Made by a program: the position numbers and the translations under genes. Shown here piece after piece: positions 1 to 64,000 of a stretch of 64,000 nt of DNA. Location: positions 372,001 to 436,000 of the forward strand of contig NZ_AP022596.1 in assembly GCF_010731895.1 (NCBI RefSeq). The letters run 5' to 3'. The notes beneath the pieces were generated by a model. It saw only the letters and a list, made by a program, of their open reading frames with translations. It ran no database searches and had not been told where the DNA came from. Origin of the DNA: Mycolicibacterium helvum. Lineage in GTDB: Bacteria > Actinomycetota > Actinomycetes > Mycobacteriales > Mycobacteriaceae. Positions within the stretch are counted from its first letter, which is position 1. The number at the start of each line of letters is the position of its first letter.

Positions 1-430
1 CCCCGTGGGCGGTGCGCATCGACCGCAGGGCCGCGTCCAGTCTGGCGGCCGAGGCCTCCCCCACTTTCACGCCGGCCATGAACTTGGTCAGCTTGGTGGC
101 GGTGTAGCGGTAGGTATCGAGGGTCCGGGCTGAACGGCCATCCTCAGCCAGCCTCTCGATGTGTTGATCGACCAACGTCATGACCAAGGTTTCGAGGCCA
201 ATCGAATCTGCGCCAGATGGCGGTCGACGGTCGGCGAGGCCCTCAATCAAAGCGTCGGCGGCGAGCTTCCCGTACTTGTCGTGCTCGTCGGGCGGCCCGA
301 GTCGTTGAACTCTGCGGGTGACGCCATCTGTGTCACGAAACCGGCACTGCGCCAACCAGATTCCACCGCCAAGATACTTGCGGGTGATCTTGCCGTGCTG
401 GCCGATGCGCAACGACGGCCGGCCCGCCAC
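1..430 (-). CDS. Tyrosine recombinase (phage/ICE integrase), N-terminal part, runs off the left edge
   Basis: The minus strand from a GTG at 430 reads openly to base 1 (143 codons, no stop). The protein begins MAGRPSLRIGQHGKITRK and continues GGGIWLAQCRFRDTDG, then LVDQHIERLAEDGRSART and LDTYRYTATKLTKFMAG. This is the N-terminal DNA-binding half of actinobacterial phage-type tyrosine integrases: a short beta-rich lead-in followed by a SAM-like core-binding domain. The catalytic domain (R-H-R-Y) lies outside the window. A GGAG stands about 7 nt before the GTG. With the HTH gene just upstream it forms an integration/excision module. Role by family: site-specific integration of a mobile element. 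Whether the gene is complete cannot be seen here. Confidence 0.85.
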   Translation of the reverse strand, partial: MAGRPSLRIGQHGKITRKYLGGGIWLAQCRFRDTDGVTRRVQRLGPPDEHDKYGKLAADALIEGLADRRPPSGADSIGLETLVMTLVDQHIERLAEDGRSARTLDTYRYTATKLTKFMAGVKVGEASAARLDAALRSMRTAHG

Positions 431-503
431 GGTTTACTCCGGTCCTCGCGAGCGTTGCGACGCGCGCTAGAACATTGAGACAGCGATCATCGACCAATCA
501 TAC

Positions 504-863
504 TTAGGCCGTGTCGCGTTTGCCTTCGGCGAATTGCTTTCTTTCCCAGTCGATTACGTCGCTCAGCAGATACCGGACGTGCCGGCCGAACTGGGCGTAG
601 CGCGGGCCAGTGCCCTTGGACGCCCATTCGGCTGGCGTCTTGACTGGCAATCCAAACCGATGGGCGAGATCCTGGCGGGTAAGCCATTTGTCGTCGGGGT
701 ACCCATCGATGGCGGTCACTTCCTTCTGGTCCGCCCCAGGTCGGGTAATCCCACTGTAAAGCGGCCCAGCGGCGCTAGCTGCGGTGGTTTGGGACGGAAT
801 TGGCACGGCGAGCTGCTTGATATTGGAAGTGGCGCAGCCCTGTCCCCCGTCCGCGGAGCCCAC
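504..863 (-). CDS. Excisionase-like helix-turn-helix DNA-binding protein
   Basis: 119 residues from a GTG at 863. The conserved part is the C-terminal ~65 residues: DDKWLTRQDLAHRFGLPV is a winged-helix/MerR-like helix-turn-helix, followed by GPRYAQFGRHVRYLLSDV and a basic tail. This is the usual form of small excisionase/AlpA-like proteins next to actinobacterial integrases. The N-terminal ~48 residues are low in recognisable structure, so translation may really begin at the in-frame GTG at 719, which gives a 71-residue protein preceded by AGAAGGA. The gene reads towards the integrase, 73 nt ahead of it. By family it would bind attachment-site arms and bias the integrase toward excision, or act as a repressor. 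Confidence 0.7.
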   Translation of the reverse strand: MGSADGGQGCATSNIKQLAVPIPSQTTAASAAGPLYSGITRPGADQKEVTAIDGYPDDKWLTRQDLAHRFGLPVKTPAEWASKGTGPRYAQFGRHVRYLLSDVIDWERKQFAEGKRDTA

Positions 864-899
864 CCGTGCCGAACTAGTCCTGTCGTTTCTTGTCTCAAC

Positions 900-940
900 T
901 CATCCGTTCTAGGCGCCGACTCATCGTTCTACGCGCCGAC
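900..940. repeat. Tandem imperfect 20/21-bp repeat upstream of the excisionase-like gene
   Basis: Two adjacent near-identical units, 900-920 and 921-940, both of the form TCATC(C)GTTCTA(G/C)GCGCCGAC. They sit about 40-80 nt upstream of the HTH gene start and between it and the first LuxR gene. Direct repeats in this position suit excisionase or arm-type integrase binding sites, or an operator. Function is inferred from position only. Confidence 0.45.
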
Positions 941-1093
941 GAACACTTCGCATTTGTGCACTACGTTTCGCCCTCTGCCAACTACCGGCGTCTCAAGTCG
1001 CAGTCGTCAGCATGTGAATATGCAGGGGCCAGATGACATCGAACACGCGTCTCCTAAAAACACGCAGTGTCTGCTATTACGAGTCGTGCGACG

Positions 1094-3859
1094 ATGATGA
1101 TCGTGAATTCCGACGGCCGCGCTACGCCACTGTTGGGTCGGCACCGTGAACAGAAAACCCTGGCAGACCTGCTGGATTCCATCCGACAAGGTCGTAGCGG
1201 TGTGCTCGTCATTCGGGGCGAGCCTGGCATCGGCAAAACAGCCCTGCTCGATGACGCACTCCGCAAGGCAGTCGGAATTCGCACCATCCACATAACGGGG
1301 GCGGAATCCGAGATGGAGTTGCCCTATGCCGGCCTTCAGCAGGTGTGCGATCACCTGACGGAGTTTTACGGCAAATTGACGGATCTCCAAGAACGGGCCC
1401 TCTCCGTTGCGTTGGGAACTGTCGAGGGTGACCTTCCTGACCGACTGATGCTCGGCATGGCTCTGTTGACCCTACTGAGCGCAGCCGGCGCGGATCGCCC
1501 GACGTTGTGTGTGGTTGATGACGCTCAGTGGGTCGACAGCGTCTCGATGCAGGCCTTGGCTTTCGTGGCGCGCCGGACCTTGGCCGACTCGGTGGCGTTG
1601 GTTTTCGCTGTCCGCGACGGCGGCTCAGGCAGCGAACTGGCCGGCCAGCCAGAAATGACGTTGCAGGGCCTCGACGACCACGATGCTCATAAGTTGCTCG
1701 CGACGATGGTCCTCGGTCGGGTGGACGAGATGGTTCGGGCGAACATCGTCGCTGAAGCGGGCGGGAACCCATTGGCGCTGATGGAGTTTCATAAGGCGTC
1801 ACGGCCGCAGGAATTGGCGGGCGGCTACGGGCTGGCCAACGCGAAGCCATTGACCGCCCGAATAGAACGGACCTTCGGTCGCCGATTGCGTGAGCTTCCG
1901 CCCGAGACCAGAATGCTGCTGCTGATCGCTGCTGTCGAACCTGCAGGGCGGGCTGAGTGGGTGTGGGCGGCTGCCAGGCTTTTGGGCATCGGAGTCGAGG
2001 CCGCCCGGCCCGCCGAACAAGCCGATCTGATCACCGTGGATGAGGGAATCCGTTTCCGCCATCCGCTGATTCGAGCAGCGCTATACGGCGATGCTTCAGT
2101 GTCGGACCGCCGTCGCGTGCACGCCGCGCTCGCCCAGGCAGTGGTCGGCACGGTGGCCGACGAGTGCCGCGCATGGCACCGCGCGCATGCTGCGGGAGAG
2201 CCAGACGAGGGCCTCGCCGAGGAACTTGTGCGCGCTGCGGAGGCTGCCCGGGTTCGCGGCGGCGCGGCAGCCGCCGCGAGCTTCCTGGCGTGTGCGGTGA
2301 ACCTGTCTGCCGACCCCAATCGCCGCGCGGAGCGGGCGCTCGATGCGGCGCAGGCGAAACTCGACGCGGGCGCGCCCGAGGCAGCTTCGGCGTTGTTGGC
2401 GATGGCCAGGGACGTCCTTGTCGATGACGAATTTCTCAGCGCACGAGATGAATTGCTACGCGCCAAACTTGCGTTCGCAGCCAGCCGCGGAAACGATGCC
2501 CCGCCCCTGCTGTTGAGGGCCGCCAAGAGGCTGGAACATCATGACCGCTCGTTATCCCGCGAAACCTACCTTGAGGCCGTCATGGCGTCGGTCCTGGTGG
2601 GCGGGCTAGCCATTAAACCGCAAAGCTCAACTGCAGCAGTGGCCGCCGCCGCGCAGAGTGCACCCGCGTCCACGACACCCGTGCGGGCGATCGACCTCCT
2701 GCTCGACGGCCTGGTCGTCAGACTGACCGACGGCTACATTGCCGCCGCCCCGCTGTTGAAGAACGCCATCAGTGAACTCTTGCGGGAGGAAGAAGCAGGA
2801 ATCGCAGATCCGCGCTGGCATGACATCACGCATCGCGTCTGTCTTGATCTGTTCGATCAGGACTCCTACAACTTCCTGGTGCTCCGCCAGGCCGAGGAGC
2901 TACGCGCGGCCGGAGCACTGACCCTGCTGCCGGTGACTCTCGTGACCGAGGCCGGACTGTGTGTGACGTCGGGGGAGTTCGAGCGGGCGCAGTCTCTGCT
3001 GGCTGAAGCCGAAGCCATCATTACCGCGACGGGCGGCACGGTAGCGCAGAGCTCCATCGATTGTTATCTGGCCGCCTACCGCGGCCAGGAGCAGGTGTGT
3101 CGCGAACTTGTCGACCTCACGATCGACCGTGCTAAAGCGCACGGGCAGGGTTTCGAAGTCGCGACAAGCCTCTACGCCTCGGCGATTCTCTTCAACGGCC
3201 TCGGCCGCTATGCCGATGCACTCGCGGCGGCGACGGCCGGGGCGAACTACGACGACATCGGAATCTGCGGCTACTTGTTATGCGAGCTGATCGAGGCCGC
3301 CACCCGATGCGGAGAACATGTGGTCGCCGGCGACGCGCTTCGCCTGCTCGTCGCGCGGGCCGAGGCAAGCGGCACCGCCACCGCGCTGGGCATGGCGGCT
3401 CGGTCTACTGCCCTTACCAATGAGGGGTCGGTCGCCGACGCGGCGTACCGAGACGCCATCGAACACCTCGAACGCAGTCCCGTCACCTTGTATCTGGCGC
3501 GCACACATCTGGTCTATGGCGAATGGCTACGCCGTGAAAAGCGCAAAGCTGACGCGCGCCAGGAATTGCAGACAGCCCACGACATGTTCGACAAGATCGG
3601 AGCTGACACCTTCGCGGCGCGCGCCCGCCGTGAACTCAATGCCGCGGGTTTCACCGTCTACACGCGTGCGGCAGGCGCAGCAGTTGCGCTGACAACGCAG
3701 GAAAGCAGCATCGCGCGGCTCGCCCGCGAAGGTTTCACCAATCCCGAGATTGGTGCGCAACTGTTCCTGAGTCCACGCACCGTCGAGTGGCACCTGGCGC
3801 GCGTCTTCGCCAAACTCAGCGTCACCTCGCGGCGAGAACTGCGCAACGTCGCCTTCTGA
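1094..3859 (+). CDS. Large ATP-binding LuxR-family transcriptional regulator (AAA + TPR-like + LuxR HTH)
   Basis: About 921 residues. Order: P-loop ATPase with Walker A GEPGIGKTALL near residues 42-52 and a Walker B TLCVVDDAQWVD near 140; a long alpha-helical, alanine-rich TPR-like middle; and a C-terminal LuxR HTH in the last ~56 residues (LTTQESSIARLAREGFTN, then SPRTVEWHLARVFAKL). This is the LAL/MalT-like architecture, in which ATP and an inducer control DNA binding. The start is uncertain: ATG at 1094 or 1097 is preferred, with a GTG at 1067 also possible; none has a good Shine-Dalgarno. It lies 161 nt upstream of a conserved unknown gene and near an SDR gene; the paralogue at 17735 is similarly close to catabolic genes. 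It probably activates neighbouring genes. Confidence 0.9.
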   Translation: MMIVNSDGRATPLLGRHREQKTLADLLDSIRQGRSGVLVIRGEPGIGKTALLDDALRKAVGIRTIHITGAESEMELPYAGLQQVCDHLTEFYGKLTDLQERALSVALGTVEGDLPDRLMLGMALLTLLSAAGADRPTLCVVDDAQWVDSVSMQALAFVARRTLADSVALVFAVRDGGSGSELAGQPEMTLQGLDDHDAHKLLATMVLGRVDEMVRANIVAEAGGNPLALMEFHKASRPQELAGGYGLANAKPLTARIERTFGRRLRELPPETRMLLLIAAVEPAGRAEWVWAAARLLGIGVEAARPAEQADLITVDEGIRFRHPLIRAALYGDASVSDRRRVHAALAQAVVGTVADECRAWHRAHAAGEPDEGLAEELVRAAEAARVRGGAAAAASFLACAVNLSADPNRRAERALDAAQAKLDAGAPEAASALLAMARDVLVDDEFLSARDELLRAKLAFAASRGNDAPPLLLRAAKRLEHHDRSLSRETYLEAVMASVLVGGLAIKPQSSTAAVAAAAQSAPASTTPVRAIDLLLDGLVVRLTDGYIAAAPLLKNAISELLREEEAGIADPRWHDITHRVCLDLFDQDSYNFLVLRQAEELRAAGALTLLPVTLVTEAGLCVTSGEFERAQSLLAEAEAIITATGGTVAQSSIDCYLAAYRGQEQVCRELVDLTIDRAKAHGQGFEVATSLYASAILFNGLGRYADALAAATAGANYDDIGICGYLLCELIEAATRCGEHVVAGDALRLLVARAEASGTATALGMAARSTALTNEGSVADAAYRDAIEHLERSPVTLYLARTHLVYGEWLRREKRKADARQELQTAHDMFDKIGADTFAARARRELNAAGFTVYTRAAGAAVALTTQESSIARLAREGFTNPEIGAQLFLSPRTVEWHLARVFAKLSVTSRRELRNVAF

Positions 3860-4020
3860 CGCACAGCGCGGACTCTTTCACGCCAGGACCAGGGATTGCG
3901 ACTGGTTCGTACTGGCACCATTCGCTGAGATGCTCAATTCGTAACCTATCGGCAGCGAGGACGGCGCTCAGTTTCGTCAAGCGTCTGGAGAATCTCACTG
4001 CGCCACTGAATGGAGTGACG

Positions 4021-4683
4021 ATGACATCGACAGAGGCGAATCCAACGGGTGGAGCGGCGGGCAGCTACAGCAACAGTGCGATCACCATGTTGGGCGCCAC
4101 GTCGCCTACCGGGTCAGCTGCCGACCAGATCGTCGCCGCCAAGATCGCGCGCGCCCGGTTGTCCGGACCGCGTCATATCACTGCACATGCGACTGTGGCT
4201 GAGATGGATTCGGCGGGCGATCTCATCGTGCTGCAGGCTGGGACCAACAATTGGACGTGCTTCCCCGGTGACGAGAATGTCATCGGCAACGTACCGATGT
4301 GCGCCGACCCGATGGGTCTTCAGTGGATGATGGACGCGATGGCCAAGAAGCCGGCCCCGACAAACACCACTCCGGGCTTGATCTACATGCTGTGTGGCGC
4401 GACGCAGCACAGCAACACTGATACGTCCGACACGACAAGCCCGGCGGTACCAATCGGACCACACTGGATGATCGTGTGGCCCTTCGATTCTGCGCGCGAC
4501 GGGCTTCCCAGCACCGTGCGTGACGCGGGCGCCTGGGTGATGTTCGACGGAACCCCGTATGCCTATCTGCACATCTGCGGCACACCTTGGGTCGGTAACG
4601 AGTACACCCCGGACCTCGTACCGATCTGGACCATGCGATACGGAACCAGCGGGGAGCCATCCGTGCCGGCAACCCCGAACTGA
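4021..4683 (+). CDS. Conserved protein of unknown function
   Basis: 220 residues, starting at an ATG with GGAG 5 nt upstream; a longer upstream reading frame exists but overlaps the LuxR gene in another frame and is unlikely. The chain begins with a Gly/Ser/Thr-rich stretch (MTSTEANPTGGAAGSYSNSA) and has no signal peptide or membrane segment. It contains several Trp and Cys residues (NNWTCFPGDENV, YMLCGATQHSN, HWMIVWPFD, YLHICGTPWVG), which suggests a compact globular fold. I do not recognise a named domain. The gene follows the LuxR gene in the same direction and is convergent with the SDR gene 12 nt away, so it is a likely target of the LuxR regulator. Confidence 0.8.
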   Translation: MTSTEANPTGGAAGSYSNSAITMLGATSPTGSAADQIVAAKIARARLSGPRHITAHATVAEMDSAGDLIVLQAGTNNWTCFPGDENVIGNVPMCADPMGLQWMMDAMAKKPAPTNTTPGLIYMLCGATQHSNTDTSDTTSPAVPIGPHWMIVWPFDSARDGLPSTVRDAGAWVMFDGTPYAYLHICGTPWVGNEYTPDLVPIWTMRYGTSGEPSVPATPN

Positions 4684-4695
4684 GTTGAGCGGCCG

Positions 4696-5442
4696 CTAGG
4701 GCAGATCCGCCTTGGATAGCTGAGGGTAGAGCCCTTCGATGGGACCCGAGAGTGCGCCTTTGACGAACTTGCTGCGCCAGTCGGCGACGACTTCATAGTC
4801 ACCGGCCAAGAGCCCGTCGTAGGCGATCCGGACGATCTCGGCAGGGCTCTCTTTGCCTTCCTCCTCGATGGTGGTGATCATCGGGGTGTCGGTGTAGCCC
4901 AGGTGCAGCCCCAGGACATGCGTGCCCTGGCCGGCCAGTTCGAGTCGCAGCGAGTTGGTCGCTGACCAGAACGCCGATTTCGATGCGCTGTAAGCACCGT
5001 GACCACCGGATTGGGGGTCGTTGGGATCACCGACAACCCAACTCAGCACCGAATGCACGTGCAGGAACGCGCCGCCACCGTTTCGGCCCACGACAGGGGC
5101 GAAGGTGCGAGCCACTTCGAGTGCGCCGAAGAAATTGGTGTCGAACGTGCGCCGGACGTCGCTCATCGCCAGGTACAGCAGACGGTCGGGCAGGATCAAG
5201 ATGCCGGCGTTGTTCACCACCACGGTGGTGTCTAAGGCGGCTGTGGCCGCGGCGTTGATCGAATCGCTGTCAGTGACATCAAGTGGCAGCGGAACGATAC
5301 GCGGGTCATCCCAGTCGTGTGGACGGCGCGCGGTGGCGTACACCTTGGCGGCACCACGGTCTAGAGCCTGCCGGACGAATTCGACCCCCAGGCCACCATT
5401 GGCGCCGGTGACCAGAACTACTGCCCCATCAAGTGCGTACAT
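4696..5442 (-). CDS. Short-chain dehydrogenase/reductase (SDR), copy 1
   Basis: 248 residues, classical SDR size. TGANGGLG at residues 12-19 is the NAD(P)-binding loop, NNAG at 77-80 supports the central sheet, and YSASK at 151-155 gives the catalytic Tyr and Lys, with Ser131 or Ser134 as partner. AAGGGG precedes the ATG. Expected reaction: NAD(P)-dependent oxidation or reduction of an alcohol/carbonyl; the substrate is unknown. A close paralogue lies at 15017-15766, roughly 87% identical by eye and in the same orientation, so the two copies bracket about 10 kb including the mdc operon. It is the first gene of a minus-strand direction not shared with the LuxR gene. Confidence 0.9.
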   Translation of the reverse strand: MYALDGAVVLVTGANGGLGVEFVRQALDRGAAKVYATARRPHDWDDPRIVPLPLDVTDSDSINAAATAALDTTVVVNNAGILILPDRLLYLAMSDVRRTFDTNFFGALEVARTFAPVVGRNGGGAFLHVHSVLSWVVGDPNDPQSGGHGAYSASKSAFWSATNSLRLELAGQGTHVLGLHLGYTDTPMITTIEEEGKESPAEIVRIAYDGLLAGDYEVVADWRSKFVKGALSGPIEGLYPQLSKADLP

Positions 5443-5582
5443 GTGTTGAACCCCTTTCCGGTTCGCTATCGAACATGTCGGTGCAGATCACCAGTGAATC
5501 CGGGGATCGCCTGGCGGGCGCCGTGGCAGCTGGCCTTGACTCGATGCTGCCCGTCCCGATCACCCCGCGTACCAGGCAAAGT

Positions 5583-5600
5583 CCCGGGCATGTTCCCGGG
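5583..5600. promoter_or_regulatory. CCCGGG-N6-CCCGGG repeat between SDR and ECH genes
   Basis: CCCGGG at 5583-5588 and again at 5595-5600, separated by CATGTT, about 140 nt upstream of the SDR start. A related arrangement, CCCGGG-N6-CCTGG, occurs at 7347 and 20515. It could be an operator for one of the LuxR-type regulators. CCCGGG is common in DNA of this composition, so the support is weak. Confidence 0.3.
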
Positions 5601-5647
5601 GAATGCCCGCAGACCGCGCCAGCGGCTATCGCTTTGTCGCATCGCCG

Positions 5648-6436
5648 CTACTGACCCTCAAATTCGGGCGCAGAAAACGGGCGGCCAGCATCCACTGCCT
5701 GTGCAGCTGCCTGCAGTCCGGCTTGGGCGTCGCGGCTGTCGAACACTGGCATCGATGTGTCATACAGCGCGCGGCGCGCGGCGCGCTCCCCCACCTCGCT
5801 CTGCAGGCGCCATAACTGTTTGGTGGCCGCGTAGGCGCGGGTCGGCCCGGCGGCCAGCCGACCAGCGAGGTCGCGTGCCGCGTGCGCCAAGGCGTCGTCG
5901 TCGACGACCGTGTTCACCAGGTTCCAGGTGCAGAGCTGCTCGGCCGAGATCGGTGTCGAGAGGAACACCAGCTCGGCCGCACGGGTCCGACCCAGCCGTG
6001 TCGCCAAGTCCAGCATGCCGCCTTGCAGGGTCGTGATGCCCAGCAGCGCTTCAGGGCTCGAGAACCGCGCCGACCGTGCGGCGATGATCATGTCGCAACT
6101 TAATGCAATCTCGAAACCCCCTCCGGCACAGTGGCCTTGGACTGCCGCGACGGTGGGTATGTCGAGGTTGCCGATCCAGGCCAGGGCGGTGGCCAGCACC
6201 TCGATCCTGGGTCGCAGCTCGTCAGTCGGCACGCCTACCCAATCACGGACGTCACCGCCCAGACAGAAGTCAGGGCCATCCGCATCGACGAGGAGAGCGC
6301 GTGCGCCGCTGCCGGCAATCCGGTGCACCGCGGTGTTGAGCTCGTCGCGCATCGCGAAGCTGATGCGATTGCCACCTGGTCGGGTCAGGCTCAACACCGC
6401 CAACGGCCCGTCGAACTCCAGGCGAGTTACGGCCAC
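5648..6436 (-). CDS. Enoyl-CoA hydratase/isomerase family protein (crotonase fold)
   Basis: 262 residues from a GTG at 6436, chosen because AGGAGG stands 5 nt before it; an ATG 24 nt further upstream has no such site. The crotonase oxyanion segments are visible: FCLGGDVRD near residue 57 and GHCAGGGFEIAL near 100, followed by SPEALLGITTLQGG, whose Glu matches one of the two acid positions of hydratases. Expected substrates are acyl-CoAs; which reaction is catalysed cannot be told. It is followed 48 nt upstream on the same strand by the haloperoxidase gene, with which it probably forms a transcript. Confidence 0.85.
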   Translation of the reverse strand: MAVTRLEFDGPLAVLSLTRPGGNRISFAMRDELNTAVHRIAGSGARALLVDADGPDFCLGGDVRDWVGVPTDELRPRIEVLATALAWIGNLDIPTVAAVQGHCAGGGFEIALSCDMIIAARSARFSSPEALLGITTLQGGMLDLATRLGRTRAAELVFLSTPISAEQLCTWNLVNTVVDDDALAHAARDLAGRLAAGPTRAYAATKQLWRLQSEVGERAARRALYDTSMPVFDSRDAQAGLQAAAQAVDAGRPFSAPEFEGQ

Positions 6437-6484
6437 GAATCCTCCTGTGCGGCAGACCAACCGAGAAACACGAAGATCCGGTCT

Positions 6485-7312
6485 TTACGCCTTGAGGAAT
6501 GCGAGAAGATCGGCGTTGATGACGTCTGCGTGGGTGGTGGGCATGCCGTGCGGGAAGTTGTCTCGGTAGGTCTTGAGGGTCCCGTTTTTGAGCAGTGCGG
6601 CCGACTTCGGGCCGGCTGCCACGTAGGGAACGATCTGATCGTCGACGCTGTGCATTACCAGCGTCGGGATGGTGATTGTCTTGAGGTCCTCGGTGAAATC
6701 GGTCTGCGAGAACGCCACGATCCCGTCGTAGTGGGACAGGGCGTCACCCATCATCCCTTGGCGCCACCAGTTTTCGACGATCGCCTCCGACGAATCCACG
6801 TCCGGCTTGTTGAAGTTGTAGAACGGACCCGACGGCAACGCGCGATAGAACTCCGAGCGGTTCGCCGCGAGCTGGGCCTGTAGATCGTCAAAGACGCTCT
6901 TGGGCAGACCTTCTGGATTGGCGTCGGTCTGCACCATCAACGGCGGCACTGCACTTATGAGTGCGGCATTAGCGGCCCGGCTCTCCCCGTGGCGGGCGAG
7001 GTAACGCACTACCTCGCCGCCGCCGGTGGAGTGCCCAACGTGGATGACATCGTGTAGGTCGAGGTGCTCGATCACAGCAGCCAAATCGTCGGCGTAGTGA
7101 TCAGCGTCGTGCCCGCCGGGGGTTTGCGTCGACCTACCGTGCCCGCGGCGGTCGTGAGCGACCACCCGGTAGCCCTGCGCGAGGAAGAACAGCATTTGGT
7201 TATCCCAGTCATCGGACGACAGCGGCCAGCCATGGCTGAAGACGACGGGCTGACCCTGACCCCAGTCCTTATAGAAGATCTCGGTGCCGTCAGCGGTGGT
7301 GATGGTGGACAT
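6485..7312 (-). CDS. Non-heme haloperoxidase-type alpha/beta hydrolase, copy 1
   Basis: 275 residues from an ATG at 7312 ([18 protein letters not shown]). It has the nucleophile elbow GHSTGGGE with Ser95, an acid at Asp224/225 (HSVDDQIVP) and the His at 255 (FPHGMPTTH), the triad of bacterial cofactor-free chloroperoxidase/esterases. HGWP near residue 28 supplies the oxyanion hole. Family members hydrolyse esters or lactones and can make peracids. A longer frame reaching 7405 exists, but the paralogue at 27720 begins at the equivalent residue. It is transcribed divergently from the DUF1348 gene; the 113-nt spacer holds paired CCCGGG boxes. Confidence 0.9.
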
Positions 7313-7346
7313 GCAGTGACGCTGACACGACGGATACTCCCGCCAA

Positions 7347-7378
7347 CCCGGGTGAATACCTGGAACACCGGACCCGGG
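7347..7378. promoter_or_regulatory. Paired ACCCGGGT palindromes in a divergent promoter region
   Basis: ACCCGGGT at 7346-7353 and 7372-7379, cores exactly 26 bp apart, with CCTGG 6 nt after the first core. The same frame, CCCGGG-N6-CCTGG-N9-CCCGGG, recurs at 20515-20546 upstream of another catabolic operon. It lies between the haloperoxidase and DUF1348 genes, so it is a candidate operator for both. No binding protein is assigned. Confidence 0.4.
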
Positions 7379-7425
7379 TAAGCGACGGTGGTACATCAGC
7401 GTCATTGGCTGCTTGACTCAGATCC

Positions 7426-7896
7426 ATGCCCGAATCTCATCCACCGGTCCCGCCGTTCACCCTCGACACCGCACTGACCAAGGTCCAAGGCGCCGAAGAC
7501 GCGTGGAATTCGCGCGATGCGCACCGCGTTAGCCAGGTGTACACGGAGGACAGCGTCTGGCGCGATCGCGACACTTTCCTCACCGGCCGCGCTGCCATTG
7601 TCGAGTTCCTCACCGCGAAATGGAGCCGCGAGCTGGACTACGCACTGCGCAAGAACCTGTGGGCATTCCACGGCAACCGCATCGCGGTCCGATTCCAGTA
7701 CGAATGGCGCGACCCCGCCAACGGTTGGCACCGAAGCTACGGCAACGAACTCTGGGAGTTCGACGACAACGGGCTGATGCGTCGCCGCGAAGCCAGTATC
7801 AACGACATCGCCATCTCCGCATCCGAACGCCGATACTTCGGCCCCCGAACCGCTCAAGAACAGGCCACCCCAATCACCGAGATCCCCCTGCAGTAG
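7426..7896 (+). CDS. DUF1348 family protein (NTF2-like fold)
   Basis: 156 residues. The pattern [29 protein letters not shown], then [18 protein letters not shown] and [18 protein letters not shown] matches the DUF1348 group of the nuclear-transport-factor-2-like superfamily, small alpha+beta barrels used as enzymes or binding proteins. Family length is about 150 residues, so the gene is complete. No signal peptide is visible; cytoplasmic. It is transcribed away from the haloperoxidase gene and stands 60 nt before the lipoprotein gene, so it may lead the transcript that enters the mdc operon. Biochemical role unknown. Confidence 0.85.
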
Positions 7897-7956
7897 CTAG
7901 CCGGCTCACCCGGCAGTCGTCCACGCAGAATCCCAGCACTGGACAGGAACGCTCTG

Positions 7957-8838
7957 ATGGCTCGATTCGGTTCGGCAACGTTGCGCCTGAGCACCCTGAT
8001 AGGCGTCACTACCGTCATCGGATTGCCGCTGGCAGCGTGCACAGCGCCTGAAACGCCTGCGGCACAATCGAGCTCCCTTACCGTTGTCAGCGCTCCTGCT
8101 GCGCCGCCACCGGGCGCGGTGAAGCCGACGATCGTGTTGGTGCACGGCGCCTGGGCCGAAACGTCGAGCTGGGATGGCGAAGTCGCCGAACTGCAGAAGC
8201 AAGGCTACGACACGCGGGCCATCTCGAACCCGCTTCAGAACCTCACCACTGACGCCGAATCCGTGAAGAGTTTCCTGGCCACCCTCGCCGGGCCAATCGT
8301 ATTGGTCGGCCATTCCTACGGCGGTTCGGTGATCACCAACGCGGCCGAGGGCAATCCGAACGTCAAGGCGCTGGTGTACGTCGACGCCGCCGCTCCCGAG
8401 GTGGGCGAGACAACGAAGTCGCTCAGCGGAAACGATTCGGTGCTGAGTACCCATACCGATGCGCAGCTGTTCGATAGCGTCCCTTACCCGGGCGGCCCGG
8501 CGGGTGCGAGCGACCTCTATCTCAAGAAAGACATTTTCGTCGGAAACTTCGGCAACGATCTCCCGACCGATACTGCGACGCAACTATGGGCGACGCAACG
8601 GGCAGCATCAACGGTCGCGTTCGGCACCCGATCACAATTCGCCGCGTGGAAGACGATCCCGTCGTGGTACTTCATCAGCAGCGGGGACCAGATCATCACG
8701 CCCACTGCGGAGAAGGCAATGGCGGCGCGAGCTCATTCGCAGGTCACCGTCTTCGACGGGGGCTCCCACCTGACGCTGATCTCACATCCCGACGCGGTGA
8801 CCGCCGTGGTCGACCAGGCGATCGCGTCCGTGCGTTGA
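7957..8838 (+). CDS. Lipoprotein alpha/beta hydrolase (EstC-like), coupled to mdcA
   Basis: 293 residues. The first 28 residues form a lipoprotein signal with lipobox LAAC (Cys28), so the mature enzyme should be anchored outside the membrane. The hydrolase domain starts with IVLVHGAWAETSSWDGE, has the elbow GHSYGGS (Ser120) and ends with a His in DGGSHLTLISHP. AGGAACG precedes the ATG. Its TGA overlaps the first mdcA ATG by one base (TGATG), implying translational coupling. Because the mdc enzymes consume malonate, an attractive inference is that this esterase frees malonate from esters at the cell surface; nothing in the sequence proves the substrate. Confidence 0.88.
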   Translation: MARFGSATLRLSTLIGVTTVIGLPLAACTAPETPAAQSSSLTVVSAPAAPPPGAVKPTIVLVHGAWAETSSWDGEVAELQKQGYDTRAISNPLQNLTTDAESVKSFLATLAGPIVLVGHSYGGSVITNAAEGNPNVKALVYVDAAAPEVGETTKSLSGNDSVLSTHTDAQLFDSVPYPGGPAGASDLYLKKDIFVGNFGNDLPTDTATQLWATQRAASTVAFGTRSQFAAWKTIPSWYFISSGDQIITPTAEKAMAARAHSQVTVFDGGSHLTLISHPDAVTAVVDQAIASVR

Positions 8839-10499
8839 TGATGACGAATACGCAGGCAGCTCAGCATGTCTGGGACTCCCGACGGACCGCGAAAGCCGAG
8901 CGGATGCGGGCCGGGGCCGCGCACAGCGACGCCAAGGTGATCCGACCAGGTGAGCTGGCGGATCTGTTGCACGTTGTGATCCGTCCTGGTGACCGGGTCG
9001 CTCTCGAGGGTGACAACCAGAAGCAGGCGGACTATCTGTCACGAACCCTCGCCGAGGGCGACCCCAAACGCCTCCACGGACTGCACATGCTGATCTCGTC
9101 GGTATCCCGCCCCGAGCACCTAGACCTGTTCGAACGCGGCATCGCCGACAAACTGGACCTGGCCTATGCCGGACCACAGAGTGTGCGGATCGCGCAGATG
9201 GTCGAGGACGGCACCGTACAGATCGGCGCCATCCACACCTACGTCGAGCTGTACGCACGGATGTTCGTCGACCTCGCGCCGCACGTCGTGCTGCTATGTG
9301 CCGAACAGGCCGACCGGGACGGCAACCTCTACACCGGACCCAACACCGAGGACACCCCCACGATTGCTGAGGCTGCCGCCTTTCACGACGGCGTGGTTAT
9401 CGTCCAGGCCAACGAGATCGTGGACACCACTGCGCTACCGCGGATCGACATCCCCTGCAGCTGGGTTGATTTCGTGGTCGCCGCCGACCGGCCGTTCGCC
9501 CTGGAGCCGTTGTTCACCCGCGACCCACGGCACATCGGTCCCGTCGAGATCCTCAAGGCGATGATCGCCATCCGCGGTGTCTACGAGCGCCACGAGGTGG
9601 TCTCGCTCAACCACGGGGTCGGATTCGACACCGCTGCAATCGAACTGCTGCTGCCCACCTACGGTGAGAGGCTCGGGCTCAAAGGGCGGATCGCCAGACA
9701 CTGGGTACTCAACCCGCACCCGACGCTGATCCCGGCCATCGAGTCCGGCTGGGTCGAATCGATCCACAGCTTCGGCGGCGAGTCCGGGATGAACAAATAC
9801 GCCGCGGCCCGGCCCGATGTCTTCTTCATCGGGGCCGACGGCTCGCTCCGGTCCAACCGGGTGTTGGCCCAGTTGGCCGGCCAGTATGCCATCGATATGT
9901 TCATCGGTTCCTCGCTGCAGATCGACGCCGACGCGAACTCCTCCACAGTGACCGACGGCCGGTTGTCGGGGTTTGGCGGTGCCCCGAACATGGGCCACGA
10001 TCCGCACGGCCGACGGCACTGCTCGACAGCGTGGCTCGACCTCGCCCACGGTGAGGGCGCTAGCAGACGCGGACGCAAACTCGTCGTGCAGATGGCCCAA
10101 ACATTCAGGGCCGGCGGTGTTCCCACGTTCGTCGAGACCCTGGACGCGGTCAACGTCGGCAAAGAGACCGGTATGCCGCTGCCACCGGTGATGATCTATG
10201 GCGACGACGTATCCCACGTGGTGACCGAAGAAGGAGTCGCCTACCTCTACAAGGCTCATTCCCTGGCTGACCGCCGCGCGGCCCTGGCCGCGATCGCCGG
10301 TGTCACCCCGGTCGGTCGCCGGGCGGAGGCAAAGCGGACCGAGGAGCTGCGACGCGGCGGGCTGGTCGCCTTCCCCGAGGACCTCAAGGTCGAGACCCGC
10401 CTTGCGAACCGGTCGCTCCTGGCCGCCCGGAGCATCGAAGATCTCGTCGCCTGGTCGGGCGGACTCTATGACCCGCCTTCACAGTTCAGGGACTGGTGA
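8838..10499 (+). CDS. mdcA: Malonate decarboxylase alpha subunit (malonate:ACP transferase)
   Basis: 553 residues from the ATG at 8838 (or 8841), the usual MdcA length. The N-terminus MMTNTQAAQHVWDSRRTAK and the CoA-transferase-like body (HSFGGESGMNKYAAARPD, GFGGAPNMGHDPHGRRH, and the closing LYDPPSQFRDW) are typical of MdcA. It transfers the acyl carrier protein from acetyl to malonate, giving malonyl-S-ACP. It opens a tightly packed operon: TGATG overlap with the lipoprotein esterase before it and GTGA overlap with mdcB after it. The longer reading frame starting at 8586 lies inside the esterase gene and is not used. Confidence 0.95.
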   Translation: MMTNTQAAQHVWDSRRTAKAERMRAGAAHSDAKVIRPGELADLLHVVIRPGDRVALEGDNQKQADYLSRTLAEGDPKRLHGLHMLISSVSRPEHLDLFERGIADKLDLAYAGPQSVRIAQMVEDGTVQIGAIHTYVELYARMFVDLAPHVVLLCAEQADRDGNLYTGPNTEDTPTIAEAAAFHDGVVIVQANEIVDTTALPRIDIPCSWVDFVVAADRPFALEPLFTRDPRHIGPVEILKAMIAIRGVYERHEVVSLNHGVGFDTAAIELLLPTYGERLGLKGRIARHWVLNPHPTLIPAIESGWVESIHSFGGESGMNKYAAARPDVFFIGADGSLRSNRVLAQLAGQYAIDMFIGSSLQIDADANSSTVTDGRLSGFGGAPNMGHDPHGRRHCSTAWLDLAHGEGASRRGRKLVVQMAQTFRAGGVPTFVETLDAVNVGKETGMPLPPVMIYGDDVSHVVTEEGVAYLYKAHSLADRRAALAAIAGVTPVGRRAEAKRTEELRRGGLVAFPEDLKVETRLANRSLLAARSIEDLVAWSGGLYDPPSQFRDW

Positions 10500-11353
10500 C
10501 CTCGATGATCACCACCACGCTGCGCACGGACATCGAGATCGCCGACCTGGCTGTGGCTGCTATCCGGGCCGAAGCCGATCTCACCCCCAAACCAGGACTG
10601 GTCGACCGACGGGGGTCCGGCGCACACACCGACATGGACCTTGCCATGTTGTACGCCTCGGCCGATTCCTTGCGTACTGCCTTCGCCGAATGTTCCTCCA
10701 CGGCAGAACAATCCCTGGACGCAGTTGATCTGCGGATCCAACTTGGCGCGATCGGGCGGACCGCCGAGCAGGAAATGCTGGCGACGACCGGCGGGGTGAA
10801 CACCCATCGTGGCGCTCTGTGGGCATTGGGCTTGCTGAGTGCGGGGGTGGCGCGCGGAGGAGGCCTCGAAACCGCCATCGATAGCGCGGCGCGCTTGGCC
10901 GCGATCCCCGACCCGCACGCCCCCGCCACAGCGATCTCACACGGAGCGCACGCCCGCCTATGCTACGGCGTTTCGGGCGCCGCAGGCGAAGCGCAGCAGG
11001 GATTCCCGCACGTTCGACATTATGCTCTGCCCGCCCTGTGGGCCGCCCGCCGCTCCGGCGCTGACGAGGGGTCTGCGCGGTTGGCGGCACTTCTGGCGCT
11101 GATGGCCACCCTGGACGACACCTGTGTGCTGCACCGCGGCGGCCCCGAGGGCCTGCGCATGCTGCAGTCGGGCGCACAGGCCGTGCTGGATGCCGGCGGC
11201 ATCGGCACACCGCAGGGTCGACGGAACTTCACCGCGCTGGACGCTATGTGCCTCACGCGGCGGCTGTCGCCTGGAGGGAGCGGAGATCTGTTGTCGGCCA
11301 CACTGTTTCTCGACGCACTGGACGAAAGGGGAGCTGATCCATGCAGACCCTGA
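10496..11353 (+). CDS. mdcB: Triphosphoribosyl-dephospho-CoA synthase
   Basis: 285 residues. Starts at a GTG whose last bases are the mdcA stop (GTGA). Sequence marks of the MdcB/CitG family are TPKPGLVDRRGSGAHTDMD, TTGGVNTHRGALWALG and a late SPGGSGDLLSATLFLD. It makes 2'-(5''-triphosphoribosyl)-3'-dephospho-CoA, the precursor of the prosthetic group that MdcG loads on the acyl carrier protein MdcC. The end overlaps mdcC by 13 nt. Cytoplasmic enzyme; confidence is high from both sequence and operon position. Confidence 0.93.
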   Translation: MTSMITTTLRTDIEIADLAVAAIRAEADLTPKPGLVDRRGSGAHTDMDLAMLYASADSLRTAFAECSSTAEQSLDAVDLRIQLGAIGRTAEQEMLATTGGVNTHRGALWALGLLSAGVARGGGLETAIDSAARLAAIPDPHAPATAISHGAHARLCYGVSGAAGEAQQGFPHVRHYALPALWAARRSGADEGSARLAALLALMATLDDTCVLHRGGPEGLRMLQSGAQAVLDAGGIGTPQGRRNFTALDAMCLTRRLSPGGSGDLLSATLFLDALDERGADPCRP

Positions 11354-11655
11354 ACTACCAGTTCCCGGCGCACGGCGTCGCGGCCAGGTCGGTGCACATC
11401 GGTGTCGTGGCCTCCGGGGATCTGGAGGTACTACTGGAGCCGCCGGCAGCTGGTGACGAGCCGGAGAGCGTCATCGTGCGGGTGCGCACCAGCGTCAACG
11501 GATTCGACACCGTATGGCACGACGTGTTGCAACGGTTCTTCAGCCGCACGCCGTTGGCTGGTCGCTGGGAACTCAACGACTTCGGCGCGACACCGGGAGT
11601 GGTGGATCTTCGGTTACGCCAAGCGTCAGAAGCTGCGAGCGGACGGACCTCATGA
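11341..11655 (+). CDS. mdcC: Malonate decarboxylase acyl carrier protein (delta subunit)
   Basis: 104 residues, normal for MdcC. Ser25 in ASGDLEVLL is in the position and motif (SGDLE) where the phosphoribosyl-dephospho-CoA group is attached in characterised MdcC proteins. The carrier shuttles malonyl and acetyl between MdcA and the decarboxylase core. The ATG lies inside the 3' end of mdcB; the stop overlaps the ATG of the mdcDE gene (ATGA), so stoichiometric translation by coupling is likely. Confidence 0.93.
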   Translation: MQTLNYQFPAHGVAARSVHIGVVASGDLEVLLEPPAAGDEPESVIVRVRTSVNGFDTVWHDVLQRFFSRTPLAGRWELNDFGATPGVVDLRLRQASEAASGRTS

Positions 11656-13409
11656 CTGAGGGCGAGGGCGCTACTGATCTGCTGGCAGGCCGGACGTGGC
11701 AGGAACTCCTTGCCCGACGTAGCTTCATCGAACTCGACGCACTCGGTCGAGCAGCTGCTCTGCTCGATTCCGACTCGCTGCGGGTGTTGGCGGGCCCCTT
11801 CGATCGACTCGAGTCCCCCTGGCTGGCACTACAAGGCATCACACCGCAGGCCGACGACGGCACTGTGATCGCCCGAGGCACGGTCAACGGGAGCCCCGTC
11901 GTGATCGCCGCCATTGAACAGGGCTTCCAGGGCGGCGGAACGGGTGAGGTGTCCGGAGCCAAGATCTCCCAAGCCCTGCTGCTGGCCGCAGCGGACTCCC
12001 AGGCGGGTACACCTACTTCCGGGGTGATCCTTTTCGAGACCGGCGGCGTCCGGCTGCAGGAAGCCAACCTCGGGCTCAACGCAGTCGCCGAAATATGTTC
12101 GGCTGTACTGGATCTGCGCCCGCATGCACCAGTGATCGGGATGGTGGCAGGCACTGTAGGCTCGTTCGGCGGAATGAGTATCGCCGCGGGCCTGTGCACG
12201 CGGCTGATTGTCACCCCGCAAGCCCGGATCGGGCTCGACGGACCCGCCGTCATCGAACAAGAAGGTGGCGTGGACGAATTCGACTCGCACGACCACACCC
12301 TCATCTGGGCAGTCGACGGCGGCGAGCAGCGTTACGCCACCGGATTGGCTGACGACCTCGTTCCCGACGACACGGACCGGCTACGCGCTGCACTGATCGA
12401 CGCAATCAAGGCCGGGGTGACGCAACCTGGACGCCACCGCAGCGAGCGCCTCGACGTCATAGCGTCCCGGCTCGCGACACTAGATCCCGCCGCTCAGCCC
12501 TGCGATCCGCGTGACCTGCGCACGCTGTGGGGTCGCTCGTACGAGCCGGTCGCCAAGGCTCCGCCGGTCAGCGCCACGTCCCTCACCAGCGCGCAACCGC
12601 CAACCACACGGGGTCGGACCTGGTTGCGGGCGCTTAGCGGGACGGCCACAGTCGAGGCGGTAATTCCCTCGGTCCTGTCGGCTACTACAGCCGAAGCCCG
12701 CTATCTGGCCGTAGTTCCAGACCCCGGTAACCGCTTCTACCGCGCCCGTGAGGGCGAGGTAGGCGTGACCGAAGCACTGGCGCTGGCTGAGGCTGTCCGC
12801 GATCTGGTCAGGGCAGACATGGCGACAAATACAGAGCTCAAGCGAGCGATCATCGCCGTCGTCGATCTGCCCAGTCAGGCCTACGGCCGATATGAGGAGA
12901 TGGCAGGCCTGCACCAGGCAATGGCCGCCAGCACCGACGCCTACCACACCGCACGAGTCGCCGGCCATCCGGTAATAGCCGTCGTCGTCGGCACCGCCCT
13001 GTCGGGTGGCTTCCTCACTCACGGCCTGCAGGCCAACCAGATCCTGGCTCTCAATGATCCCGGCGTTGAAATTCACGCCATGCACAAAGCAGCCGCCGCC
13101 CGGATCACCCTCCGCACAGTGGACGAACTCGATGAGATCGCCAAAACCGTTGTGCCGATGAGCTACAACGTCACAGACTGGGCAAGACTCGGGTTCTGTG
13201 ACGCGCTGCTGAAAGTCGAGAATGCCGACGAACCAACGTCACACGACATCGAGGCTGTCGACACCGCGATCGCCGGCGCCGTCCAGCGCGCCCGCGGCGG
13301 ACCTGTCGACCTGTCCAACCGGTTCGACTCGGACGCAGCCGTGAAAACCAGGCAGGCTTCGAGGGCAGTCCGTGAACTGCTTGCCCGGCAATGGAATACG
13401 GCAGTCTGA
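11652..13409 (+). CDS. mdcDE: Malonate decarboxylase beta-gamma fusion (MdcD + MdcE in one chain)
   Basis: 585 residues. The first ~300 are MdcD-like (ARRSFIELDALGRAAALLDS, GGTGEVSGAKISQALLLA, GGVRLQEANLGLNAV, AGTVGSFGGMSIAAGLC), and residues ~335-585 are MdcE-like (PDPGNRFYRAREGEVGVTEA, GTALSGGFLTHGLQANQI, then HAMHKAAAARI). Both are crotonase-like halves related to acetyl-CoA carboxylase carboxyltransferase; together they decarboxylate malonyl-S-ACP to acetyl-S-ACP without biotin. In characterised systems (Klebsiella, Pseudomonas) they are separate genes. No stop or slippage signal was seen at the joint, which is rich in Ala, Pro, Thr and Ser. Translation starts at the ATGA overlap with mdcC; the longer frame from 11514 is not used. 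Confidence 0.93.
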   Translation: MTEGEGATDLLAGRTWQELLARRSFIELDALGRAAALLDSDSLRVLAGPFDRLESPWLALQGITPQADDGTVIARGTVNGSPVVIAAIEQGFQGGGTGEVSGAKISQALLLAAADSQAGTPTSGVILFETGGVRLQEANLGLNAVAEICSAVLDLRPHAPVIGMVAGTVGSFGGMSIAAGLCTRLIVTPQARIGLDGPAVIEQEGGVDEFDSHDHTLIWAVDGGEQRYATGLADDLVPDDTDRLRAALIDAIKAGVTQPGRHRSERLDVIASRLATLDPAAQPCDPRDLRTLWGRSYEPVAKAPPVSATSLTSAQPPTTRGRTWLRALSGTATVEAVIPSVLSATTAEARYLAVVPDPGNRFYRAREGEVGVTEALALAEAVRDLVRADMATNTELKRAIIAVVDLPSQAYGRYEEMAGLHQAMAASTDAYHTARVAGHPVIAVVVGTALSGGFLTHGLQANQILALNDPGVEIHAMHKAAAARITLRTVDELDEIAKTVVPMSYNVTDWARLGFCDALLKVENADEPTSHDIEAVDTAIAGAVQRARGGPVDLSNRFDSDAAVKTRQASRAVRELLARQWNTAV

Positions 13410-13410
13410 T

Positions 13411-14019
13411 ATGGCGATGCCTGGACCGCACGACTTGCTGCGGCTGTCCACAGCGGTGCCGGCCACCGGCGCTCCGGAGTGGATTGCCGAGACGCTGCGC
13501 GCCGCACCGTGGGTCGTCGTTCGGCGCGGCATCGCACCGAACGGGCTGATACCTGTCGGGGTGCGCGGAATCAATCGATCCGAACGGTACGCCACCGAGG
13601 TGTACCCCGGGGTTATCTGCGAGATGGTGGCTCCTGAGGATCTGGCGCACGTCGCGGTGTCTGACGAACTGCCCGCGCTAAGCACACTGAAAAATGTTCG
13701 ATGTCTGCTTGCCGACGCCGACCTGCCGTGGGGACCGACCGGCAGCGTCGGCTTCGCACTCGCTACCGGGTTGGCTACGGCCACACCCGACAGCGATCTC
13801 GACCTGCTGGTCCGGGCCCCCCAAGGCGTGACCGAGGCATTGCCTGCGTTGGTCCAGCTACACGACCAATTCCGTTCGCTGGCGGCACGAGTGGATTGCC
13901 AGGTCGAAACACCGAGTGGCGCAGTCGCGCTGGCCGAACTGGTCGGCAGACAACCTGACATCATGGTGCGAACAGCGCGGGGACCTTGTCTCATGCCGCG
14001 CATCGTCGCTATCTCGTGA
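13411..14019 (+). CDS. mdcG: Malonate decarboxylase holo-ACP synthase (nucleotidyltransferase)
   Basis: 202 residues from the ATG one base after the mdcDE stop. The nucleotidyltransferase signature WGPTGSVGFALATGLATAT followed by PDSDLDLLVR supplies the acidic metal-binding residues of the MdcG/CitX group. It attaches the phosphoribosyl-dephospho-CoA made by MdcB to Ser25 of MdcC. An upstream in-frame ATG at 13372 falls inside mdcDE and is less likely. The stop overlaps the mdcH GTG (GTGA). Confidence 0.93.
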   Translation: MAMPGPHDLLRLSTAVPATGAPEWIAETLRAAPWVVVRRGIAPNGLIPVGVRGINRSERYATEVYPGVICEMVAPEDLAHVAVSDELPALSTLKNVRCLLADADLPWGPTGSVGFALATGLATATPDSDLDLLVRAPQGVTEALPALVQLHDQFRSLAARVDCQVETPSGAVALAELVGRQPDIMVRTARGPCLMPRIVAIS

Positions 14020-14978
14020 GCCTCGCGTTCCTGTTCCCCGGCCAGGGGTCGCAGCAGTCGGGCATGCTGCACAACCTGCCCGACAGTCCGGCGGTTTCGG
14101 AGGTACTTGCCGAATCACACTCGCAACTACACGCACTCGGCCTCGCCCATGATCTCGACAGCGATTCGGCCCTCGAGAGCACCGTCAACGTCCAGCTTGC
14201 TCTACTGATCGCAGGCGTGGCCTGTGCCCGAGCGCTTATCTCCGACCACGGCCTGAGTCCGCAGTTCGTTGCCGGCCACTCGGTTGGCGCCTTCGCTGCC
14301 GCCGTCACCACCGACGTCATCACCCTCACCGACGCTATGGTCGCGGTCGCAATCCGCGGCCAGCTGATGGAACTGGCTTGTGCACAAGGTGACTGGGGTA
14401 TGGCCGCACTGAGCGGCCTACCTACCCGCGCCGCCGTCGAGATCGCGCGGGAGGTCAGCACCGACGACGAACCGCTCTGGCCGGCGAACATCAACAGCGC
14501 CACCCAGACCGTCTTCAGCGGCACCGCAGCGGCGTTGCACGCCGCCGCCGACGCTGCCAAGCGAGCAGGCGCGCTCAACTACGAACGGCTCAATGTGTCG
14601 GTAGCCTCCCACTGCCCTCAGCAACAGGACACCGCAAGGCAACTCGCAGCACACCTGACGCGGCTACCGCGTCGCATGCCCACCGCCACCTACCTCATGA
14701 ACACCAGTGGCCGGGCAACAAAGTCAGGCGAGGCAGTGCTCCACGACCTCGCACACGCGGTGGCGCTGCCGGTTCAGTGGTACGACGCCACCCAGCTGAT
14801 GGCCGAACTCGGCGTTACCTGCGCAATCGAGTCCCGACCGGGTCATGTGCTCAGCCGGCTAGTGGCGTCGTCTATCCCCGAAATAAGGGCCATCGCAGTC
14901 GAAGACGACGACTTTGCGCTCGCTGCACGCCGCGCTCGCCGATTCTCAGGCCGCGACCCCTATCACCTAAGCGACTGA
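14016..14978 (+). CDS. mdcH: Malonyl-CoA:ACP transacylase of malonate decarboxylase (epsilon subunit)
   Basis: 320 residues from the GTG overlapping the mdcG stop. It has the FabD-type acyltransferase marks: FLFPGQGSQ at the N-terminus, the nucleophile GHSVGAF and a late ESRPGHVL with the catalytic His. MdcH primes the carrier protein with malonyl from malonyl-CoA so that the cycle can start. It closes the operon; the next gene (SDR copy 2) is convergent 38 nt away. No malonate transporter (MdcL/M, MdcF) and no MdcR regulator lie in the window, so uptake and control must be encoded elsewhere or by the LuxR genes nearby. Confidence 0.93.
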   Translation: MSLAFLFPGQGSQQSGMLHNLPDSPAVSEVLAESHSQLHALGLAHDLDSDSALESTVNVQLALLIAGVACARALISDHGLSPQFVAGHSVGAFAAAVTTDVITLTDAMVAVAIRGQLMELACAQGDWGMAALSGLPTRAAVEIAREVSTDDEPLWPANINSATQTVFSGTAAALHAAADAAKRAGALNYERLNVSVASHCPQQQDTARQLAAHLTRLPRRMPTATYLMNTSGRATKSGEAVLHDLAHAVALPVQWYDATQLMAELGVTCAIESRPGHVLSRLVASSIPEIRAIAVEDDDFALAARRARRFSGRDPYHLSD

Positions 14979-15016
14979 TGCGGTGGCCTGCTCGCGTGGC
15001 GTCCGAGTCGCCGCGC

Positions 15017-15766
15017 CTAGCTGGAGGCGGCCTTCACCAGCTGTGGGTATACACCTTCAATGGGGCCGGAGAGAGCCTCCTTCACCGTCCTGCTGCGCCA
15101 GTCGGCGACGACTTCAAAGTCACCGGCCAAGAGCCCCTCGTATGCGATCCGGACGATATCGGCGGGGCTTTCTTTGCCTTCCTCGTCGATCGTCGCGATC
15201 ATCGGGGTATCGGTGTAGCCCAGATGAAGTCCCAGCACATGGGTGCCCTGGCCGGCCAGCTCGAGGCGCAGCGTGTTGGTCGCCGACCAGAACGCCGATT
15301 TCGACGCGCTGTAAGCGCCGTGGCCGCCTGATACCGGCTCGCTGGGGTCACCGACGAACCAGCTCAACACTGAGTGCACATGCAGGAACGCGCCCCCACC
15401 GTTGTTGCCGACGACTGGCGCGAAGGTGCGCGCCACCTCCAGTGCGCCGAAGAAGTTGGTGTCGAACGTCCGTCGAACCTCAGCCATGGGCAGATGAAGC
15501 AACCGGTCCGGCAGGATCGCGATCGCCGCGTTGTTCACCACGATCGTGGTATCCGAGGCGGCTTCGGCCGCAGCGTTGATCGAATTGCTATCGGTGACAT
15601 CGAGGGCCAACGGCACGATGCGGCTGTCCTTCCAGTCGCGCGGGCGCCGCGCAGTGGCGTATACCTTGCTGGCACCGCGGTCGAGGGCTTGCCGGACGAA
15701 CTCAACGCCCAGACCGCCATTAGCGCCGGTGACCAAAACGACTGCCCCATCAAGAGAAGTGGACAT
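15017..15766 (-). CDS. Short-chain dehydrogenase/reductase (SDR), copy 2
   Basis: 249 residues from the ATG at 15766 with AAAGG about 8 nt upstream; the codon before it is a TTG that could also be read as a start. TGANGGLG and YSASK match copy 1 at 4696-5442, and the chains are roughly 87% identical by eye. The NNAG motif of copy 1 is NNAA here, a small departure in a structural motif. Transcribed divergently from the HxlR gene; the 177-nt spacer holds inverted repeats, so HxlR probably controls it. The substrate is unknown. Confidence 0.9.
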   Translation of the reverse strand: MSTSLDGAVVLVTGANGGLGVEFVRQALDRGASKVYATARRPRDWKDSRIVPLALDVTDSNSINAAAEAASDTTIVVNNAAIAILPDRLLHLPMAEVRRTFDTNFFGALEVARTFAPVVGNNGGGAFLHVHSVLSWFVGDPSEPVSGGHGAYSASKSAFWSATNTLRLELAGQGTHVLGLHLGYTDTPMIATIDEEGKESPADIVRIAYEGLLAGDFEVVADWRSRTVKEALSGPIEGVYPQLVKAASS

Positions 15767-15859
15767 CAAAACAACCTTTCGAATGACGACTGACTAACCA
15801 GGCAGGCGCGCAACGGATCCCGAGCTGCGAGCTCTATGCCACATGCCACATGCCAGAGG

Positions 15860-15928
15860 AGACCGCGTACCGGTCTGTTACCTCCATGCGTGTTACGCCA
15901 GCATATAAGGCTGAGTTGCGTTTTGCAA
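15860..15928. promoter_or_regulatory. Inverted repeats in the SDR/HxlR divergent promoter
   Basis: AGACCG-CGTAC-CGGTCT at 15860-15876 is a perfect 6-bp dyad, and TTGC-GTTTT-GCAA at 15916-15928 is a shorter dyad 15 nt before the HxlR start. Two copies of CCACATG stand just upstream (around 15838-15855). HxlR-type regulators usually bind such dyads in the spacer shared with their target gene. Assignment is from position; no binding data. Confidence 0.45.
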
Positions 15929-15943
15929 TGTAGAGTGGAGCGC

Positions 15944-16513
15944 ATGAGCTTCGCTGCGCATCCCCGGGATGGGCAGGGGTTGTGCCCACATGGCAGCGGC
16001 GTTCCCGTGCCGTATGAGATCAATGCACATACCAATTACGCTGAGGACGTGGACACTTCGCCCCCGCGTTTCGAGCCGCCGAATGCGGTTTGCGCAATCG
16101 AGCGGGCACTGGCTGTCATAGGCGAACGATGGTCGCTGCTGATACTTCGGGAGTGTCATATGGGAGTCACCCGGTTTGCCGACTTCCGGGACAACCTTGG
16201 GATCGCCACGAACATCCTCAGCGCCCGACTCGACAAGTTGGTATCCGCGGGAGTACTGGACAGGGAGGACTATCAACGTCCTGGCGAGCGCCCCCGCCAG
16301 GAATATCACCTGACCCAGTCCGGCCGAGACCTCTTGGTGGTGCTGGGCGCGCTCCAACAGTGGGGCGATGAGCACCTGCCGTTACCAGCCGGGCCGGTGA
16401 GCGCTCGGTGTCACCGCGACAGCGGCAGACCGGTGGCTGTCCAGTTTGTGGATGCATCTGGGCTCGCGCTCGACGCCGAGGAAATCCAGCTCGACGGCCC
16501 AGTTCACCAGTGA
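15944..16513 (+). CDS. HxlR/MarR-type winged-helix transcriptional regulator
   Basis: 189 residues from the ATG at 15944, chosen for GTGGAG 3-4 nt upstream. The HxlR domain covers about residues 47-145: CAIERALAVIGERWSLLILR, FADFRDNLGIATNILSARLD, LVSAGVLDREDYQ, then a Tyr-containing wing and LTQSGRDLLVVL. The extra C-terminal ~45 residues look unstructured. It is divergent from SDR copy 2, the likely target. Its last 10 bp overlap the broken Fic gene on the other strand. Typical role: repressor or activator responding to quinones, aldehydes or electrophiles; the signal here is unknown. Confidence 0.88.
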   Translation: MSFAAHPRDGQGLCPHGSGVPVPYEINAHTNYAEDVDTSPPRFEPPNAVCAIERALAVIGERWSLLILRECHMGVTRFADFRDNLGIATNILSARLDKLVSAGVLDREDYQRPGERPRQEYHLTQSGRDLLVVLGALQQWGDEHLPLPAGPVSARCHRDSGRPVAVQFVDASGLALDAEEIQLDGPVHQ

Positions 16514-17280
16514 CGCCGCCCGTTGCCGATCGCCAGAATGGTGGCTTGCGAGAAGCTCTCGACGATCGGCGCGGCGTCACCGTCGCGATAGCTCGTCAAT
16601 GCGGCGAAGTACGCGCCGGTGTCGGCCAACAGCCCAGCTGAGACTGGCACCGTCACCTGACGCGTCAAACCCTTGGTGCGCAGCATCGCTTGCACCAGCG
16701 CGCGGCCCGTACGGCCGTTGCCGTCGGTAAAGGGGTGGATGGTCTCGAACTGCGCGTGGCTCACCGCGATCTGCGGCAGGGCGGGCACGTCGACCCGGTG
16801 CGCGAACGCGATCAGATCGCTGATCGCCCCAGGGATCAGCTCATGGCGCGGGCCGACGAACGTCGCACCGATCGGAGTGGACGGCCGCCGCTCCACACCG
16901 GCTCGGCGCGGAACTCACCTGGGGTGTGGCGGGGATCGTTGAGCATCAACGCGCGGTGCATCGCTCGGATAGCGTTCGCGTCCACGGTGTCGGACAGCGC
17001 GACCACTGCTTGCATCGCAGCGGTGTTGGCGACGACCAGGGCCGCATTTTTGCTTGGCCTTGCCACTGGGCAACTCGGCCTCGCCGATGGCTCGTTCTGA
17101 GGCGGTGTGGTTTTCAATCTGCGAACTGGCAGCGGACTCCGACCGCAGCAACACTGACGCGAACGGTGCGATCTCGCGGCTGGCCGACTCAGCGTCGGCC
17201 AGCACCGACGGCGGCAAGTCGAGGGCCGGGTCGGCGATACTGGCGGGCACAGCGGGGCGATAGGTGCGGTACTTGGGCAA
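16504..17280 (-). pseudogene. Degraded Fic-domain AMP-transferase gene
   Basis: Three minus-strand frames together spell a Fic protein homologous to the intact gene at 28619-29818. Frame one (from 17280) gives SVLLRSESAASSQIEN with the class II inhibitory motif; frame two gives NAALVVANTAAMQAVVALSD; frame three gives HPFTDGNGRTGRAL, an intact Fic motif. At least two frameshifts are therefore needed, a stretch equivalent to FDAELGH is missing, and the chain stops right after the Fic domain (NGRRHW), losing the ~100-residue winged-helix end. The 3' end overlaps the HxlR gene. No functional full-length product is expected. Confidence 0.8.
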
Positions 17281-17372
17281 CGCTCGCCCCGCATGCCTCC
17301 CCTGCGGCTCCCCAACGGACGCCCTCGCGATCGACAGGGCTAAGTGAAGTCACCACCGCGGTTTAACTTCAT

Positions 17373-17600
17373 TTATCGGACTAGGTGAAGTTGCTTTGCA
17401 AATCTGACTTCAGCTAGCAAATCAGTCGTGTGCCCGATATCCGGGCCAGCCCCACCAACCCTCTCTGCAAAAGTGCGAATCGCGGCACCTCGGACTATGT
17501 CCCGGACACCGGCGGCGTGGGCGTGTTTCACGGTCGCCAGTCCAATTCCGGCGCTGCCGCCGATCAGAACAACGGCCTGTCCGGACAGCTCATTGGTCAC
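17373..17600 (-). pseudogene. SDR N-terminal fragment
   Basis: 75 codons from a GTG at 17600 with GGAG upstream. LSGQAVVLIGGSAGIGLATV is an SDR nucleotide-binding start (GGSAGIGLA), but homology fades after ~30 residues and the frame ends at once, so most of the ~250-residue enzyme is lost. It lies between the decayed Fic gene and the second LuxR regulator, in a patch that looks like debris. Confidence 0.6.
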
Positions 17601-17734
17601 GGTGGTCTCCTCACCATTGCGGCGCGCAGTCCGGCCACTCTAGCTAGCTGTGAGAATACTGTGCGAGAGCGTGTTTGCGCTGCTCACACCGTAGACTCAC
17701 CCCGACATCAAGCTCGATAAGAGGGCAAGGTGAG

Positions 17735-20485
17735 GTGAATCCGTCCAGAGCGCTATTGGGGCGCACCGTCGAGTGCCGGGCGCTCGATGACTTGGTGGAG
17801 ACAACACGTGCCGGGCGCAGCGCCGTGCTGGTCCTTCGCGGTGATGCCGGCATCGGCAAGACCGCCCTCTTGCGTTACCTGACCGACTCAGCCCGCGGCG
17901 TACTGGTCACCCGCTGCACTGGCGTCGAGTCGGAAATGGAGCTCCCGTTCGCGGCGCTCTACGATCTCTGCGCGCCGATGTTGGACGGCCTTCAAAAGCT
18001 GCCACATCCCCAACGCCGCGCTTTGAATGTTGCGTTGGGTCAGGAGGCCGGAGATAACCCCGACCGACTGTTGGTGGCGCTGGGAGCGCTGGGCCTTCTT
18101 GCCGCGACGTCCGCAGAAACCCCGCTCTTATGCGTTGTCGAAGATGCCCATTGGCTTGACCACGCTTCGGCCCAAGTAGTCGGATTCATTGGGCGTCGAC
18201 TCTTAGCCGAACCAATCGGACTGGTGCTCGCCTCGCGCGCGCCGGTGTTTCAACCGGACCCATTCGTCGGATTACCCGAGCTCGCTGTCTCCGGTTTGGA
18301 CACCCAGGCAGCGCGCCATCTCCTGGCGTCGCTGCATTCCGTACCCATCGACGAGCAGGTGCGCGACCGCATCATCGATGAGGCACAAGGCAATCCATTG
18401 GGGCTACACGAATTCGGGACCCGTGTGCGGACCGCCGGGTTCGGCGGTGGGTTCGTCAGCGCGGACGCGGTGACGCTGTCGCGCCGGATCGAAGACGAAT
18501 ACCTGGCTCAGCTATCGGCGATGCCACGCGACACCAGGCAGCTGTTGATCCTTGCGGCCGCCGACCCAGTCGGAGACACCGCCCTGATCGCACGGGCCAG
18601 CCGCCAGCTCGGTTTGAGCATGGACGCTGCCACCGCTGCGGTCCACACGAGTCTGCTGACGATAGGAGCGTCGGTCCGGTTCCGACACCCGGTGTTGCGC
18701 TCGGTGGTCTACCGCATGGCCAGCGCTGACGAGCGGCGAGCGAGTCATGCGGCACTGGCTGCGGCCAGTGATCCGCAGACCGATCCCGATCGGGCGGCGT
18801 GGCACCGCGCCCATGCGACCAGTGGGCCTGACGAAGCTGTGGCCGTCGAACTCATCGCCTCCGCTGGCCGGGCGCAGGCCCGCGGTGGTGCTGCTGCGGC
18901 GGCGGCGTTTTGGGACCGGGCCGTGGTGCTGAGCCCCGATCCAGCGGACCGGATCTCTCGGGCGCTGATCGCTGCGCAGGCGAAGTTGCTCGCCGGCGAT
19001 CTCGACGCTGCCCAACGACTCCTGGCCGAATTGAGAACCGGAATAGAGCTATCCGACATGGAGCGGGTCACCGTGGACCTGCTTCAGGCTCAAGTGGCCT
19101 TCCTGCGCCGCGATCGTGATGCTCCGGAACTCTTGTTCCGGGCCGCACAGCTCCTTCAGGCACTCGATCCCGCATCTGCGTGGCCGACCTACTTGCAGGC
19201 GCTGATCGCGACGTCGTATGCGGGCCGGCTCGGAAGTACTCAGGTGCGTCTGGAGATCGCGAATGCTGCTCTGGCACTACCCATGGCACCAGCACCGACT
19301 CCGACGGTGCAGCTGCTTGTGCACGGTGTGGCTACATGGATGGCGCGCGGGTACGTCGCAGCCGCACCGACGCTCAAGGAGGCGGTGCACCGCTATCGCA
19401 GCGAGGCAGCCGACCCCGGATTCCTCGGCTTCGGGTTCAACGTGATGGCCATGCATCTCTGCGACGACGAAGCTTGGTACGCGCTCGTCGCCAAGCAGGT
19501 AGCCGCCGCCCGCACGAGCGGAATGCTCAGCTGGCTGCCGTTCATGCTTGATGGATTGGCTGAGATTCATGTCCATGCCGGTGAGCTGAACGAGGCCGAA
19601 ACGATCCTCACCGAGGCTGAACGAATCGATCCCCTCGTCACCGCATCGACGCCGCCACGCATCGCATTGCTATTGGCTGCCTGGCGAGGTGATGCGCCAG
19701 GGGTTCGCACCTGGACAGAGCCGCTGTCAGAGGCGGCCCATCACCAGGGTCAGGGATGGCTGCTGGAGTATTCGTCGTACGCACAGGCGGTCCTGCACAA
19801 CGGCTTGGCCGACTACGCCACCGCGGCCAACATGGCCGAAAGTGCCTGCACCAGCGTCAACGTCGTACCTGCGGTGGCGATCCGCGCGCTTTACGAGCTG
19901 GCCGAAGCGGCCGCCCGAGCTACGGAGGTCGAACGCGCCGGCGAAGCGGCGCGGCAACTCACGGAGCTCGCCGCGGCATCCGGCACCGACTGGGCCCACG
20001 GGATGGCCGCACGCAGCATTGCGTTGGTAACCGCTGGGCCTGCAGCTGAAGATCGATTTACCGAGTCAATCGAACGGCTCGAACGGACCAGGATGGCGAT
20101 TGACCTAGCACGAGCGCGGCTCAGTTACGGAGAGTGGCTGCGTCGGCAGAATCGCCGAACTGATGCGAGGGTGCAGTTGGCTGCCGCCCACGACGCGCTG
20201 TCGGCGATGGGGGTAAGGGGGTTCGCAGATCGCGCCCGGCGGGAACTACAGGCCACTGGGGAGAAAGTACGGGCGCGCGCGGCGACCACCGATGCTGAAC
20301 TGACCGCCCAGGAGGAGCAGATCGCCCAACGGGCGCGATTGCGGCGCACCAATGCCGAGATCGGCGCCGAACTGTTCCTCAGTGCCCGCACCGTGGAATG
20401 GCATCTGGGCAAGATCTATACCAAAATGCAGATCACCTCCCGGCGCCAGCTCGACGATGCACTGCGCCGCCGCGATCAGCTCTAA
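17735..20485 (+). CDS. Large ATP-binding LuxR-family transcriptional regulator, second copy
   Basis: 916 residues from a GTG at 17735, preferred because AAGGTGAG lies just before it. Walker A GDAGIGKTALL near 36-46, Walker B LLCVVEDAHWLD near 135, a long helical TPR-like middle and a C-terminal LuxR HTH (LTAQEEQIAQRARLRRTNAE, SARTVEWHLGKIYTKM). It is a paralogue of the gene at 1094-3859 with the same ESEMELP signature after the P-loop. It ends 80 nt before a catabolic operon on the same strand, and that gap carries paired CCCGGG boxes; it is the obvious candidate regulator of that operon. Confidence 0.9.
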   Translation: MNPSRALLGRTVECRALDDLVETTRAGRSAVLVLRGDAGIGKTALLRYLTDSARGVLVTRCTGVESEMELPFAALYDLCAPMLDGLQKLPHPQRRALNVALGQEAGDNPDRLLVALGALGLLAATSAETPLLCVVEDAHWLDHASAQVVGFIGRRLLAEPIGLVLASRAPVFQPDPFVGLPELAVSGLDTQAARHLLASLHSVPIDEQVRDRIIDEAQGNPLGLHEFGTRVRTAGFGGGFVSADAVTLSRRIEDEYLAQLSAMPRDTRQLLILAAADPVGDTALIARASRQLGLSMDAATAAVHTSLLTIGASVRFRHPVLRSVVYRMASADERRASHAALAAASDPQTDPDRAAWHRAHATSGPDEAVAVELIASAGRAQARGGAAAAAAFWDRAVVLSPDPADRISRALIAAQAKLLAGDLDAAQRLLAELRTGIELSDMERVTVDLLQAQVAFLRRDRDAPELLFRAAQLLQALDPASAWPTYLQALIATSYAGRLGSTQVRLEIANAALALPMAPAPTPTVQLLVHGVATWMARGYVAAAPTLKEAVHRYRSEAADPGFLGFGFNVMAMHLCDDEAWYALVAKQVAAARTSGMLSWLPFMLDGLAEIHVHAGELNEAETILTEAERIDPLVTASTPPRIALLLAAWRGDAPGVRTWTEPLSEAAHHQGQGWLLEYSSYAQAVLHNGLADYATAANMAESACTSVNVVPAVAIRALYELAEAAARATEVERAGEAARQLTELAAASGTDWAHGMAARSIALVTAGPAAEDRFTESIERLERTRMAIDLARARLSYGEWLRRQNRRTDARVQLAAAHDALSAMGVRGFADRARRELQATGEKVRARAATTDAELTAQEEQIAQRARLRRTNAEIGAELFLSARTVEWHLGKIYTKMQITSRRQLDDALRRRDQL

Positions 20486-20514
20486 GCAACCGGGGCAGGT
20501 CCAGCCACCGACGA

Positions 20515-20546
20515 CCCGGGGTTTTCCCTGGCGCGAACATCCCGGG
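20515..20546. promoter_or_regulatory. CCCGGG-N6-CCTGG-N9-CCCGGG element upstream of the cysteine hydrolase operon
   Basis: CCCGGG cores at 20515-20520 and 20541-20546, 26 bp apart, with CCTGG 6 nt after the first. The same spacing and inner CCTGG occur at 7347-7378. It lies 20 nt before the start of the operon at 20566. Candidate operator of the LuxR-type regulator upstream. Confidence 0.4.
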
Positions 20547-20565
20547 CACAAGTGATGCTCAAGGC

Positions 20566-21210
20566 ATGACCGATCCGGCAGAGATCTATAGCCCTGAAGA
20601 CACGGCGCTGCTCATCATCGATCCCTACAACGACTTCATTTCCGAGGGTGGCAAGTTGTGGGATGCCGTCAGGGAAGTTGCCGAAGGCATCCAGCTGCTC
20701 GACCATATGCGCGCTGTTCTCGCCGCAGCCCGCGAGCACTCCATCAGAGTATTTATCGTCCCGCATCACCAAACCGCACCCAACGACTACCGCAGTTGGG
20801 ATCACCTCTCCCCCACCCAACGTCGGGTGCTGGAGCGCCAAACCTTCGCCGTCGGGAGCTGGGGGGCACAGTGGCATCCCGACTTCACCCCACGAGAAGG
20901 CGAGCTGATCGCCTCGCAGCATTGGGCTTCAAGCGGTTTCGCTAACACGGACCTGGACATGCTGCTCAAACAACACCGCATCACCAAGGTCGTGATCATC
21001 GGGATGAAAGCCAACACCTGCGTGGACACCACCGCACGCTTCGCCCAGGAACTCGGCTATCACGTCACCCTCGTCCGCGACGCCATCGGCGCCTTCAGCT
21101 GGGACGAGATGGCCGCCACCTTCGATCTCAACGCACCCCAGTACGCCCACGCCATCCACACGACCGACGAACTCCTGCAGATCCTCAACGACCGAAAGGC
21201 ACTCGCATGA
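20566..21210 (+). CDS. Isochorismatase-family cysteine hydrolase
   Basis: 214 residues from the ATG at 20566; the longer frame from 20398 overlaps the LuxR gene. LLIIDPYNDF (Asp19) and GMKANTCVDTTAR (Cys152) give the acid and the nucleophile. The third residue of the triad, normally a Lys in the middle, is not obvious in GELIASQHWASSGFANTDLD, though this subgroup (FANTDLD near the Lys site) often shows variation there. Expected activity: amidase or related C-N hydrolysis. First gene of a four-gene operon; its end overlaps the next gene by 4 nt. Substrate unknown. Confidence 0.85.
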   Translation: MTDPAEIYSPEDTALLIIDPYNDFISEGGKLWDAVREVAEGIQLLDHMRAVLAAAREHSIRVFIVPHHQTAPNDYRSWDHLSPTQRRVLERQTFAVGSWGAQWHPDFTPREGELIASQHWASSGFANTDLDMLLKQHRITKVVIIGMKANTCVDTTARFAQELGYHVTLVRDAIGAFSWDEMAATFDLNAPQYAHAIHTTDELLQILNDRKALA

Positions 21211-21764
21211 CCACCGTTCAGCAAGATCTGTTGCTCGCCCGCTCGGCCTTCCAGGCCCGGATCAACGCCCCTGTCGACAAGGTCGATATCGGCACTTGGT
21301 TACTCGGCATCCCTGACGCCGAGTACCAGCGATGCGCCCCACCTGACCACATCGCCGCCGGCTACACCACCACCGACGACGGCCGGCCGATGTCCATCAA
21401 CGTCGAAAAGGTCGGTGACTCCCTGATCATTGAGCACTACGTCGGCGAGATCGTCGAGCCGCTGCACGTCAAGATGGTGTCCATCTCCGACGTCTTCGCC
21501 GAGGACGGCACCCGTACCAACATGCAGGTGACCTGGGAACTGACCGCCGAACCCGACGGCGACGGACTGACTTTCACCAACGAAGTGGTGGTCCGACCCA
21601 CCGATGACTTCCTGGCCTTCCTCGACAGTGCCGGCCTCACCCTGGAACAAGCCGCCGCCGCGCACGCCACCGCGTCGGCGCGTCACAACGCGCTGGAAAC
21701 CCCTCGGTTCGCGGCCAGCATCGAACGTGCGGCGCTCAAGAGCGCCGTGCCGGCCGGCCGCTGA
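21207..21764 (+). CDS. Conserved protein of unknown function, possibly SRPBCC-like
   Basis: 185 residues, starting at an ATGA overlap with the cysteine hydrolase. The alternating strands (GYTTTDDGRPMSINVEKVGD, SLIIEHYVGEIVEPLHVKMV, TRTNMQVTWELTAEPDGDGL) followed by a long C-terminal helix rich in Ala suggest a polyketide-cyclase/SRPBCC-type beta sheet that binds a hydrophobic ligand. I recognise no exact family. Its place between hydrolase, VOC and ECH genes suggests a role in breakdown of an aromatic or amide compound. Confidence 0.75.
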   Translation: MTTVQQDLLLARSAFQARINAPVDKVDIGTWLLGIPDAEYQRCAPPDHIAAGYTTTDDGRPMSINVEKVGDSLIIEHYVGEIVEPLHVKMVSISDVFAEDGTRTNMQVTWELTAEPDGDGLTFTNEVVVRPTDDFLAFLDSAGLTLEQAAAAHATASARHNALETPRFAASIERAALKSAVPAGR

Positions 21765-21777
21765 AGGCGAATTGGTC

Positions 21778-22392
21778 ATGGACCTCAAACTGGAAGTAGT
21801 CGTCCTGCCGGTCACCGACGTCGACCGGGCCAAGCAGTTCTACGAATCACTGGGCTGGCGACTGGACGCTGACGTCCCCACCGGCGCCGACTTCCGCGTC
21901 ATCCAATTCACCGCACCGGGGTCACCGTGTTCCGTCATTTTTGGCACCGGCGTCACCGAACCGGGCTCCGCCCCCGTGACCGGACTGCACCTGGCAGTCA
22001 CCAATATCGATGTCGCAAGAAAAGAACTGCTTAATGCCGGCGTCGACGTCAGCGAGATCTTCCACGACGCAGGCGGGGTGTTCCACCACCCGGGTGGCAC
22101 TGCCCGACTGAGCGGACCGCACCCCGACCGCAGCAGTTACGGATCCTTCGCGACCTTTCCCGATCCCGACGGAAACCGTTGGTGGCTGCAGGAAATCACC
22201 ACCCGACTACCCGGCCGGGTCGAAAGCACCGCATCGTTCAGCTCGGTCGCCGACCTGGCCGCAGCCCTGCGGCGAGTCGCCGACGCCCACGGAGAACATG
22301 AAACCCGGCTCGGGCGAGAAGACCCCGATTGGCCCGACTGGTACGCCGCCTACCTCATCGCCGAACACAACGGCACCCAACTCCCGAACTGA
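21778..22392 (+). CDS. VOC (glyoxalase/bleomycin-resistance) family protein
   Basis: 204 residues from the ATG at 21778 with GAAGG about 10 nt upstream; the longer frame overlaps the previous gene. VVLPVTDVDRAKQFYESLGW is the VOC beta-alpha-beta start, PGSAPVTGLHLAVTNIDVAR the second half, and FPDPDGNRWWLQEI the closing strand with a metal-ligand Glu. The last ~60 residues (SSVADLAAALRRVADAHGEH and DPDWPDWYAAYL) form an extra helical tail seen in some actinobacterial VOC proteins. Likely a metal-dependent enzyme or binding protein acting in the same pathway as its neighbours. Confidence 0.88.
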   Translation: MDLKLEVVVLPVTDVDRAKQFYESLGWRLDADVPTGADFRVIQFTAPGSPCSVIFGTGVTEPGSAPVTGLHLAVTNIDVARKELLNAGVDVSEIFHDAGGVFHHPGGTARLSGPHPDRSSYGSFATFPDPDGNRWWLQEITTRLPGRVESTASFSSVADLAAALRRVADAHGEHETRLGREDPDWPDWYAAYLIAEHNGTQLPN

Positions 22393-22399
22393 GGACCAC

Positions 22400-23230
22400 A
22401 TGATCAGCACCGAGACCCTCGACCTTCGCGTCGACAACAGCGTGCTCTACGCGACCCTTGACGCCCCGCCGCTCAACCTGATCGGGCCCGAACTGGTCCG
22501 AGATCTGGTCAACCTAGTGCTCTACCTCGAATCCCACGACGACATCTCCGTAGTGCTCTTCCGCAGCGCCAGCAGCGAATTCTTCAGCGCACATGTCGAC
22601 ATGTACCGCGCATCGGAATTAGGCGCCGAAGTCTCCCGCCTAGAACCTGGGGCACCTCTGGGTGAGCTCTACCGCCGCATCAGCGCCCTCAACCAAGTCT
22701 CCATCGCCGCCATCACGGGGCGAGTCCGTGGAGCGGGAAGCGAATTCGTCCTGGCCTGCGACATGCGCTTCGCCGGAGAGCATGCAATGTTCGGACAACC
22801 GGAGATCGGCCTCGGCGCAGTACCGGGGGCTGGTGCGCTGCAACACCTGACCCGTCTCATGGGCCGCGGCCGGGCACTCGAAGCACTCATCGGTGCCGAG
22901 GACTTCCCGGCCGATCTGGCCGCACAGTATGGCTGGATCAACCGCGTGCTGCCCGAAGACGAACTGCCCGCCTTCACCTCCGCGCTCGCCCACCGGATCG
23001 CACGCTTCCCCACCGCGGGAATCGCCGACGCCAAACGCCGCGTCAACGCCCTCACCCTTCCCGACCCTGACGCCCTGCACGAGGACAGCCAACTCTTCCT
23101 AGCCGGACTCGGTCGCCCCGAAACCAAAGCCAGGATGCAACAACTGTTCGCCGCAGGAATGCAAACTGACGGTGCGTTGGAAGCGGGGTTCGGCGCCGGT
23201 CTCGACGATCTCGCACCGAGCCGCTTGTAA
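22400..23230 (+). CDS. Enoyl-CoA hydratase/isomerase family protein
   Basis: 276 residues from the ATG at 22400, 7 nt after the VOC stop. Crotonase fold: PPLNLIGPELVRDLVNLV, FFSAHVDMY and GRVRGAGSEFVLACDMRFA (oxyanion hole), then FGQPEIGLGAVPGAG with one acid. The usual GGG of the second oxyanion loop is GAG. Last gene of the operon that begins at 20566. The extended N-terminal reading frame from 22298 overlaps the VOC gene and is not used. The acyl-CoA substrate is not known. Confidence 0.87.
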   Translation: MISTETLDLRVDNSVLYATLDAPPLNLIGPELVRDLVNLVLYLESHDDISVVLFRSASSEFFSAHVDMYRASELGAEVSRLEPGAPLGELYRRISALNQVSIAAITGRVRGAGSEFVLACDMRFAGEHAMFGQPEIGLGAVPGAGALQHLTRLMGRGRALEALIGAEDFPADLAAQYGWINRVLPEDELPAFTSALAHRIARFPTAGIADAKRRVNALTLPDPDALHEDSQLFLAGLGRPETKARMQQLFAAGMQTDGALEAGFGAGLDDLAPSRL

Positions 23231-23544
23231 GCACCGACGTATGCCAGCTTCGTCAAGCACCGGGCCTCGAACACGGCTTCGCATCGGCCGACAGGAATAT
23301 CCGTGCGGGGCCGCGACTCGCCGCCGCTACCTTGATAGCAGTAAAAAACCCACAGCCTCGTCCGGGTAATGATGTCCGATCCGGGGTGGCTCACGGGAGC
23401 GCCAGCGGACGGGAGCGATCCAGGCGTAGATGTCCTCGAGCATGCCTTGTCGGCGCATCCAGGCCCCAAGACTGTCCGGAGGCGACCTGAATACTCAAGG
23501 GGCTGCTCCCGCCCGCCCGAAGGCGCTTGGACACGATGCGGACT
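23231..23544. other. Non-coding stretch before the toxin-antitoxin pair
   Basis: About 315 nt without a convincing gene. A minus-strand open frame crosses it but is continuous with an antisense shadow of the ECH gene and shows no family resemblance. I saw no clear terminator hairpin. It may hold the 3' end of the catabolic operon and scar sequence from earlier insertions. Confidence 0.4.
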
Positions 23545-23562
23545 TATAGTCATACTTATGAC
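23545..23562 (+). promoter_or_regulatory. Leaderless promoter with operator palindrome over the antitoxin start
   Basis: A -10-like TATAGT at 23545-23550 stands 7 nt before the antitoxin ATG, which fits leaderless transcription, common in mycobacteria. A perfect dyad, GTCATA-CT-TATGAC (23549-23562), runs from the -10 box across the start codon. Antitoxins of this type repress their own promoter, so this is a likely operator. Confidence 0.55.
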
Positions 23563-23848
23563 CATGCCGGAGATCAGTTCACTGGCTGAGACGAAAGCCC
23601 ACCTGTCGGAGTTGGTGGCGCGGGTCGGAGAGCAGCACGAACGCGTGACGGTCACCGTCCATGGGCGGCCGGCCGCGGTCTTGATCGCCGTCGACGATCT
23701 GGAGTCACTCGAGGAGACCATCGCAGTCCTGTCCGATTCTGCGGCGCTGCGCGCACTAAGCGAGGCCGATGCCGAACTGGCCCGAGGAGAGAGCGTGAGT
23801 GAGGGCGATCTCGCCGCGGCGATGCAGGCTCGTCGAGCTGGGAAGTGA
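23558..23848 (+). CDS. Type II antitoxin, Phd/YefM-RelB type
   Basis: 96 residues. PEISSLAETKAHLSELVARV and VTVTVHGRPAAVLIAVDDLE are the N-terminal DNA-binding fold of Phd/YefM antitoxins; the acidic C-terminal part (SEADAELARGESVSEGDL) is the expected toxin-wrapping tail. A second ATG 6 nt downstream is an alternative start. Its stop overlaps the toxin GTG (GTGA), the classic arrangement. It should neutralise the RelE-like toxin and repress the operon through the palindrome on its start codon. Confidence 0.9.
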   Translation: MTMPEISSLAETKAHLSELVARVGEQHERVTVTVHGRPAAVLIAVDDLESLEETIAVLSDSAALRALSEADAELARGESVSEGDLAAAMQARRAGK

Positions 23849-24123
23849 CCGACCGGCGCTACGAGCTGGTCGTTGCCCCGACTGTGCGACGGCAGTTGGC
23901 CGAGACCCTGCCGGAGGCGGTGACGTTCGCGGCCTACAAGTTCATCACCGGACCATTGCTGGACAACCCGCATCGGGTCGGTGAGCGATTGAGGCCGCCC
24001 CTGGAAGATCGTCGCAGTGCCCGCCGGGGCACGTACCGCGTGATCTACCGCATTGACGACGCGCACCGACGCGTCACGGTCGTGGGTGTGTTCAGCCGCG
24101 CCGACTCCCACCGCAAGCAGTGA
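23845..24123 (+). CDS. RelE/ParE-superfamily toxin
   Basis: 92 residues, starting at a GTG overlapping the antitoxin stop. YELVVAPTVRRQLAETLPEA opens the RelE fold; NPHRVGERLRPPLEDRRSAR and RGTYRVIYRIDDAHRRVTVV give the basic and aromatic residues of the active-site side (Arg, Arg, Tyr). By family it is a ribosome-dependent mRNA interferase, inactive while bound to the antitoxin. The pair sits in a region of gene debris, fitting horizontal spread. Confidence 0.9.
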   Translation: MTDRRYELVVAPTVRRQLAETLPEAVTFAAYKFITGPLLDNPHRVGERLRPPLEDRRSARRGTYRVIYRIDDAHRRVTVVGVFSRADSHRKQ

Positions 24124-24265
24124 TGATCGGCCGGCGGCAAATACCTCGAACCGCGTTGCCGTCTATTCGGCGCGTACGACCAAGAATCGAGCGGATTCAG
24201 CCAGTCCGTGCTCGCATCACCCGGAAGAGAAACTGCCATCTACCAGACAAACAAATACTCTTCGG

Positions 24266-24385
24266 GAAGTCGTCGGCGGCGTTGATGGTTCTGATGGTGA
24301 GGTCCTGGACGAGGATCAGGACGCGCGTGTAGTGGATGCGACCGACGCCGATGTGACCCCTGGCGCGTGCGCCGATCCTCACCCA
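24266..24385 (-). pseudogene. Remnant of an IS481-type transposase C-terminus
   Basis: Minus-strand frame containing GHIGVGRIHYTRVLILVQDL and then TIRTINAA resembles the closing region of actinobacterial IS481-family transposases (pattern HIGVGRTHAGTRV..LVQDLxIRVINAATG). Only about 40 codons remain, with a short deletion (IHYTRV) and no flanking transposase core. It marks an old insertion beside the toxin-antitoxin pair. Confidence 0.55.
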
Positions 24386-24421
24386 TCCTGAGAAGAAGCT
24401 GATAAATTCCGCGCCATATGG

Positions 24422-25483
24422 ATGGCAGCTCGCCAATCGGTTTGCGCCCTTTGTGTTTCCGTCACACTGACGGCGGGTGTGGTGTCAGTGTCTCCGCCGG
24501 CCGTGGACGTGGCACCTCGGACAGAGCTGATTCACGTCGTGCACCTCAGCGATCTGGCCTTGGCGGCATCCGGTCACCGACAGCCACCCGGCAAGGCAGA
24601 TCCCCGTGATGTGCCCTTAGCGGCGGTTTCATCTTCGTCGTTGCCGTCGAATGAGGTGACCCGCGCAGATGTTCTGAAGCCGTTTGTGCAGCTTGCCGAT
24701 TGGGTGGGACGTTGGGTAGAGCTGGGGGCGTTCATTGCGCTAGCGCCGGTGTTTGCGCCGACCCTCGAACTCTTCCACTATGCGACGGCGGGATTTACCC
24801 CCGGGTACCTCGATACAGTTCGGTGGTTTGTTGAGAGAGCCCTGACGAACCGGTTCAAAATCGCCACCGGGGCTGCCGCCACGGGCAATCACGTTCAATC
24901 GTCATCGGTGACCGCATCGACTACCGATGCTGCCCAGCAACTCGGTCCCAGCGATGCGGCCTTGACGGCACCAGCGGCGGCCAGCCGTACGGCGACGAAC
25001 AACATCGCAGTCTTTCCGGAGCGGATCGATCGGGCGATTCGAAAGGCGTTGTTCATCATCACGTTGCCGGTCTCGCTGCCGATAATCGCAGCCGGGTTCG
25101 TTACGAATTTCCTATGTGTCACGGGCTGCTCACAATTTGTGCAGCAACTAGCCGATCTCACCGCGCGAGTGGGCTCCTTTTTCTTCCCGTCGCCAAGTGC
25201 CTCAGTCTCCGTCACTGCAGCGTCTGTGGTCACCAACCGCGAGATGAGTTCGGCGGCCGCGGATTCCGCTAACACAACTGCGCCAAAGGCATCGTTAGCT
25301 GCTTCCCGACGCTCACACTCGACTGGTGCGGATCAGGGCAGTGCATCGAAACATCTTGCAGCCAAACAGGATAGGACTGTCGTTCGGGTCGCCGCCAAGC
25401 AGGCCGATCCCCAGAAGGCTGGTACGCGCCGCGCCGAACGTCGCTCCGGCCAGGGACACGGCACAAAGGGTAGCGCCAACTAA
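24422..25483 (+). CDS. Exported or membrane-associated protein of unknown function
   Basis: 353 residues. The N-terminus MAARQSVCALCVSVTLTAGV is hydrophobic and signal-like. A first hydrophobic patch lies around 95-115 (WVELGAFIALAPVFAPTLEL) and a clear membrane-length segment around 210-235 (KALFIITLPVSLPIIAAGFV). The rest is rich in Ser, Ala and Thr, and the C-terminal ~60 residues are very basic (KQDRTVVRVAAKQADPQKAG). TGATAAATT about 20 nt upstream resembles a -10 element. This composition is common in mycobacterial secreted PE/PPE-neighbour proteins. No domain is recognised and no function is proposed. Confidence 0.65.
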   Translation: MAARQSVCALCVSVTLTAGVVSVSPPAVDVAPRTELIHVVHLSDLALAASGHRQPPGKADPRDVPLAAVSSSSLPSNEVTRADVLKPFVQLADWVGRWVELGAFIALAPVFAPTLELFHYATAGFTPGYLDTVRWFVERALTNRFKIATGAAATGNHVQSSSVTASTTDAAQQLGPSDAALTAPAAASRTATNNIAVFPERIDRAIRKALFIITLPVSLPIIAAGFVTNFLCVTGCSQFVQQLADLTARVGSFFFPSPSASVSVTAASVVTNREMSSAAADSANTTAPKASLAASRRSHSTGADQGSASKHLAAKQDRTVVRVAAKQADPQKAGTRRAERRSGQGHGTKGSAN

Positions 25484-25718
25484 TCGGTCCAGCCGCCTTG
25501 GCCCCAATATGGCCTAGCTGTTGCGGGACAGGACGTTGAGGTCGATCAAACCGCCTTCAGACCCGGTTGGGGTGCGACGAATTCAAAGCTCCAGCGCAGG
25601 CTGGAGCAGACCTTCGCGCCAGGCGGGCGGGTGCTGATGTTCCATAGACCGCGGGAAGTTGCGACGCAGGTCGGTTCCGTTGGGTCCAGGGCGACCACAA
25701 CGACGGAGTTGCGGACGA

Positions 25719-25765
25719 CGTCAAGCAATTCTTGACGAACGTATGCATGTCAATCTAACGTTGAC
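25719..25765 (+). promoter_or_regulatory. TTGAC-box operator/promoter of the HTH-DUF3887 gene
   Basis: Two dyads: CGTCAAG-CAATT-CTTGACG (25719-25737) and GTCAA-TCTAACG-TTGAC (25749-25765), together four TTGAC half-sites in 47 bp. TTGACG at 25732 with TCTAAC at 25754 gives a -35/-10 pair 16 bp apart, and the ATG at 25768 follows closely, so the transcript may be leaderless. The HTH protein probably autoregulates here. The same site is at 32399-32445. Confidence 0.55.
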
Positions 25766-25767
25766 GC

Positions 25768-26403
25768 ATGTCCGGTTCGTTCACTATGACTGGCCAACAG
25801 CTTCACCGCCAGCTCGGCCAGATCTTGGCCGCCCCCGTCTTGAACAGCGAGAACGATCCACTCGAGTTGGTGCGCGCGGCGCACGAGATTCGGGACAAGG
25901 CCGAGACATTGCTGGCCGAGGCCGTGGAGCAGGCACGGGCGGCAGGTCGAACCTGGCAGGAAATCGGCGGAGTGCTCGGCGTATCGCGCCAGGCCGTCTT
26001 CCAGCGTTACGGAAAACCAATTGATCCACGAACTGGAGAAACCATGAACACCACACCACTTCCTGGAGCCGACGAACTCGCCAGGACCGTCATCGAGGAC
26101 CTTGTTCACACCCGGTGGGCTGATATCCGCGCGCGCTTCGACGCCACGATGCACGACGGCCTAACCGAGGAAGGCCTCGCCGAGGCATGGGCTCACATTG
26201 CGGGCACGGTTGGGGCCTACGAGAGTCACGGAGATACCGACGCCAAGCGCACCGGCCTCTTCACCACCACAAACACGCCATTAACCTTCGAGGCAGGCGA
26301 TTTCGTCGCTCGCATCACCTTCCGTGACGATCGGTCGATTGCCGGGCTGTACATCCTCAGTCCCGATGAGGCCGGCGGCGCCGGCGAATCAGCCGCCACG
26401 TGA
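25768..26403 (+). CDS. HTH-DUF3887 regulator-like protein, copy 1
   Basis: 211 residues. Residues 1-92 hold a helical HTH module (AHEIRDKAETLLAEAVEQAR, TWQEIGGVLGVSRQAVFQRY) like those of actinobacterial RNA-polymerase-sigma-type HTH proteins. Residues 93-211 form an NTF2-like DUF3887 domain (DELARTVIEDLVHTRWADIR, GTVGAYESHGDTDAKRTG, FEAGDFVARITFRDDRSIAG). This suggests a DNA-binding protein whose C-terminal domain senses a ligand or pairs subunits. The gene stands alone under a TTGAC-box promoter. An identical copy is at 32448-33083. Function unknown. Confidence 0.85.
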   Translation: MSGSFTMTGQQLHRQLGQILAAPVLNSENDPLELVRAAHEIRDKAETLLAEAVEQARAAGRTWQEIGGVLGVSRQAVFQRYGKPIDPRTGETMNTTPLPGADELARTVIEDLVHTRWADIRARFDATMHDGLTEEGLAEAWAHIAGTVGAYESHGDTDAKRTGLFTTTNTPLTFEAGDFVARITFRDDRSIAGLYILSPDEAGGAGESAAT

Positions 26404-26505
26404 GCCAGTAAGCCAAGCGACACCGGCAACACGATGAAGCTTTCAAACTTCCAGGTGTCTTAGGCAAGCCTCGATTGAGAGAAGCGGGACTGTTCAGATC
26501 CTGCC

Positions 26506-27489
26506 TCAGATCTTGTCCCTCAGGGATTCTGTCGCGTTTTTCCACTGTCTCGGGGGCTGACCGTAGCGACGGCGGAAGGCCCTACTGAAGGCGGCTTCGG
26601 ATGAGTAGCCGACCTGGTTGGCGATGGCTGCGACGGGTGTGGTGCTGGTGCGAAGTAGCTCGGCGGCGTGACTGAGCCGACGGTCGGCGATGTAGGTCAA
26701 CGGCGGTCGGCCGAGCAGTCGAGTGAACCGCTGGGCCATCGCAGTCCGGGAGACGTTCGCAATGGTGGCAAGCTGAGCGACCGACCATGGGTAACTGAGG
26801 TCGCGATGGATAGCCGTGAGGACGGTGCTCAGCGCGGGATCCATTGCAGCGGTTAGCCATCCAGCATTGGTGGGTTGCTGTCGGGACCATTCGCGCAGGG
26901 CGTGGATGAACAACAGGTCCAACAGCCGCGAAATCATCGCTGAGGAACCTGGGCTTGGTGACGTGACCTCGACAAGCAAGAGTTGCAGAGTCACCGGCAA
27001 CCATTCCTGACCGTGCGGCTGGGAGCTCACAACGATCGCGGAAGGGAGTACCGAAAAGACGGGATCTGCGATGGTGTCGTTGGCGGTGAAGGTGCCGGTC
27101 AGCCATCGCGGCGCCCGGGCGTCGCTGAGGAGGGCGGCATTGGGTGGGCTGTCGGTATCCCGGAGCGTCCGTGCGCTTATCGGATCACCAGCTTGTAAAT
27201 GATGGCCATCCCCGCGGGCGCACAGTACGAGGTCGCCGGCGTCCAACAACTGGGTGGGCATACCTAGGGCCTGGATCCGGATCGGGCCTTGTTCGACGAT
27301 GTGGAACCAGCGGGTCCCGGCCGGCAGGGCGATGTTGAAGGGGGCGCGCGAGGCGTACCGCGCGACAGACCGACCCTGGAGCTGCACGACGTGCAGAATT
27401 TCCGAGAGCGCATCCTCAGCTTCAGGTGATGATGCCTGCCACTCTGCCGAAGATGGTGGTTCGGCAAAGTAATCCGAGTTTTCAGTCAT
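26506..27489 (-). CDS. AraC-family transcriptional regulator with cupin sensor
   Basis: About 327 residues from an ATG at 27489 (MTENSDYFAEPPSSAEWQ); an in-frame start at 27555 is also open and neither has a strong Shine-Dalgarno. Residues ~30-180 form the AraC cupin (PFNIALPAGTRWFHIVEQGP, LDAGDLVLCARGDGHHL). The C-terminal ~100 residues are the double HTH (DLSYPWSVAQLATIANVSRT, then VAAIANQVGYSSEAAFSRAF). Divergent from the haloperoxidase gene 231 nt away, so it is probably its regulator. This cupin-6 type usually responds to small organic inducers. Confidence 0.9.
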   Translation of the reverse strand: MTENSDYFAEPPSSAEWQASSPEAEDALSEILHVVQLQGRSVARYASRAPFNIALPAGTRWFHIVEQGPIRIQALGMPTQLLDAGDLVLCARGDGHHLQAGDPISARTLRDTDSPPNAALLSDARAPRWLTGTFTANDTIADPVFSVLPSAIVVSSQPHGQEWLPVTLQLLLVEVTSPSPGSSAMISRLLDLLFIHALREWSRQQPTNAGWLTAAMDPALSTVLTAIHRDLSYPWSVAQLATIANVSRTAMAQRFTRLLGRPPLTYIADRRLSHAAELLRTSTTPVAAIANQVGYSSEAAFSRAFRRRYGQPPRQWKNATESLRDKI

Positions 27490-27662
27490 TGTTCTTGGCC
27501 GATCGTACACATAATATCGGACGAGACCGGCGATGCTGTCGACCAACTTTCTCAAGGTAATTCAGTGCGGTCTGACTGTGAGTTCGTTTGCGCCACAGAG
27601 GAAGTGCTCCGTTTTTAACGCGCGCCGGTTGATCATTCGGAACTAGCACATTTACACACCGT

Positions 27663-27681
27663 GCAGGGCAACATTGCCTGC
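27663..27681. promoter_or_regulatory. Dyad in the AraC/haloperoxidase spacer
   Basis: GCAGGGCAACATTGCCTGC is an inverted repeat (GCAG-G-GCAA CA TTGC-CTGC) with one unpaired base, about 40 nt before the haloperoxidase start. It may be an AraC-type site or a leader hairpin. Position is the only support. Confidence 0.35.
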
Positions 27682-27719
27682 CTCTCCATCACGGCAGGCC
27701 CCAACGAGAAGGAGCAACC

Positions 27720-28538
27720 GTGCCCACCATTACCACATCGGACGGCGTCGAGATCTTCTACAAGGACTGGGGTTCAGGCCAGCCGATCGTTTTCAGCCAC
27801 GGCTGGCCGCTGACGGCCGACGACTGGGACGCCCAGATGACGTTCTTCCTGCAGCAGGGTTACCGGGTGATCGCCCACGACCGCCGTGGGCACGGGCGCT
27901 CCGATCAGGTCGGTACCGGCAACGACATGACGCACTGGGTGGCTGATCTCGCCGCGTTGACCGAGCACCTCGACCTGCACGATGCCGTCCACATCGGGCA
28001 CTCCACCGGAGGCGGTGAGGTGGCTCGTTATGTCGCGGGCCACCAGGATCGGGTCGCCAAGGCGGTGCTGGTGGCCTCGCTGACGCCGAATATGCTGCGC
28101 AGCGAGACGAACCCCGGCGGTCAACCGCAGGAGTGGTTCGACGCAGTTGAGGCGGGTGTGCTGGGGAACCGATCGCAGTTCTACCGCGAGGTGCCCGAAG
28201 GCCCCTTCTACGGCTTCAACCGTCCGGGTGCGGAGCCCTCCGAGGCCGTCATCGCGAACTGGTGGCGGCAGGGCATGTCCGGTAGCGCCCAAGCGCACTC
28301 CGCGACGGTGTTTTGCTGGCTCGAGGACTTCACCGAAGATCTGCGGAAGATCACCGTCCCGGTGCTGGTGATGCACGGCGACGACGACCAGATCGTTCCG
28401 TACGCCAGCTCCGTACCCCGCGCCGTCGACCTACTCGAGAACGGCGCGCTGAAGACCTACCCCGGCTATCCGCACGGAATGCTGACCACGCACGCCGACG
28501 TCCTCAACCCCGATCTGCTGGCCTTCATCAGATCCTGA
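27720..28538 (+). CDS. Non-heme haloperoxidase-type alpha/beta hydrolase, copy 2
   Basis: 272 residues from a GTG at 27720 with AAGGAG about 6 nt upstream. GHSTGGGE gives the nucleophile Ser near 95, HGDDDQIVP the acid and YPHGMLTTH the His. HGWPLTADDWDAQM supplies the oxyanion hole. It is similar along its length to copy 1 at 6485-7312. Expected activity: hydrolysis of esters or lactones, with peracid-dependent halogenation as a side reaction. Divergent from an AraC regulator. Confidence 0.92.
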   Translation: MPTITTSDGVEIFYKDWGSGQPIVFSHGWPLTADDWDAQMTFFLQQGYRVIAHDRRGHGRSDQVGTGNDMTHWVADLAALTEHLDLHDAVHIGHSTGGGEVARYVAGHQDRVAKAVLVASLTPNMLRSETNPGGQPQEWFDAVEAGVLGNRSQFYREVPEGPFYGFNRPGAEPSEAVIANWWRQGMSGSAQAHSATVFCWLEDFTEDLRKITVPVLVMHGDDDQIVPYASSVPRAVDLLENGALKTYPGYPHGMLTTHADVLNPDLLAFIRS

Positions 28539-28539
28539 T

Positions 28540-28553
28540 CGCCGCCATCGGCG
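28540..28553. terminator. Short hairpin between convergent haloperoxidase and Fic genes
   Basis: CGCCG-CCAT-CGGCG immediately after the haloperoxidase stop forms a 5-bp GC stem with a 4-nt loop. There is no U-tract, as is usual for mycobacterial terminators. It lies between two convergent genes, so it may act in both directions. Confidence 0.3.
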
Positions 28554-28618
28554 CTCTCCTGCACAGGTCCACGATTCCACAACGTCCGACCGACGCCCCG
28601 CAGGTACGAGTCGCGTGG

Positions 28619-29818
28619 TCAGCCCCGACGTCCGGCGCGGAGGGCGAACGCATCGAGAGCGTGCAGCACCTCGGGTGCGCGCCAAGCGCGATTGCGCGAC
28701 TGGTCTGTGAACTCGACGATGATCCCCGCCTTGATCAATGGGTCCAGATAGCGGTAGACGTTGCTCATCGGGATGTTCAGTTCACGCGTCAATAGTTTTG
28801 CGTTGACGACCGGGCGTTTGATCAACATGTCGGCAATACGGTGAACCGCGGAATCCCGGCGAGCGGTGATCTTCGATGCCCAGACTTTCCTGATTGCTTG
28901 CAAGTCGCCGACGAGGTGGCGACCATTGGCGACCGCTAAAACAGAGGCCGCAGAGAGCCTTTCGACGATCGGAGCGGGGTCGCCCTCGCGGTATGCGTTG
29001 AGTGCCTGGAAATAGGAATCGGTGTCAGTGAGCAGCCCCGCCGAGACCGGGACTGTGACCTGACGAGTCAGCCGCTTGTTGCGCAACGTCGCCTGGATGA
29101 GTGCCCTGCCGGTGCGGCCATTCCCGTCTGGGAACGGGTGAATGGTCTCGAACTGTGCGTGCGCGATAGCGATCTGAGGAAGAACGGGGATATCGTCGCG
29201 CCCGGAGAACCTGATCAAGTCGTCGATGGCGCCTGGGACCCGACTGTGCTGGGGCGCGATGAAATCTGCGCCCCGGGGACCGAAGTCGCCGCCACCGATC
29301 CACACCTGCTCGGTTCGCCACTTGCCGGCGATGTCCGGATTGCTGGCGTTCATCAGCGCGGCGTGCATCGCGAGGATGGCGTCGCCGTCGACGCAGTCGG
29401 CCAGGGCGACGGCGGCTTGCATGGCCTCGGTGTTGGCGACGATCACCGAGGCATTGCGGCGGCTGGAATGCCCGAGAGTCTCGGCTTCAGCGATAGCGCG
29501 CGCGGAGGCGGTCAGATTCTCGATCTTGGAGCTGGCGGCCGACTCTGAGCGGAGCAGTACCGAAGCGAAGGGTGCAATCTCGTGGCCAAGTTCGGCGTCG
29601 AAACGAGCGATCTCCTGGCTGGCTTCCTCCGCGTCGGCGAGGACACGGGACGGCAGGGACACCTCAAGTTGGGCGATCTCTGCCGGAATCGCCGCCCGAT
29701 ACTCGCCGGACTGCCGCAGCGCTGCGCGCACGTTCTGCCGCCCGTATCCAGCCTCGGTCGGCATATCCCATGTCAGGGTCTCGTACTCGACGGCAGTCCT
29801 AGCGTCATGTGATGACAC
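28619..29818 (-). CDS. Fic-domain protein, class II, with C-terminal winged helix
   Basis: 399 residues from a GTG at 29818 (an ATG at 29764 is an alternative). The inhibitory motif SSKIEN (96-101, pattern S/TxxxE-G/N) precedes the Fic core, so it is class II. The Fic motif HPFPDGNGRTGRAL is at 227-240 with the catalytic His and phosphate loop intact. A winged helix near residues 325-385 (LLTRELNIPMSNVYRYLDPL) suggests DNA binding. By family it transfers AMP to a target protein and is held off by the inhibitory helix. TTATCA boxes lie upstream, fitting autoregulation. A decayed relative is at 16504-17280. Confidence 0.92.
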   Translation of the reverse strand: MSSHDARTAVEYETLTWDMPTEAGYGRQNVRAALRQSGEYRAAIPAEIAQLEVSLPSRVLADAEEASQEIARFDAELGHEIAPFASVLLRSESAASSKIENLTASARAIAEAETLGHSSRRNASVIVANTEAMQAAVALADCVDGDAILAMHAALMNASNPDIAGKWRTEQVWIGGGDFGPRGADFIAPQHSRVPGAIDDLIRFSGRDDIPVLPQIAIAHAQFETIHPFPDGNGRTGRALIQATLRNKRLTRQVTVPVSAGLLTDTDSYFQALNAYREGDPAPIVERLSAASVLAVANGRHLVGDLQAIRKVWASKITARRDSAVHRIADMLIKRPVVNAKLLTRELNIPMSNVYRYLDPLIKAGIIVEFTDQSRNRAWRAPEVLHALDAFALRAGRRG

Positions 29819-29827
29819 GCGGTCAGG

Positions 29828-29876
29828 TTATCATCACTTAGATGCTTAACTGATAATAAGCGGACGTTTGTTATCA
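29828..29876 (-). promoter_or_regulatory. TTATCA/TGATAA boxes upstream of the Fic gene
   Basis: TTATCA at 29828-29833, TGATAA at 29851-29856 and TTATCA at 29871-29876 occupy the ~50 nt upstream of the Fic start. This patch is unusually AT-rich for the window. GATAAC close to the GTG may be a -10 element. The Fic protein has its own winged helix, so self-control is plausible. Confidence 0.4.
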
Positions 29877-29923
29877 CTTCCCGCACGGCGCCTCATCGAG
29901 CCCACAGCCGCCGCGGACGGCCC

Positions 29924-30307
29924 TTAGGTGGCGGTGGTGCGCGGGTTGCCTTGTGACTGGCTACCGGCATGCATCAACTGGGCGAAGAACTTCGAACCGG
30001 AGGCATGGACGCCGTCGACGACTCGCCTCCAGGCCGCGGCGTGGGAGAGGTTGGCGATGCCGGGTTGGAAAAAGTGGCCCTGGCTGGCCTGGTTATCGAT
30101 GTAGAGGCCTTCGGTGATCAGCAAACCAAAGCCACCGTCGGCGAAGACCCGGTAGTAGCCGCCGATCCGATCGGTGGGCACACCATCGGCTCCCGCACTC
30201 ACTCGGGTCATCGGCGCCAGAGCGATGCGGTTGTCCAGTTCTACCTCACCGATAAGAGTCGGGCTGAAGAGATTGGCTTGGCGGTGCGTATGTTGCTGAA
30301 TAGACAC
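29924..30307 (-). pseudogene. Old yellow enzyme (ene-reductase), truncated
   Basis: 127 codons. LFSPTLIGEVELDNRIALAP and MTRVSAGADGVPTDRIGGYY are the start of an NADH:flavin oxidoreductase of the old yellow enzyme type, and LLITEGLYIDNQASQG and KFFAQLMHAGSQSQG follow in the right order. The family is about 360 residues; here the frame stops after the MHAG region, losing the FMN-binding barrel end. No continuation was found in the 100 nt towards the Fic gene, so the 3' two-thirds are deleted. Confidence 0.7.
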
Positions 30308-30458
30308 GGAGACAGTCGCTTTCGTGGTCGAATTGGGCGCGAGGGCCAGAGATCGCCATTCGGCGTCTCCACCCGTTGACGGCGCGGTAGTCGCCTCGCC
30401 TGGTCAGCCCCCGGAGGAGTTGCGTCCCAAATAACACGCAGTGCTATCGGGGGGTCGC

Positions 30459-30980
30459 TCAATGTGCGTCCGGATGTGCGGACACGTATTTGACGAAGCC
30501 GGCTACGTCGTCGGGAACGAGCCGTCCGATCGCCCCGCTCGAATACACGGCCAGGCACACCGTCCCATCCGGTGCCAGGATGACGCCGGTCGACTGCAGA
30601 TAGTGCGGGTCTTCGTTGACGTAGGCACCGATCGCGGTGGCGACCTGGTCGGCGTCGGCGCCGTATCCGACTGGAAAGTGCAGCTTGCGCTTGGCGACCA
30701 GTTCCGCGGAGGTGTCCTCATCGTCGACGGAGAGGGCGACGACTTTGACGTTGAGCTCGCTCAGGGTGTCGAGTGCGCGCGAGAACGCGCCGAGTTGTGC
30801 GTTGCAGTAGGGGCACCAGGACCCGCGGTAGATCAGGATGACGCCGTAGGAGCCGGCGAGGTCGCCCGGCAGGCTGATCGTGCCGCCCCCTACGGCGGAG
30901 ACGTCGAGCGGGGGGAACTGTTGGCCGTTGACGAGGCGCGAGATAGAGGTTCTTCCATCGTGATTCGTTGACACCGTCAT
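30459..30980 (-). CDS. Peroxiredoxin/AhpC-TSA family protein
   Basis: 173 residues, ATGA overlap with the DoxX gene. The thioredoxin-fold active site is GSWCPYCNAQ (Cys56 and Cys59), followed by VKVVALSVDDEDTSAELVAK and a cis-Pro-region GVILAPDGTVCLAVY. By family it reduces peroxides or disulfides using an external thiol. It is the second gene after the membrane DoxX-like protein, and a TetR regulator is divergent from the pair: a small redox-response module. Confidence 0.88.
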   Translation of the reverse strand: MTVSTNHDGRTSISRLVNGQQFPPLDVSAVGGGTISLPGDLAGSYGVILIYRGSWCPYCNAQLGAFSRALDTLSELNVKVVALSVDDEDTSAELVAKRKLHFPVGYGADADQVATAIGAYVNEDPHYLQSTGVILAPDGTVCLAVYSSGAIGRLVPDDVAGFVKYVSAHPDAH

Positions 30981-31450
30981 GACGAAGCCGATTGCGGTTG
31001 CGCGGTCTCCGCTTGCTCTTGGAGCCGGCGGCTATGGCCTCGATAGGCTTGGTAGAGATTCACGACCGCCAAGAACATGACGAACAGCGGGATGTACGGG
31101 GTTTTGATCCCGAGGGGCAGGACGTTGGCCGGTACATCGGGTTGCAGGTGCACGTAGGTCGCAATTCCCATGTTGACCACGAGCCCGGCTGACGCGACGA
31201 ACACGATTGGGCGGTACAGGTTTGGGGTCTTGTGCCTGAAGCACGCCGGCAACAGCAGGCCGAGGCCGATCGCCATTTCACCGACTTTGCCCAGGGGGAT
31301 GCTGAGCCGTGGCAGGTCACTTTCGGTGATCTGCACGTCGAACATAGTGCGAAACGGCTCGAAATTTTTCAAGAACCCAAACATGAACATGAACACGCCG
31401 AGAAACATCGAGTTGTATTTCAATATCTTGGCGTCTTGGGTGCGATTCAC
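30977..31450 (-). CDS. DoxX-like integral membrane protein
   Basis: 157 residues from the GTG at 31450, chosen for GAGAGGGA just upstream; the much longer frame reaching 31846 is not supported. Four hydrophobic segments are visible (MFLGVFMFMFGFLKNF; EMAIGLGLLLPACF; YRPIVFVASAGLVVNMGIA; IPLFVMFLAVVNLY), the layout of DoxX-type proteins. The C-terminal 25 residues are basic then Gln/Ala-rich and cytoplasmic. Related proteins work with thiol partners in oxidative stress, consistent with the peroxiredoxin that follows. Confidence 0.75.
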   Translation of the reverse strand: MNRTQDAKILKYNSMFLGVFMFMFGFLKNFEPFRTMFDVQITESDLPRLSIPLGKVGEMAIGLGLLLPACFRHKTPNLYRPIVFVASAGLVVNMGIATYVHLQPDVPANVLPLGIKTPYIPLFVMFLAVVNLYQAYRGHSRRLQEQAETAQPQSASS

Positions 31451-31675
31451 AAGTCCCTCTCGATCGGTTTGTACTAATTCGAGCCGCCGGATTGGTGTTA
31501 ACGGTCGGCAGTTGTGGGCCATAGGCGGTGTCGCGCCGAAGGGCTGACGTGGCGAGGGAAGGGGCATTGTTCGAGGCGCGATGTCGAAGTCCCTCCCGGG
31601 CGATGCGTTGGCCACGCTGGGGATCATGCCGAGGGAAAAGTGGACCGACAATTCCAATTCGGATACCGTCCAGCC

Positions 31676-32335
31676 GTGGCGACAAACGAACGTGGTTCGG
31701 CGCCGCGACTGACGGCCCGCGGAGCGGTCACCAAGGCGCGGATCGTGGCTGAAGCCACATCTCTGGTCCGTGAGCGCGGCGTGGCAGGAACGAGCCTCGA
31801 CGCAGTGATGACGGCCAGCAATACCAGCAGGTCGCAGCTCTATCACTACTTCGCCGACAAAGACGCCCTTATCGGCGAGGTAATAAAGACTCAGCTCGGG
31901 CGGGTCATCGCCGCACAGGAGCCACGCCTACGTGAGGTGACATCCTGGAGCGGTCTGCAGCGTTGGTGCGATCATCTCGTCGCCATGACGCGCACAACAC
32001 AAGGGATCGGCGGCTGCCCCCTTGGCTCCCTCGTGAGCGAGCTCGCCGACAGATCTGACTCCGCGCGCCTCGAGCTCGCGCGGTCCTTCGCCGAATGGCA
32101 GTCCTATTTATCCACCGGCCTCGCGGCCATGCGCGACAACGGCGAACTCATCGTCGAAGCCGACCCGGACGAATTGGCGTTGACGATGATGAGCGCACTG
32201 CAGGGCGGACTGCTCATGGCGCAGACCACACGCAGCGCCCGTCCCCTCGAACTGGCCCTCAACATGGCACTTGGGCACATCGCCGGATATCTGTCCAACC
32301 CCGATCCGATGAATACCCGGTTGATCAACAGATAG
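31676..32335 (+). CDS. TetR-family transcriptional regulator
   Basis: 219 residues from a GTG at 31676 (MATNERGSAPRLTARGAVTK). The TetR HTH is at about 20-65 (RIVAEATSLVRERGVAGTSL, NTSRSQLYHYFADKDALIGE). The C-terminal region GIGGCPLGSLVSELADRSD is typical of the LmrA/YxaF-like subgroup. It is divergent from the DoxX-peroxiredoxin pair (225 nt spacer) and is likely its repressor, responding to an electrophile or drug. Direct repeat copy 2 begins 7 nt after its stop. Confidence 0.9.
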   Translation: MATNERGSAPRLTARGAVTKARIVAEATSLVRERGVAGTSLDAVMTASNTSRSQLYHYFADKDALIGEVIKTQLGRVIAAQEPRLREVTSWSGLQRWCDHLVAMTRTTQGIGGCPLGSLVSELADRSDSARLELARSFAEWQSYLSTGLAAMRDNGELIVEADPDELALTMMSALQGGLLMAQTTRSARPLELALNMALGHIAGYLSNPDPMNTRLINR

Positions 32336-32341
32336 CCCAAC

Positions 32342-33183
32342 CGACGCAGGTCGGTTCCATTGGGTACAGGGCGACCACAACGACGGAGTTGCGGACGACG
32401 TCAAGCAATTCTTGACGAACGTATGCATGTCAATCTAACGTTGACGCATGTCCGGTTCGTTCACTATGACTGGCCAACAGCTTCACCGCCAGCTCGGCCA
32501 GATCTTGGCCGCCCCCGTCTTGAACAGCGAGAACGATCCACTCGAGTTGGTGCGCGCGGCGCACGAGATTCGGGACAAGGCCGAGACATTGCTGGCCGAG
32601 GCCGTGGAGCAGGCACGGGCGGCAGGTCGAACCTGGCAGGAAATCGGCGGAGTGCTCGGCGTATCGCGCCAGGCCGTCTTCCAGCGTTACGGAAAACCAA
32701 TTGATCCACGAACTGGAGAAACCATGAACACCACACCACTTCCTGGAGCCGACGAACTCGCCAGGACCGTCATCGAGGACCTTGTTCACACCCGGTGGGC
32801 TGATATCCGCGCGCGCTTCGACGCCACGATGCACGACGGCCTAACCGAGGAAGGCCTCGCCGAGGCATGGGCTCACATTGCGGGCACGGTTGGGGCCTAC
32901 GAGAGTCACGGAGATACCGACGCCAAGCGCACCGGCCTCTTCACCACCACAAACACGCCATTAACCTTCGAGGCAGGCGATTTCGTCGCTCGCATCACCT
33001 TCCGTGACGATCGGTCGATTGCCGGGCTGTACATCCTCAGTCCCGATGAGGCCGGCGGCGCCGGCGAATCAGCCGCCACGTGAGCCAGTAAGCCAAGCGA
33101 CACCGGCAACACGATGAAGCTTTCAAACTTCCAGGTGTCTTAGGCAAGCCTCGATTGAGAGAAGCGGGACTGTTCAGATCCTG
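32342..33183. repeat. Direct repeat, copy 2 (~842 bp)
   Basis: Matches 25662-26503. It starts 7 nt after the TetR stop and ends at GATCCTG, after which the sequence changes to the tail of a broken hydrolase gene. At this junction the two copies share the microhomology CAGATC(C/T)TG-TCCCT: copy 1 has an extra 12-16 bp there. Copy 2 therefore looks like the younger one, joined into the hydrolase gene. Confidence 0.9.
32448..33083 (+). CDS. HTH-DUF3887 regulator-like protein, copy 2
   Basis: 211 residues, identical in protein sequence to the gene at 25768-26403, with the same TTGAC dyads upstream (32399-32445). The two architectural parts are the HTH (TWQEIGGVLGVSRQAVFQRY) and the DUF3887 domain. 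Two identical regulators would cross-control each other, and the pair also provides 842 bp for homologous recombination that would remove 6680 bp. Function unknown. Confidence 0.85.
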   Translation: MSGSFTMTGQQLHRQLGQILAAPVLNSENDPLELVRAAHEIRDKAETLLAEAVEQARAAGRTWQEIGGVLGVSRQAVFQRYGKPIDPRTGETMNTTPLPGADELARTVIEDLVHTRWADIRARFDATMHDGLTEEGLAEAWAHIAGTVGAYESHGDTDAKRTGLFTTTNTPLTFEAGDFVARITFRDDRSIAGLYILSPDEAGGAGESAAT

Positions 33184-33600
33184 TCCCTAAGGTGAACGCA
33201 TTGAGCCCGATGCGCTCGTCGAGGAAGTCGAAGAATCGTTGGGCGGCGAGAGCCCGGGCCATTGGCTGGCAATGTCCGGCAGCACCTTCGGTCTCGGTGA
33301 ACCGAACGAGTTCTTTCTCACCCGGGAGCATCTCGTAGAGGCGTTGGGGTTGGCCGGCGAAGTATCCTTCGTTGTCAGGATCGGCGACGAGCGCTGGCGT
33401 CGTGATCTGCTCGGCAAGCTCGGGTGTGATCCGATAGCGCAGCACCTCTTGATACGTGTCGAACATGCTTGGGCACCCAAAGGGCTTGGCCGGCCAGGTG
33501 ATGACTCGCTTGGCGTTCGCCGGAAGAAAGTCCATCGCCGCGTTGAACCGGACCGCGCTCACCCCAGCACCGAGCTGGTCTTGAGTCACAAACATCCCGA
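33184..33600 (-). pseudogene. Alpha/beta hydrolase, C-terminal fragment
   Basis: The minus strand reads EVLRYRITPELAEQITTPAL, then GYFAGQPQRLYEMLPGEKEL and EGAAGHCQPMARALAAQRFF: the last strand-helix pair of an alpha/beta hydrolase with the acid (VADPDN) and His (AGHCQP) in order. The nucleophile half is absent upstream, and the C-terminus runs into repeat copy 2. Insertion of the repeat probably cut this gene. No product expected. Confidence 0.6.
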
Positions 33601-33791
33601 GGAAGCACGGGCGACATCCGATCGCGCCGACGCGATGACTCTGGCCAATATCCTTCACGTGGATGCCCACCTGCATCGCCGACTGCCGGCCGACACTGAA
33701 CTGGTGCCAGGCGATCGCGGTTCTGGCCCGCGCCCATCAAGATGCAACTTGGCGACGAATCAAGGTCGCTGCCGCAGCATGAATACCGTTG

Positions 33792-34430
33792 TCACGCGTG
33801 AAGGAGCCGGTTGACGAGCTGACTCGAGCCCGGCCCGGACAGCTGGTCAAGTAGCGCCATGCGACCCGAGGCCGCGAGGAGCAGCGCAACCGCCGGACCC
33901 TTCACCAACGGCCCGTCGCCGATGGAAAAGTCGGTATCGGTCGCAGTCAGAGCGAGACCCTTGAGGCGTTCTTTGCCCCCCGACGATCGGTCTCCGAAGA
34001 GATACCCGACCGCCTCTGCAATCCATGTCGTCGAATAGACGTGGTTGATGCCCAACGGGCGCCGGATGTCTTCCCCGTGAACCACGATCTCAATGACGCG
34101 TGTGATCAACGGAAGCGGCGGCGAGACAGCGCAACCCGCGGCGGATCGCAGCGCCGTCAACGACGCTGACGCCTCCCGTTCGCGTGCACGGGCCAGCTGT
34201 CTTTCGACGATTCGATCGACACTGAACCTCGCCCGAACGAACTCCCGAACGAAACCGACGCGCGACAGTTCCGCCGTGGCCGCAAGATGCGCCACGACGT
34301 CACGAACGGCCCAACCGGCACACAATGACGGGGTCTCCCACTCCGCGGTCTCGAGCCCGATCAGGTCCTCAACTAGGGCCCGACGCTCAGCGTGCACCAC
34401 AGGCCAGATAGAAGACTTCGTGCCACCCAC
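33792..34430 (-). CDS. Mycothiol-dependent maleylpyruvate isomerase-like (TIGR03083) protein
   Basis: 212 residues. IWPVVHAERRALVEDLIGLE, then SLCAGWAVRDVVAHLAATAE and IEIVVHGEDIRRPLG, are the N-terminal DinB-like four-helix bundle with the metal-binding His/Glu/His pattern of the mycothiol-dependent maleylpyruvate isomerase superfamily. The C-terminal part (LTATDTDFSIGDGPLVKGPA, ALLLAASGRMALLDQLSG) is the usual second domain. By family it uses mycothiol, which fits an actinobacterium, and may be a thiol S-transferase. Its target is unknown. It stands alone between debris and the MraY gene. Confidence 0.85.
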   Translation of the reverse strand: MGGTKSSIWPVVHAERRALVEDLIGLETAEWETPSLCAGWAVRDVVAHLAATAELSRVGFVREFVRARFSVDRIVERQLARAREREASASLTALRSAAGCAVSPPLPLITRVIEIVVHGEDIRRPLGINHVYSTTWIAEAVGYLFGDRSSGGKERLKGLALTATDTDFSIGDGPLVKGPAVALLLAASGRMALLDQLSGPGSSQLVNRLLHA

Positions 34431-34638
34431 AGTGGCAGCAAATCACACTGACTATCTTGCGTCAGGCCGAGGACAACCAGACACTCGCGCGCGAGCACCA
34501 ACGAATCTGCGGCTGCTCGGCCTACGCCCCTTGACTTTTAACGTAATCAGAGGTCTAGAGAAACGAGACTGATCACAGCTGGCCTCGGCGCAGTGCACGC
34601 GACCCTATGCCGGTGCGCCGCACGCTGACGTGGTGGTT

Positions 34639-35721
34639 TTAGATCCCGGCGGCCGTCAGCCATTCGCTGTAGAAGAGCGCGATCCCGAGCCCGCAGGAGA
34701 TGGCGGCGATCAGCCAGAACCGAATGGTCAATGTCGTTTCCGGCCAGTCCATCAGTTCGAAGTGGTGGTGCAGCGGAGAGTTTCGGAACACCCGTCGGCC
34801 GGTAGTACGGAACGAGATCACTTGGATGACGACCGAGGCCACTTCGGCGACGAATAACGCACCCAGGATGATGGCCAGGGTCTCGGTACGACTGGTTACC
34901 GAGAGCCCGGCGATGATGCCGCCCAGCGCCAAGGAACCGGTGTCGCCCATGATGATCTTGGCGGGTGCGGCGTTCCACCAGAGGAACCCGATGCACGCGC
35001 CGGCCGTCGCGGCGGCGACAAGGGCCAGGTCGAGTGGATCACGGACGTGATAGCACCCAGGTGCGGTGACGATGGCGCATTGGTTTCGGAACTGCCAGAA
35101 CGTGATGAGGACGTAGGCGGCGGCCACCATTGCCATGGCGCCCGCGGCAAGCCCGTCGAGACCGTCAGTGAGGTTGACGGCATTCGACCAGGCAGAGACG
35201 ACCACGATGCAGAGCAGCACGAACAGCACAGGCGGCAGTGTGACCGCAGCGATGTCACGGACGTAGGACAACGCAGTGCTGCCAGGAGTGAGACCGTTGG
35301 CGTTGCGGAATTGCAGCGCGAGAACGCCGAAAAGAATGGCCGCGATGAGTTGGCCCGCGCTCTTGGCTCTCTTGTTCAAGCCGAGGTTGTGGGCGCGCCG
35401 GAGCTTGAGAAAGTCATCGGCAAAGCCGACAGCACCTAGTGCAGTGGCCAATCCGAGGACGAGTAGTCCTGATGCCGTCGGGCCTTCACCTCCGAGCATA
35501 AGCTGGGCAAACAGAGTGCTGGTCAGGTAGCTGGCCCAGATCGCGGTGAGGATTGCCAAGCCACCCATCGTCGGCGTTCCCCGCTTACGTTGGTGACTTT
35601 CCGGGGCCTCGTCACGGATCGGCTGGCCTATCCCGCGTCGGGCGAACACCCGTATCAACACAGGAGTCAGCAGAGCGGCGACCACCAGGGCTACACCCGC
35701 GGCGATAAGTATCGATCTCAT
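34639..35721 (-). CDS. mraY: Phospho-N-acetylmuramoyl-pentapeptide transferase (MraY), stand-alone paralogue
   Basis: 360 residues from the ATG at 35721 ([20 protein letters not shown], matching the start of mycobacterial MraY); a GTG 12 nt upstream is possible. It has about ten membrane segments. All conserved motifs are present: [30 protein letters not shown] and HHHFELMDW, with the catalytic Asp pairs and the HHH loop. MraY links UDP-MurNAc-pentapeptide to undecaprenyl phosphate in the membrane (lipid I). No mur, fts or ddl genes flank it, so this is not the dcw cluster copy. It may be a spare, stress-induced or inhibitor-resistant form. Confidence 0.92.
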
Positions 35722-35945
35722 AGATCGACACACGTCTCTCGCGCGCAGATCGATCGATCACAGCTGCGCGGCAGCGAACCCCAAGCCTCCACCGAGCCAG
35801 TATGGCGGAGCCCCCTACGTACCGCCCTAAGCGATGTCCGTTGTGTCTCGTTCCAAAAACCAATCTGAGCGGCACATTCCCACCGTTTGGCGCTGGGTCG
35901 CGATGTCTCGTTCCTTGTGTATGGCAACATGATTCAGATCAGGTT

Positions 35946-36234
35946 CAATTGATGCATCATTCCGACCGCGGATCGCAAGTGCCTATCGCTGGCCTACACA
36001 GACCGCCTGCCCGAGCTCGTGATCGCACCCTCGGTTGGATCTCGCGGCGATCGCTACGACAACGCCCTCGCTGAAGCCCTTAATGGCGCCCACAAGACCA
36101 AGCTGTTTACCGCGGCAAACCATCGCGCACCGCCGGCGAAGTCGAGCTTGCGGCCGCAGGGTAGGAGGCCTGGTACAACCAGGAACGCCCTGCAAGAAGT
36201 CCTCGGCTGCATTCAGCTGGCCGAGCAGCAGGCC
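35946..36234 (+). pseudogene. IS3-family transposase (orfB), decayed 3' end
   Basis: Frames in turn read QLMHHSDRGSQ, LAYTDRLPELVIAPSVGSRG, YDNALAEALNGAHKTKLF, EVELAAAG-stop-EAWYNQER and LQEVLGCIQLAEQQA. This is the closing DDE region of an IS3-type transposase in correct order, with at least two frameshifts and one stop (TAG). No terminal inverted repeats or upstream orfA were recognised. It shows that an insertion sequence once sat between mraY and the third LuxR regulator. Confidence 0.75.
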
Positions 36235-36529
36235 GCCCCACCGGCACCTCACACCCCGCAGCCAGCCAACCCCATCCAGGAACAAACCTGGGCCACTTCA
36301 GGGATTGAGTCAACTCACAGCGAACGTGGAGACTGGTGCAGATATCCGGCAGACTGAGGCAACGCCGATTAGGGTGTGACTCGGACAGAACACACCTTGG
36401 CGCCGATTGTTGGGTTCGCTTGCACGCGTGTACTTACCCTCCACCGTCGCATCGAATCAGCAAATGAGCTGCGCTATGGCAAACGCATCCGCACGGTGCG
36501 GCGCCGAAGGAATTCATCCTGGCGCTCAC

Positions 36530-39292
36530 ATGGGTTCGCCGAGCCCTCCGGTGGGACGACGGGATGAGATTGCCGCCGTCAGCGCCCTGCTTACCGCCTC
36601 GGCCGACACCAGCGTGGGGATCGTCATCGAAGGCGAACCCGGCATCGGAAAGACAACAGTTTGGCTGCATGGGCTGCATCTGGCTCGCGCCAACGGATTC
36701 CGAGTACTTGCAGCGCGAGGCGCACCCGCCGAATCGGTGCTGGCCTACGCGGCGCTCGCCGATTTGCTCGCTGACGTCGATCCGGCGCTGTGGGCCGACC
36801 TGCCGGCACCGCAGCGCCACGGGTTGGCGGCGGCCCTGCTGCGAGAACCGGACACCGGAATCGCTGTGGTCGATCAACGGGCCGTCGGCGCGGCACTGCT
36901 GACTTTGGTCGATCGGTTGTCCGCCAAGTCGCCCGTCGTGCTGGCCATCGACGACCTGCAGTGGATCGACGCGTCCAGCATCGCAGCGATCCGCTTCGCC
37001 GTTCGCCGGCTGACCTCTGGGGTGGCAGTGGCGTGCACCCTGCGCAGCGGCGCCGGTGCGGCCGACGCGCGGATAGAGCTCGCCGCCCCGGATGCGTTGA
37101 CTCGAATCCATTTGCAGCCGTTAACTGCCGGCGAGCTGCAGGACGTGCTCGCCGCGCAGCCTATGGGTCGCGTGAGCCGTTCACGGGTGCTACGCATTCA
37201 CCAGCTCTCGGGCGGAAATCCTTTCTATGCCCTGGAATTGGCGCGGGAGGCCGATCAGCACGGCGATAGCACCGATCTCGTGCTGCCCGACAGCCTGACT
37301 GAACTTACCCACGCGCGGATCGGGAGGGTTGAACAGGGTGCCGAGGACGCCCTGCTAGCCATTGCGAGCCTGGCGACGCCGACGTTGCCGGTGGTCGCCG
37401 CGGCCATCGGGGTGACTCCACAGCGTGCCATCGCCATGCTGGAACTTGCCGAAGCTCATAGTGTCGTCGCCATCGATGGAAGCCGCGTTCAGTTCACCCA
37501 TCCTCTACTCGCCCACGCAGTCGCGTCGGCTGTACCCCCGGCGCATCGCCGCGCGATGCATCGGCGACTTGCCGGCGTCGTAACGGCGCCCGAAGTCCGT
37601 GCTCGTCATTTGGCGCTCGCCGACCCGACCGGCGAGCCAGCGACATTGGCCGCACTTGACGACGCCGCCAACATCGCCCGCGCCCGGGGTGCCCCCGCGG
37701 CAGCAGCCGAGTTGCTGGAACTGGCGATCCGACTCGGTGACGGTTCCGCACCTCGACGAATTCGATTGGCACAATGCCTCTTTGCTTCTGGCGACCTTCG
37801 TGAGGCTCGTCGCGTACTCGAGGCGGTGGTTGCCGAGCTGACACCGGGGCCGACTCGCGGCGAAGCTCTGGCGTTGCTGATGTTGGTGCGCCTCCACGAC
37901 GACAGCTTCCTCGAAGCCGCCGAGTTGGGCCGGCGTGCGTTGGCCGACTCCCCAAGTGCCTCGACGCTCCGGGTGCACCTTCTCACGGCGGTGGCATTCG
38001 CCCAATTGAACACCGGTCAAGTCGAATCCGCATTCTCGACAGCCGAGCAAGCAGTCGCCACGGCCCGGCTGCTGTCTCAACAGGAGCCGCTCGGCCGGGC
38101 GTTGGGCATGCGGGCCATGATGCAGTTCATGATCGGCGACGGCTTCGCCGCCACCGATCTGCAGCAGGCATTGGCTCTCGCCGGGCCCGAATCTGATATG
38201 GCTCTGGCCTTTCGGCCCAGCATCCAGAATGCGCTGCTGATGGGCTGGACCGGGCACCTCCAGAGTGCCCGGGATGCCCTGTACCGGGCGGAGCAGAACT
38301 GTGTCGCGCGCGGCGAAGAAGGCGAGCTGATGTTCATCGCCTTCCAACGGACCGTATTCGACATTTGGAGTGCCGAATTGGACCGGGCCGCCGAGACCGC
38401 CGATGAGGCCCTGCATCGCGCTCGCCTCATCGGCGGGGACGCATCGACGTTCATCGCGTCATCGCTGCAGGCCGCGGTCGCGGCTTATCAGGGCCGCATC
38501 GACGACGCCCGTACTCACATCGAGGAGGCGATGGCCGCAGGCCAAGGCAGCGGCTACGTGTTCATGCTGTCCTGGACGGTCGCCATCCACGGATTTTTGG
38601 AACTGTCCCTGGGGAACCATGCCCAAGCGCTCGCGGTGTTGTCACCGCTGATGCCGATGGTGGAACTGATGCCCCGCTGCACCGAGGTGCTCACAACCGG
38701 GTTTCTCCCCGATGCGATCGAAGCGATGATCATCCTCGGTCGACTCGATGAAGCCGAGACGAGGATCGCCGTCCTCGAACGCAACGGTCACCGACTCGAT
38801 CGGCCGTGGGCGCTGGCTGTCGGTGCCCGCTGCCGAGCCATGCTGTTGGCTGCGCGCGGTGAGGTGGGCGCTGCGGCGACGTCGGCTCGTCACGCTCTCA
38901 CGCAGCATGACCGGGTGCCCATGCCTGTCGAACGAGGGCGCACCCTACTCCTGCTCGGCAAGCTCGAACGACGCCTGCGCCATCCGGGCGCCGCTGCGGC
39001 GGCGTTGGGTGAGGCTCTCAGCATCTTCGAGAATGCCGGTATGCCGCTGTGGATCTCACAGGTTCGCACCGAGCTCGACCGTGTCGCGCGCCGCGGTGTC
39101 CACCCGTTCGGGCTGACACCGACCGAGCAGCGTATCGCTGACCTCGCAGCTGGCGGTATGAACAATCGTGACATCGCCTCGACGTTGTTCATCACCAGGA
39201 AAACGGTCGAAGTCAACCTCACCCGCATCTACCGCAAACTTGGGATTCACTCCCGCAGCGAGCTCTACCACGTCATCGCGGTGGACCCGTAG
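36530..39292 (+). CDS. Large ATP-binding LuxR-family transcriptional regulator, third copy
   Basis: 920 residues from the ATG at 36530 (MGSPSPPVGRRDEIAAVSAL), chosen because family members begin just before the GRRDE motif; in-frame starts at 36464 and 36407 exist without ribosome-binding sites. Walker A GEPGIGKTTVWL near 35-46, Walker B VVLAIDDLQWID near 140, a long helical repeat region and a C-terminal LuxR HTH (GLTPTEQRIADLAAGGMNNR, then TRKTVEVNLTRIYRKLGI). Less similar to the other two giant regulators than they are to each other. It precedes a secreted VCBS/YVTN gene by 155 nt, a possible target. Confidence 0.9.
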   Translation: MGSPSPPVGRRDEIAAVSALLTASADTSVGIVIEGEPGIGKTTVWLHGLHLARANGFRVLAARGAPAESVLAYAALADLLADVDPALWADLPAPQRHGLAAALLREPDTGIAVVDQRAVGAALLTLVDRLSAKSPVVLAIDDLQWIDASSIAAIRFAVRRLTSGVAVACTLRSGAGAADARIELAAPDALTRIHLQPLTAGELQDVLAAQPMGRVSRSRVLRIHQLSGGNPFYALELAREADQHGDSTDLVLPDSLTELTHARIGRVEQGAEDALLAIASLATPTLPVVAAAIGVTPQRAIAMLELAEAHSVVAIDGSRVQFTHPLLAHAVASAVPPAHRRAMHRRLAGVVTAPEVRARHLALADPTGEPATLAALDDAANIARARGAPAAAAELLELAIRLGDGSAPRRIRLAQCLFASGDLREARRVLEAVVAELTPGPTRGEALALLMLVRLHDDSFLEAAELGRRALADSPSASTLRVHLLTAVAFAQLNTGQVESAFSTAEQAVATARLLSQQEPLGRALGMRAMMQFMIGDGFAATDLQQALALAGPESDMALAFRPSIQNALLMGWTGHLQSARDALYRAEQNCVARGEEGELMFIAFQRTVFDIWSAELDRAAETADEALHRARLIGGDASTFIASSLQAAVAAYQGRIDDARTHIEEAMAAGQGSGYVFMLSWTVAIHGFLELSLGNHAQALAVLSPLMPMVELMPRCTEVLTTGFLPDAIEAMIILGRLDEAETRIAVLERNGHRLDRPWALAVGARCRAMLLAARGEVGAAATSARHALTQHDRVPMPVERGRTLLLLGKLERRLRHPGAAAAALGEALSIFENAGMPLWISQVRTELDRVARRGVHPFGLTPTEQRIADLAAGGMNNRDIASTLFITRKTVEVNLTRIYRKLGIHSRSELYHVIAVDP

Positions 39293-39447
39293 TCATGTCC
39301 GTGACCGGGGTAGCGGAAGTTCAGATTGTAGTAATTTCCCAGATGTAGCCGACCTCTCCGCATGGCTAGGGTCATCCCGACAGATCCGAGCGGGGGCGGA
39401 CTGTTGTTGATGGCTTCGCCTCGCCAACAGCGCCGAAGGACATCGAC

Positions 39448-41937
39448 ATGGCCGCACGATCCCGTGCCAACCGAGGCAAACCCCGTCATCGCCCCGCAAA
39501 AACACGTTCCGTTGCCACCTGGCTACGGGCGGGCTCTGTTGCGGTCGGGCTCGGTGCCGCCATGGCTGTCGGACAGGGCGTCGCTAGTGCCGACACCGCA
39601 TCAGCAGCACCCGGCGGTACCGCCCACCGCCCCGAGGGGCCGTCGGCCACGACCGGCACCCGCGCGGCCGACCTTCAGCGCAACCGGCACGCAGCCGCCA
39701 CCGGCGGGTACGTCGCCCACCAAATCGCTGACGCTTCGATCGCACCCACGCCGGCGGCCACGCAATCACCCCTCCACCGGCCAGCCACAGCGCCCGTCTT
39801 CGCGGTCGCCGCTGTCAGTCCGACAGCCGACACGACCGGTCGCATCACTGTCGCCTCCCTGACGCCGGCCGCCGCCTACCCAGCACCCGTGACTGCCCCG
39901 GTCACCCTCGCCGGGATCGTCTCCGACGTTCTGAGTTGGACGGGACTGTCTGCCTTGGCCCATCAGCTGCCCATTCCGGCGCTGCCAGTCCCCGAGCCGC
40001 TGGCCGCCGCATGGACCGCCGTGCGGGAAATTGAATACCGCATCAACAATCGCTACCCCAGCGCCAAACCCACCATCACCGCCGAAGATCCGAAAACCGG
40101 TGTCGTCACCGGAAGTCTCAACGCCACCGACCCCGACGGCGACCAAATCACCTACACCGTGACCACCCAGCCCGCAAAGGGCACTGTCACAGTCAACGAG
40201 GACGGATCGTTCAGCTACACGCCAGACGCAGCCGAGGCCGCCAGCGGTGGAACCGACATATTCCGCGTCAAGGTCAGCGACGCCAACGCCGCCAATCCTG
40301 CCGCCATCCACGGGTTGCTCGGCCTGCTCGGCGTGACTTCAGAGCCGACTGTCGCGGTCCGCCTGACCGTCACCGCCGTCGGCGCCCCCGCCACCACCGT
40401 GACGGTCAACGCCACCGCCGGCACCCCCGATCCCCATACCGGGGTCACCATCATCACCGTCATCAGCAGCGATTCGGCCGGCAATCCGGTGACCTACACG
40501 GCCACGAGTCTGCAGGGAACGGTTAGCCCGAGCCCCACCCAGGCCAGCACCCTGACCTTCACCCCCGGCGCGGGATACACCCCGGCCGACGTCGTCACCG
40601 ACCCCGGCCACGCCACCGACACCATCACGATCACCGCCACTGATACCGCCGGCGCAACCTCGGCGGCGGTCGTCACTATCACTCAGACGGCACTGGCCGA
40701 CACCCCTGTCGCCGGTACGCCCACCGTGGGAACGCCAGCCACTGATACCGGAACTGTTACCGGCACAGCCAATTTCACCGACCCAGCAGGACGCACGCTG
40801 ACCTACAGCATCACTTCCAGCCCCAGCCTGGGAACGCTCAGCCTCACCGGGAACGGCGGCTTCTCCTACACGCCGACGACCACAGCGCGGACCAACGCCG
40901 CCTCCGGCGGCCCCACGACCGATACCTTCACCGTGACCGCCACCAACGCGACCGGCGCCTCGGCGAACGAAACCGTCAGCGTGCCAATCAGTCCCACGGC
41001 AAGCAGCACCGGTCCGATCAAAATAACCGTCGGCACGAACCCCGAACAACTTGCGATCTCGCCCGATGGTGCGCATCTTTATGTGACCAACAACGGCAGC
41101 AAGTCGGTGTCGGTCATCGACACAGCCACCAACACCGTCGCCACCACCATCGCGGTCGGCAACTCCCCCACCGCAATCAAAATGGCTCCGGACGGAAAAC
41201 ACGTCTACGTCACAAACTTCGACGACGGCACCATCTCGGTGATCAGTACCGCCACTAACACCGTCACCGCCACCGTCACCGTCGGCGGCAACCCGGAGGG
41301 ACTTGCGATAAGCGCCGACGGCAGCACCCTCGACGTCGCCATCGACGGCAACAACATCACCCAGGCCGCAGTGACACAGATCAACACCGCCACCAACACG
41401 GTCAGCACCACCACCCTACTCGGTGACGGCGAGACCATCCGACCCAGTGGCGTCGCCAGCGTCGGTGGAACTCTGTACGTAACCGACTACAGCTCCAACT
41501 ACATGTTCGTCATCCCCAGCCCGGGAACCCTGACCGGAGCGACCCGGATCTACGTCGGTGGCCAAGCCGTCGACCAGGTCAATCCACTAGACCCGGTCCT
41601 CAGCTCCGACGGCACAACGCTTTACGTCGCAGAGCGATTCGTCCCGAACATCGGACCGGCGATCGCAGTCGTCGACCTGTCCTCCGCGACCACCACGCAG
41701 CACATACACATTCCGGCCGCAGTGCAGGAGATCGTCAAAAGCCCCGACGGCGGCTCGCTGTTCATCACCAATGGCGGCAACACGGTATCGAAACTGGACC
41801 TCGCTACCGGCGCGGTCACCACTGTGGCGACCTATGACGACGGCGCTGGCACGGGGATCGCCGTCAGCCCCGACGGCACCCACCTCTACGCCACCAACTA
41901 TGGGAACGGCACCGTCGAGGTCACCGCGCTCTCGTAA
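39448..41937 (+). CDS. Secreted VCBS/Ig-like and YVTN beta-propeller protein
   Basis: 829 residues, GAAGGA 8 nt before the ATG. A long basic leader with a hydrophobic core (SVATWLRAGSVAVGLGAAMA) ending ASAD is the mycobacterial Sec/Tat-type export signal. Residues ~190-300 carry a VCBS/cadherin-like unit (GSLNATDPDGDQITYTVTTQ, DGSFSYTPDAAE), with two further Ig-like repeats to ~510. The C-terminal ~300 residues repeat VTVGGNPEGLAISADGS and VIDTATNTVATTIAVGNSP, the YVTN-type beta-propeller blades. Such proteins are exported adhesins or cell-surface scaffolds; no catalytic site is visible. Confidence 0.88.
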   Translation: MAARSRANRGKPRHRPAKTRSVATWLRAGSVAVGLGAAMAVGQGVASADTASAAPGGTAHRPEGPSATTGTRAADLQRNRHAAATGGYVAHQIADASIAPTPAATQSPLHRPATAPVFAVAAVSPTADTTGRITVASLTPAAAYPAPVTAPVTLAGIVSDVLSWTGLSALAHQLPIPALPVPEPLAAAWTAVREIEYRINNRYPSAKPTITAEDPKTGVVTGSLNATDPDGDQITYTVTTQPAKGTVTVNEDGSFSYTPDAAEAASGGTDIFRVKVSDANAANPAAIHGLLGLLGVTSEPTVAVRLTVTAVGAPATTVTVNATAGTPDPHTGVTIITVISSDSAGNPVTYTATSLQGTVSPSPTQASTLTFTPGAGYTPADVVTDPGHATDTITITATDTAGATSAAVVTITQTALADTPVAGTPTVGTPATDTGTVTGTANFTDPAGRTLTYSITSSPSLGTLSLTGNGGFSYTPTTTARTNAASGGPTTDTFTVTATNATGASANETVSVPISPTASSTGPIKITVGTNPEQLAISPDGAHLYVTNNGSKSVSVIDTATNTVATTIAVGNSPTAIKMAPDGKHVYVTNFDDGTISVISTATNTVTATVTVGGNPEGLAISADGSTLDVAIDGNNITQAAVTQINTATNTVSTTTLLGDGETIRPSGVASVGGTLYVTDYSSNYMFVIPSPGTLTGATRIYVGGQAVDQVNPLDPVLSSDGTTLYVAERFVPNIGPAIAVVDLSSATTTQHIHIPAAVQEIVKSPDGGSLFITNGGNTVSKLDLATGAVTTVATYDDGAGTGIAVSPDGTHLYATNYGNGTVEVTALS

Positions 41938-42142
41938 CCCACGATGCACAGTTGGCTCATGAGTGCCGTAAAAGGCCCTCCCAGTTCGGCAGCTGACCTT
42001 GAAGCCATGACTTTTACTGTTCCGGTGTCACCGAAAGAACTCGGCACCTGAGCTGAAGAACCCGACGGTGCGATGAAGAACGGGCCGCGCTGCAGCGCCT
42101 GAATCGCATCGCCAGATCGTCTGCCCGACATACGCCACCGAG

Positions 42143-42460
42143 TCACGTGGTGGACAGGTAGGCGGCGATGCCACGGACGACGGCGGCGGCGTACGCGGCC
42201 TGTCCCTGCTGGCTGGTCAGTACGTTCGCGTCGCCCAGGTGTTTCATGTTGCCCATTTCAATCAGGATCGAGGGATAGGCCGCCAGGTTGAGCCCAGCCA
42301 GATCGGCACGCCCGTACAGGCCGTCGCTGCCGCGATAGGTGGAGGGTTGCATGCCTGACGCGACAAGCTGGTCGCGCATGGTGCGGGCGAAGGTCACCGC
42401 CGGCGGGGCCAGCGTCGTCGCGCTGATGCGCGGTGAGGCGTATCTGACGGATATCCCCAC
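42143..42460 (-). pseudogene. N-acetylmuramoyl-L-alanine amidase (Rv3717-like), C-terminal fragment
   Basis: 105 codons. VTFARTMRDQLVASGMQPST, RADLAGLNLAAYPSILIEMG and AAYAAAVVRGIAAYLS are the last part of an amidase_3 enzyme of the mycobacterial Ami1 type, including the catalytic-region Glu (LIEMGN). The zinc ligands of the N-terminal half (His, Glu, His) are absent: upstream the frame is only a short unrelated lead and a stop. The gene has lost its first half, so no working enzyme is expected. Confidence 0.7.
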
Positions 42461-42565
42461 GTCTTAGCGCACAGTCAATTCCCAGGGAACCGCGCGAACC
42501 GTTGCGCCGACCATTGGATGTGGGAACCAAACTCCCACTGTCCCAGGGAAGGCCAGCGAACCGAT

Positions 42566-43255
42566 ATGAGAACCAACAGCATCACCGCCAAGGCCGCGCA
42601 CGTCGTCGTGTGCGTTTCGGCTCTGAGCGTCGTCGCTGCAATGGCCGCGGCACCTGCGTGGGCACACGTTCACGTCGATGCCGATCACACCACCCCCGGT
42701 GAGGACGCCATCCTGGCATTTGAAGTCCCCAACGAGTCTGACAAGGGAGCGTCCACGTCTGAAGTGACTGTCGCCCTTCCCGATCTGACCGAGGTCAGCG
42801 CCGAACAGATCCCGGGCTGGGCGGCTCGCCTGGACCGCAACGTGGCGGCAGGCACCGTCAAATCCATCACCTGGACTGCGGCACCCGGCGCCGGCATCGC
42901 GCCCGACCAGTTCGTTCTGTTCCGGGTGGCGGCCACGCTGCCCACCGGCGCCAGCGCCTCCTTCCCCACCACCCAGACCTATAGCGACGGCACCGTCGTG
43001 CACTGGGATCAGCCCACTCCGGCAGGGGGCACCGAACCCGAACACCCCGTTCCCATATTGACTCTGGGGACCACACCACACGAGGCCGCAGACCAGCCGT
43101 CGGCCACCGTATCGGCGAGCCCTGCCCCCGCAGCACCGGCGGCGTCGGCGTCGGCGCCCGCCTCGGACAACACCTCACGCTGGCTGGCCGGGGCCGCCCT
43201 CGTAATCGCCGCGGCAAGCGTGGCCATCACCTTGGTGACGCGGCGACGGTCATGA
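42566..43255 (+). CDS. YcnI-like (DUF1775) copper-binding exported protein
   Basis: 229 residues from the ATG at 42566; the longer frame from 42518 is unlikely. A signal peptide ends PAWAH, and mature His1-Val-His starts the DUF1775 domain (HVHVDADHTTPGEDAILAFE), whose N-terminal His and first Glu are the usual copper ligands. FEVPNESDKGASTSEVTVAL and TYSDGTVVHWDQP follow as in YcnI. The C-terminus has an Ala/Pro/Ser linker and a membrane anchor (LAGAALVIAAASVAITLVTR) with an RRRS tail. It is coupled to the CopC-like gene by an ATGA overlap. Likely function: copper handling at the cell surface. Confidence 0.9.
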   Translation: MRTNSITAKAAHVVVCVSALSVVAAMAAAPAWAHVHVDADHTTPGEDAILAFEVPNESDKGASTSEVTVALPDLTEVSAEQIPGWAARLDRNVAAGTVKSITWTAAPGAGIAPDQFVLFRVAATLPTGASASFPTTQTYSDGTVVHWDQPTPAGGTEPEHPVPILTLGTTPHEAADQPSATVSASPAPAAPAASASAPASDNTSRWLAGAALVIAAASVAITLVTRRRS

Positions 43256-43749
43256 AGGCGGCGGCGGTGTTCGCAGCGTTCTGCATCATTGCGCTCGCCG
43301 GTGCGCCCGCAGCGTCAGCGCACGCCGTGCGCATCGCCACCGACCCGGCCGTCGACGCCGTACTCACCACGGGCCCCGTCCAAGTCAGCGCCACGTTCAA
43401 CGAACGTCTCCAGACGACGTTCTCCGCGATGACCGTCGTGGGACCCGACGGGAACCTGTGGTCCACCGGGCAACCTCATCTACAGGGCGCCATCATTTCC
43501 GTCGATGTCCTGCCCCTCGGTCCGGTCGGCACCTACACCGTCAACTATCGCGTCACCTCCGCCGACGGACACGTCGTCTCCGGATCATGGCCATTCCATC
43601 TCAGCACCGCCGGCACAGGCCGACCCGGACCATCCGCCTCTTCGCCTTCTACTGCCTCCCAAGGGATTCCGATATGGCCCTTCTTCCTCGCCGCAGCGGT
43701 GGCCTTGCTCGGGGGCGCAGGATGGTGGGCACTGCGACGGCGAAACTGA
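43252..43749 (+). CDS. CopC-domain copper resistance protein
   Basis: 165 residues overlapping the YcnI stop (ATGA). A signal peptide (MKAAAVFAAFCIIALAGAPA) ends SAHA, leaving His as a mature N-terminal copper ligand. The CopC fold is seen in VRIATDPAVDAVLTTGPVQV, ATFNERLQTTFSAMTVVGPD and TVNYRVTSADGHVVSGSWPF, with a His (DGHVVSG) ligand. A Pro/Ser linker leads to a C-terminal membrane anchor (WPFFLAAAVALLGGAGWWAL). It probably delivers or binds copper with the YcnI partner; no CopD permease is in the window. Confidence 0.9.
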   Translation: MKAAAVFAAFCIIALAGAPAASAHAVRIATDPAVDAVLTTGPVQVSATFNERLQTTFSAMTVVGPDGNLWSTGQPHLQGAIISVDVLPLGPVGTYTVNYRVTSADGHVVSGSWPFHLSTAGTGRPGPSASSPSTASQGIPIWPFFLAAAVALLGGAGWWALRRRN

Positions 43750-43780
43750 CTTCAGTCAGGAGCTACATGGTGTTCGGCTG

Positions 43781-44137
43781 TCAGGGCAGCACGAGATATG
43801 TTCCGTGCCCCTCGATGACCAGGCCGTCGGCGAATCGCAGAATCTCGTTGACCTGGCCGCCATCTTGGTTGCGGTAGTTGATCACGATGGTGTCGATTCC
43901 GTCATAGACGCCTTCGACCACGAAGTGAAGGTTGGCGACGTGCTGGAGTGCACTGATCCAGTAGTCGCGTAGTGCGGATTTGCCCCGAATCACCCCGGCG
44001 GTGTGCGGCAGGAGCTTGGCAGCCACGGGTGAGGTGAACACCACGTTGTCGTCAAAGTGGACGAGGACTGACTCAACGTCGTGCGCATTCCACGCCGCCA
44101 CCCACAGTTCACTAAAGACGACTGCGTCGGGCTTCAT
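43781..44137 (-). CDS. SnoaL-like/NTF2-like nuclear transport factor fold protein
   Basis: 118 residues from the ATG at 44137 (MKPDAVVFSELWVAAWNAHD). DVESVLVHFDDNVVFTSPVA, GVIRGKSALRDYWISALQHV and VINYRNQDGGQVNEILRFAD are the typical SnoaL/NTF2 strands and helices. The fold binds small molecules or acts as an isomerase/hydrolase. It is convergent with CopC and 173 nt from the P450 start on the other strand. No further role can be assigned. Confidence 0.85.
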   Translation of the reverse strand: MKPDAVVFSELWVAAWNAHDVESVLVHFDDNVVFTSPVAAKLLPHTAGVIRGKSALRDYWISALQHVANLHFVVEGVYDGIDTIVINYRNQDGGQVNEILRFADGLVIEGHGTYLVLP

Positions 44138-44310
44138 GGTCGAACACGGTAGTCGCGGCGGCTTCCAGCGCGCCAATGGTTTTGACGTCCGGCCCAGCTC
44201 CGAATGATTGAGGGCTCACTTTTTCGAGTTGAGGGTCTGGTGCCTGACATGGCCAGCACCTAAAGTCCTGATGGCGAGGCAACGTTGCCACGCGGTTCAT
44301 GGGGGAACTG

Positions 44311-45606
44311 ATGATGGTCGATACGCTGCCACCGGGCCCGCGACTCCCCATGGCCGTTCAAACCGCGGCGTGGATCGCGCGCCCCTGGGAGTTCATGAAG
44401 CGTTCTGCTGCCCGGTACGGCGACACGTTCACCTTAAAGCTCGCTGGCGAGGGAGCCATGGTGATGGTGTCGCATCCCGACGCCGTCAAGGATGTCTTCA
44501 CCTTGTCTCCTGATGTCGCCAACGCTGGCGAGGCGAACCGCATCCTTCTGCCGGTCGTCGGCGGAAGCTCGGTCCTGTTGCTTGATGGTGATGCGCACAG
44601 GGAGCAGCGCCGCCTCCTCATGCCGACGTTCCGTGGCAGTCACTTGCAGAGCTACGCCAACACCATGACCGACATCGCTGAGGCTGAGATCGCTCGGTGG
44701 CCACGTGGTGAACCCGTGAGGCTGCATCCCCGGATGCAGACTTTGACACTGGAAGTCATTCTGCGCGTGGTGTTCGGACTCGATCACGGACAACGTTTGG
44801 ACGAGCTACGGGCAGCGCTGCTACGCATGCTCGCACCGCTGTCACATGCCCTGGGCCAATTGATGCTGTTGGTGGTCGGCCCTCAACAAATGAGAACCAA
44901 GCTCGCCCAACGATTTCTACGCGACGTAGATCGACTTCTCTACGAAGAGATCGGCGCACGGCGGCGGGTGGACAACCTCGACGAGCGCACTGACGTGCTA
45001 TCGATGCTGCTGCGAGCGGAGCACGCCGACGGCCATCCGATGAGCGACCGCGAGATCCGCGATGAACTGATCACGCTGCTGTTGGCCGGCCATGAGACGA
45101 CGGCATCAGGGCTGGCCTGGGCGGTCGAGCGGATCGTCCGTTACCCCGACATCCAAGCGCGTTTGATCGAGGAGACGCGCGCCGATAGCGATCGATACGT
45201 TGACGCCGTGGTGAAGGAGTCACTTCGGCTGCGACCCGTGGTCGCCTTGGTAGGCAGACGGCTCCAAGAGCCTGCGGTGATCGGCAGAGTGTCATTGCCT
45301 GCCGGCGCGGCCGTCGTACCGTCGATCTACCTGATGCATCGGCGGCCCGAAATCTACCCCGACCCTGAACAATTCCGTCCCGAGCGATTTCTGGACAATC
45401 ACTTCAGCACCCACACGTGGATTCCCTTCGGAGGAGGTGTGCGCCACTGCCTCGGTGCGGTTTTTGCCGAGCGTGAAATGCGAATCGTGCTCAAAGCATT
45501 GTTCGCGCATAACCAGATACAGCCCGACCGGTCCGCACCCGAGCCGGTACATCGCCGTGGTGTCACCCACGTTCCCGGTCGTGGCACCACCGTCGTCCTG
45601 ACGTGA
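44311..45606 (+). CDS. Cytochrome P450 (CYP135/138-like)
   Basis: 431 residues from the ATG at 44311 (GGGGA 5 nt upstream; another ATG follows directly). The chain starts LPPGPRLPMAVQTAAWIARP, like the mycobacterial CYP135/138 group. The I-helix AGHETTAS is near 260, the K-helix KESLRLRP follows, and the heme loop WIPFGGGVRHCLGA gives Cys380 as the iron ligand. Soluble bacterial P450s of this type hydroxylate or otherwise oxidise lipophilic substrates with ferredoxin; neither partner nor substrate is in the window. GTGA overlap with the next gene. Confidence 0.93.
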   Translation: MMVDTLPPGPRLPMAVQTAAWIARPWEFMKRSAARYGDTFTLKLAGEGAMVMVSHPDAVKDVFTLSPDVANAGEANRILLPVVGGSSVLLLDGDAHREQRRLLMPTFRGSHLQSYANTMTDIAEAEIARWPRGEPVRLHPRMQTLTLEVILRVVFGLDHGQRLDELRAALLRMLAPLSHALGQLMLLVVGPQQMRTKLAQRFLRDVDRLLYEEIGARRRVDNLDERTDVLSMLLRAEHADGHPMSDREIRDELITLLLAGHETTASGLAWAVERIVRYPDIQARLIEETRADSDRYVDAVVKESLRLRPVVALVGRRLQEPAVIGRVSLPAGAAVVPSIYLMHRRPEIYPDPEQFRPERFLDNHFSTHTWIPFGGGVRHCLGAVFAEREMRIVLKALFAHNQIQPDRSAPEPVHRRGVTHVPGRGTTVVLT

Positions 45607-46226
45607 ACCACCACCAAGATCATGCCGAGGTGGTGCGGCTGTACGGCCCATGGCGAGCCCGCACCCCTCGTGAGGCGGCCAGCTTCCTTGACGGTTATCC
45701 AGGTAGGTGGTGGATCGCTGGTGGTTGGGCGATTGATGCGTTCACCGGTACTTCGCGCGCCCATGGCGACCTCGACATTGGTATCCCGCGCACGGAGGCG
45801 GAGGGTTTCATCGAGTTCGTCGGAGCCACCTTGGATGTGTGGGCGGCGGCGGGAAGCCTGACACCGCTGCCTCGCCACGGCGCGAGCATTTCGGATGACT
45901 GCGGCAACCTTTGGTTGCGGGCCAACGGCGCCGACCCGTGGGAGTACGACGTGCTGCTCGAAGATGTTCGCGGTGAGACCTGGGTCTATAAACGCGCCAC
46001 GCACATCTCGCGCCCGATCAATGATTGTTTGTGGTCCCACGAGGGCATCACGTACCTACGGCCCGAGGTTCAACTCCTGCTCAAAGCTAGGCACGCCCAG
46101 TCGAAGGACGATCTCGACTTCGAGCGGTGCCTCCCAAAGCTCGACGACGCCAGCCGCTGTTGGTTGGCTCAATCAATGAGCGAGGAAGAACCGGGCCACC
46201 CCTGGGGACGCAGACTGACGGCCTAG
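45603..46226 (+). CDS. Nucleotidyltransferase of the aminoglycoside-adenylyltransferase-like group
   Basis: 207 residues, starting at a GTG overlapping the P450 stop. WWIAGGWAIDAFTGTSRAHG and DLDIGIPRTEAEG form the GGWAID...H.DLDI motif of the ANT(2'')-like nucleotidyltransferase fold, with the two Asp that hold metal. Later HISRPINDCLWSHEGITYLR and EVQLLLKARHAQSKDDLDF match the same family. Many such genes do not confer drug resistance; the substrate is unknown. Coupling to the P450 suggests a shared transcript. Confidence 0.85.
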   Translation: MNHHQDHAEVVRLYGPWRARTPREAASFLDGYPGRWWIAGGWAIDAFTGTSRAHGDLDIGIPRTEAEGFIEFVGATLDVWAAAGSLTPLPRHGASISDDCGNLWLRANGADPWEYDVLLEDVRGETWVYKRATHISRPINDCLWSHEGITYLRPEVQLLLKARHAQSKDDLDFERCLPKLDDASRCWLAQSMSEEEPGHPWGRRLTA

Positions 46227-46337
46227 CTATCGAACATGACAGCACCGCACCGGATCTGAAATCATCGGACCCACGATTCGGACCGCGCAGGCTCAGATCG
46301 TCGCCCGGATTCGGCCGGTCGCATGTGTTCGGTTGAT

Positions 46338-47063
46338 TTACGTCAGCAGGATGTCGGCGAGGGACGCCGTCTTGACGAATGCACGTGCCGCTGCGGCGAG
46401 TTCGTCGTTCAAGGTAACCAGCGCGTCGGCCTGCAGCTGGGTCAGCACGATGTACTCGACTTGATGTACGTCCGGCCAGTTCAGCTTGCAGGCCAGCCGC
46501 CAAGCATTGTCCTCCAGGGATCGGTCGCCGAGGAACCGGATCCGCAGGCCGCGGATACCGTCGAGAATCTGGCGTCCGGCGCGTTCGTCGATCTCGCCGC
46601 GGCGCACCGATTCGTACACCAGGCTCAGGACCTGCGAGCGCAGCAGGGTGGGTGCGGTCAGGCTGTGCTGCGGGGGTATAACAGCGTTATCTGTGGCAAG
46701 TTTCACGGCCACCGGTGCATCGATGACAAACGTAGACATCCCCGCGCCTTCGGATGGTTCACCGCTGTTGTGCCGGCTGACCTGCAGCTGTACTCGTACG
46801 AGATCACCGTCATCTATCCCTTCGGGACGGCGCAGGGCGATCTTCAGCGGGACCAGATACACCCCGTCTTTGGGGATCAGGGATGTGGTCACCTCGGTGG
46901 TGCCGATACGGACGTGCGCGGGGATGACTCCCCAGCCGTAGGTGAGCTCGCCATGGTGCGCGTGCAGGAACTCATCGACGTGCGCGGGTGTGGCGACGAA
47001 GAAATACGGTGCGGGGCCACGCCACTGGAACACCTCGGCCTCAAATTCCCAGTCCACAGCCAC
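46338..47063 (-). CDS. DUF1905-PIN domain fusion protein
   Basis: 241 residues from a GTG at 47063 (MAVDWEFEAEVFQWRGPAPY). Residues 1-95 form a DUF1905 beta barrel (TYGWGVIPAHVRIGTTEVTT, SLIPKDGVYLVPLKIALRRP). After a short linker, residues 109-241 form a PIN nuclease-like domain (STFVIDAPVAVKLATDN, SQVLSLVYESVRRGEID, RLACKLNWPDVHQVEYI, LQADALVTLNDE) with Asp, Glu and Asp in the expected places. The two parts are normally separate proteins. Met109 could start a free PIN protein internally. No antitoxin partner lies beside it. An RNase-like role is possible but untested. Confidence 0.75.
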   Translation of the reverse strand: MAVDWEFEAEVFQWRGPAPYFFVATPAHVDEFLHAHHGELTYGWGVIPAHVRIGTTEVTTSLIPKDGVYLVPLKIALRRPEGIDDGDLVRVQLQVSRHNSGEPSEGAGMSTFVIDAPVAVKLATDNAVIPPQHSLTAPTLLRSQVLSLVYESVRRGEIDERAGRQILDGIRGLRIRFLGDRSLEDNAWRLACKLNWPDVHQVEYIVLTQLQADALVTLNDELAAAARAFVKTASLADILLT

Positions 47064-47167
47064 CCACGGTAACGCCGTAGAAGCTCCAGCGCCGGCGAAA
47101 TCGCGCAGTACCGTCCGGGGCCCCGTTCAACCTGCCATGGACGGACCAGCCTGTTTACCCTGAGGGG

Positions 47168-47662
47168 ATGGCAGCTGTGGGTGGGGCGCGTCCGGCCGCG
47201 GTCCTGGTGACGGGCATGTCGGGCGTGGGTAAGTCAACGGCGTTGGACGAGCTTGCCCGTCGCGGCTACACCACAGTGGACACCGACGATGGTCCGTGGA
47301 TCCAGAGCGTCGACGGCGAGCCATTATGGCGCGAGCCGATGATTGAGGAGCTACTGCAACGGCCCCGCGCGACAGCCCTATTCGTTCAAGGGACGGTCGC
47401 CAACCAGGGTCGGTTTTATCACCGGTTCGACGCGGTCGTACTTCTCACCGCGCCGCTCGATGTCGTGCTCGACCGTCTCGAGCAGCGCACCAATAACCCG
47501 TTCGGCAAGCAGCCGGACGAACGTGCGCGGATCCTGTCGGACATCGCCACCGTTGAGCCGTTGCTGCGGCAGAGCGCTACGCACGTGATTGACACCACCC
47601 GTCGGCTGCCTGAGGTTGTTGACCTTCTGGTCGACATCGCCCTGGCCAGTGGAATGCCATGA
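47168..47662 (+). CDS. P-loop kinase-like ATP-binding protein
   Basis: 164 residues, with GAGGGG just before the ATG. AAVLVTGMSGVGKSTALDEL gives a Walker A (GMSGVGKS), then the lid-like arrangement VVLLTAPLDVVLDRLEQRTN with Arg residues and DIATVEPLLRQSATHVIDTT. This is the shikimate-kinase/adenylate-kinase-like class of small nucleotide-binding proteins widespread in actinobacteria. The acceptor is unknown. It stands alone, divergent from the DUF1905-PIN gene. Confidence 0.85.
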   Translation: MAAVGGARPAAVLVTGMSGVGKSTALDELARRGYTTVDTDDGPWIQSVDGEPLWREPMIEELLQRPRATALFVQGTVANQGRFYHRFDAVVLLTAPLDVVLDRLEQRTNNPFGKQPDERARILSDIATVEPLLRQSATHVIDTTRRLPEVVDLLVDIALASGMP

Positions 47663-47825
47663 GACGCTTCCCTCGTCGATGGCTCAGGATCGACGCCGGT
47701 AGTGGTCCCAAGCCCCATGGACTAACGGCACCGTGACCGTAGCGAGATGCCGAGTCGCTGCTATCCACCGGCCAGTTCGGCGCGTATCTCCAGGGACGCC
47801 GGGCGACGGAGGTCCTGCCGCATCT

Positions 47826-47839
47826 GGGTCCAAAGACCC
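47826..47839 (+). promoter_or_regulatory. DosR-like palindrome upstream of the nitroreductase
   Basis: GGGTC-CAAA-GACCC is a perfect 5-bp dyad with a 4-nt spacer, 53 nt before the nitroreductase start. Length, GC arms and AT-leaning centre resemble the hypoxia/NO regulator box (GGGAC...GTCCC), and the gene downstream belongs to the Acg family, a classic DosR target. The T/A in place of the usual A/T is a departure. Confidence 0.5.
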
Positions 47840-47891
47840 TGGCTTTAACTCTCGGGGCGCGCCATAGTTCGCAGACATAGGAGGAAATTTC

Positions 47892-48884
47892 ATGTCTCGA
47901 ACTGTGTTGTGCCGCGATGTCATCGCCCAAGCTGTGCATCGTGCGTGCCGAGCGCCCTCGATCCACAACAGCCAGCCATGGCGGTTTGTCGGTGACAACA
48001 CCGGCGCGCTGCAGCTGTTTCTGGACCGTGATCGTCTCGTCGACGCCGATTCTTCAGGGCGGCAGGCATTGTTGAGCTGCGGTGCGGTACTTGACCATTT
48101 GAGGGTCGCCTTGGCGTCGGCTGGATGGGCGGCAGACGTCGACTATTACCCCAATCCCAACGATCACACCCACTTGGCGTCGATCGGCTTCATTCCCATG
48201 GAATTCGTCACCGACGCCCATCGGCGCCGAGCCGACGCGATCCTCGCACGACGCACCGACCGCCTGCCTTTTGACGCACCTGCCGACTGGGATGCCTTCG
48301 AGCCAGCGCTGCGCCGTCAGGTCGGTGATGACATCGCTTTGTTGGATGTTCTCCCCAAGGATGCACGCCCGCAACTGGCCGAAGCATCCCAGCTCACTGA
48401 ATCGTTGCGTCTATACGATTCGTCCTATCACGCTGAATTATCTTGGTGGACAGGTCAATTCGGAACAACAGATGGTATACCACACAGTTCGCTGGTCACG
48501 GCAGCAGAAGGTGATCGAGTGGATATCGGCCGAAACTTCCCCGTCACCCACCATTGCGAGAGACGTTCTCAAGTGCCAGAAGACAACTCGACGGTGGTTG
48601 TGCTGTCTGCTTTGGATGACACCCACCGCGACATTCTCACCTGCGGAGAGGCGCTCTCGGCGGCGCTCCTGGAGGCCACCATGGCGGGCTTTGCAACGTG
48701 TCCGCTGACCCATATGACCGAGGTCGCGGCCAGCCGTGACATCATCAGCCGACTCTCCGGACGCGCACTCCCCCAGATCTTGATCCGGGTCGGCTCGGTG
48801 CCGGCGGACACCGACGTGGAACCGCCGACCCCTCGCCGCCCGCTAGACGAAGTGCTGACCTGGGCTGCGGCATCGCGAGATTGA
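47892..48884 (+). CDS. Acg-family FMN-binding nitroreductase-like protein
   Basis: 330 residues, with a strong AGGAGG 9 nt before the ATG. The nitroreductase start is HRACRAPSIHNSQPWRFV, then RQALLSCGAVLDHLRVALAS, LARRTDRLPFDAPADW and TCPLTHMTEVAASRDIISRL, ending QILIRVGSVP. These match the actinobacterial Acg/Rv3127/Rv3131 group, which bind FMN in a closed pocket and may store flavin or act in dormancy. The DosR-like box upstream supports induction by hypoxia or nitric oxide. Cytoplasmic. The enzymatic activity is uncertain for the whole group. Confidence 0.9.
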   Translation: MSRTVLCRDVIAQAVHRACRAPSIHNSQPWRFVGDNTGALQLFLDRDRLVDADSSGRQALLSCGAVLDHLRVALASAGWAADVDYYPNPNDHTHLASIGFIPMEFVTDAHRRRADAILARRTDRLPFDAPADWDAFEPALRRQVGDDIALLDVLPKDARPQLAEASQLTESLRLYDSSYHAELSWWTGQFGTTDGIPHSSLVTAAEGDRVDIGRNFPVTHHCERRSQVPEDNSTVVVLSALDDTHRDILTCGEALSAALLEATMAGFATCPLTHMTEVAASRDIISRLSGRALPQILIRVGSVPADTDVEPPTPRRPLDEVLTWAAASRD

Positions 48885-48960
48885 GTTCGGTAACCCGACG
48901 GCACCGCCGCGAGGGTCATACATCTTTCGGGCCAAGGTCGCTGGACCCACTTCCACGAAG

Positions 48961-50058
48961 TCACATCGCGGCCTGATTTTCCCCGGTATACGGTGGTTCC
49001 ACCACCATGGCTTTCCCGCCACCGACCCGCTTGGCCTGGTACATCGCCTCATCGGCGCGCTGCAGGATCGCATCGAGATTGAGCTCGGCTGCGCCGATCG
49101 GCTCCCAGGTGACGCCCACACTGGACTGCAGCGCCAGCCCCGCCTGGTCACACAGCATCAGACTCTGCGCCCGTCTGACGAAGCTGTCCAACTCGTGTGC
49201 ATCCAAAAGCGCAGCAACGAGCACGAATTCGTCGCCACCGACCCGCGCGGCAAGGTCGCGGGTCCGGATGGTCTTGGTCAGCTGCTCGGCGACTGCCTGC
49301 AACGTGGCGTCTCCCCTGCCGTGTCCGTGGTCGTCGTTGAGCTTTTTGAACCCGTCGAGGTCGATGAGGACAACGCCGAGTACGGCACCGCGCGGACTTC
49401 GGGCGAACATCAGCCCTGCTTCGGTGAACAGCCCGCGCCGGTTCAGCAGCCCGGTCAGCGGATCACGATTGGCCGCGTACGCGGTGGCACTGAGCCCACG
49501 TCGGGTGCCTTCGATGATCATGGCTGCGACCGCAGGCATCACAACGACGGTGGCCAGCGCCGGCAGGAAAAACAGCGACAGCTCCGCCAGGTCAGCCCCG
49601 TCGTGGGTGACGCCGATCCAGGTGAACGCCGCGATGGTCGCCATAGCAAAGCCGCAGTGCAGGAACAGCACCCGATACCCCAACAGCACCGCGGTGAACG
49701 CGCCGATCAGGCACATATAGACAGTGGCCGACAGCCGCGCCTCGGGCACGGCGAGCGTCGCGCCCGACACGGCCAGCGCGACGTCACCCCACACCGCGAA
49801 TGCGATCGCCCACCGGTGATTCGGCCACGGCCTCACCAACCACAAGATGCCGATGATCAGCGCCGATACCAATATGCCTAGGTGGATGGCCCTGGCCGGG
49901 ATGCCATGCGGGCCCAGCGGCTGCACCATGTGGAACTGTTCGATGGCACTGAGTAGGCCCAAACTGATGCACAGCACCCCGATCAGGATCCGGATGCGCC
50001 CCAAGAAGCCGGTGGCGCGCAGCACCGCGGTAGCGATGGCGAACTCGCGCCCACCCAT
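48961..50058 (-). CDS. Membrane diguanylate cyclase (GGDEF)
   Basis: 365 residues. Six or so hydrophobic segments fill residues 20-185. The GGDEF domain starts NRDPLTGLLNRRGLFTEAGL and contains RVGGDEF with the catalytic GGDEF at 274-278. An RxxD I-site (RTRD, 265-268) sits exactly five residues before it, so product feedback inhibition by c-di-GMP is expected. No EAL domain. The gene is downstream of, and separate from, the carbamate kinase operon (66 nt gap). It makes c-di-GMP in response to an unknown membrane signal. Confidence 0.92.
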   Translation of the reverse strand: MGGREFAIATAVLRATGFLGRIRILIGVLCISLGLLSAIEQFHMVQPLGPHGIPARAIHLGILVSALIIGILWLVRPWPNHRWAIAFAVWGDVALAVSGATLAVPEARLSATVYMCLIGAFTAVLLGYRVLFLHCGFAMATIAAFTWIGVTHDGADLAELSLFFLPALATVVVMPAVAAMIIEGTRRGLSATAYAANRDPLTGLLNRRGLFTEAGLMFARSPRGAVLGVVLIDLDGFKKLNDDHGHGRGDATLQAVAEQLTKTIRTRDLAARVGGDEFVLVAALLDAHELDSFVRRAQSLMLCDQAGLALQSSVGVTWEPIGAAELNLDAILQRADEAMYQAKRVGGGKAMVVEPPYTGENQAAM

Positions 50059-50123
50059 GCGTCAGCCCTCGGGATATCGTGTCGGTATGTGTGACGAATA
50101 GTATCGGACACTACCGTCAGCGG

Positions 50124-51494
50124 CTACACCCCGGTCCCGTCGGCCGCGGTGTACGCCCGCCACCCACCGAATCGAGTGATCTCCTGCTGGCCCTCGACCA
50201 GCGCGGGCTCGCCGATCACGCCGAGCACGGTCGACCCGTCATCGAGGCGGACCTTCCCGATCGACAACCCGGGTGGCTCGGCGAGCAGGATACCGGCCAG
50301 GCCCGCAGCGGGCACCGCCCACACCTCGACCGCCACCGCGACCCCCGAGCCGTCGGTGACCCGGATCATCGCGGGGTGGTCATCGTTGATCGTCCACAGC
50401 CGGTACACCGGCTCAGTGGTGGCCTCCCGGACGAACGCGGCGCCCGCGGCGGCCATGTTCGGTGAGAGTTTCAGCCCGCGCATCAATGTGCCGTTGACCG
50501 CTAATAGCACTGCCTCGCTGTCATTTTCGTCGTCATGCACAGCTGCAACAGTAGCGCCGACGATTCGAGTTCCCGACGTGCCGGCCAGGATCGCCGGGAT
50601 CTCCTCGGCCGCCCCGATGACCCCGACGGCCCCGGGCGTCGCGGCCACGAAATCGGCGACGGCCTCCACTTTGGGTTCCATCGACCCCTTGCCGAATTGG
50701 CCGGAGGCGAGGTAGGCGCGGGCTTGCTCAACCGTGATCGTGTCGAGCCACTTCTGCGACGGCGTTCCGAATCCGACGGCCACTCGCGGCACACCGGTGG
50801 GGATCATCAGTAGATCTGCACCTAGTTCATGGGCCAGCAGGCCGGAGGCGATGTCCTTGTCGACGACGGCTTCCACGCCGACCACGGTGCCGTCCGGTTC
50901 GAGCGCCACCGGGATGCCGCCACCGCCCACCGCGACGACGATCACGCCGTCGTCGAGCAGCCGGCGGATCACCTCGGTCTCCAGGATCGTCGTCGGCCGG
51001 GGCGAGGCCACCGTGCGCCGCCAGCCCCGGCCGGCGTCCTCGGCTATCGTCCACCCCTGGCTGGCGGCCAGCGCCGTGGCTCTGGCCTCATCGAGGAAGG
51101 AGCCGACCGGCTTGGTCGGATTACCGAAGGCCGGATCGTCGCGGCTGACCACCGAGTGCGTCACCACCGCGACGACCGGCCGGGACAGGCCACGGCGGGC
51201 GAGTTCGTTACGCAGGGCTTTGACGAACATGTAGCCGATCGCGCCCTGGGTGTCAGCGACGGCGTAGTCGACCGGGACCGGATCAACCTCGTCCTTGGCG
51301 AGTTCAGAACGGCGCAGGATGAATCCGACCTGTGGCCCATTGCCATGGGAGACAACGAGTTTCCAGCCTTGTTCCACCATGTCGATGAGCGGCGCTACCG
51401 CGCGAGCGACCGTGTCGTACTGTTGCGGGATCGAGTCGTGATCGGCATCGGTGACCAAGGCGTTGCCGCCGAACGCGACGATGGCAGTGCTCAT
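50124..51494 (-). CDS. Carbamate kinase fused to an allophanate-hydrolase C-terminal-like domain
   Basis: 456 residues. Residues 1-313 are carbamate kinase (AIVAFGGNAL, SHGNGPQVG, AVGGGGIPVALE, VVDKDIASGLLA, FGKGSMEPKVEAVADF), which makes ATP from carbamoyl phosphate. Residues ~328-450 match the C-terminal domain of allophanate hydrolase (LAVNGTLMRGLKLSPNMAAA, EVWAVPAAGLAGILLAEPPG, ITRFGGWRAYTA), a domain linked in AtzF-type enzymes to handling the N-carboxy intermediate. No amidase domain is present. Last gene of the operon; the start overlaps the YlbE stop (ATGA). The fusion ties ATP formation to allophanate chemistry. Confidence 0.88.
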   Translation of the reverse strand: MSTAIVAFGGNALVTDADHDSIPQQYDTVARAVAPLIDMVEQGWKLVVSHGNGPQVGFILRRSELAKDEVDPVPVDYAVADTQGAIGYMFVKALRNELARRGLSRPVVAVVTHSVVSRDDPAFGNPTKPVGSFLDEARATALAASQGWTIAEDAGRGWRRTVASPRPTTILETEVIRRLLDDGVIVVAVGGGGIPVALEPDGTVVGVEAVVDKDIASGLLAHELGADLLMIPTGVPRVAVGFGTPSQKWLDTITVEQARAYLASGQFGKGSMEPKVEAVADFVAATPGAVGVIGAAEEIPAILAGTSGTRIVGATVAAVHDDENDSEAVLLAVNGTLMRGLKLSPNMAAAGAAFVREATTEPVYRLWTINDDHPAMIRVTDGSGVAVAVEVWAVPAAGLAGILLAEPPGLSIGKVRLDDGSTVLGVIGEPALVEGQQEITRFGGWRAYTAADGTGV

Positions 51495-52903
51495 TTGTCA
51501 GCTCCCGACGCCAGCGCGGCCAGCGCTTCGTTGAAACAGGCCATCGGCGCGGTGGTGATGCCAGCGCCGATCTGCCCGACGCCGGCCTGCCGGTGCGCGA
51601 TGCCGGTGTTGATGATCGGCAAGACACCGGAATCGACCACCAGGCGGGCGTCTATTCCGGCCGGCGTACCGCCGAAGTTCAACGGCGGCAACGTGAACGC
51701 CGGATTAGTGCCCAGCGTGATGGACAACATGCGACGGCTGTTGGCCGTCGCATCGGCCGGGGTGCCACCCACGAATTGGACGATCGCGGGTGAGGCGGCC
51801 ATCGCGAACCCGCCGAGCCCGTTGGTCTCGGTGATCGCCGAGTCGCCGAGGTCGGCGGCCGCGTCGTCGACCGAGTAGCCCGGGAAGTACAGCCCGTCAA
51901 CGGGATTGGCGGGAGCCTGAAACCACTGATCGCCGGTGCCGGACAGCTTGATCCCGAAGTTCACCCCGTTGCGGGCCATTACCGTGACCATGCTGCTGCC
52001 CGGCACGCCCGCCGCGGCGTCCGACATCGACTTGGAAGCGGCCATCGAGATGTTGAGGAAGAAGTGGTCATTACCGGCGACGAACTCCAACGCACGGCGC
52101 ACCGCGTCGGACGGCAGGTCGGAACCCAACAGCGACAACGTCAGCCGCTTGAACAACAACCCGGACGCAGCAGCATTGCGGTTGTGCAGCTCGTCGCCCA
52201 TATGCAGTGCCTGGGCCATCAGCGGTTTGAGATCGGGGTCGGTCAATCCGCGCACCGCGACCTGCATGGTGGCGAAGAAATCGCCACCCAGCCAGCGCAG
52301 CCGGTCGAGCACATCGGGCGAGTTGGCGCCGAACCGCAGCACCTTGCCCAGTCCCTCGTTGAGGTTGCAGAAGGCCCGGTTTCCCGCCGCGGTGTTCTCC
52401 ACCACCCACACCGGCATCGACGGGCTGATGATGCCCGCCATCGGCCCAACCGCGCTGTGCTCGTGGCAGGGTTCCAGCGCTATTTCCCCACTCTCGACGA
52501 GCCTCTCGGCGGCGTCGAGGTCGTGGGCCCACCCCTCGTAGAGGATCGCTCCGGCGATGGCGCCGCGCTGCGGTCCGCACATGTCGGGCCATGCGATCGG
52601 TGGTCCGGAATGCAGGATGCGGCGCTCGCCGGGGCCGAGGCCTGTGATCGCCTCGCCAGCGCGCACCAGATCGATCAGGCGTGGCTGCGCGCCCAGATAA
52701 CGATCGAAGGCGATCTGGTTGGCCGCCTCGATGCGCGGGTCTGAAACCAGCGTGGCCAGTGTCCAGCCCAGCGCGGGATCGGCGCCCGCGGGCGGCGCCC
52801 ACGTGACGTTGGTGGCCTGACCCCCGGCGGCGGTGACATTGGTCGCGAAGCCCTGCAGGCCGACGTTGACGACCTTGAGGTCCTGTTCGAAAAGCTTCTT
52901 CAC
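51491..52903 (-). CDS. YlbE/AllG-like DUF1116 protein, putative carbamoyltransferase subunit
   Basis: 470 residues from a GTG at 52903 with GGAGGA upstream; the much longer frame from 53041 overlaps fdrA. KLFEQDLKVVNVGLQGFATN, HSGPPIAWPDMCGPQRGAIA, RFGANSPDVLDRLRWLGGDF, HMGDELHNRNAAASGLLFKR and MARNGVNFGIKLSGTGDQWF belong to DUF1116. In enterobacteria YlbE (AllG) works with FdrA (AllF) and AllH as oxamate carbamoyltransferase, turning oxalurate and phosphate into carbamoyl phosphate and oxamate. No AllH (DUF2877) gene lies in the window. Overlaps fdrA and the kinase gene by 4 nt on each side. Confidence 0.9.
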   Translation of the reverse strand: MKKLFEQDLKVVNVGLQGFATNVTAAGGQATNVTWAPPAGADPALGWTLATLVSDPRIEAANQIAFDRYLGAQPRLIDLVRAGEAITGLGPGERRILHSGPPIAWPDMCGPQRGAIAGAILYEGWAHDLDAAERLVESGEIALEPCHEHSAVGPMAGIISPSMPVWVVENTAAGNRAFCNLNEGLGKVLRFGANSPDVLDRLRWLGGDFFATMQVAVRGLTDPDLKPLMAQALHMGDELHNRNAAASGLLFKRLTLSLLGSDLPSDAVRRALEFVAGNDHFFLNISMAASKSMSDAAAGVPGSSMVTVMARNGVNFGIKLSGTGDQWFQAPANPVDGLYFPGYSVDDAAADLGDSAITETNGLGGFAMAASPAIVQFVGGTPADATANSRRMLSITLGTNPAFTLPPLNFGGTPAGIDARLVVDSGVLPIINTGIAHRQAGVGQIGAGITTAPMACFNEALAALASGADK

Positions 52904-54456
52904 CGCTGTCCTCCGAGCGCGCCGATCAGGGTCGCCGACCACAGGGCCGCCTCCGCGTTGCTGGACGCGACCAGCACCCCGGCGGACTGCAGGCCGGCGA
53001 CCGCCGTGGCACGATCCTGCGGATCGAGGTCGGTGCCGCACACGTGGCCGATGAAGGCCACCGTTCTTCCGTCAGCACGGGCCGCGGCCCCAGCGGAGTC
53101 GATGATCGACATCAGTTCTGCCGTCGGATCGTCGGCCGAGCCGTAGCCGAGCACCACGTCGAACAGCACGACGGCTGTCGTCGGGTCGGCGATCTCGTCG
53201 CGGATCCGGGCGTCCTTACCCGACGGGTCGATCATCGGATGGGGTCGGCCCTGGGTGAATTCGTCGTCGCCCATGTCGATGATGGTGTGCTGCAGGCTGG
53301 TTCGGATCTCGGTCAGCGGGCTGTTACCCACCACCGGGGTGTTGGAAAAAGCGATGATGCCATGGGCCCGGTGCACCAGCTGCGCTTCGAAGCAGAATGT
53401 GCCGCCAGAGAAGATGCCCCGCACATACCGCTGGTCCGGGGCCATCGAGTCTGCGAGATCGGTAAGGGTGCGCCGCATCTCCGGTGAGATCGCGATATCG
53501 CCGGCGCTGGGCTGCTCGCCGCGGGCCAATTGCACAGCCATATCGGCGGCCTGGGCGAGATACGCCGCGCCGTAGACCCCGTCGCCAGTGATCGACTCCG
53601 GATCGGCGCCGAGGAAGATCACGACGACAGGTTTGGCGCTAGCCCCAGCTGCGGCAAGCACTTTCGCGGCCACCGCGGCCGAGGGCGGCTTGGACACCAG
53701 GACGATGACCGTAGTGGCCGGGTCATCGTCGAGGGCGGCCAGGCCGTGCAACATCGAGATGCCGCCGATCACGTCGGCGAGGTCGTGACCACCGGTGCCC
53801 AGCGCTTGCGACACCCCCGATCCGTTCTGGTGGATCCGGACGGTGACCTCTTGGGTGCCGGTGCCCGAAGCGCCGACCACCCCGATCGGCCCGCGCCGCA
53901 CGACGTTGGCGAACCCCAGCGGGATCCCATTGACGATCGAGGTCCCGCAGTCGGGGCCCATCACCATCAGGTCGGCTCCGCGGGCGTATTGCTTGAGCGC
54001 CAGTTCGGCTTCCGCGCTGACGTTGTCGCTGAACACCATCACGTCCAGGCCCAACCGCAGTGCCTTCATCGCCTCGGCGGCGGCATAGTCGCCGGGCACC
54101 GAGATCAAAGCGAGGTTGAGCGTCGGGTCTTTCGCGACGGCCATCTGAATGCTGGTGGTGGGCGCGGCGGCAGCCGGTTCACCGCTGTCGCCTGCCGCCG
54201 CCGACAGCAGCTTGTCGGCGATCGCCAGCGCCTCGTCGCAGGCTTCATCGGTGCCCGACACGGCGACGACGAGGTCGTTGGGCCGAACCTCGAAGGCACC
54301 GAGACCGGCCGCGACCAGGTTGTCGACATTGGTGGCCGAGGCCATCACCACCGACGCGGCCTGGATACCCGGTATCGACGTCACCCGCGCCGACACCGTC
54401 ATCAAGGACACCGAGTCCTTGTACAGGTTGGGATAGAAACGCGAACTGATTCCCAT
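52900..54456 (-). CDS. fdrA: FdrA-like (AllF) putative carbamoyltransferase subunit
   Basis: 518 residues. The N-terminus SSRFYPNLYKDSVSLMTVSA and the succinyl-CoA-synthetase-like middle (DLMVMGPDCGTSIVNGIPLG, GPIGVVGASGTGTQEVTVRI, GTGGHDLADVIGGISMLHGL) are characteristic of FdrA. A later VRGIFSGGTFCFEAQLVHRA and HPMIDPSGKDARIRDEIADP match the second CoA-ligase-like lobe. FdrA is part of the AllF-AllG-AllH oxamate carbamoyltransferase. It starts only 3 nt after the BiuH-like gene's stop, so both are co-translated. Substrate here is inferred from neighbours, not shown. Confidence 0.9.
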   Translation of the reverse strand: MGISSRFYPNLYKDSVSLMTVSARVTSIPGIQAASVVMASATNVDNLVAAGLGAFEVRPNDLVVAVSGTDEACDEALAIADKLLSAAAGDSGEPAAAAPTTSIQMAVAKDPTLNLALISVPGDYAAAEAMKALRLGLDVMVFSDNVSAEAELALKQYARGADLMVMGPDCGTSIVNGIPLGFANVVRRGPIGVVGASGTGTQEVTVRIHQNGSGVSQALGTGGHDLADVIGGISMLHGLAALDDDPATTVIVLVSKPPSAAVAAKVLAAAGASAKPVVVIFLGADPESITGDGVYGAAYLAQAADMAVQLARGEQPSAGDIAISPEMRRTLTDLADSMAPDQRYVRGIFSGGTFCFEAQLVHRAHGIIAFSNTPVVGNSPLTEIRTSLQHTIIDMGDDEFTQGRPHPMIDPSGKDARIRDEIADPTTAVVLFDVVLGYGSADDPTAELMSIIDSAGAAARADGRTVAFIGHVCGTDLDPQDRATAVAGLQSAGVLVASSNAEAALWSATLIGALGGQR

Positions 54457-54459
54457 GCG

Positions 54460-55119
54460 TCAGGACGTCGCGGCGATGAACTCGTCGGCGTCGGACACCC
54501 AGCCGAAGATCCCGCCTTGGGCCTTGATCATCTCCAATGCCACCCGCTGGAATTCCGGAAAGTACGACGCCACACAGTCACTGAGCACCAGACATTCATA
54601 GCCCCTGTCGTTTGCCTCGCGCACCGTGGTGTGCACGCAGACCTCCGTCGTCACCCCGCAGACCACCAGCGTCTTGATGCCACGGTCGGACAAGATCTGA
54701 CTCAGGTCGGTGGCATGGAAGCTGCCCTTACCCGGCTTGTCGATCACGGGCTCGCCGTCGATGGGATACAGCTGGTCGATGATGTCGTGGCCCTTCTCGC
54801 CGCGCACCAGGATGCGGCCCATCGGACCGGCCTCGCCGATGAACGTCTTGCCGCCACGGTGCAACTTCGCCGGCGGACAGTCGGTCAGATCGGGACGGTG
54901 CCCCTCCCTGGTATGGATGACCAGCATGCCGATCTCACGGGCCTTGGCCAGCACCCGCCCGATCGGTTCCACCGCGGCGAGCAGCAACGAGGTGTCATTA
55001 CCGAGAGCCTCGCCGAAGCCGCCGGGCAACACGAAGTCACGCTGCATATCGATGATCACCAGCGCGGTGCTCGCGACGTCGAAGTCCAACGGGAAGGGCT
55101 CCGCATTGATCGTGGCCAT
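54460..55119 (-). CDS. Biuret-hydrolase-like cysteine amidohydrolase (isochorismatase superfamily)
   Basis: 219 residues from the ATG at 55119 with AGGAGGACC upstream. The triad is Asp24 (VIIDMQRDF), Lys128 (IDKPGKGSF) and Cys161 ([11 protein letters not shown]). [41 protein letters not shown] and [10 protein letters not shown] follow the sequence of biuret amidohydrolases (BiuH) closely, including a Gln after the Cys. RutB and N-carbamoylsarcosine amidases share the fold, so the substrate is not certain. First gene of the operon with fdrA, ylbE and the kinase fusion. A biuret-type substrate would give allophanate and ammonia. Confidence 0.8.
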
Positions 55120-55225
55120 CTGAGGTCCTCCTGAAACGCCGACGGGGCGGATCCATTGAAACGTAACCGGCAGCTGATCGCGCGGGTGAACATTTCTGCG
55201 GTGTAAACAAGGGAGCCGAGGTGCC

Positions 55226-55253
55226 GCAAGTCGATCGCAAGTGCCTTGCAAGT
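55226..55253. promoter_or_regulatory. Three GCAAGT direct repeats at 11-bp spacing
   Basis: GCAAGT at 55226, 55237 and 55248, in exact 11-bp steps so they lie on one face of the helix. They sit between the divergent BiuH-like operon (start 55119) and the hemerythrin gene (start 55275). SARP regulators bind short direct repeats with an 11-bp period, and a SARP gene is 0.7 kb away. A candidate activator site for both transcripts. Confidence 0.55.
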
Positions 55254-55274
55254 GTCGGCGGACATCGTCGTCAC

Positions 55275-55964
55275 ATGAAAACACCACAACCGCTCACCGT
55301 CACTCCCCGCCAACCCCACGATCCCGAGCCCGAACTTGTCGGCATCACGGTGGCGCACCGGGCGATGCTCACCGACGCCGGGCGGCTCGTTACTGCGGTG
55401 ACCGCCATCGGCGAGTCCCGGCAGCGCTGCTCGCCCCAGCGTGCCCAAGCGATCGCCCGCTACGTCGACTTACTCTGCGAGTCCATCCATCACCACCACA
55501 CCGTCGAGGACACCGTGCTCTGGCCGGTGATCGACGCCTGCGCCGGCGGTATCGTCGACCTCACCGAGTTGACCGAAGACCATGCCGCGCTGGATCCGCG
55601 CCTGGAGATCATCCGGCACCGGGCCAACGCATTCAGGGTCGCCGGCGGCGATCGCCGCACCGCTGCCCTGCTAGCCGCCGAACTGGCCGATCTGCGCAAT
55701 CTGCTCACCGAGCACATCGCCGAAGAGGAGCGCGATATCTTCCCGGTGATCCGCCGGCATGTTTCGGTCGGCGATTGGCAGGCCGTGGAGAAGACCGCCC
55801 AGCGGACGGGTCGGCTGACGTTCGACGGGCCACGCACCATGGCAGCGGCCACCGACGACGAACGTTCGGTCCTGGGCGCGGAGGTCAACCCGGTCCTTAG
55901 GCTGGTGTTGACCGTATTAGCTCGGCGACACCGCAGATTCGAAGACGAGGTGTTCAGCGGCTGA
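55275..55964 (+). CDS. Hemerythrin HHE-domain protein
   Basis: 229 residues from the ATG at 55275 ([20 protein letters not shown]); a GTG at 55221 would put the GCAAGT repeats in the coding region and is rejected. Iron-ligand motifs are seen in order: [39 protein letters not shown] and [19 protein letters not shown]. This di-iron four-helix bundle is usual for HHE proteins that bind oxygen or NO or sense iron. Divergent from the BiuH-like operon and convergent with the SARP gene, with 11 bp overlap at the stops. Confidence 0.88.
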
Positions 55965-58900
55965 CTCGGTCGACGAGCTGTGCCGCCTCCGAAGCCAGCT
56001 GACTCTTCAGCGCGGTGGCGGCGGCCCGGTACCGTCGCGCCTCGGCGTCATTGCCCACCAGGTCGGCGACCGCGGCTAGGGCGTCGTCGACGGGACCGGC
56101 GAGCAGGCTGCCGTTGTCCAGGCCCGCCATCCGGCCCGAATAGGGCTGCAGGGCAACGGCGCAACGATTCGCGACATCTGGGTCACCCAGTGCCGCTGCG
56201 GCGTGGGCCCGCAGCGTAGTCATGGCCAGCCAGTAATAGGACCGCTCGACCGGCTCCCCGCTCGCCCAGATCCGGCGGGCATCCTCCTCGCGGCCGGCGC
56301 TCATCAGCGCCAGTACCGCGCCGTCGGCGATAGTGGTCGAGACGTAGGTGTGTACGGCAAGCAGGTCGTCGGCCAGCGGCGCCAGATCGCCACGGGCCAG
56401 CGCGGCGGTGAACCGGCCGACCAGGCCCATCTGGGCACCATTGGCCGTGCCTTGCTCAGCCAGCTGACGCGCGGCCGCGACGTAGCGGCGCTCACCGTCG
56501 TCGACTCGGCCGGCCAGCACGCTCAGCTGAGCCGTGAACACCGCCAACACGGTCAGCAACGGCGCGAGTTGGCCGGTGCCCGCTCGGGCCACCGCAAGGT
56601 CGACGTGGTCATGGGCCGCAACCAAATCAGAGCGCCCGGCCGCCGACAAGAAGGCCAGCCAATGCGCCACGGCCTGGTAGTCGACTGCGGCGGCGGCCTC
56701 GGCCGCGACCAGGAATTCTTCCGTCAGCTGCTCGCGAGCATGGGCCAGATCCGGACCCAGCGCGGCGTAGGCCCGCGCGTTGAGCGCGGCGCACAGCACC
56801 CGGCCGTGCGCTTGCCGATCCTGTTCGTACAGCGCGCGCGCCAACGTCAGCGCCTCCTCGCTGGCCGCCAGCGCAGCAGCATGATCGGCGCCTTCCAGCT
56901 CGGCAAACAGCGTGGTCAGCAGCCGGACCCGCACGGCAGGCGCCAGCTCGCCGTTCAACACTCGCTGCAACGGGTTGACGATCTCGGTGTCGGCTTCGTC
57001 GCTGATCCGGACCCGCCAGATCAACGGCGCGTGCCACGCCGTCAACAACCGGGCGGTCAGTTCGTCGGACCCGTTGGCCAAGGGCAGCGCCTCTTTCAGC
57101 GCGTCGCGGGCGGCGACGACATCGCCGACCCGGGCCGCCGCGGCCACCCATCCGCAATAGGCCGCCAGGATCCGCTCGACGTCTGGCTGCCCGGTCTCGG
57201 CGCGGCCGGCCAGCTCCAGCATGCGTACCGCGGCCCGCCATTGCCGAGTGGCTTCCACCGGTGCGCCGACCCGGTCGGCATCGCGGCCGGCGGCCATCGC
57301 CAGTTCTGCCGCGGCGGCCGCGCTGGCCGGTGTCGCAGCCGCGACCGCGTGATAGGCCAGCGCCGCCGGATCCGCTGTCCGGCCGGAAGTCAACAGCAAC
57401 TCCAGGGCCGCCCCGTGCAGACGAGACCGGCGCAGCAGGGAGGTGTCTTCGTACAAGGTGTCACGCACCAGTGCATGCGCGAAGCGAACCCGTCCGGGTC
57501 CGGGCTCCTCCAGGAGACCGATCAGGACGGCCGGTTCCAGCGCATCGAGGACGTCGTCCGGGTCGCGGTGCGCGAGTTCGGCGAGCAGGTCAGTGTCGAC
57601 GTCCCGGCCGAGCACCGCCGCTTGGCGAAGAGCCGTTACCGTCGCACCCGGGAGCCGTATCAGCCTGCGCCGCAGCACATCTGCCACCCCAACCGGTATC
57701 GCGACCCGGGCGGTGTCCAGACCCTCGGACATCATCAGACGCGCCAACTCCCGCACGAACAGCGGGTTGCCGCCGGTCCGATCGTGCAGCAGCCGCGACT
57801 CTTCCTCGGTGAGATCGGTCAATCCACAGTCGGCGGCCAGCGCGGTGGCGGCGCGGGCGTCCAAGCCAGCGATGCTCAGATGCGCGACGGTGCGCACCGC
57901 CAGTGCAGCGCGGGCGGCCGCCAGTTCGCTGTCCGACTCTGACGGGCGGTAGGTGGCAACGACCAGGACCGGACGGTCCCGCAGTTCGTGGGTCACCAGG
58001 CGCAGAAGTTCCAACGTCAGGCCGTCGGTGCGGTGCAGATCGTCCAGGACCACCGCAACCGGCTGGACGCTGGCGGATTGGGCGATCACCTCGGCGACGG
58101 CATGTGCTGTCCAGAAAGTACTTTGAGCGATGTCGGCGGTGGGTTCGGTTTCGTGCAGCAGCGGTGCGAGAGCGCGCAAGCGACGTGGATCGGCCGTGGA
58201 GAACGAATCGCTGAAGTGACGCAGCACCTCGGTCCACGCCCAGCCCGGTGGTGCACCGTCGACCTCGGGGCACCTGCCCGCCGCAACCGTCCAACCCACG
58301 GAGCGCAAGCGAGCCGCGGCCGCGTCGGTGACGGTGGTCTTTCCCGCACCCGCCTCACCGCTGACCCACACCACGCGGCTGCCACCTAATCGGGCTTCCT
58401 GCGCCGCATCGTCGATTGCCGCGAGTTCACGGGAGCGGCCATGTGGCGCCTTGGGTTCGGGGCTGCTCGGCGGCTGCGCCGGGGCCACCAGGAGCGGCAG
58501 CGCCGCCGGTTGGCCATCGTCGAGGCTCGGTGCATGGCTGAGGATGTCGCGTTCGAGATCGCGTAACGCGCGGCCCGGCTCGAGTCCCAGTTCCGCGGAC
58601 AGATGAATACGCGTGTTGCGCAACACGTCCAAGGCGTCGGCTTGCCGACCCGCTCGGTACAGCGCGGTGGCCACGATGGCGGCTGCACCCTCCCTGGTGG
58701 GATGTTCTCGGACCACCCATTCCAGCTCTCCGATGACAGCGCTGCGGTGGCCCATTGCCAGCTCGGCGGAGGCTCGTAATTCGATTGCGGCGAGGCGTAA
58801 CTCAGTCAGGCGGGCGATCTCGGCGATGACCCACGTGGCGTCCGACATTTCGGCGTAAGGCTCGCCAGCCCACCTATCCAAGGCCGCGGCGAGGAGCCCG

Positions 58901-59295
58901 GCCCGTTGCAGCGGGTCGGATTCGAACTGGGCTGCCCGGACTTGCTCGTCGAACCACCACACGTCGACGGCATCGGTGGGCAGTTCCAACCGGTAGCCCG
59001 GCGCGGCGCTGACGATGATCGCGGCCGGAGCACGCCGCGCCCGGCCGGGTTCGAGCGTCCGCCGCAGATGCGACACGTAGGCCTGCAGCGCCGACAGCGC
59101 TTTCGGCGGGGGTTCGCCTTGCCACAGGTCCTCGATCAACCGGTCGACCGACACCACTTGCCCCTTGGCCAGCACCAGTCGCGCCAGCAGGGAACGCTGC
59201 CGCGGTCCGCCCAGATCGACCGGCGCCGACCCCCGCCAGGCCCGGACGGGCCCCAAGACGGCTAACCGCATGGGTTGCTCATCGGGCGCCGTCAT
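55954..59295 (-). CDS. SARP/AfsR-type regulator (OmpR-like HTH + BTAD + AAA + TPR)
   Basis: 1113 residues. The winged-helix DNA-binding part is at ~10-90 (LAVLGPVRAWRGSAPVDLGG, LLARLVLAKGQVVSVDRLIE), and the bacterial transcriptional activation domain (BTAD) is at ~108-250 (DVWWFDEQVRAAQFESDPLQ, AELGLEPGRALRDLER). The P-loop ATPase has Walker A GEAGAGKTTV at 313-322 and Walker B AVVLDDLHRTD near 425, then a TPR-like tail to the end. By family it activates secondary-metabolism or catabolic promoters through direct repeats. GCAAGT repeats next to it are likely targets. It is divergent from the ECH gene (46 nt). Confidence 0.92.
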   Translation of the reverse strand: MTAPDEQPMRLAVLGPVRAWRGSAPVDLGGPRQRSLLARLVLAKGQVVSVDRLIEDLWQGEPPPKALSALQAYVSHLRRTLEPGRARRAPAAIIVSAAPGYRLELPTDAVDVWWFDEQVRAAQFESDPLQRAGLLAAALDRWAGEPYAEMSDATWVIAEIARLTELRLAAIELRASAELAMGHRSAVIGELEWVVREHPTREGAAAIVATALYRAGRQADALDVLRNTRIHLSAELGLEPGRALRDLERDILSHAPSLDDGQPAALPLLVAPAQPPSSPEPKAPHGRSRELAAIDDAAQEARLGGSRVVWVSGEAGAGKTTVTDAAAARLRSVGWTVAAGRCPEVDGAPPGWAWTEVLRHFSDSFSTADPRRLRALAPLLHETEPTADIAQSTFWTAHAVAEVIAQSASVQPVAVVLDDLHRTDGLTLELLRLVTHELRDRPVLVVATYRPSESDSELAAARAALAVRTVAHLSIAGLDARAATALAADCGLTDLTEEESRLLHDRTGGNPLFVRELARLMMSEGLDTARVAIPVGVADVLRRRLIRLPGATVTALRQAAVLGRDVDTDLLAELAHRDPDDVLDALEPAVLIGLLEEPGPGRVRFAHALVRDTLYEDTSLLRRSRLHGAALELLLTSGRTADPAALAYHAVAAATPASAAAAAELAMAAGRDADRVGAPVEATRQWRAAVRMLELAGRAETGQPDVERILAAYCGWVAAAARVGDVVAARDALKEALPLANGSDELTARLLTAWHAPLIWRVRISDEADTEIVNPLQRVLNGELAPAVRVRLLTTLFAELEGADHAAALAASEEALTLARALYEQDRQAHGRVLCAALNARAYAALGPDLAHAREQLTEEFLVAAEAAAAVDYQAVAHWLAFLSAAGRSDLVAAHDHVDLAVARAGTGQLAPLLTVLAVFTAQLSVLAGRVDDGERRYVAAARQLAEQGTANGAQMGLVGRFTAALARGDLAPLADDLLAVHTYVSTTIADGAVLALMSAGREEDARRIWASGEPVERSYYWLAMTTLRAHAAAALGDPDVANRCAVALQPYSGRMAGLDNGSLLAGPVDDALAAVADLVGNDAEARRYRAAATALKSQLASEAAQLVDRVSR

Positions 59296-59341
59296 AGTGG
59301 AACGACCCTAACTGCTAGCCTCCCGATGGTGGTGATTCGCA

Positions 59342-60088
59342 ATGCCTGACCTGGTGCTCTACGAAGTCATAGATCGCGTCGCGCTGATCACGGTCAACGA
59401 TCCCGACCGGCGCAATGCCGTCACCGAAGCCATGTCGCAGCAGCTGCGCTCGGCGGTCGAGGCCGCCGAGGCCGAGGCCAACGCCGTCGTGATCACCGGC
59501 GCGGGCAAGGCATTCTGCGCGGGTGCGGATCTGTCTGCCCTCGGCGCGGCCGCCAAGGAGGGGCTCGAACGCATCTATGCCGGCTTCATGGCCGTCGGCC
59601 GCTGCACCCTGCCGACCGTCGCTGCGGTCAACGGCGCCGCCGTGGGTGCGGGACTGAATCTGGCTCTAGCCGCCGATGTTCGCATCGCCGGGCCGCAGGC
59701 CCTCTTCGATCCGCGGTTTCAGAAGTTGGGCATCCATCCCGGCGGCGGCGCCACCTGGATGCTGCAGCGCGCGGTCGGGCCGCAGGTAGCCCGCGCCGCC
59801 CTGTTGTTCGGCATGCGCTTCGACGCCGAGGCCGCCGTGCGGCACGGCCTTGCCCTGACCGTCGCTGAGGATCCCGTCGCGGCCGCGCTGGAACTGGCCG
59901 CGGGACCCGCGGCCGCACCGCGTGAGGTCGTGCTGGCCACCAAGGCGTCAATGCGCGCCACCGCCATCCCCGGCTTCCTGGACACCGACCACCACGAGGC
60001 GGCCAAGGACATCGAGCTCGGCCCGCAGGCCACCTCGATCGAATCGCCGGAATTCAAGGCCCGACTGGCCGCCGCGCAACGCCGCTGA
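59342..60088 (+). CDS. Enoyl-CoA hydratase/isomerase family protein
   Basis: 248 residues from the ATG at 59342. The crotonase motifs are all present: [36 protein letters not shown] and [20 protein letters not shown], then [20 protein letters not shown]. In the first acid position the chain has Lys rather than Glu, so a hydratase activity is doubtful and a related isomerase, hydrolase or other crotonase reaction is possible. It lies alone, divergent from the SARP gene. Confidence 0.88.
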
Positions 60089-60182
60089 CGTTAAGCGACT
60101 CACACCCGCCGAGCGTGGGAGTTGCCGGCGCTTGACGGGTCGATTCGTCGACGAAAACCCACACGTTCGGCGTGGCCTCTCC

Positions 60183-60188
60183 TAGAGT
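60183..60188 (+). promoter_or_regulatory. Leaderless -10 element of the DUF1214-like gene
   Basis: TAGAGT at 60183-60188 fits a mycobacterial -10 hexamer and stands only 6 nt before the ATG at 60195, so the transcript should start at or next to the start codon. No clear -35 was recognised. Confidence 0.4.
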
Positions 60189-60194
60189 CCGAAG

Positions 60195-62297
60195 ATGACT
60201 CACACCACGTCGAGTCGATACGCCCGTTATGTCGGCCGAGTCGGGGCGCTGGCGTTCGCGCTCGGCGTCGGAGTCGCGGTCGCCGACAACCCCGGGGTCG
60301 CGGTGGCCGACACCGGGAGCTCCGGTTCGTCGACGTCAGCAGCGGCACACACGGCCGGACCCGCCGGCGCGCGAAGTCAATCCCTGACCGCTGCCAAGCG
60401 CGCCGGCACTGCGGAACCACGCGGCCGTGCGTCGGCCCGCACGGCCCCAGCACTCCCCCGCACCGCCATCACCCTGACCGATGTCCTCGGCTACGCGCGC
60501 CGCGAGGCGAAACAGATCACCCAGCAGCCGCCCGCCACCATCGGCAACATCTTCTTCGCCCGCACGCCCACACTGGCCTACAACGCCGCCCAGAACGTCC
60601 AGGCCGGCGACGGCGTCATCACCGGCACGCTCAACGCCCGACAAGCCAACGGGTACGCGCTCACCTACACCGTCACCCAGGCACCGCAACACGGCACCGT
60701 CGACATCCACGACGACGGCACCTTCACCTACACCCCCGACGGACAGTTCACCACGCTCGGCGGCACCGACACCTTCGCGGTGAAGGCCGACGACCAGCCC
60801 GGAAACCAGACCCATTGGCACGGTCTGGCAACACTTTTCGCACCTAACGGTGGCTCGACCGCAACAGCGAAGGTCACCGTTCTGGAGAATCCGGGAGCCG
60901 ACGCGCCGACATCGGTGCTGTCCACCACCGATCAGCTCAACGCCGAGCAGATCGCCACCCAGATCGCCAACTCACCGTTCGTCCGCCTGGCCAAGGAGAT
61001 CCTCAAAGTCGGCTGGTGGCTGGCCGCGCAGAAGAACTTCACCATGATCGGCGGGCCGGACAAAGAGAACATGGCCCAGCTCGATCAGGCGGTCACCGAG
61101 TACGCCAACCAGGCCGCGATGGAAGTGCTTCTGCTGAACTCCAACGCCCCCAAGTTCTTTCAGCAAGTGGCACCCAGCCATAGTTGGTATCTGCAGAGTT
61201 TCGCCGGTTCGCGGATCTGGTACGACAACCCCGACACCATCTACCGGTTCGTCGGAGTGAACAACGCATCGTCGTATGTGATCACCGGCAAGTTCGACGG
61301 ATCGCTACCCGCCGACACCAACTTCAGTGTGCTGACCGGCTTGAACGGAGCCACGGCCGACAACATCAACGGCAAGGACCTGGTGCTGAACCCCGACGGG
61401 AGCTTCACCATCACGGTGGATTCGACGCCGACGCTGCCGGGGCAGACCAATCATCTCTATCTGCCACCGGGAACCAGCCTAATCACCACACGAAACACGT
61501 TGTCGGACTGGACCACCCAGGACCCAATGAGCCTATCGATCCTGCGAGTCAGCGGACCACCGGATAGCCTCTTCAGTCAGGTCGGTGGATTTGCGATCCC
61601 AGGCATCGGCCCACTGGTGTCGGGCAATCCGCTGCTGACGTCGCTGGTGTCGCTGATCCCGCCGCTACCCGCACCACGGCTGCTGCAGTCCGTCGAGGCC
61701 GCAGTGATCATGCTGCTGCTGGGCATCAGTGGCGAAGACAAGTACATGTCGGTCGCCACAAAAGACGCCACCTCGGGCCAGACCAAGCCGCCGAATGTGC
61801 TGTCGGATCCCGATCACAACGCGTCTTTCCTCGCGACGCAGTTGCAAAGCGTCGGCTACTTCCAGCTCGCCGACGATGAAGCCCTGGTCATCACGATCAA
61901 CCCCGGCAAAGCGCGGTATTTCAGCGTTCCGGTGACCAATGACTGGACGATCACCGACAACTACTGGGACCAACAGACCAGCCTGAATGTCAGCCAATCC
62001 CAGAAGAATGTGCAAGACGACACGTACACGATCGTGGTCTCCCCCACCGATCCCGGCGTGGCCAACTGGGTGTCCACCGGCGGCCTGAATCAGGGCACGA
62101 TCTCCATCCGGTTCCAGGACTTCGATCCGAACTCCACGATCGACCCGACGGTGAGCTCGCAGGTGGTCAAACTCAACGAGCTCGACGGCGTGCTCCCCGA
62201 CGGCACCGTATTCGTCACTCCTGACGAGCGGGCGGCTCAGATCGCCACACGCCAACTGGGATACAGCAAGCGCTACACGCCCTACCCGCAGGCCTGA
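60195..62297 (+). CDS. Exported DUF1214-like protein with N-terminal VCBS-type domain
   Basis: 700 residues. The leader (MTHTTSSRYARYVGRVGALA, then hydrophobic GVGVAVADNP) ends VAVAD, typical of mycobacterial exported proteins. Residues ~125-230 are a VCBS/Ig-like repeat (GVITGTLNARQANGYALTYT, DGTFTYTPDGQF). The rest is DUF1254/DUF1214-like: LQSFAGSRIWYDNPDTIYRF, DGSFTITVDSTPTLPGQTNH and RYFSVPVTNDWTITDNYWDQ. Closest resemblance is to other mycobacterial VCBS-DUF1214 chains. A cell-surface protein; no enzymatic site is identified. Convergent with bkdC over a hairpin. Confidence 0.85.
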   Translation: MTHTTSSRYARYVGRVGALAFALGVGVAVADNPGVAVADTGSSGSSTSAAAHTAGPAGARSQSLTAAKRAGTAEPRGRASARTAPALPRTAITLTDVLGYARREAKQITQQPPATIGNIFFARTPTLAYNAAQNVQAGDGVITGTLNARQANGYALTYTVTQAPQHGTVDIHDDGTFTYTPDGQFTTLGGTDTFAVKADDQPGNQTHWHGLATLFAPNGGSTATAKVTVLENPGADAPTSVLSTTDQLNAEQIATQIANSPFVRLAKEILKVGWWLAAQKNFTMIGGPDKENMAQLDQAVTEYANQAAMEVLLLNSNAPKFFQQVAPSHSWYLQSFAGSRIWYDNPDTIYRFVGVNNASSYVITGKFDGSLPADTNFSVLTGLNGATADNINGKDLVLNPDGSFTITVDSTPTLPGQTNHLYLPPGTSLITTRNTLSDWTTQDPMSLSILRVSGPPDSLFSQVGGFAIPGIGPLVSGNPLLTSLVSLIPPLPAPRLLQSVEAAVIMLLLGISGEDKYMSVATKDATSGQTKPPNVLSDPDHNASFLATQLQSVGYFQLADDEALVITINPGKARYFSVPVTNDWTITDNYWDQQTSLNVSQSQKNVQDDTYTIVVSPTDPGVANWVSTGGLNQGTISIRFQDFDPNSTIDPTVSSQVVKLNELDGVLPDGTVFVTPDERAAQIATRQLGYSKRYTPYPQA

Positions 62298-62298
62298 C

Positions 62299-62321
62299 TT
62301 TGAGCGATTTCGGCGCTCAAA
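62299..62321. terminator. Bidirectional hairpin terminator between convergent genes
   Basis: TTTGAGCG-ATTTCGG-CGCTCAAA forms a perfect 8-bp stem with a 7-nt loop, placed between the stop of the DUF1214-like gene and the stop of bkdC. Being symmetrical and flanked by A/T, it can end transcription from both sides. Confidence 0.7.
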
Positions 62322-63422
62322 TCAGAGGTCGAGTAGCGCCGTCTCCGGCGCCTCGATCAGCCCCCGCAGGTCGGTCAGGAACGCCGCGGCTTGCGCGCCG
62401 TCGGCGACGCGATGGTCGAACGCACACGTCAGCGTCATCGTCGGCCGGGCTACCACCGCATCGTCGACCACAACAGCCCGGGGCTTCAGCGCGCCCATGC
62501 CGAGGATCGCGGCCTCCGGGTAGTTGATCACCGGGACACCGTCGTCGAGTCCCAGCGCACCGAAATTCGACACCGTGAACGTCGATCCGCTCAACTGGGT
62601 GGGCGCCAGTGTGCCGGCCCGGGCCCGCGCCACCACATCGTCGACGGCCGCGGCCAGTCGCCGCGTGGAGCACTCCCGGGTATCGACGACCGGCACCACC
62701 AGGCCACGCTCGGTGGCCACTGCGACCCCCAGCCGCACGTCAGGATGTAGCCGAATCTCCGGTCCGGCTTCGGATTCCACCCAGGTCGCGTTGAGCATCG
62801 GGTGGCGCTCCAAGGCGATGACCAGCAGCCGCAACGTCAGCGCGAAAGGCGTCACCCCGAGCGCGTCCCGAAGCCGCAGCAGCGCCGAGCAGTCCACCTG
62901 CACGCTGGCGTGCGCATCGGGGATCTGGCTGCGCGACAACGCCATGTGGGTGGCCATTCGGGCGTGGACACCGCGCACCGGAACCGTCTGCGACGGCGGG
63001 GCCGTACCGGCAGCGTGCAGCACATCATCGCGGGTGATCACCCCGTCGGTACCCGAACCGGGTTGCAGCTCCTGCAGATCCACCGCGAGGTCGGCCGCCA
63101 GCTTACGGACCTTGGGGGCCGCGCGGGCCCGCCTGCTGCGATCCATACCGTTGTCGATGCCGTAGCCGACCAGTACCGGTGTGCGCGCCTCGGTTTCGAC
63201 ACGCACCAACAGGGTGCCCACCGCCAAGGTTTCCCCCTCGGCGCCACCGAGCTCCACGATCCGGCCGGCATAGGGACTGGGAATCTCGACTTCCGCCTTG
63301 TTGGTCTCAACGGTGCACAAGGTCTGGTTGAGTTCGACGACATCGCCGACGGCGACGGCCCAGCCGGTGATGGTGGCGTCCTCCAGGCCCTCGCCCAGGT
63401 CCGGAACCAGGAAGTCACTCAT
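62322..63422 (-). CDS. bkdC: Branched-chain 2-oxoacid dehydrogenase E2 (dihydrolipoyl acyltransferase)
   Basis: 366 residues. The lipoyl domain is at 1-80 ([30 protein letters not shown]) with Lys42 as the lipoylation site. A peripheral-subunit-binding domain is at ~105-140 ([20 protein letters not shown]). The catalytic domain ends with [16 protein letters not shown], holding the active His and Asp. It moves the acyl group from E1 to CoA in branched-chain keto-acid oxidation. ATGA overlap with bkdB; the layout matches Mycobacterium tuberculosis Rv2495c-Rv2497c. Confidence 0.93.
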
Positions 63423-64000
63423 GGCCGTCGCATCGCTTTCTCGACGCAGTCGAGCAGCCGGTCCACTCCCGGCAGCCAGAGTTTCTCCATCCGGGCAGGC
63501 GGGTAAGGCGTGTCGAATCCGGTGGCGCGCAGCACCGGTGCCTCGAGGTCGTAGAACAGTTCTTCGGAGATCCGGGCCGCCAGCTCAGCTCCGAAGCCCA
63601 GCGTTCGTGGGCCTTCGTGCATGACCACCGCACGGCCGGTTTTGCGGACCGACGCCGCGACAGTGTCGAAGTCCAGTGGGCTCAGCGAGCGCAGATCGAT
63701 GACTTCCACACTGCAGTCTGCGATTTCGGCTGCATTCAGTGCTGCGCCGACCAGCCCACCATAGGTGATCACCGTGACGTCGTCGCCGCTGCGCCGAACG
63801 GCGGCGTTGCCGATGGGTGGTCCCGGCACGGCGAGGTCGACGGCTTCGCGGCCCCAGTAGCGTCGCTTGGGTTCCAGATAGATCACCGGATCGCGGGCGG
63901 CAATCGCGTGCCGAAGTAGCCAGTAGGCATCCGAGGGTGTCGAGGGCACAACGACTTTCAGCCCCGCGGTGTGCACCCAATAGGTTTCGGTGGATTCCGA
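63419..64000 (-). CDS. bkdB: Branched-chain 2-oxoacid dehydrogenase E1 beta subunit, C-terminal part, runs off the right edge
   Basis: The minus-strand frame is open from 64000 to the stop at 63419 (193 codons), so the start lies outside. [59 protein letters not shown] and [20 protein letters not shown] are the transketolase-like C-terminal half of E1 beta (pyruvate/branched-chain type), with the phosphate-binding EPKRRY stretch. With E1 alpha it decarboxylates branched-chain 2-oxoacids using thiamine diphosphate. Overlaps bkdC by 4 nt. Confidence 0.93.

Follow-up and report, generated by a model that had tools for sequence, protein, structure and literature searches.

The locus described here occupies positions 50124..55119 of the window, which is the whole 64,000-nucleotide stretch of Mycolicibacterium helvum DNA that was analysed (GCF_010731895.1, NZ_AP022596.1, 372,001-436,000 of the forward strand), in a genome that consists of one contig of 6.40 Mb. 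It contains four real minus-strand genes that are packed like one operon: an isochorismatase-like cysteine hydrolase of the TrtA type (54460..55119, 219 aa; Pfam Isochorismatase, 1.4e-44), AllF (FdrA), a subunit of the oxamate-carbamoyltransferase family (52900..54456, 518 aa), AllG (YlbE, DUF1116; 51491..52903, 470 aa) and a fusion of carbamate kinase to an AH_C domain (50124..51494, 456 aa). The hydrolase gene is separated from allF by 3 bases, the GTG start of allG shares 4 bases with the end of allF, and another 4-base overlap connects allG to the kinase-AH_C gene. A preliminary description of this DNA had reported four overlapping or nearly touching genes, and all four open reading frames were found in place; Pfam and subfamily models also bore out its assignments of FdrA (Ligase_CoA, 4.1e-30; PRK06091, 457 bits against a cut-off of 433), YlbE (PF06545, AllG, 3.3e-90, along with a tree and the solved relative 3clq) and the kinase joined to AH_C.

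Within the fusion, the N-terminal part (50559..51494) matches AA_kinase (4.1e-22) and scores 334.7 bits with PRK12352, above the subfamily cut-off of 266, and 343.5 bits with the TIGR00746 equivalog, slightly below its cut-off of 358.25. The C-terminal part (50148..50507; AH_C, 1.1e-37) is a distinct ‘NGTLM’ subtype of AH_C, for which the closest solved chain is the free-standing AH_C protein 5c5z (153 bits, compared with 72 bits for the AtzF-type 4gyr); alignments compared by eye place an NGTL motif where two AtzF-type chains show GAHL. This is the one AH_C domain in the genome. An amidase-signature domain joined to AH_C is absent from the fused protein and from the genome as a whole, in which no AtzF or AtzF-like amidase exceeds the cut-off (the best amidase scores 176.6 bits against 511.05), so the earlier remark that no allophanate hydrolase amidase domain is visible holds genome-wide. 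The genome does encode urease.

AllH, previously noted as missing from the locus, was not found anywhere in the 6.40 Mb with PF11392, a search for which E. coli served as positive control; a four-sequence AllH alignment, used with no positive control to look for a diverged AllH, gave no match in this genome at E<=10. A second AllG in the genome (6068734-6069942) was rejected as part of the pathway, since it is 44% identical and has no AllF within the 3.6 kb read. It is flanked by two open reading frames that were read, without a family scan, as short-chain dehydrogenases.

Affinities of the hydrolase

When aligned with the solved TrtA, the window hydrolase has the complete catalytic D/K/C triad, the substrate-binding E/K/Q and, at the specificity positions, all four TrtA-type second-shell residues (FNEI; F35, N41, E160 and I205 as numbered in an excerpt of PMC7948467), whereas the Tyr, Tyr, Asp and Val (YYDV) that specify BiuH are absent. 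Its best match among solved structures is TrtA (278 bits), followed by two BiuH proteins (248 and 231 bits) and RutB (106 bits), and its score with the NF050097 BiuH equivalog model, 277 bits, is under the cut-off of 370. In a tree that excludes 18 loci, after close relatives were thinned and rows shorter than 170 aa dropped, the protein branches on the same side as TrtA at the TrtA/BiuH split (94/95), with RutB as a far outgroup; it falls outside the 100/99 subclade of the sole characterised TrtA, whose row is long-branched and was flagged by the tree program. The two residue sets did not mix among 96 aligned hydrolase rows (66 FNEI, 27 YYDV and 3 incomplete, including 3 reference segments and with the E. 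coli protein counted twice). The hydrolase of the E. coli set is FNEI too, and one FNEI row, that of L040, which is a second copy within its genome, has lost two substrate-binding residues.

The label ‘BiuH-like’ that had been given to this enzyme is not supported: BiuH identity was rejected on the basis of the score, the residues and the tree, and the closest solved structure is not a BiuH. The next-best hydrolase of the genome reaches just 97.7 bits with the BiuH model, compared with 276.6 for the window hydrolase, so conversion of biuret to allophanate would have no obvious catalyst unless the window enzyme is bifunctional. A phage origin of the gene was also considered and rejected, as phage matches were weak, came from 3 records and were all below 60% identity.

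Relatives of the gene set

The comparison comprised 81 loci, for which 184 confirmed AH_C loci were cut to the best 80; 45 of the 81 contain AllF and AllG (AllFG) and 36 do not. AllF, AllG, AH_C and the hydrolase are on one strand in 41 of the 42 stretches holding all four (the window, E. coli CFT073 and 40 fetched loci; L053 is the exception), which argues that their grouping is not due to chance. A complete hydrolase row was lacking for 15 of the 81 loci, which were dropped from the counts (L018, L024, L026, L029, L038, L052, L054, L061, L062, L064, L069, L080, L082, L085 and L086); the rows of L080 and L082 are partial, and the L038 hydrolase was missed by the selection of open reading frames.

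A hydrolase is readable in 40 of the 45 AllFG loci, and it is of the FNEI type in 40 of 40. Outside Nitrospira, a BiuH type occurs in 0 of 33 readable AllFG loci versus 14 of 19 AH_C loci without AllFG, a distribution of residue types in which AllFG plus the kinase appears to take the place of BiuH. However, a BiuH type is found besides FNEI in the other 7 of the 40 readable AllFG loci, all of them from Nitrospira and comprising 7 of its 7, which speaks against this idea, and the exclusion seen elsewhere is confounded by ancestry.

Fusion to the kinase is found for AH_C in 23 of the 81 loci and fusion to the hydrolase in one, and in others, such as that of E. coli, it is free-standing, so the domain, which had no role in the preliminary description, seems to be a functional component of the system. 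The kinase plus AH_C architecture was seen in 117 of the 120 matches listed out of 449 in the database. AH_C also occurs near TrtA and BiuH types where AllFG is absent, and it may have other uses, since 8 of the 36 loci without AllFG show no hydrolase (one of these, L018, is a short contig with a kinase fusion).

Genes related to urea recur in the neighbourhood of AH_C. A urea transporter is directly downstream in L019, L024, L026, L028 and L056, just 5 of the 45 AllFG loci; UreG adjoins AH_C in L041, L048 and L049, lies 3 kb away in L062 and 8 kb away in L081, and is present in none of the 45 AllFG loci. Genome searches for urease, AtzF and AllH covered 50 of the 80 loci, corresponding to 49 genomes for urease and AtzF because L028 and L040 share one. 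Clear urease (E<1e-30) is present in 35 of 49 host genomes (38 at E<=0.001), AtzF exceeds its cut-off in 7, all among the 14 without clear urease, and 7 have neither; the mutual exclusion of urease and AtzF may have unrelated causes. AllH occurs in 23 of 25 non-mycobacterial genomes with AllFG and, including the present genome, was found in no mycobacterial genome with AllFG (0 of 11 others).

Orthologues of the gene set are present in more than a quarter of complete E. coli genomes (1547 of 5426), among them that of the probiotic strain Nissle 1917, in Nitrospira and in further bacteria. Within the genus, AllG at least 83% identical was found in 22 of 297 sampled genomes, the present one included, and thus in a minority of mycobacteria; this identity was used because a search for the AH_C domain, matched in 147 of 201 genomes of the bacterial family, is no measure of operon prevalence, given that many of the matches listed are in frames of AtzF-like length. 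E. coli CFT073 carries the operon besides an allFGHK that sits with allantoin genes, so the second set probably does something other than oxalurate breakdown. We know of no proven role for the E. coli operon or its relatives.

A proposed route for triuret and its alternatives

From gene content, the domain fusion, the residue signature, the genome-wide absences and the conserved neighbourhoods, we infer each of the reactions that follow. We propose, at about even confidence, that the operon serves to break down triuret, or a urea-chain compound very close to it, by phosphorolysis and with conservation of energy. By its likeness to TrtA, whose chemistry is given in excerpts of PMC7948467, the hydrolase is predicted to strip the terminal NH3 from triuret, yielding carboxybiuret. 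By analogy with E. coli AllFGH, characterised on oxalurate, a compound that carboxybiuret resembles in shape, AllF-AllG are predicted to phosphorolyse a urea chain without AllH, which would give carbamoyl phosphate and allophanate from carboxybiuret and phosphate; against this, AllH is important in E. coli, where AllFG without it restored 7% of oxamate (PMC11326118). The kinase domain, judged from its sequence family, is predicted to convert carbamoyl phosphate and ADP to ATP, with NH3 and CO2 released.

The AH_C domain is predicted to be an N-carboxyurea decarboxylase that would act either on allophanate, giving urea and CO2, or on carboxybiuret, giving biuret and CO2; if it acted first, AllF-AllG would instead produce carbamoyl phosphate and urea from biuret and phosphate. 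With AllF-AllG acting before AH_C, the fused protein would use up both products of the phosphorolysis and so pull the reaction forward. Established AH_C decarboxylase chemistry concerns N-carboxycarbamate rather than allophanate or carboxybiuret. Carboxybiuret is known to decay to biuret, and allophanate to urea (PMC6219798). Urea would go to urease, as encoded in this genome, or be left or exported.

The ATP-yielding operon of the preliminary description thus survives in part: phosphorolysis of a urea-like chain by AllF-AllG with carbamate kinase, no amidase over the cut-off and no AllH all stand, but its biuret/allophanate reading needs changing in light of the TrtA residues. In that version, the product of the hydrolase is allophanate, formed from biuret or, if the enzyme is bifunctional, from triuret, and AllF-AllG with phosphate produce carbamoyl phosphate and carbamate before the kinase forms ATP. 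It draws support from a bifunctional biuret/triuret BiuH in Rhodococcus (excerpts of PMC7948467), from the seven Nitrospira loci in which BiuH type, TrtA type, AllFG and kinase occur together and whose sequenced stretches, as far as read, contain no recognised AtzF, and from the lack of AtzF over the cut-off both here and in 8 Nitrospira/Nitrospiraceae genomes. We nevertheless regard it as unlikely, as the residues are TrtA-type, the BiuH type is missing from readable AllFG loci outside Nitrospira, no hydrolase of that grade is found elsewhere in this genome, and no role is left for AH_C, for the urea transporters or for the neighbouring urease genes.

Equally improbable in our estimation is that the hydrolase makes oxalurate from its amide or a similar compound, with AllF-AllG an ordinary oxamate carbamoyltransferase and oxamate a waste product. 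Both subunits do belong to the families of the oxalurate enzyme, and excerpts of PMC12625717 treat nitrifier allFGHK beside biuH/trtA as a separate oxalurate pathway. Against this, CFT073 already has allFGHK, and the AllG of its second set is nearer to the mycobacterial protein (66.5%) than to K-12 AllG, the counterpart of its paralogue (48.5%); AllH was not found in this genome, and AH_C, present near TrtA and BiuH types even without AllFG, would again have no role.

The kinase-AH_C fusion would also be accounted for, and the AtzF reaction of AH_C kept, if AllF-AllG expelled NH3 from allophanate to form N-carboxycarbamoyl phosphate, from which the kinase would make ATP and an N-carboxycarbamate for AH_C to decarboxylate. 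This is very unlikely, as it requires new reactions of both AllFG and carbamate kinase, and AH_C is also found without these partners and is NGTL rather than GAHL. Least probable, and likewise very unlikely, is catabolism of a pyrimidine-type ureide by a RutB-like hydrolase, suggested for the E. coli copy in excerpts of PMC12928451 and in line with a cytosine-permease-family transporter downstream in E. coli and a distant RutB likeness (115 bits with the model), given RutB's outgroup position, its far lower structure score than TrtA and the complete TrtA active-site set.

If the triuret route is correct, energy can be conserved in triuret breakdown, a second class of substrates exists for the AllFGH family, one lineage can do without AllH, the crystallised 5c5z protein, whose role has so far been unproven, is a decarboxylase, and published oxalurate or pyrimidine readings of such genes would change. 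A specific function is thereby proposed for an operon found in many E. coli, a minority of mycobacteria, Nitrospira and others. More broadly, we suggest tentatively, at somewhat short of even confidence, that AllFG(H) enzymes include a second and widespread kind, which acts as a carboxybiuret (or biuret) carbamoyltransferase and has as its partner a new decarboxylase of the AH_C type for allophanate/carboxybiuret. Triuret breakdown would then yield ATP, in place of a simple hydrolytic route; this would give the c4763 operon in E. coli the function that it has lacked, and in mycobacteria the system would dispense with AllH and carry kinase and decarboxylase in one protein. Triuret forms on peroxynitrite oxidation of urate, which suits such a role for the c4763 operon.

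Comparison with known systems

Like E. coli allFGHK (PMC11326118), the locus has AllF, AllG and carbamate kinase in one operon, with carbamoyl phosphate and ATP as expected products, but it lacks AllH, has a TrtA-type hydrolase and AH_C in place of allantoin genes, and is diverged from K-12 in AllF (39% identical) and AllG (46%). The hydrolase shares catalytic and specificity residues with Herbaspirillum TrtA, its best structural match, although it belongs to a separate TrtA-side subclade, and the known TrtA, according to excerpts of PMC7948467, works with BiuH and AtzF, neither of which was found here. AtzF and urea amidolyase share the AH_C family and a GGW-type C-terminal end with the fused protein, in which the amidase domain is absent, AH_C is joined to carbamate kinase and NGTLM replaces GAHL.

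Comammox Nitrospira contigs with biuH/trtA/allFGHK are a further parallel: the Nitrospira loci of the present comparison likewise combine AllF, AllG and kinase with a TrtA type and AH_C, but in addition carry a BiuH type and a set of Bmp/ABC transporter genes, and excerpts of PMC12625717 read such contigs as two separate pathways; as a guess, the comammox ‘atzF’ of that paper may be the free-standing AH_C found here. The E. coli c4763 (PDB 5c5z) operon, ordered hydrolase-AllH-AllF-AllG-kinase-AH_C-permease-LysR, shares the enzyme set (hydrolase 72.6%, AllG 66.5%, AH_C 61.7% and AllF 52% identical) and differs in its free-standing AH_C, its AllH and its own transporter and regulator; in an excerpt of PMC7558591, the c4763 paper is said to give this protein a role in urea breakdown, which counts against the triuret route.

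The operon and its hydrolase

The window spans positions 372001-436000 of a one-contig genome of 6.40 Mb, and family scans recover the four minus-strand genes of the preliminary description, which encode a hydrolase, AllF (FdrA), AllG (YlbE/DUF1116) and a carbamate kinase with a C-terminal AH_C domain. The genes are spaced by two 4-base overlaps and one 3-base gap, as in a single translation-coupled operon. The flanking proteins that were scanned look unrelated to it: GGDEF and nitroreductase-family proteins lie downstream, and upstream are a hemerythrin protein and a large regulator of the BTAD type. The lack of AllH and of an allophanate hydrolase (AtzF) amidase, previously noted for the window, extends to the whole genome, where AllH has no match and the best amidase scores 176.6 bits against a cut-off of 511.05. 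Whole-genome searches also found one AH_C domain, that of the operon, one urease alpha subunit, and no second hydrolase near BiuH or TrtA grade (276.6 bits for the operon protein, 97.7 for the runner-up). A second AllG, 44% identical, is encoded at 6068734-6069942 between two ORFs that read as short-chain-dehydrogenase-like, and the stretch read around it shows no AllF; a number of mycobacteria carry AllG relatives of ~35-45% identity.

The hydrolase had been called BiuH-like, but its scores against solved chains favor TrtA (278 bits) over the BiuH proteins of Rhodococcus (248) and Rhizobium (231). The same residues hold the substrate in TrtA and BiuH, and specificity is probably set by second-shell residues around a key glutamine (PMC7948467; BiuH contacts are also described in PMC5806882). 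At these specificity positions the window protein has the F35, N41, E160 and I205 of TrtA (FNEI), not the Y, Y, D and V of BiuH (YYDV). Among 96 aligned rows, which include three reference segments and the E. coli protein twice, 66 carry FNEI, 27 carry YYDV, three are incomplete and none is mixed. The full catalytic and binding set is kept in 91 of the 96, the only departures in complete rows being a mutant reference chain and the hydrolase at L040:4702-5352, which belongs to the second operon copy of a Rhodobacterales bin (L028 is the other). This protein keeps FNEI, has E72 changed to K and Q202 to L (TrtA numbering; both bind substrate), and may be a diverged or altered-substrate copy.

The hydrolase tree separates a single BiuH clade (95/85) from the FNEI rows, which are grouped on the opposite side (94/95). 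Characterized TrtA falls in a subclade (100/99) with proteins from Rokubacteria, Nitrospira, Verrucomicrobia and cyanobacteria, which groups (98/97) with hydrolases of AllFG operons (Phytobacter, Atlantibacter and others); the window and E. coli operon hydrolases are in neighboring subclades, and the long branch of the TrtA reference makes its placement unsure. Taken together, score, residues and tree make triuret, not biuret, the likely substrate, with a near relative of triuret a possible alternative.

Layouts of AH_C loci

A search of genome_contigs with six AH_C sequences of the operon subtype provided the best 80 of 184 confirmed loci, which with E. coli CFT073 make a set of 81 with three layouts. 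The four-gene set recurs as layout A (hydrolase, often AllH, AllF, AllG, kinase, AH_C) in mycobacteria, enterobacteria, Burkholderiales, Rhodobacterales and others, the kinase not being shown in three loci (L067, L068, L076). Layout B, in Nitrospira, combines AllF-AllG-kinase with a Bmp/ABC transporter set, a BiuH type, a TrtA type and AH_C; layout C, mainly in Verrucomicrobia and cyanobacteria, has TrtA and/or BiuH types with AH_C and no AllFG in the stretch.

AllF or AllG is present in 45 of the 81 loci, and FNEI is found in all 40 of these with a readable hydrolase, seven of which, all Nitrospira, have an additional YYDV hydrolase. The 36 loci without AllFG divide into eight with FNEI only, three with YYDV only, 15 with both and 10 without a complete hydrolase row (two partial, eight none). 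Outside Nitrospira, a BiuH type occurs in 0/33 AllFG loci versus 14/19 other AH_C loci (Fisher p 7e-9, uncorrected for ancestry), so AllFG plus kinase can be read, from gene content, as a stand-in for BiuH there; within Nitrospira the counts are 7/7 and 4/7.

In layout C, a hydrolase lies within 2.5 kb of AH_C in 25 of 28 loci without AllFG, so the AH_C substrate, carboxybiuret or allophanate, is probably supplied by the hydrolases. In a Roseiarcus bin, a TrtA-type hydrolase and AH_C form one polypeptide (L023:9305-10396, architecture P0102) and the 20 kb locus shows no AllFG, suggesting that AH_C is able to use the product of the hydrolase directly. Fusion of AH_C to the kinase is seen in 23 of the 81 loci and to the hydrolase in one; among 120 listed of 449 database matches, 117 are kinase plus AH_C, with one each of hydrolase plus AH_C, AH_C alone, and AllG plus AH_C, the last a frame-shifted reading. 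The operon subtype has NGTL where the two AtzF-type chains displayed have GAHL, which hints at a changed substrate.

Other neighbors vary. AH_C follows an M20-like amidohydrolase, as read from sequence, in Parasutterella (L064:8656-10378) and Candidatus Aphodousia (L085:8658-10375), loci with no TrtA or BiuH type and no AllFG, where it may serve another use. A ChrR-type cupin (PF12973, scanned at L047:9569-9985) directly precedes AH_C, as do related small genes in several Verrucomicrobia loci. Seventeen loci encode, close to the TrtA-type hydrolase or AH_C, a protein of ~530 aa whose full-length rows show about 10-14 hydrophobic segments (for example L060:10399-11994, L047:7890-9494 and L074:6984-8567); two members scanned had no Pfam match at E<=10 and that of L060 no NCBIfam match or solved relative. 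These proteins are candidates for an unnamed family of permeases that take triuret or urea.

AllH and the E. coli operon

AllH was found in 23 of 50 genomes searched: in 23 of 25 non-mycobacterial genomes with an AllFG locus (the exceptions, L024 and L029, are metagenome bins), in 0/14 without AllFG in the locus and in 0/11 mycobacterial genomes. In the AllG tree, Rhodobacterales and Burkholderiales with AllH belong to the group (98/99) within which the mycobacterial rows are nested, making a loss of AllH in mycobacteria probable. In E. coli, AllFG recovered 7% of the oxamate level when AllH was absent (PMC11326118).

The nearest solved relative of the window AH_C is 5c5z, whose displayed stretch agrees with the AH_C gene of CFT073; we take it to be c4763 of E. 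coli, on which a crystallographic paper appeared in 2015 (in the reference list of PMC7558591). The CFT073 operon has the order hydrolase-AllH-AllF-AllG-kinase-AH_C-cytosine permease family-LysR, its AllG is 66.5% identical to that of the window and 48.5% to that of K-12, and the strain also holds allFGHK adjoining its allantoin genes. Matches to this 7.2 kb stretch occur in 1547 of 5426 complete E. coli genomes, Nissle 1917 among them, and in 1542 they cover at least 80% of it; 127 of the places are on E. coli plasmids. On one conjugative IncF plasmid the whole operon is present, transporter and regulator included (L098, NZ_CP134087.1 22485-46871). The region has been described as possible pyrimidine use (PMC12928451).

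A proposed phosphorolytic route towards urea

From the genes, fusion, residues, neighborhoods and absences observed here, we infer every reaction of a pathway leading from triuret to urease. Triuret arises when urate is oxidized by peroxynitrite (PMC5703782) and occurs in urea fertilizer and human urine (PMC7948467). The TrtA-type hydrolase would form carboxybiuret, the product of TrtA (PMC7948467). The established AllFGH reaction is the reversible conversion of oxalurate to oxamate and carbamoyl phosphate (PMC11326118); here, carboxybiuret and phosphate would yield carbamoyl phosphate and allophanate or, alternatively, biuret and phosphate would yield carbamoyl phosphate and urea. Carbamoyl phosphate would then provide ATP, AH_C would decarboxylate towards urea, and urea would pass to urease.

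In five loci (L019, a mycobacterium, L024, L026, L028 and L056), the gene after that for kinase-AH_C encodes a urea transporter of PF03253. UreG adjoins AH_C in L041, L048 and L049 and lies 8 kb away in L081; in L062 AH_C lies 3 kb beyond the end of a urease stretch (UreG by family scan, UreC by reading and a fitting position in the urease search). The 45 AllFG loci showed no UreG. Among 49 host genomes, several of them metagenome bins, 35 have a urease that is clear at E<1e-30 (38 as counted by the tool itself); AtzF exceeds its cut-off in seven genomes, every one of them among the 14 without such a urease, and seven have neither. Carboxybiuret is stated to break down to biuret, and allophanate to break down to urea (PMC6219798). 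Urea transporters, urease genes and this decay chemistry fit, short of proof, a pathway that ends in urea.

In the literature searched, no description was found of a phosphorolytic triuret route, of the E. coli hydrolase as a TrtA type, of AllH loss in mycobacteria, or of the urea links. A single paper in that literature mentions both carbamate kinase and triuret, and it alone mentions allophanate together with DUF1116; it describes biuH, trtA, 'atzF' and allFGHK as neighbors in comammox bacteria, and reads them as two pathways (PMC12625717).
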